From contig NZHS01000009.1 in NCBI GenBank assembly GCA_002689735.1, positions 4,018 through 12,214 on the forward strand: a DNA stretch of 8,197 nucleotides. The letters are read 5' to 3'. The position numbers and the translations under genes were made by a program. Shown here in pieces: positions 1 through 8,197 of the stretch; the first letter of the stretch is position 1; every line of letters begins with the position of its first letter. The stretch is from Flavobacteriales bacterium. Its GTDB lineage: Bacteria > Bacteroidota > Bacteroidia > Flavobacteriales > BACL11. The notes below the pieces were generated by a model. That model searched no databases. It saw only the letters and a program-made list of their open reading frames with translations, and had not been told where the DNA came from.

Positions 1-576
1 TATAATAAGATAAGTTTAAAAAATGATTCAATTTTTTTACCAGCAAAGATGTTATTAGATTTTAACTCAATTGCTCAAGGCTACACTGTTGATTTAATAG
101 CTAATCTTTTTGATTTAAAAGGATTAAATAATTATCTAATTGAAATTGGAGGTGAGATTCGAGCTAAAGGATATAATGCTGATAATGAAATTTGGAAAAT
201 AGGAGTTGATAAGCCATCAGAAGAAATTAACGCTCAAGATCGTTTTCAGTTTATTTTAAAGTTAAATAATAAATCTCTAGCAACATCTGGAAATTATAGA
301 AAGTTCTACATTGAAGATGGAGTTAAGTATTCGCACGTTATTAATCCTTTTAATGGTTTTCCAGCAAAAAACAGGTTACTTAGTGTAACTGTTATTCATG
401 ATGATTGTATGTATGCAGATGCTTATGCTACTGCTTTTATGGTTATGGGATTAAAACAGTCAAAAATATTTTTAGAAGAAAATAATAATCTAGAGGCTTA
501 TTTTATCTTTACAAAAGATAATGGAGAGTTAGGGAAATTTGTTTCTGAAAGTTTTAATCGACGAATCTTAAATTAA
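1..576 (+). CDS. apbE: FAD:protein FMN transferase ApbE, C-terminal part (5' end outside window)
   Basis: The reading frame is open from base 1 with no start needed, so this is the last 191 residues of a protein that is usually about 320-340 residues long. ApbE is a periplasmic, often lipid-anchored enzyme that uses FAD and Mg2+ to attach FMN to a Ser/Thr of target proteins such as NqrB, NqrC and RnfG. Visible family motifs in order are LDFNSIAQGYTVD near the fragment start (the LDxGxIAKGxAxD element), IEIGGEIRAKG, ATSGNYRKFY, HVINPFNGFP (family form HIIDPxTGxP) and ADAYATAFMVMG, which carries the acidic metal-binding region. An internal ATG at 49 lies just before the first motif and is not the true start. 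An NqrM-like gene follows on the opposite strand, so the natural partner is Na+-NQR, whose genes would lie upstream outside the window. RnfG-type targets cannot be excluded. Confidence 0.93.
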   Translation, partial: YNKISLKNDSIFLPAKMLLDFNSIAQGYTVDLIANLFDLKGLNNYLIEIGGEIRAKGYNADNEIWKIGVDKPSEEINAQDRFQFILKLNNKSLATSGNYRKFYIEDGVKYSHVINPFNGFPAKNRLLSVTVIHDDCMYADAYATAFMVMGLKQSKIFLEENNNLEAYFIFTKDNGELGKFVSESFNRRILN

Positions 577-764
577 GATTCATTAGGGCAAATTTCTTCA
601 GCCGTTTTACCGCAATAGCCACAACTTTCTCCTTCTTTAATTAGAAATGGATTTTGACTTGCACAGGTGCCAGCAAATTTTCCATCCTTTTTAAGTATAA
701 TTTTAATTCCAATTCCTATAAAGACAAACATTAACATTAAAACGGTAATTGCAAAGATTTTCAT
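573..764 (-). CDS. nqrM: NqrM-like (DUF539) small membrane protein for Na+-NQR maturation
   Basis: This 63-residue protein has one N-terminal membrane segment (about residues 4-24), two lysines after it, and then a short soluble tail with four cysteines at 34, 48, 51 and 59. The arrangement GTCAS, CGYCGK and a final Cys matches the NqrM/DUF539 plan (GSCGG, CxxCGG, C). NqrM is needed to assemble active Na+-NQR, probably by delivering iron to the Cys-ligated site between NqrD and NqrE. The adjacent apbE supports this, since apbE and nqrM are standard companions of nqrABCDEF. The orientation is unusual: it converges on apbE and the two stop codons overlap by four bases, so it cannot share the nqr/apbE transcript. 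The ATG at 764 is the only start that keeps the membrane segment; an in-frame stop lies four codons upstream. The family call rests on the cysteine pattern and context, not on an alignment. Confidence 0.78.
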   Translation of the reverse strand: MKIFAITVLMLMFVFIGIGIKIILKKDGKFAGTCASQNPFLIKEGESCGYCGKTAEEICPNES

Positions 765-768
765 GATG

Positions 769-776
769 CAAATTTA
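769..776 (-). promoter_or_regulatory. Candidate -7 element of the nqrM-like gene
   Basis: On the - strand this reads TAAATTTG, a full match to the Bacteroidota -7 consensus TAnnTTTG. Only four bases separate it from the ATG at 764, so transcription would begin at or next to the start codon and give a leaderless or nearly leaderless mRNA. No TTTG-type -33 element is found at the usual distance. The surrounding DNA is almost pure A+T, so a chance match is possible. Confidence 0.4.
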
Positions 777-832
777 ATTAAAAATTATGTTAATTTAATT
801 AATATATCAATTAAGGTAGTTATATAAATGCA

Positions 833-840
833 TATGTTTG
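833..840 (+). promoter_or_regulatory. Candidate -7 element of mazG
   Basis: The sequence TATGTTTG matches the Bacteroidota TAnnTTTG -7 consensus and lies 16 bases before the mazG ATG. This predicts a leader of about 10-12 bases. I find no convincing -33 TTTG at the expected spacing. It lies in the divergent gap between the nqrM-like gene and mazG. Confidence 0.5.
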
Positions 841-856
841 TTTAAAATCAAATTCA

Positions 857-1630
857 ATGAAAAATAAAGCTAAAGCATTTATAAGACTAGTCGAAATCAT
901 GGATCGGCTTAGAGAAGAATGTCCTTGGGATAAGAAACAAACTATAGATAGTTTAAGGTATTTAACTATTGAGGAAATGTATGAGCTGTCTGATGCTATT
1001 TTAGATAAAAATATGGATGAGATAAAAAAAGAGCTTGGTGATTTAATGTTACATATTGTTTTTTATTCAAGGATAGCATCAGAAAAAAAACATTTTGATA
1101 TTACAGATGTGTTGGATAGTATTTCTGATAAATTAATTCATAGACACCCTCATATTTATGGAGATGTAGTCGCTAATGATGTTAAACAGGTAAAAGAAAA
1201 CTGGGAAAAGTTGAAATTAAAAGAAGGAAAAAAATCTGTTTTAGAAGGAGTTCCAAAATCGTTACCTGCAATTGTTAAAGCTTACAGAATTCAAGAAAAA
1301 GTTCGTGGAATTGGATTTGATTGGCAAAATAAAAATCAGGTTTGGGATAAATTTCAAGAAGAAATAGAGGAATTCCAGAGAGAAGAAAAGAAAAATGATT
1401 CTGAAAAAATGGAAGAAGAATTTGGTGATGTTTTATTTTCATTAGTTAATTATTCTCGATTTGTAAATATAAATCCTGAAGATGCTTTAGAAAAAACAAA
1501 CAAAAAATTTATTAGAAGGTTTCAATTTATGGAACAAAAAATTAAAGAAGACGGTTTGGATCTATCTAAATTGTCATTTGAGCAGATGAATACTTTCTGG
1601 GACATGGCAAAAATTGCGTGTCTTAAATAA
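857..1630 (+). CDS. mazG: Nucleoside triphosphate pyrophosphohydrolase MazG
   Basis: MazG hydrolyses (d)NTPs to the monophosphate and pyrophosphate in the cytosol. It cleans the nucleotide pool and, in some bacteria, influences ppGpp level. At 257 residues it matches the usual full-length two-domain protein (E. coli about 263). The first domain begins with the signature EECPWDKKQT (20-29) and carries the metal-binding pattern E39-E40...E43 followed by E59-L-G-D62. The conserved HRHPHIYGD lies at 95-103. The second domain repeats the pattern with E168-E169...E172 and E188-F-G-D191. Both sets of acidic residues are intact, so both domains look catalytically competent, although in E. coli mainly the C-terminal one is active. 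It appears to be a single-gene transcript, followed by a 96-base gap. The ATG at 857 directly precedes the conserved N-terminal region. Confidence 0.97.
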   Translation: MKNKAKAFIRLVEIMDRLREECPWDKKQTIDSLRYLTIEEMYELSDAILDKNMDEIKKELGDLMLHIVFYSRIASEKKHFDITDVLDSISDKLIHRHPHIYGDVVANDVKQVKENWEKLKLKEGKKSVLEGVPKSLPAIVKAYRIQEKVRGIGFDWQNKNQVWDKFQEEIEEFQREEKKNDSEKMEEEFGDVLFSLVNYSRFVNINPEDALEKTNKKFIRRFQFMEQKIKEDGLDLSKLSFEQMNTFWDMAKIACLK

Positions 1631-1692
1631 AGTATTAATTAACTTTTGTCGTCTAATAAATATTGGTGTATCTTATTAATTTCTTAATATAC

Positions 1693-1700
1693 TATATTTG
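1693..1700 (+). promoter_or_regulatory. Candidate -7 element for the VTC/recG operon
   Basis: TATATTTG matches TAnnTTTG and ends 26 bases before the GTG start of the first operon gene. It is the only such match in the 96-base gap after mazG. A properly spaced -33 TTTG is not seen; the nearest ATTG (1662-1665) is 27 bases away, which is too far. If real, it would drive the six-gene block up to recG. Confidence 0.45.
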
Positions 1701-1726
1701 TTAAATAATTGTTAAATTAACTAAAA

Positions 1727-2137
1727 GTGAAAAATTCTATTTACATACTCTTTTTTTTATTGCTAGTTTGTTCTTGTGAAAAAGAAGCAGGAGAAGGTGG
1801 TACATCTTCAATTGTTGGTTCTGTGTATAAAATTTCTACATATTATAATGTATTAACTCAACAGAATGATACGGTATATTATCAATTAGATTCAGGTGAA
1901 GATATTTACATAATATATTCTGATGATGAAAATGATTTTTATGATGATAATATTGAGACAAATTGGAATGGTCAGTATCGATTTGATTATTTAAGGAAAG
2001 GAGATTATACAGTTTTTATTTATGCTGATAGTACAGATAATTTAAATGTAAGCTATGATTACCCTATATTTCATCATGTAACTATTGAAGAAAATAATGC
2101 AACATATACTTTGCCAGACTTTGTTATTGAAAAATGA
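1727..2137 (+). CDS. Small lipoprotein with carboxypeptidase-regulatory-like beta domain
   Basis: The 136-residue product starts with a lipoprotein signal: a Lys, a hydrophobic run to about residue 14, and the lipobox V-C-S-C with the lipidated Cys at 17. The acidic Gly-rich stretch that follows (EKEAGEGG) suits a flexible tether and surface or outer-membrane sorting in Bacteroidota. The rest is a single beta-rich domain. It begins SIVGSVY and contains GQYRFDYLRKGDYTVFIYAD, a pattern typical of carboxypeptidase-regulatory-like or Cna-B-like beta sandwiches. No catalytic residues are apparent. The start is GTG, with no in-frame ATG that would keep the signal. Its stop overlaps the ATG of the polyphosphate polymerase (ATGA), so the two are probably translationally coupled and functionally linked. 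The exact function is not known; a structural or docking role at the envelope is inference. Confidence 0.8.
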   Translation: MKNSIYILFFLLLVCSCEKEAGEGGTSSIVGSVYKISTYYNVLTQQNDTVYYQLDSGEDIYIIYSDDENDFYDDNIETNWNGQYRFDYLRKGDYTVFIYADSTDNLNVSYDYPIFHHVTIEENNATYTLPDFVIEK

Positions 2138-2880
2138 AAGTAGCTGAACATATTAATGAATTTTTACCAACCACTCTAGAGAAAATGGATGGTGTAAAAT
2201 TATTAAGTAGGTCCGACACAAAATTTGCATTTAGTGTTAATATTTTAGAGGATTTAATTAATAGACTTACTCCATTTTATAATGTTTTAGAAATTGATGG
2301 AAAAAGAAAGCATGATTACAAATCTTTATACTTTGATACTGAAGATCGTAAGTTTTATAATGACCATCATAATCAAAGAGTTAATAGGCATAAGGTAAGA
2401 TATAGAGAATATGTAGACTCGGGCCTAGTTTTTTTAGAAATAAAGTGTAAGAATAATAAAGGCAAAACAATTAAGAAAAGATTACAGGTTGATAAAATCT
2501 ACGATAGTCTAACAGCTGATCATCAAAATTACGTGGATAAGATTATTGGATTTCCATTGAAAATTAAATCAACACAATGGATTAATTTTAGTAGAATCAC
2601 TTTAGTTCACAAAAAAGCAAAAGAAAGATTAACAATAGACTTAAATCTTAATTTCCATAACAATCAAAATAAAGGAAATTTAAATAAAATTATAATTGCA
2701 GAAGTAAAGCAGGAAAGGATGAAGAGATCATCTGATTTTATTAGAATTGCAAAAGAGATGAATATCTACCCAATGAGAATTAGTAAATATTGTTTCTCAT
2801 CATTTAACTTAGATAATTCACTTAAACAAAATCGATTTAAAGAAAAACAAATTTTTATAAATAAAATAACAAATAATTAA
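2134..2880 (+). CDS. VTC-domain polyphosphate polymerase
   Basis: This 248-residue soluble protein matches the VTC domain, the tunnel-shaped triphosphate-tunnel (CYTH-like) fold that in yeast Vtc4 makes inorganic polyphosphate from ATP. Features expected for tunnel basic residues and metal ligands are present in order: R26-S-D-T-K30; YFDTED at 66-71; R82 and the cluster H86-K-V-R89-Y-R91; E102-I-K104-C-K106; K114/K115/R116; E190-V-K192; and S217-K218-Y219 near the C terminus. The REY/EIKCK and EVK/SKY elements are the most diagnostic. There is no signal peptide or membrane segment, so it should act in the cytosol. It overlaps the lipoprotein gene by four bases and lies two bases before the DUF4956 membrane protein, a recurrent partner in bacteria. 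Bacterial members are commonly annotated as polyphosphate polymerases by homology. The reaction in this organism is inferred. Confidence 0.9.
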   Translation: MKVAEHINEFLPTTLEKMDGVKLLSRSDTKFAFSVNILEDLINRLTPFYNVLEIDGKRKHDYKSLYFDTEDRKFYNDHHNQRVNRHKVRYREYVDSGLVFLEIKCKNNKGKTIKKRLQVDKIYDSLTADHQNYVDKIIGFPLKIKSTQWINFSRITLVHKKAKERLTIDLNLNFHNNQNKGNLNKIIIAEVKQERMKRSSDFIRIAKEMNIYPMRISKYCFSSFNLDNSLKQNRFKEKQIFINKITNN

Positions 2881-2882
2881 AT

Positions 2883-3524
2883 ATGTCATTACTACTAATT
2901 TTACTTGATGGATTAGAGTTTTTAGGAACTCCTCTTTTTGATTCCAAAGACTTTTTTAAACTGATTGTTAAAGCTGCTTTTAACTTAGCAATGATATTAG
3001 TAATTGTTCGCTACATATACTACCCAATTACTAAAAATAAGGATTATTTATTTACTTATCTTTTAATAAGTTTAACTGTTTTTTTACTTTGTATCCTCTT
3101 AGACAGCGTTAAAATTGAATTAGCCTTTGCATTAGGGCTTTTTGCAATTTTTGGGATTATAAGATACAGAACTGATCCAATTCCAATTAAAGAGATGACT
3201 TATCTTTTTTTAGTGATTGGCGTTTCAGTAATAAATGCTTTAGCAAATAAGAAAATCAGTTATTCGGAGCTTGTATTTGCTAATTTTTTGATTATTGCAG
3301 TTACATTTGGGTTAGAAAGGATTTGGCTTCTAAGACACGAAACACGTAAAAATGTAATTTATGAGAGAATCGATTTGATAGGTCCTGAAAAAAGAGATGA
3401 ACTTATAAAAGACTTAAAAGATAGAACAGGTATAGATGTTGTTAGAGTTGAAATTAGGAGAATAGATTTTCTAAAGGATATTGCTTATTTGCGTATTTTC
3501 TATTATGAGAACGATAATAGCTAG
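2883..3524 (+). CDS. DUF4956 polytopic inner-membrane protein
   Basis: This is a 213-residue membrane protein with about four to five predicted spans (roughly 27-47, 55-74, 80-93, 105-121 and 127-146) and a soluble C-terminal domain of about 65 residues rich in charged residues. The block LGLFAIFGIIRYRT (84-97), followed by PIPIKEMTYLF (99-109) and VINAL (116-120), is the hallmark of DUF4956. The family has no firmly established biochemical role but is repeatedly encoded next to VTC polyphosphate polymerases. Yeast VTC combines the polymerase with a membrane domain that moves the chain across the bilayer. By analogy, this protein could be the membrane partner or conduit for polyphosphate; that is inference. 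It starts two bases after the polymerase stop and overlaps the next gene by 20 bases, indicating tight co-expression. Confidence 0.88.
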   Translation: MSLLLILLDGLEFLGTPLFDSKDFFKLIVKAAFNLAMILVIVRYIYYPITKNKDYLFTYLLISLTVFLLCILLDSVKIELAFALGLFAIFGIIRYRTDPIPIKEMTYLFLVIGVSVINALANKKISYSELVFANFLIIAVTFGLERIWLLRHETRKNVIYERIDLIGPEKRDELIKDLKDRTGIDVVRVEIRRIDFLKDIAYLRIFYYENDNS

Positions 3525-4143
3525 TATTTTCTTTTTTTCTTTATTTAGTTATGACTCAAATGCCCAGCAAAATGATTTTCAACTTTGGAATACTTTAAAA
3601 CTAAGTAAGAAAATTAATAAATCTTTAAGAGCAGATCTTAAGTATGGGGCAAGATTTAGAGAAAACGCCTCTCTCTTGTCAACTCAATTCGTTGATTTTA
3701 AAGTAAAATATAAAGAAAATAAAAGATGGAGCTTTGCTATTGGTTATAGATCAATTTCTGATTACTCCATTTCAAATAATTTAGAGTTTAAAAATAGATT
3801 CTATGCTGATGCTTATTTTTCTAAGAAGTTAAAAAGATATTTCTTTAGTATAAGAAATAGAGTCTTAACTCAATTTAATAATAATGTTTCAAAAGAAGTT
3901 CTAAGGCAGAAGTATAAGCTGGCATATAACATAAAAAAAACTAAGCTTCTTCCATCTATTTCAGTTGAGCTTTTTTATAGTTTAGATAACTATTTTTATA
4001 AAATCAGAAATTCATTTGAATTAGCTTATCCATTAAATAAAAAGATGGATTTTAGTTTAGTTTATAAAATTGAAAATGAATTTAATGTTGTTGATCCATT
4101 TACTCTTTTTATTTTTGAGCCTAAGATTAGTTATAAATTATAG
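3505..4143 (+). CDS. DUF2490 family outer-membrane beta-barrel protein
   Basis: From the ATG at 3505 the product has 212 residues and a clean Sec signal peptide: M-R-T, a hydrophobic core to about residue 14, and an S-N-A site for cleavage before Gln21. The mature part begins QQNDFQLWNTLKLSKKI, matching the start of DUF2490 proteins. It then runs as alternating amphipathic strands (for example WSFAIGYRSISDY and DFSLVYKIENEF) ending FIFEPKISYKL, as expected of a small outer-membrane barrel. A longer TTG start at 3481 would put eight extra residues before the signal peptide and is less likely. The 20-base overlap with the DUF4956 gene points to translational coupling. DUF2490 has no proven function. 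Its co-occurrence with VTC and DUF4956 suggests it belongs to the same envelope system. Confidence 0.83.
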   Translation: MRTIIASIFFFSLFSYDSNAQQNDFQLWNTLKLSKKINKSLRADLKYGARFRENASLLSTQFVDFKVKYKENKRWSFAIGYRSISDYSISNNLEFKNRFYADAYFSKKLKRYFFSIRNRVLTQFNNNVSKEVLRQKYKLAYNIKKTKLLPSISVELFYSLDNYFYKIRNSFELAYPLNKKMDFSLVYKIENEFNVVDPFTLFIFEPKISYKL

Positions 4144-4632
4144 ATGATTGAACAAAAAATTAATACTAGTTTCTTCATAGCTGATTTAGATGAGCTTTCA
4201 ACAGATGAGCAAATGCTTGTTGAGAAGGCTCAAAATATTTTAAAAACATCCTACTCTTCATATTCAGGTTTTTCAGTTGGAGCTAGTGTGTTATTGGATA
4301 ATGGAGTTACTGTTGAAGGTAGTAATCAAGAAAATGTTGCATATCCTTCAGGATTATGCGCAGAAAGAGTAGCTTTATTTTATACAGGTGCTCAATATCC
4401 AAACAGCACAATCAAAACTATTGCAATTTCAGCTTTATCTAAATCATTTGAGATTAAAGATTATATCAGCCCATGCGGAGCATGCCGTCAGGTAATGGCA
4501 GAATATGAAGAAAAACAGAATGCAAAAATTAAGGTTTTATTACACTCCCCAAATGACAAAGTTTTAATTTCAAATTCAGTGGAGGATTTACTTCCTTTTG
4601 TATTTAGAAGTCCTTTTCTGAAAAGGTTTTAG
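4144..4632 (+). CDS. cdd: Cytidine deaminase
   Basis: Cytidine deaminase converts cytidine and deoxycytidine to (deoxy)uridine plus ammonia in pyrimidine salvage. The 162-residue protein has the homotetrameric-type active site: the Zn ligand and proton-shuttle motif C72-A-E74 and the second motif P110-C111-G-A-C114. The substrate-binding stretch is YSGFSVGA (40-47), with the ribose-contacting N-E-N motif here reading NQENVAYPSGLCAER (61-75). An N-terminal extension of about 25 residues compared with the Bacillus type is common in Bacteroidota versions. The ATG follows the DUF2490 stop with no gap, and recG begins seven bases after its own stop. It is therefore co-transcribed with the polyphosphate genes, though no functional link is evident. 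Confidence 0.96.
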   Translation: MIEQKINTSFFIADLDELSTDEQMLVEKAQNILKTSYSSYSGFSVGASVLLDNGVTVEGSNQENVAYPSGLCAERVALFYTGAQYPNSTIKTIAISALSKSFEIKDYISPCGACRQVMAEYEEKQNAKIKVLLHSPNDKVLISNSVEDLLPFVFRSPFLKRF

Positions 4633-4639
4633 TATTGTC

Positions 4640-6736
4640 ATGCATATCCTCTCCACACCAATAGAATATCTTAAAGGGGTTGGACCAATTCGTTCCGAGC
4701 TCCTAAAAAAAGAATTAAATATTTTTACATATGAAGATTTATTGTTTCATTTTCCTTTTAGGTATATTGATAAAAGTAATGTTCATTTAATTTCTCAGAT
4801 TAATGACTCTTTTCCTCATGTTCAGTTTAAGGGAAGAATAAAGAAAATTGAAGAAAAAGGAAACAAGAGATCAAAAAGATTGATTGCTTATTTTCAGGAC
4901 TCATCAGGAGTCATTGAATTGATATGGTTTAAATCTATAAGATGGATCAAGCAAAATATAGATTTGAATAAGGAATATATTGTTTTTGGAAAACCTTCTT
5001 TCTTTTCTGGAAAACCAAATTTAGTTCATCCAGATTTAGATGCTATGGATGGTGTTAAAGAAGATTTTATGGGTTTACATGGAGTTTATTCAACAACAGA
5101 AAAATTGATAAATAAAGGGTTAAATAGCAGAGCGATATCTAAGCTAGTTAAAAACTTACTTCCACTTCTTGAAAATAATATTGAAGAGAACTTATCAGAT
5201 GAAGTTTTAACTAAATTTAAAATACCAAAGAAAAAAAATGCTCTAATAAATATCCATATTTCAAAGGATCTTAAAATCTTAGAAAGAGCTCAAAAAAGAT
5301 TAAAATTTGAGGAGTTATTCTTTCTTCAATTACACCTACTAAAGTCCAAACAATTAAGAAAAACTAAAACTATTGGCTATTCATTAACTGATATTGGAGA
5401 AAATTTTAATGATTTTTATAACAATCATCTTAAATTTCCACTTACCAATGCACAAAAAAAAGTGATAAAGGAAATTCGTGCTGATGTTAAAAATAATCAG
5501 CAAATGAACAGATTGTTACAAGGGGATGTTGGTAGTGGAAAAACAATAGTTGCTCTTTTAAGTATGTTAATTGCTATTGATAACGGTTACCAAGCTTGCA
5601 TCATGGCTCCAACTGAAATATTAGCTCAACAACATTTTAAAACAATTTCTCAAGAGCTAAAATCTTTAAATATTAATATAGATATTTTAACAGGTTCAAA
5701 AAAATCAAAAGCTAGAAAGATATTATTAGAAGAATTAAAAAATGGTGATATAAATCTTCTAATAGGAACACACGCATTATTAGAAGATACAGTTGAATTT
5801 AGTAATCTTGGCTTTGTTGTTATTGATGAACAGCATAGGTTTGGAGTTGCACAAAGAGCTAAGTTATGGAAAAAGAATAAGTACCCTCCTCATATTTTAG
5901 TTATGACAGCTACTCCCATTCCTAGAACACTTTCTATGACACTATACGGAGATTTAGATGTTTCCGTAATAGATGAACTTCCTCCCGGAAGAAAAGAAAT
6001 AAAAACATTATGGAAGTCGGATAGTTCGCGATTAAATATTATCCGTTTTATGCATGAACAAATCAAAGAAGGAAGACAGGTATATATTGTTTTTCCACTA
6101 ATAGATGAGAGTGCAAAATTAGATTACAAAAATCTAATTGAAGGTTTTGATTCAATTGTTAGAGAATTTCCTCTCCCAGATTTTCAAGTAAGTGTTGTGC
6201 ATGGCCAGATGAAATCTGCCGATAAAGAATATGAAATGCAAAGATTTGTTGAAGGGAAAACAGATATTTTAGTTGCAACAACAGTTATTGAAGTAGGAGT
6301 AAATGTTCCAAATGCATCTGTAATGGTTATTGAAAGCGCTGAGAGATTTGGCTTATCACAATTACATCAGCTTAGAGGAAGAGTTGGAAGGGGAGCAAAT
6401 CAATCCTATTGTGTTCTTATGAGTGGGCATAAAGTTAGTGCTGATGGAAAGACTCGATTACAAACAATGGTTGATACAAATGATGGATTTAAATTAGCTG
6501 AAGTTGATTTAAAATTAAGAGGTCCAGGTGATATGATGGGCACAAAACAAAGTGGTTTGCTCAATTTTAAAATTGCTGATCTTATTAAGGATAATAAGAT
6601 ACTAATTTATGCTAGAGAACAGGCACAGATTTTATTGGAAGATGATTTTGATTTATCTAAATCTGAAAACATCAATATTGCAAGGTTTTATAGGCCATAT
6701 GCTAGAGAAAGGATGGGATGGAGTAGAATTAGTTAA
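4640..6736 (+). CDS. recG: ATP-dependent DNA helicase RecG
   Basis: RecG is a superfamily 2 double-stranded DNA translocase that remodels stalled forks and branch-migrates Holliday junctions. At 698 residues it is full length (E. coli 693). The N-terminal region contains the wedge OB-fold with a helix-hairpin-helix-like start (IEYLKGVGPIRSELL). The helicase core follows: Q294-G-D-V-G-S-G-K301-T (Walker A), D396-E-Q-H399 (motif II), M422-T-A-T-P-I-P-R-T (motif III), STTVIEVGVNVP-like ATTVIEVGVNVP (motif V) and Q577-L-R-G-R-V-G-R584 (motif VI). The C terminus ends in the usual RFYRPYARERMGW-type tail. All catalytic residues are present. It is the last gene of the operon. Its stop codon abuts the 3' end of the SRP RNA gene on the opposite strand, so read-through transcripts would be antisense to that RNA. 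Confidence 0.98.
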   Translation: MHILSTPIEYLKGVGPIRSELLKKELNIFTYEDLLFHFPFRYIDKSNVHLISQINDSFPHVQFKGRIKKIEEKGNKRSKRLIAYFQDSSGVIELIWFKSIRWIKQNIDLNKEYIVFGKPSFFSGKPNLVHPDLDAMDGVKEDFMGLHGVYSTTEKLINKGLNSRAISKLVKNLLPLLENNIEENLSDEVLTKFKIPKKKNALINIHISKDLKILERAQKRLKFEELFFLQLHLLKSKQLRKTKTIGYSLTDIGENFNDFYNNHLKFPLTNAQKKVIKEIRADVKNNQQMNRLLQGDVGSGKTIVALLSMLIAIDNGYQACIMAPTEILAQQHFKTISQELKSLNINIDILTGSKKSKARKILLEELKNGDINLLIGTHALLEDTVEFSNLGFVVIDEQHRFGVAQRAKLWKKNKYPPHILVMTATPIPRTLSMTLYGDLDVSVIDELPPGRKEIKTLWKSDSSRLNIIRFMHEQIKEGRQVYIVFPLIDESAKLDYKNLIEGFDSIVREFPLPDFQVSVVHGQMKSADKEYEMQRFVEGKTDILVATTVIEVGVNVPNASVMVIESAERFGLSQLHQLRGRVGRGANQSYCVLMSGHKVSADGKTRLQTMVDTNDGFKLAEVDLKLRGPGDMMGTKQSGLLNFKIADLIKDNKILIYAREQAQILLEDDFDLSKSENINIARFYRPYARERMGWSRIS

Positions 6737-6838
6737 AAAGGGTAAGCTATTTGTATCGCACCGCTACAACCTAATACCCTTGCTACATTCCTGTCCTGGG
6801 GGAGTTCTTAGGGAGCTGGTCGTACAAGACTTACCCTT
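6737..6838 (-). ncRNA. ffs: Small bacterial signal recognition particle RNA (4.5S RNA type)
   Basis: Read on the - strand, this 102-base stretch folds as a long hairpin with the SRP domain IV at its tip. The order is CAGG (6798-6795), ACA, the GGAA tetraloop (6791-6788), TGT, and AGCA (6784-6781). ACA pairs with TGT, and CAGG/AGCA forms the symmetric internal loop that binds the Ffh M domain, exactly as in E. coli 4.5S RNA. The ends close by nine pairs, AAGGGTAAG against CTTACCCTT (6830-6838 with 6738-6746), and TTGTA/TACAA lies just inside. A run of U (from 6739 down to 6735) follows the closing helix and may serve as the terminator. The segment is much richer in G+C than its surroundings. 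It acts with Ffh and FtsY in co-translational membrane targeting. Length and structure fit the small SRP RNA without an Alu domain. Exact ends are estimated to within a few bases. Confidence 0.93.
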
Positions 6839-6844
6839 AGCTCG

Positions 6845-6874
6845 CAAAATTAATATAATCTAACTTACAGCAAA
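6845..6874 (-). promoter_or_regulatory. Bacteroidota -33/-7 promoter of the SRP RNA gene
   Basis: On the - strand, TTTG (6874-6871) is followed by an 18-base spacer and then TAATTTTG (6852-6845). This fits the Bacteroidota housekeeping sigma consensus TTTG and TAnnTTTG at normal spacing. The -7 element ends about seven bases before the predicted 5' end of the RNA near 6838, as expected. It is the best-formed promoter in the window and supports both the strand and the 5' end of the RNA gene. Confidence 0.82.
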
Positions 6875-6896
6875 ATTTTTCTTAGTATGTATTTTC

Positions 6897-6904
6897 TATA
6901 TTTG
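6897..6904 (+). promoter_or_regulatory. Candidate -7 element for the DUF4199/glycosyltransferase pair
   Basis: TATATTTG fits TAnnTTTG and ends 14 bases before the ATG at 6919, giving a predicted leader of about 8-10 bases. The expected -33 position holds only a T-run (about 6876-6880) rather than TTTG, so the match is partial. It faces away from the SRP RNA promoter, making 6839-6918 a compact divergent promoter region. Confidence 0.5.
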
Positions 6905-6918
6905 TAAAAAATATTTTA

Positions 6919-7440
6919 ATGGATACAAGGAAATTTTCTATGAATTATGGAGCCTATTTAGGACTGGGGCTTGTTTTAATTTCATTTACAGTTTATATTT
7001 TAGGTCTTGAAGAACAAAAATCAATAATTCCTAGTCTATTAAATAACTTTCTAATAATTGGTGCTATTGCTTATTCTGTTTCTATATACAGAGATAATTT
7101 TAACAACGGTTTTATTGCATATAGCCAAAGCTTAAAAATTGGGACTTCTGTTGTTTTTTTTGCATCTGTTATCCTTGCTTTTTATACTTATATTTTTGTG
7201 ACATTTATCAATCCTGAATATCTAGAAAATATTATTAAAATTGCCGAACAAGAAATTTTAAACTCTGATCCTGAAATCTCGGATGAAGATTTAGATCTAG
7301 CTTTATCAATGACTCAAAAGATGTTGCAACCCCAATGGATGTCAACATTATCCGTATTAGGTGGGACATTTATGGGCTTTTTTTATTCATTAATTATTTC
7401 ATTTTTTATGAAAAAAGATGATCCTAATTTTATTGTTTAA
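6919..7440 (+). CDS. DUF4199 domain membrane protein
   Basis: This 173-residue protein has four predicted membrane spans (about 10-30, 37-57, 74-97 and 142-164). A charged, probably solvent-exposed segment (about 100-135, acidic with NSDPEISDEDLDLA) separates spans three and four. The sequence between spans two and three, NNGFIAYSQSLKIG (62-75), corresponds to the NGxIxFxxAxKxG block seen in DUF4199 proteins. DUF4199 is largely confined to Bacteroidota and has no assigned function. Its stop shares one base with the ATG of the following glycosyltransferase (TAATG), a recurrent pairing in flavobacteria. A role in assisting membrane-linked sugar transfer is therefore plausible but unproven. The ATG at 6919 is favoured over the in-frame ATG at 6940 because of the short leader, although both would keep all spans. 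Confidence 0.82.
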   Translation: MDTRKFSMNYGAYLGLGLVLISFTVYILGLEEQKSIIPSLLNNFLIIGAIAYSVSIYRDNFNNGFIAYSQSLKIGTSVVFFASVILAFYTYIFVTFINPEYLENIIKIAEQEILNSDPEISDEDLDLALSMTQKMLQPQWMSTLSVLGGTFMGFFYSLIISFFMKKDDPNFIV

Positions 7441-8197
7441 TGGATATTTCTATTGTAATTCCTTTATTTAATGAAGAAGAGTCTCTTCCAGAACTATGTT
7501 CATGGATTGAGAAAGTAATGTTGTCAAATAATTATTCTTATGAAGTCTTACTTATTGATGATGGTAGTAAGGACAAGTCATGGTCAGTTATTGAAGAGTT
7601 ATCGTCAAAAAACAAATCGATTAAAGGGATAAAATTTAGAAGAAATTATGGTAAATCTGCTGCTTTAAATATTGGTTTTCAAAAAGTAACAGGTGATGTA
7701 GTAATAACTATGGATGCTGATTTACAAGATAGTCCTGATGAAATTCCAGAACTTTATAATAAAATAATAAAGGAGAATTTTGATCTTGTTTCTGGATGGA
7801 AACAAAAAAGATATGATCCTCTTTCCAAGACTATTCCAACAAAATTATTTAATTGGGCTGCAAGAAAAGCATCAGGGATTTACTTACATGATTTTAATTG
7901 TGGTCTAAAGTCGTATAAAAATACAGTTGTTAAAAGTGTTGAAGTGCATGGAGAAATGCACAGATATATTCCTGTTCTCGCAAAATGGGCAGGTTTTGCC
8001 AACATAACGGAGCAGGTAGTTGAACACCAAAGTAGAAAATATGGAGAAACTAAATTTGGCTTAGAACGCTTTGTAAATGGTTTTTTAGATCTTCTAACAA
8101 TTACTTTTGTTACAAGATTTGGTAAGAAGCCAATGCATCTTTTTGGTGTAATTGGTTCAATTATGTTTCTTATTGGTTTTAGTATGTTTGGATATAT
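7440..8197 (+). CDS. Family 2 glycosyltransferase, DPM1/GtrB-like (3' end outside window)
   Basis: The frame opens at the ATG sharing its A with the DUF4199 stop and runs without a stop to the window edge, giving 252 residues plus two bases. Family members are usually about 310-330 residues, so the C-terminal membrane part is missing. The GT-A fold starts SIVIPLFNEEESL (4-16), followed by the nucleotide-sugar motif D40-D41-G-S43, R68-NYGKSAALNIGF, and the metal-binding D92-A-D94-L-Q-D97. Later come DFNCGLKSYK and SRKYGETKFGL, both typical of polyprenyl-phosphate glycosyltransferases that load a sugar on undecaprenyl or related lipid phosphate at the inner membrane. The last visible residues (GVIGSIMFLIGFSMFGY) begin the first of the expected two membrane helices. 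Sugar donor and downstream pathway cannot be told from sequence; glycan or glycolipid modification is likely. Confidence 0.93.
   Translation, partial: MDISIVIPLFNEEESLPELCSWIEKVMLSNNYSYEVLLIDDGSKDKSWSVIEELSSKNKSIKGIKFRRNYGKSAALNIGFQKVTGDVVITMDADLQDSPDEIPELYNKIIKENFDLVSGWKQKRYDPLSKTIPTKLFNWAARKASGIYLHDFNCGLKSYKNTVVKSVEVHGEMHRYIPVLAKWAGFANITEQVVEHQSRKYGETKFGLERFVNGFLDLLTITFVTRFGKKPMHLFGVIGSIMFLIGFSMFGY

Follow-up and report, generated by a model that had tools for sequence, protein, structure and literature searches.

Four genes lie head-to-tail on the forward strand between positions 1727 and 4143 of the window, the 8,197-nucleotide stretch of a Flavobacteriales bacterium genome analysed here. 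According to the open reading frame calls, these encode a predicted lipoprotein (LIP; 1727..2137, 136 aa, GTG start), a VTC-domain protein of the TTM fold predicted to be a polyphosphate polymerase (2134..2880; 248 aa, PF09359), a DUF4956 protein predicted to reside in the inner membrane (2883..3524; 213 aa, PF16316) and a DUF2490 protein with a signal peptide, predicted to form an outer-membrane beta-barrel (3505..4143; 212 aa, PF10677). The LIP and VTC genes overlap by 4 bases, VTC and DUF4956 are separated by 2 bases, DUF4956 and DUF2490 overlap by 20 bases, and cdd starts at the base directly following the DUF2490 stop codon, a spacing which implies a single transcription unit. A TTG at position 3481 was considered as the DUF2490 start, with the ATG at 3505 being likelier and giving the signal-peptide-like MRTIIASIFFF. 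With four same-strand reading frames and Pfam matches for VTC, DUF4956 and DUF2490, the gene cluster proposed in an earlier sequence-only reading is real, with the correction that the lipoprotein, there placed last, is by its coordinates the first gene. A scan of all four proteins against NCBIfam gave no match. A GT2 glycosyltransferase gene was identified by Pfam scan 3.3 kb downstream within the window, the Pfam matches of which include no pel-type families and no CotH gene.

The VTC domain occupies residues 26-221 (E-value 1.2e-21, 77.8 bits against a cut-off of 23), and no SPX domain, TM domain or second Pfam match was found in this protein. A PDB search with the single VTC sequence gave no match, and the comparison was therefore made with a profile of 38 relatives, for which Vtc4, Vtc2 and Vtc3 were the sole matches. 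Ten residues taken to make up the Vtc4 catalytic set, R264, R266 and E426 among them, were mapped onto the 38 sequences. Nine of these, including the equivalents of R264, R266, E426 and K458, are invariant (38/38), and the equivalent of R373 is kept in 36/38. In the window, R264/R266 correspond to R89-x-R91 (codons 2398..2406, forward strand) and E426 to E190 (codon 2701..2703, forward strand). The catalytic role of R264, R266 and E426 is documented for Vtc4 (PMC9911596). As far as can be judged at the sequence level, the Vtc4 catalytic residues are intact in the window's protein and, together with the domain score above cut-off, they uphold its placement in the polymerase family. Among the literature matches listed, none describes polyphosphate production by a bacterial VTC protein. 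The long VTC frame of locus L128 (787 aa) was rejected as a fusion; its N-terminal part reads like out-of-frame sequence.

The DUF4956 protein matches PF16316 with an E-value of 1.6e-52 (178.1 bits against a cut-off of 30.6), and its structural model comprises five predicted TM helices and a C-terminal beta-alpha-beta-beta domain (pLDDT 73.7, moderate confidence). A PDB profile search with DUF4956 gave no match. Foldseek and VIA-align comparison of the model yielded no convincing solved fold for the membrane part and weak structural matches to small beta-alpha-beta-beta folds for the C-terminal domain, which presumably resembles the kind seen in regulatory proteins. Among the Pfam matches up to E 5 (24 relatives) no VTC-type TM family occurs; a link to MgtC-like proteins was likewise dropped, as none appeared among the Pfam matches up to the same E-value. 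Two basic residues where predicted TM3 ends, R94-x-R96 (codons 3162..3170, forward strand), are invariant in 101/101 sequences (97 distinct), drawn from both the window's type and a sister subtype that lacks DUF2490. Further conserved basic residues of the window's type are K103, K51 and K53. In the sister set the R43, K53 and K103 positions are basic in 2/23, 1/23 and 3/23 sequences, respectively, leaving solely R94 and R96 common to both subtypes. The Bacteroides thetaiotaomicron pair BT3498-BT3499, encoding DUF4956 and DUF2490 proteins, appears in an excerpt of PMC10434189 with a change of -7.6 and a value of 0.175 in the next column.

PF10677 is the sole Pfam match of the DUF2490 protein at E 0.01 (E-value 9.1e-23, 81.4 bits against a cut-off of 29.8), with no KdgM match. 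The model is a barrel of 11 strands (pLDDT 89.3), the closest folds of which are the KdgM/NanC porins, with NalP and other barrels tying in Z. The model and its closest folds of the anionic-sugar-porin type favour the predicted outer-membrane barrel put forward earlier. In PMC4827864, DUF2490 appears as TC 1.B.81, a putative porin family for which no functions have been established. Conserved basic residues of the barrel are predicted to face the lumen, where the lumen side was assigned by strand parity as the less hydrophobic face, which for charged residues involves a degree of circularity; this side also holds conserved acidic residues. Four predicted lumen basic residues are common in VTC-linked DUF2490 proteins but seldom or never found in the 19 unlinked copies (20 stretches minus L139, the longest frame of which is another protein). 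At one such position, R82 (codon 3748..3750, forward strand), a basic residue occurs in 64/67 linked and 0/19 unlinked copies. R50, R98, R117, R119, R134 and R168 are present in unlinked copies too, and since much of the basic ladder is thus shared, it may be a generic DUF2490 trait; the residues specific to linked copies could mark a single clade instead of a tie to polyphosphate.

Far more often than chance would give, the same gene order is found in different families, orders and classes of the Bacteroidota. VTC is immediately followed by DUF4956 in 70/72 and DUF4956 in turn by DUF2490 in 60/72 distinct window-type VTC loci, a set from which L075, L084 and L087 were dropped as repeats of L036, L034 and L035, and in which L041 was included with a DUF4956 protein 54% identical to that of the window. 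VTC, DUF4956 and DUF2490 therefore constitute a conserved module, and the proposed co-occurrence is common for both partner families. It is more restricted for the lipoprotein, which lies directly upstream of VTC in each of the 21 loci fetched from the window's family and in 30/72 window-type loci overall. The lipobox region of LIP ends in CSCEKEAGEGG, with GEGGTSSI after the lipobox; its Pfam scan gave sub-threshold matches only (SdrD_B, CarboxypepD_reg), and among its 532 homologous proteins none of the 120 matches listed carries a Pfam domain. DUF4956 also occurs in 26/248 VTC-negative genomes of the phylum, and some loci (L073, L086) have a DUF4956-DUF2490 pair but no VTC. In the sister subtype, an HlyD-like adaptor gene is found in 17/23 loci (including the 95-aa fragment of L116), which makes the envelope arm of the module look exchangeable.

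The strongest partner, overlooked by the sequence-only reading and steadier across the phylum than the lipoprotein, is a CotH-kinase protein. As counted with a domain-only profile, which may miss diverged copies, CotH is present in 47/48 VTC-positive and 60/248 VTC-negative genomes of the phylum; a full-length profile was discarded, as it also drew proteins sharing the T9SS tail alone, for example a Reg_prop protein. A CotH gene is linked to 42/72 window-type loci, and the fetched stretches of the other 30, some of them cut by contig ends, contain none; in the window's own genome it lies on another contig, unlinked to the locus. Individual CotH examples carry a T9SS tail or are predicted to be lipoproteins. 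In G370, a genome without CotH, a gene for a Cthe_2159 carbohydrate-binding-family protein follows DUF2490. The Bacillus subtilis control has CotH without VTC.

The best explanation, held tentatively at somewhat under an even chance, is that the products of the four genes together synthesise polyphosphate from ATP and export the growing chain across both membranes. The VTC protein would dock on the cytosolic side of DUF4956, where R94 and R96, joined in the window's type by K103, K51 and K53, may draw the nascent polyanion into or through the inner membrane, a role modelled on that of the basic TM1 residues of yeast Vtc1/3/4. DUF2490 would serve as the outer-membrane conduit, with the lipoprotein helping in some lineages and the HlyD-type adaptor taking over the envelope role of DUF2490 in the sister subtype. 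Together with the secreted CotH-kinase-like protein, the polyphosphate may then be put to use outside the cell or deposited on its surface. A literature search on extracellular polyphosphate returned no match.

Many of the same observations would fit a module that serves, in an accessory role, a pathway for surface polysaccharides or glycoproteins. VTC and DUF4956 would then supply phosphate at the membrane, in the form of polyphosphate or of a short phosphorylated donor, CotH would transfer it to a glycan or protein outside the cell, and DUF2490 would be an anionic-sugar porin. KdgM/NanC porins, the top folds for DUF2490, carry acidic oligosaccharides, and the near-constant CotH, the Cthe_2159 family gene of G370, the downstream GT2 gene, the basic ladder largely common to unlinked DUF2490 and the pel operons discussed below all point the same way. 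However, no pel gene is found among the Pfam matches of the window, and the VTC catalytic set is that of a chain-forming polymerase; we consider this explanation rather unlikely.

Most discussion of polyphosphate in bacteria treats it as a product of Ppk in the cytosol, and the sequence-only reading had set the module against Ppk. PPK1 is absent from all 37 genomes of the window's family and PPK2 occurs in one, which accords with that view and with a plain inner-membrane synthase in PPK-lost lineages, its polyphosphate remaining cytosolic or membrane-associated and DUF4956 being merely an anchor or regulator, while DUF2490, the lipoprotein and CotH form a separate cell-surface function in a shared operon that, like this one, can run into an unrelated gene (cdd). 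Across the phylum, however, PPK1 is kept in 45/48 VTC-positive genomes, and VTC as a general PPK replacement was therefore rejected, being retained for the window's family alone. This, the position of DUF2490 behind DUF4956, the adaptor often carried instead and the association of CotH with VTC render the plain synthase improbable.

An extension of the export explanation makes the exported polyphosphate the phosphoryl donor for surface-anchored CotH, which would phosphorylate surface proteins or glycans where ATP is scarce. VTC and DUF4956 would spin ATP-derived polyphosphate across the envelope via DUF2490 or the HlyD adaptor, and the near-constant CotH of VTC-positive genomes would thereby be explained; we consider this quite improbable. 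A non-polymerising VTC fold, binding or hydrolysing nucleotides or triphosphates as the sensor of a signalling or stress system, is very improbable indeed: TTM-fold proteins include triphosphatases and cyclases, the VTC protein has no SPX domain and the C-terminal domain of DUF4956 is presumably of a regulatory kind, but the E426, K458, R264 and R266 equivalents are invariant and the VTC profile matches Vtc proteins alone in the PDB.

If export is correct, Gram-negatives would have in this conserved module a dedicated polyphosphate secretion route, built from an enzyme resembling Vtc4, its membrane partner and an envelope arm that can be exchanged, and both DUF4956 and VTC-linked DUF2490 would acquire a function. 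Hardly any other polyphosphate-synthesis candidate was seen in the window's family, which consists of small-genome Flavobacteriales. The CotH association furthermore makes the power source of extracytoplasmic kinases directly testable.

Among known systems, PPK1 and PPK2 likewise make polyphosphate from nucleotides, as we infer for VTC, but belong to different protein families. The KdgM/NanC porins have a 12-stranded fold, and 11 strands were counted in the DUF2490 model; by sequence, the window's protein falls in Pfam DUF2490 rather than KdgM. The yeast VTC complex (Vtc1/Vtc3/Vtc4, with Vtc2) shares the TTM-fold catalytic domain and its catalytic residues, and likely the same coupling of synthesis and membrane passage, the basic TM1 residues of Vtc1/3/4 being reported to draw polyphosphate into or through the membrane (PMC9911596). 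It differs in its VTC-type TM domain, in place of which the window has DUF4956 (PF16316), whereas the catalytic, membrane and outer parts are here separate proteins, no SPX domain was found and two membranes have to be crossed. In Gram-positives, pel exopolysaccharide operons are accompanied by cotH, a poly-phosphate polymerase gene, DUF4956 and DUF4832, according to an excerpt of PMC7112168. CotH, a VTC-type polymerase and DUF4956 are thus shared with the Bacteroidota; in the window there is no pel gene among the Pfam matches and CotH is unlinked in its own genome, while the Bacteroidota set adds the DUF2490 barrel and a lipoprotein or, in the sister subtype, an HlyD-like gene.

The predicted lipoprotein (1727-2137), VTC (PF09359; 2134-2880), DUF4956 (PF16316; 2883-3524) and DUF2490 (PF10677; 3505-4143) genes are encoded on the forward strand and separated by a 4-base overlap, a 2-base gap and a 20-base overlap, respectively, as is expected of one transcription unit. 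Pfam scanning and ORF calling place them in the order ApbE (5' cut), a short minus-strand ORF, mazG, the four module genes, cdd, recG (named from reading its sequence, outside the Pfam scan), DUF4199 and GT2. A Bacteroidales small SRP RNA (RF04183; 108.8 bits) abuts the recG stop at 6736-6843 on the minus strand, and the 84-amino-acid ORF spanning it (6609-6863) is probably spurious. The genome is a 1.0-Mb draft, 63.6 % complete, and the nearest named relatives are Flavobacteriales MAGs, with the VTC of locus L032 being 92 % identical.

Gene calling on the window together with 103 other stretches gave 72 distinct VTC loci of the window's type, after three repeat-fetched loci were dropped and L041 was placed in this type. 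DUF4956 is the next gene after VTC in 70/72 loci, DUF2490 is second after VTC in 60 and occurs in 65 overall, the lipoprotein lies immediately upstream of VTC in 30, and a CotH domain occurs within the fetched stretch in 42. With repeats included (75 loci), these values are 73, 63 and 68, 33 and 44; since loci were picked for holding VTC or DUF4956, the counts reflect linkage, not prevalence. The two loci without an adjoining DUF4956 are L089, at a contig end, and L088, where VTC is split into two frames by internal stops and the adjacent DUF4956 and DUF2490 genes are still open. DUF4956-DUF2490 pairs with no VTC gene alongside occur in L086 and L073, the latter followed by a CotH gene. The sequence-only reading was right to recognise a real, conserved and envelope-associated module.

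Among 149 relatives, VTC was found in 65, DUF4956 in 69, CotH in 99 and DUF2490 in 113. DUF4956 occurs in 64/65 VTC-carrying relatives versus 5/84 without VTC (G044, the exception, is truncated at a contig end), and CotH in 64/65 versus 35/84 (the exception, G005, is 53 % complete). In a phylum sample of 296 genomes (at least 90 % complete, the window's own being included in addition), DUF4956 is found in 48/48 VTC-positive versus 26/248 VTC-negative genomes, and CotH in 47/48 versus 60/248. The sole VTC-positive genome without CotH, G370, carries VTC-DUF4956-DUF2490 followed directly by a Cthe_2159-family (PF14262) predicted lipoprotein. VTC and DUF4956 matched in the same three of fourteen control genomes, two of which also matched CotH, while Bacillus subtilis matched CotH and neither of the others. 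These associations recur across families and classes, with the raw counts ignoring phylogeny.

Within the window's family, the lipoprotein is present in 21/21 fetched loci and a CotH gene (~735 amino acids) lies just upstream of it in fifteen; one of the other six (L093) is truncated where its contig ends. The CotH proteins examined, from L036 (at the locus) and L094, each combine a lamin-tail domain with a type IX secretion tail. No CotH gene occurs at the module locus in the window's genus; one was found on another contig of the incomplete window genome, closer to the relatives' upstream paralogue (55 %) than to the operon copies (36-41 %). Among sixteen named Flavobacteriaceae-type loci (L037-L053 minus L041), CotH is directly downstream of DUF2490 in nine, elsewhere upstream in five and not seen in two. 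These proteins are predicted lipoproteins of mostly 470-500 amino acids, several with acidic residues right behind the cysteine, a pattern known as a surface-export signal. In L042, sequence reading places an EF-hand-like protein near the module and a YHYH-motif lipoprotein (no Pfam match), a repeat protein and a SCO1-like protein downstream of CotH, a possible calcium or metal link.

The window VTC protein (248 amino acids) is nearly the whole length VTC domain, and the PDB matches of a 38-member VTC profile were Vtc4, Vtc2 and Vtc3 only. Mapped onto yeast Vtc4, the equivalents of R196, K200, R264, R266, K281, K294, R361, E426 and K458 are invariant in 38/38 sequences and that of R373 is kept in 36/38; R196, K200, K281, K294, R361, R373 and K458 are further catalytic residues of Vtc4. 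Pfam showed neither an SPX nor a transmembrane domain in the window protein, so any part serving membrane attachment or regulation has to be supplied by other proteins. Changes at R264, R266 and E426 were carried by a catalytically impaired VTC complex reported in PMC9911596.

In the DUF4956 model (pLDDT 73.7), five long helices precede a C-terminal beta-alpha-beta-beta domain, with no convincing relative among solved structures. R94 and R96 are invariant in 101/101 sequences (97 distinct) of the window set and the sister subtype, the latter comprising VTC/DUF4956 loci without DUF2490. Basic residues occupy positions R43, K53 and K103 in 72, 75 and 74 of 78 window-set sequences and in just 2, 1 and 3 of 23 sister-set sequences, leaving only the R-x-R pair common to both. 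N-terminal extensions of ~65-125 amino acids, with almost no gap to the preceding gene, occur in DUF4956 of L066, L068 and L069 (280-316 amino acids) and in VTC of L072 (375 amino acids). The signal-peptide-like start of the L066 extension and the five helices suggest that the DUF4956 N-terminus is outside and the C-terminal domain and R94/R96/K103 loop inside.

Eighteen of the 23 sister-subtype loci contain VTC, with DUF4956 next in fifteen, CotH in five (strict profile) and DUF2490 in 0/18. VTC or DUF4956 has an HlyD-like neighbour gene in 16/23 loci, plus one fragment, and none was found in window-type loci searched with the same seeds, which derive from the sister subtype. HlyD_3 Pfam support was obtained for three of four proteins scanned (L118, L119 and L134, not L125). 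DUF2490 and the HlyD-like gene thus appear to stand in for one another as the envelope arm, and this indirectly supports a route through the envelope.

Export of polyphosphate is tentatively taken as the best single explanation of the module. PPK1 occurs in 14 and PPK2 in 12 (two below the cut-off) of 60 relatives, and in 0/37 and 1/37, respectively, of the window's family, where many drafts are incomplete; on the gene content seen, VTC stands almost alone as a polyphosphate candidate in these small genomes. PPK1 is present in 45/48 VTC genomes of the phylum sample, which argues that VTC has a different job outside that family. A surface-phosphorylation or glycan-accessory role ranks behind polyphosphate export and appears rather unlikely. 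About half of the sequence-only interpretation, of polyphosphate synthesis coupled to export or periplasmic/surface deposition, stands: the conserved envelope-associated VTC module holds, while the CotH piece was missed.

The trio of CotH, polymerase and DUF4956 is already published for Gram-positives. PMC7112168 describes a cotH, poly-phosphate polymerase gene and DUF4956 set adjoining Gram-positive pel operons, and PMC11677781 a CotH gene with two polyphosphate-polymerase-domain genes in Clostridium perfringens NELoc-2, so that the CotH-polymerase association extends to this Gram-positive too. The open-licence literature searched yielded no Gram-negative counterpart that includes DUF2490, the lipoprotein or HlyD.
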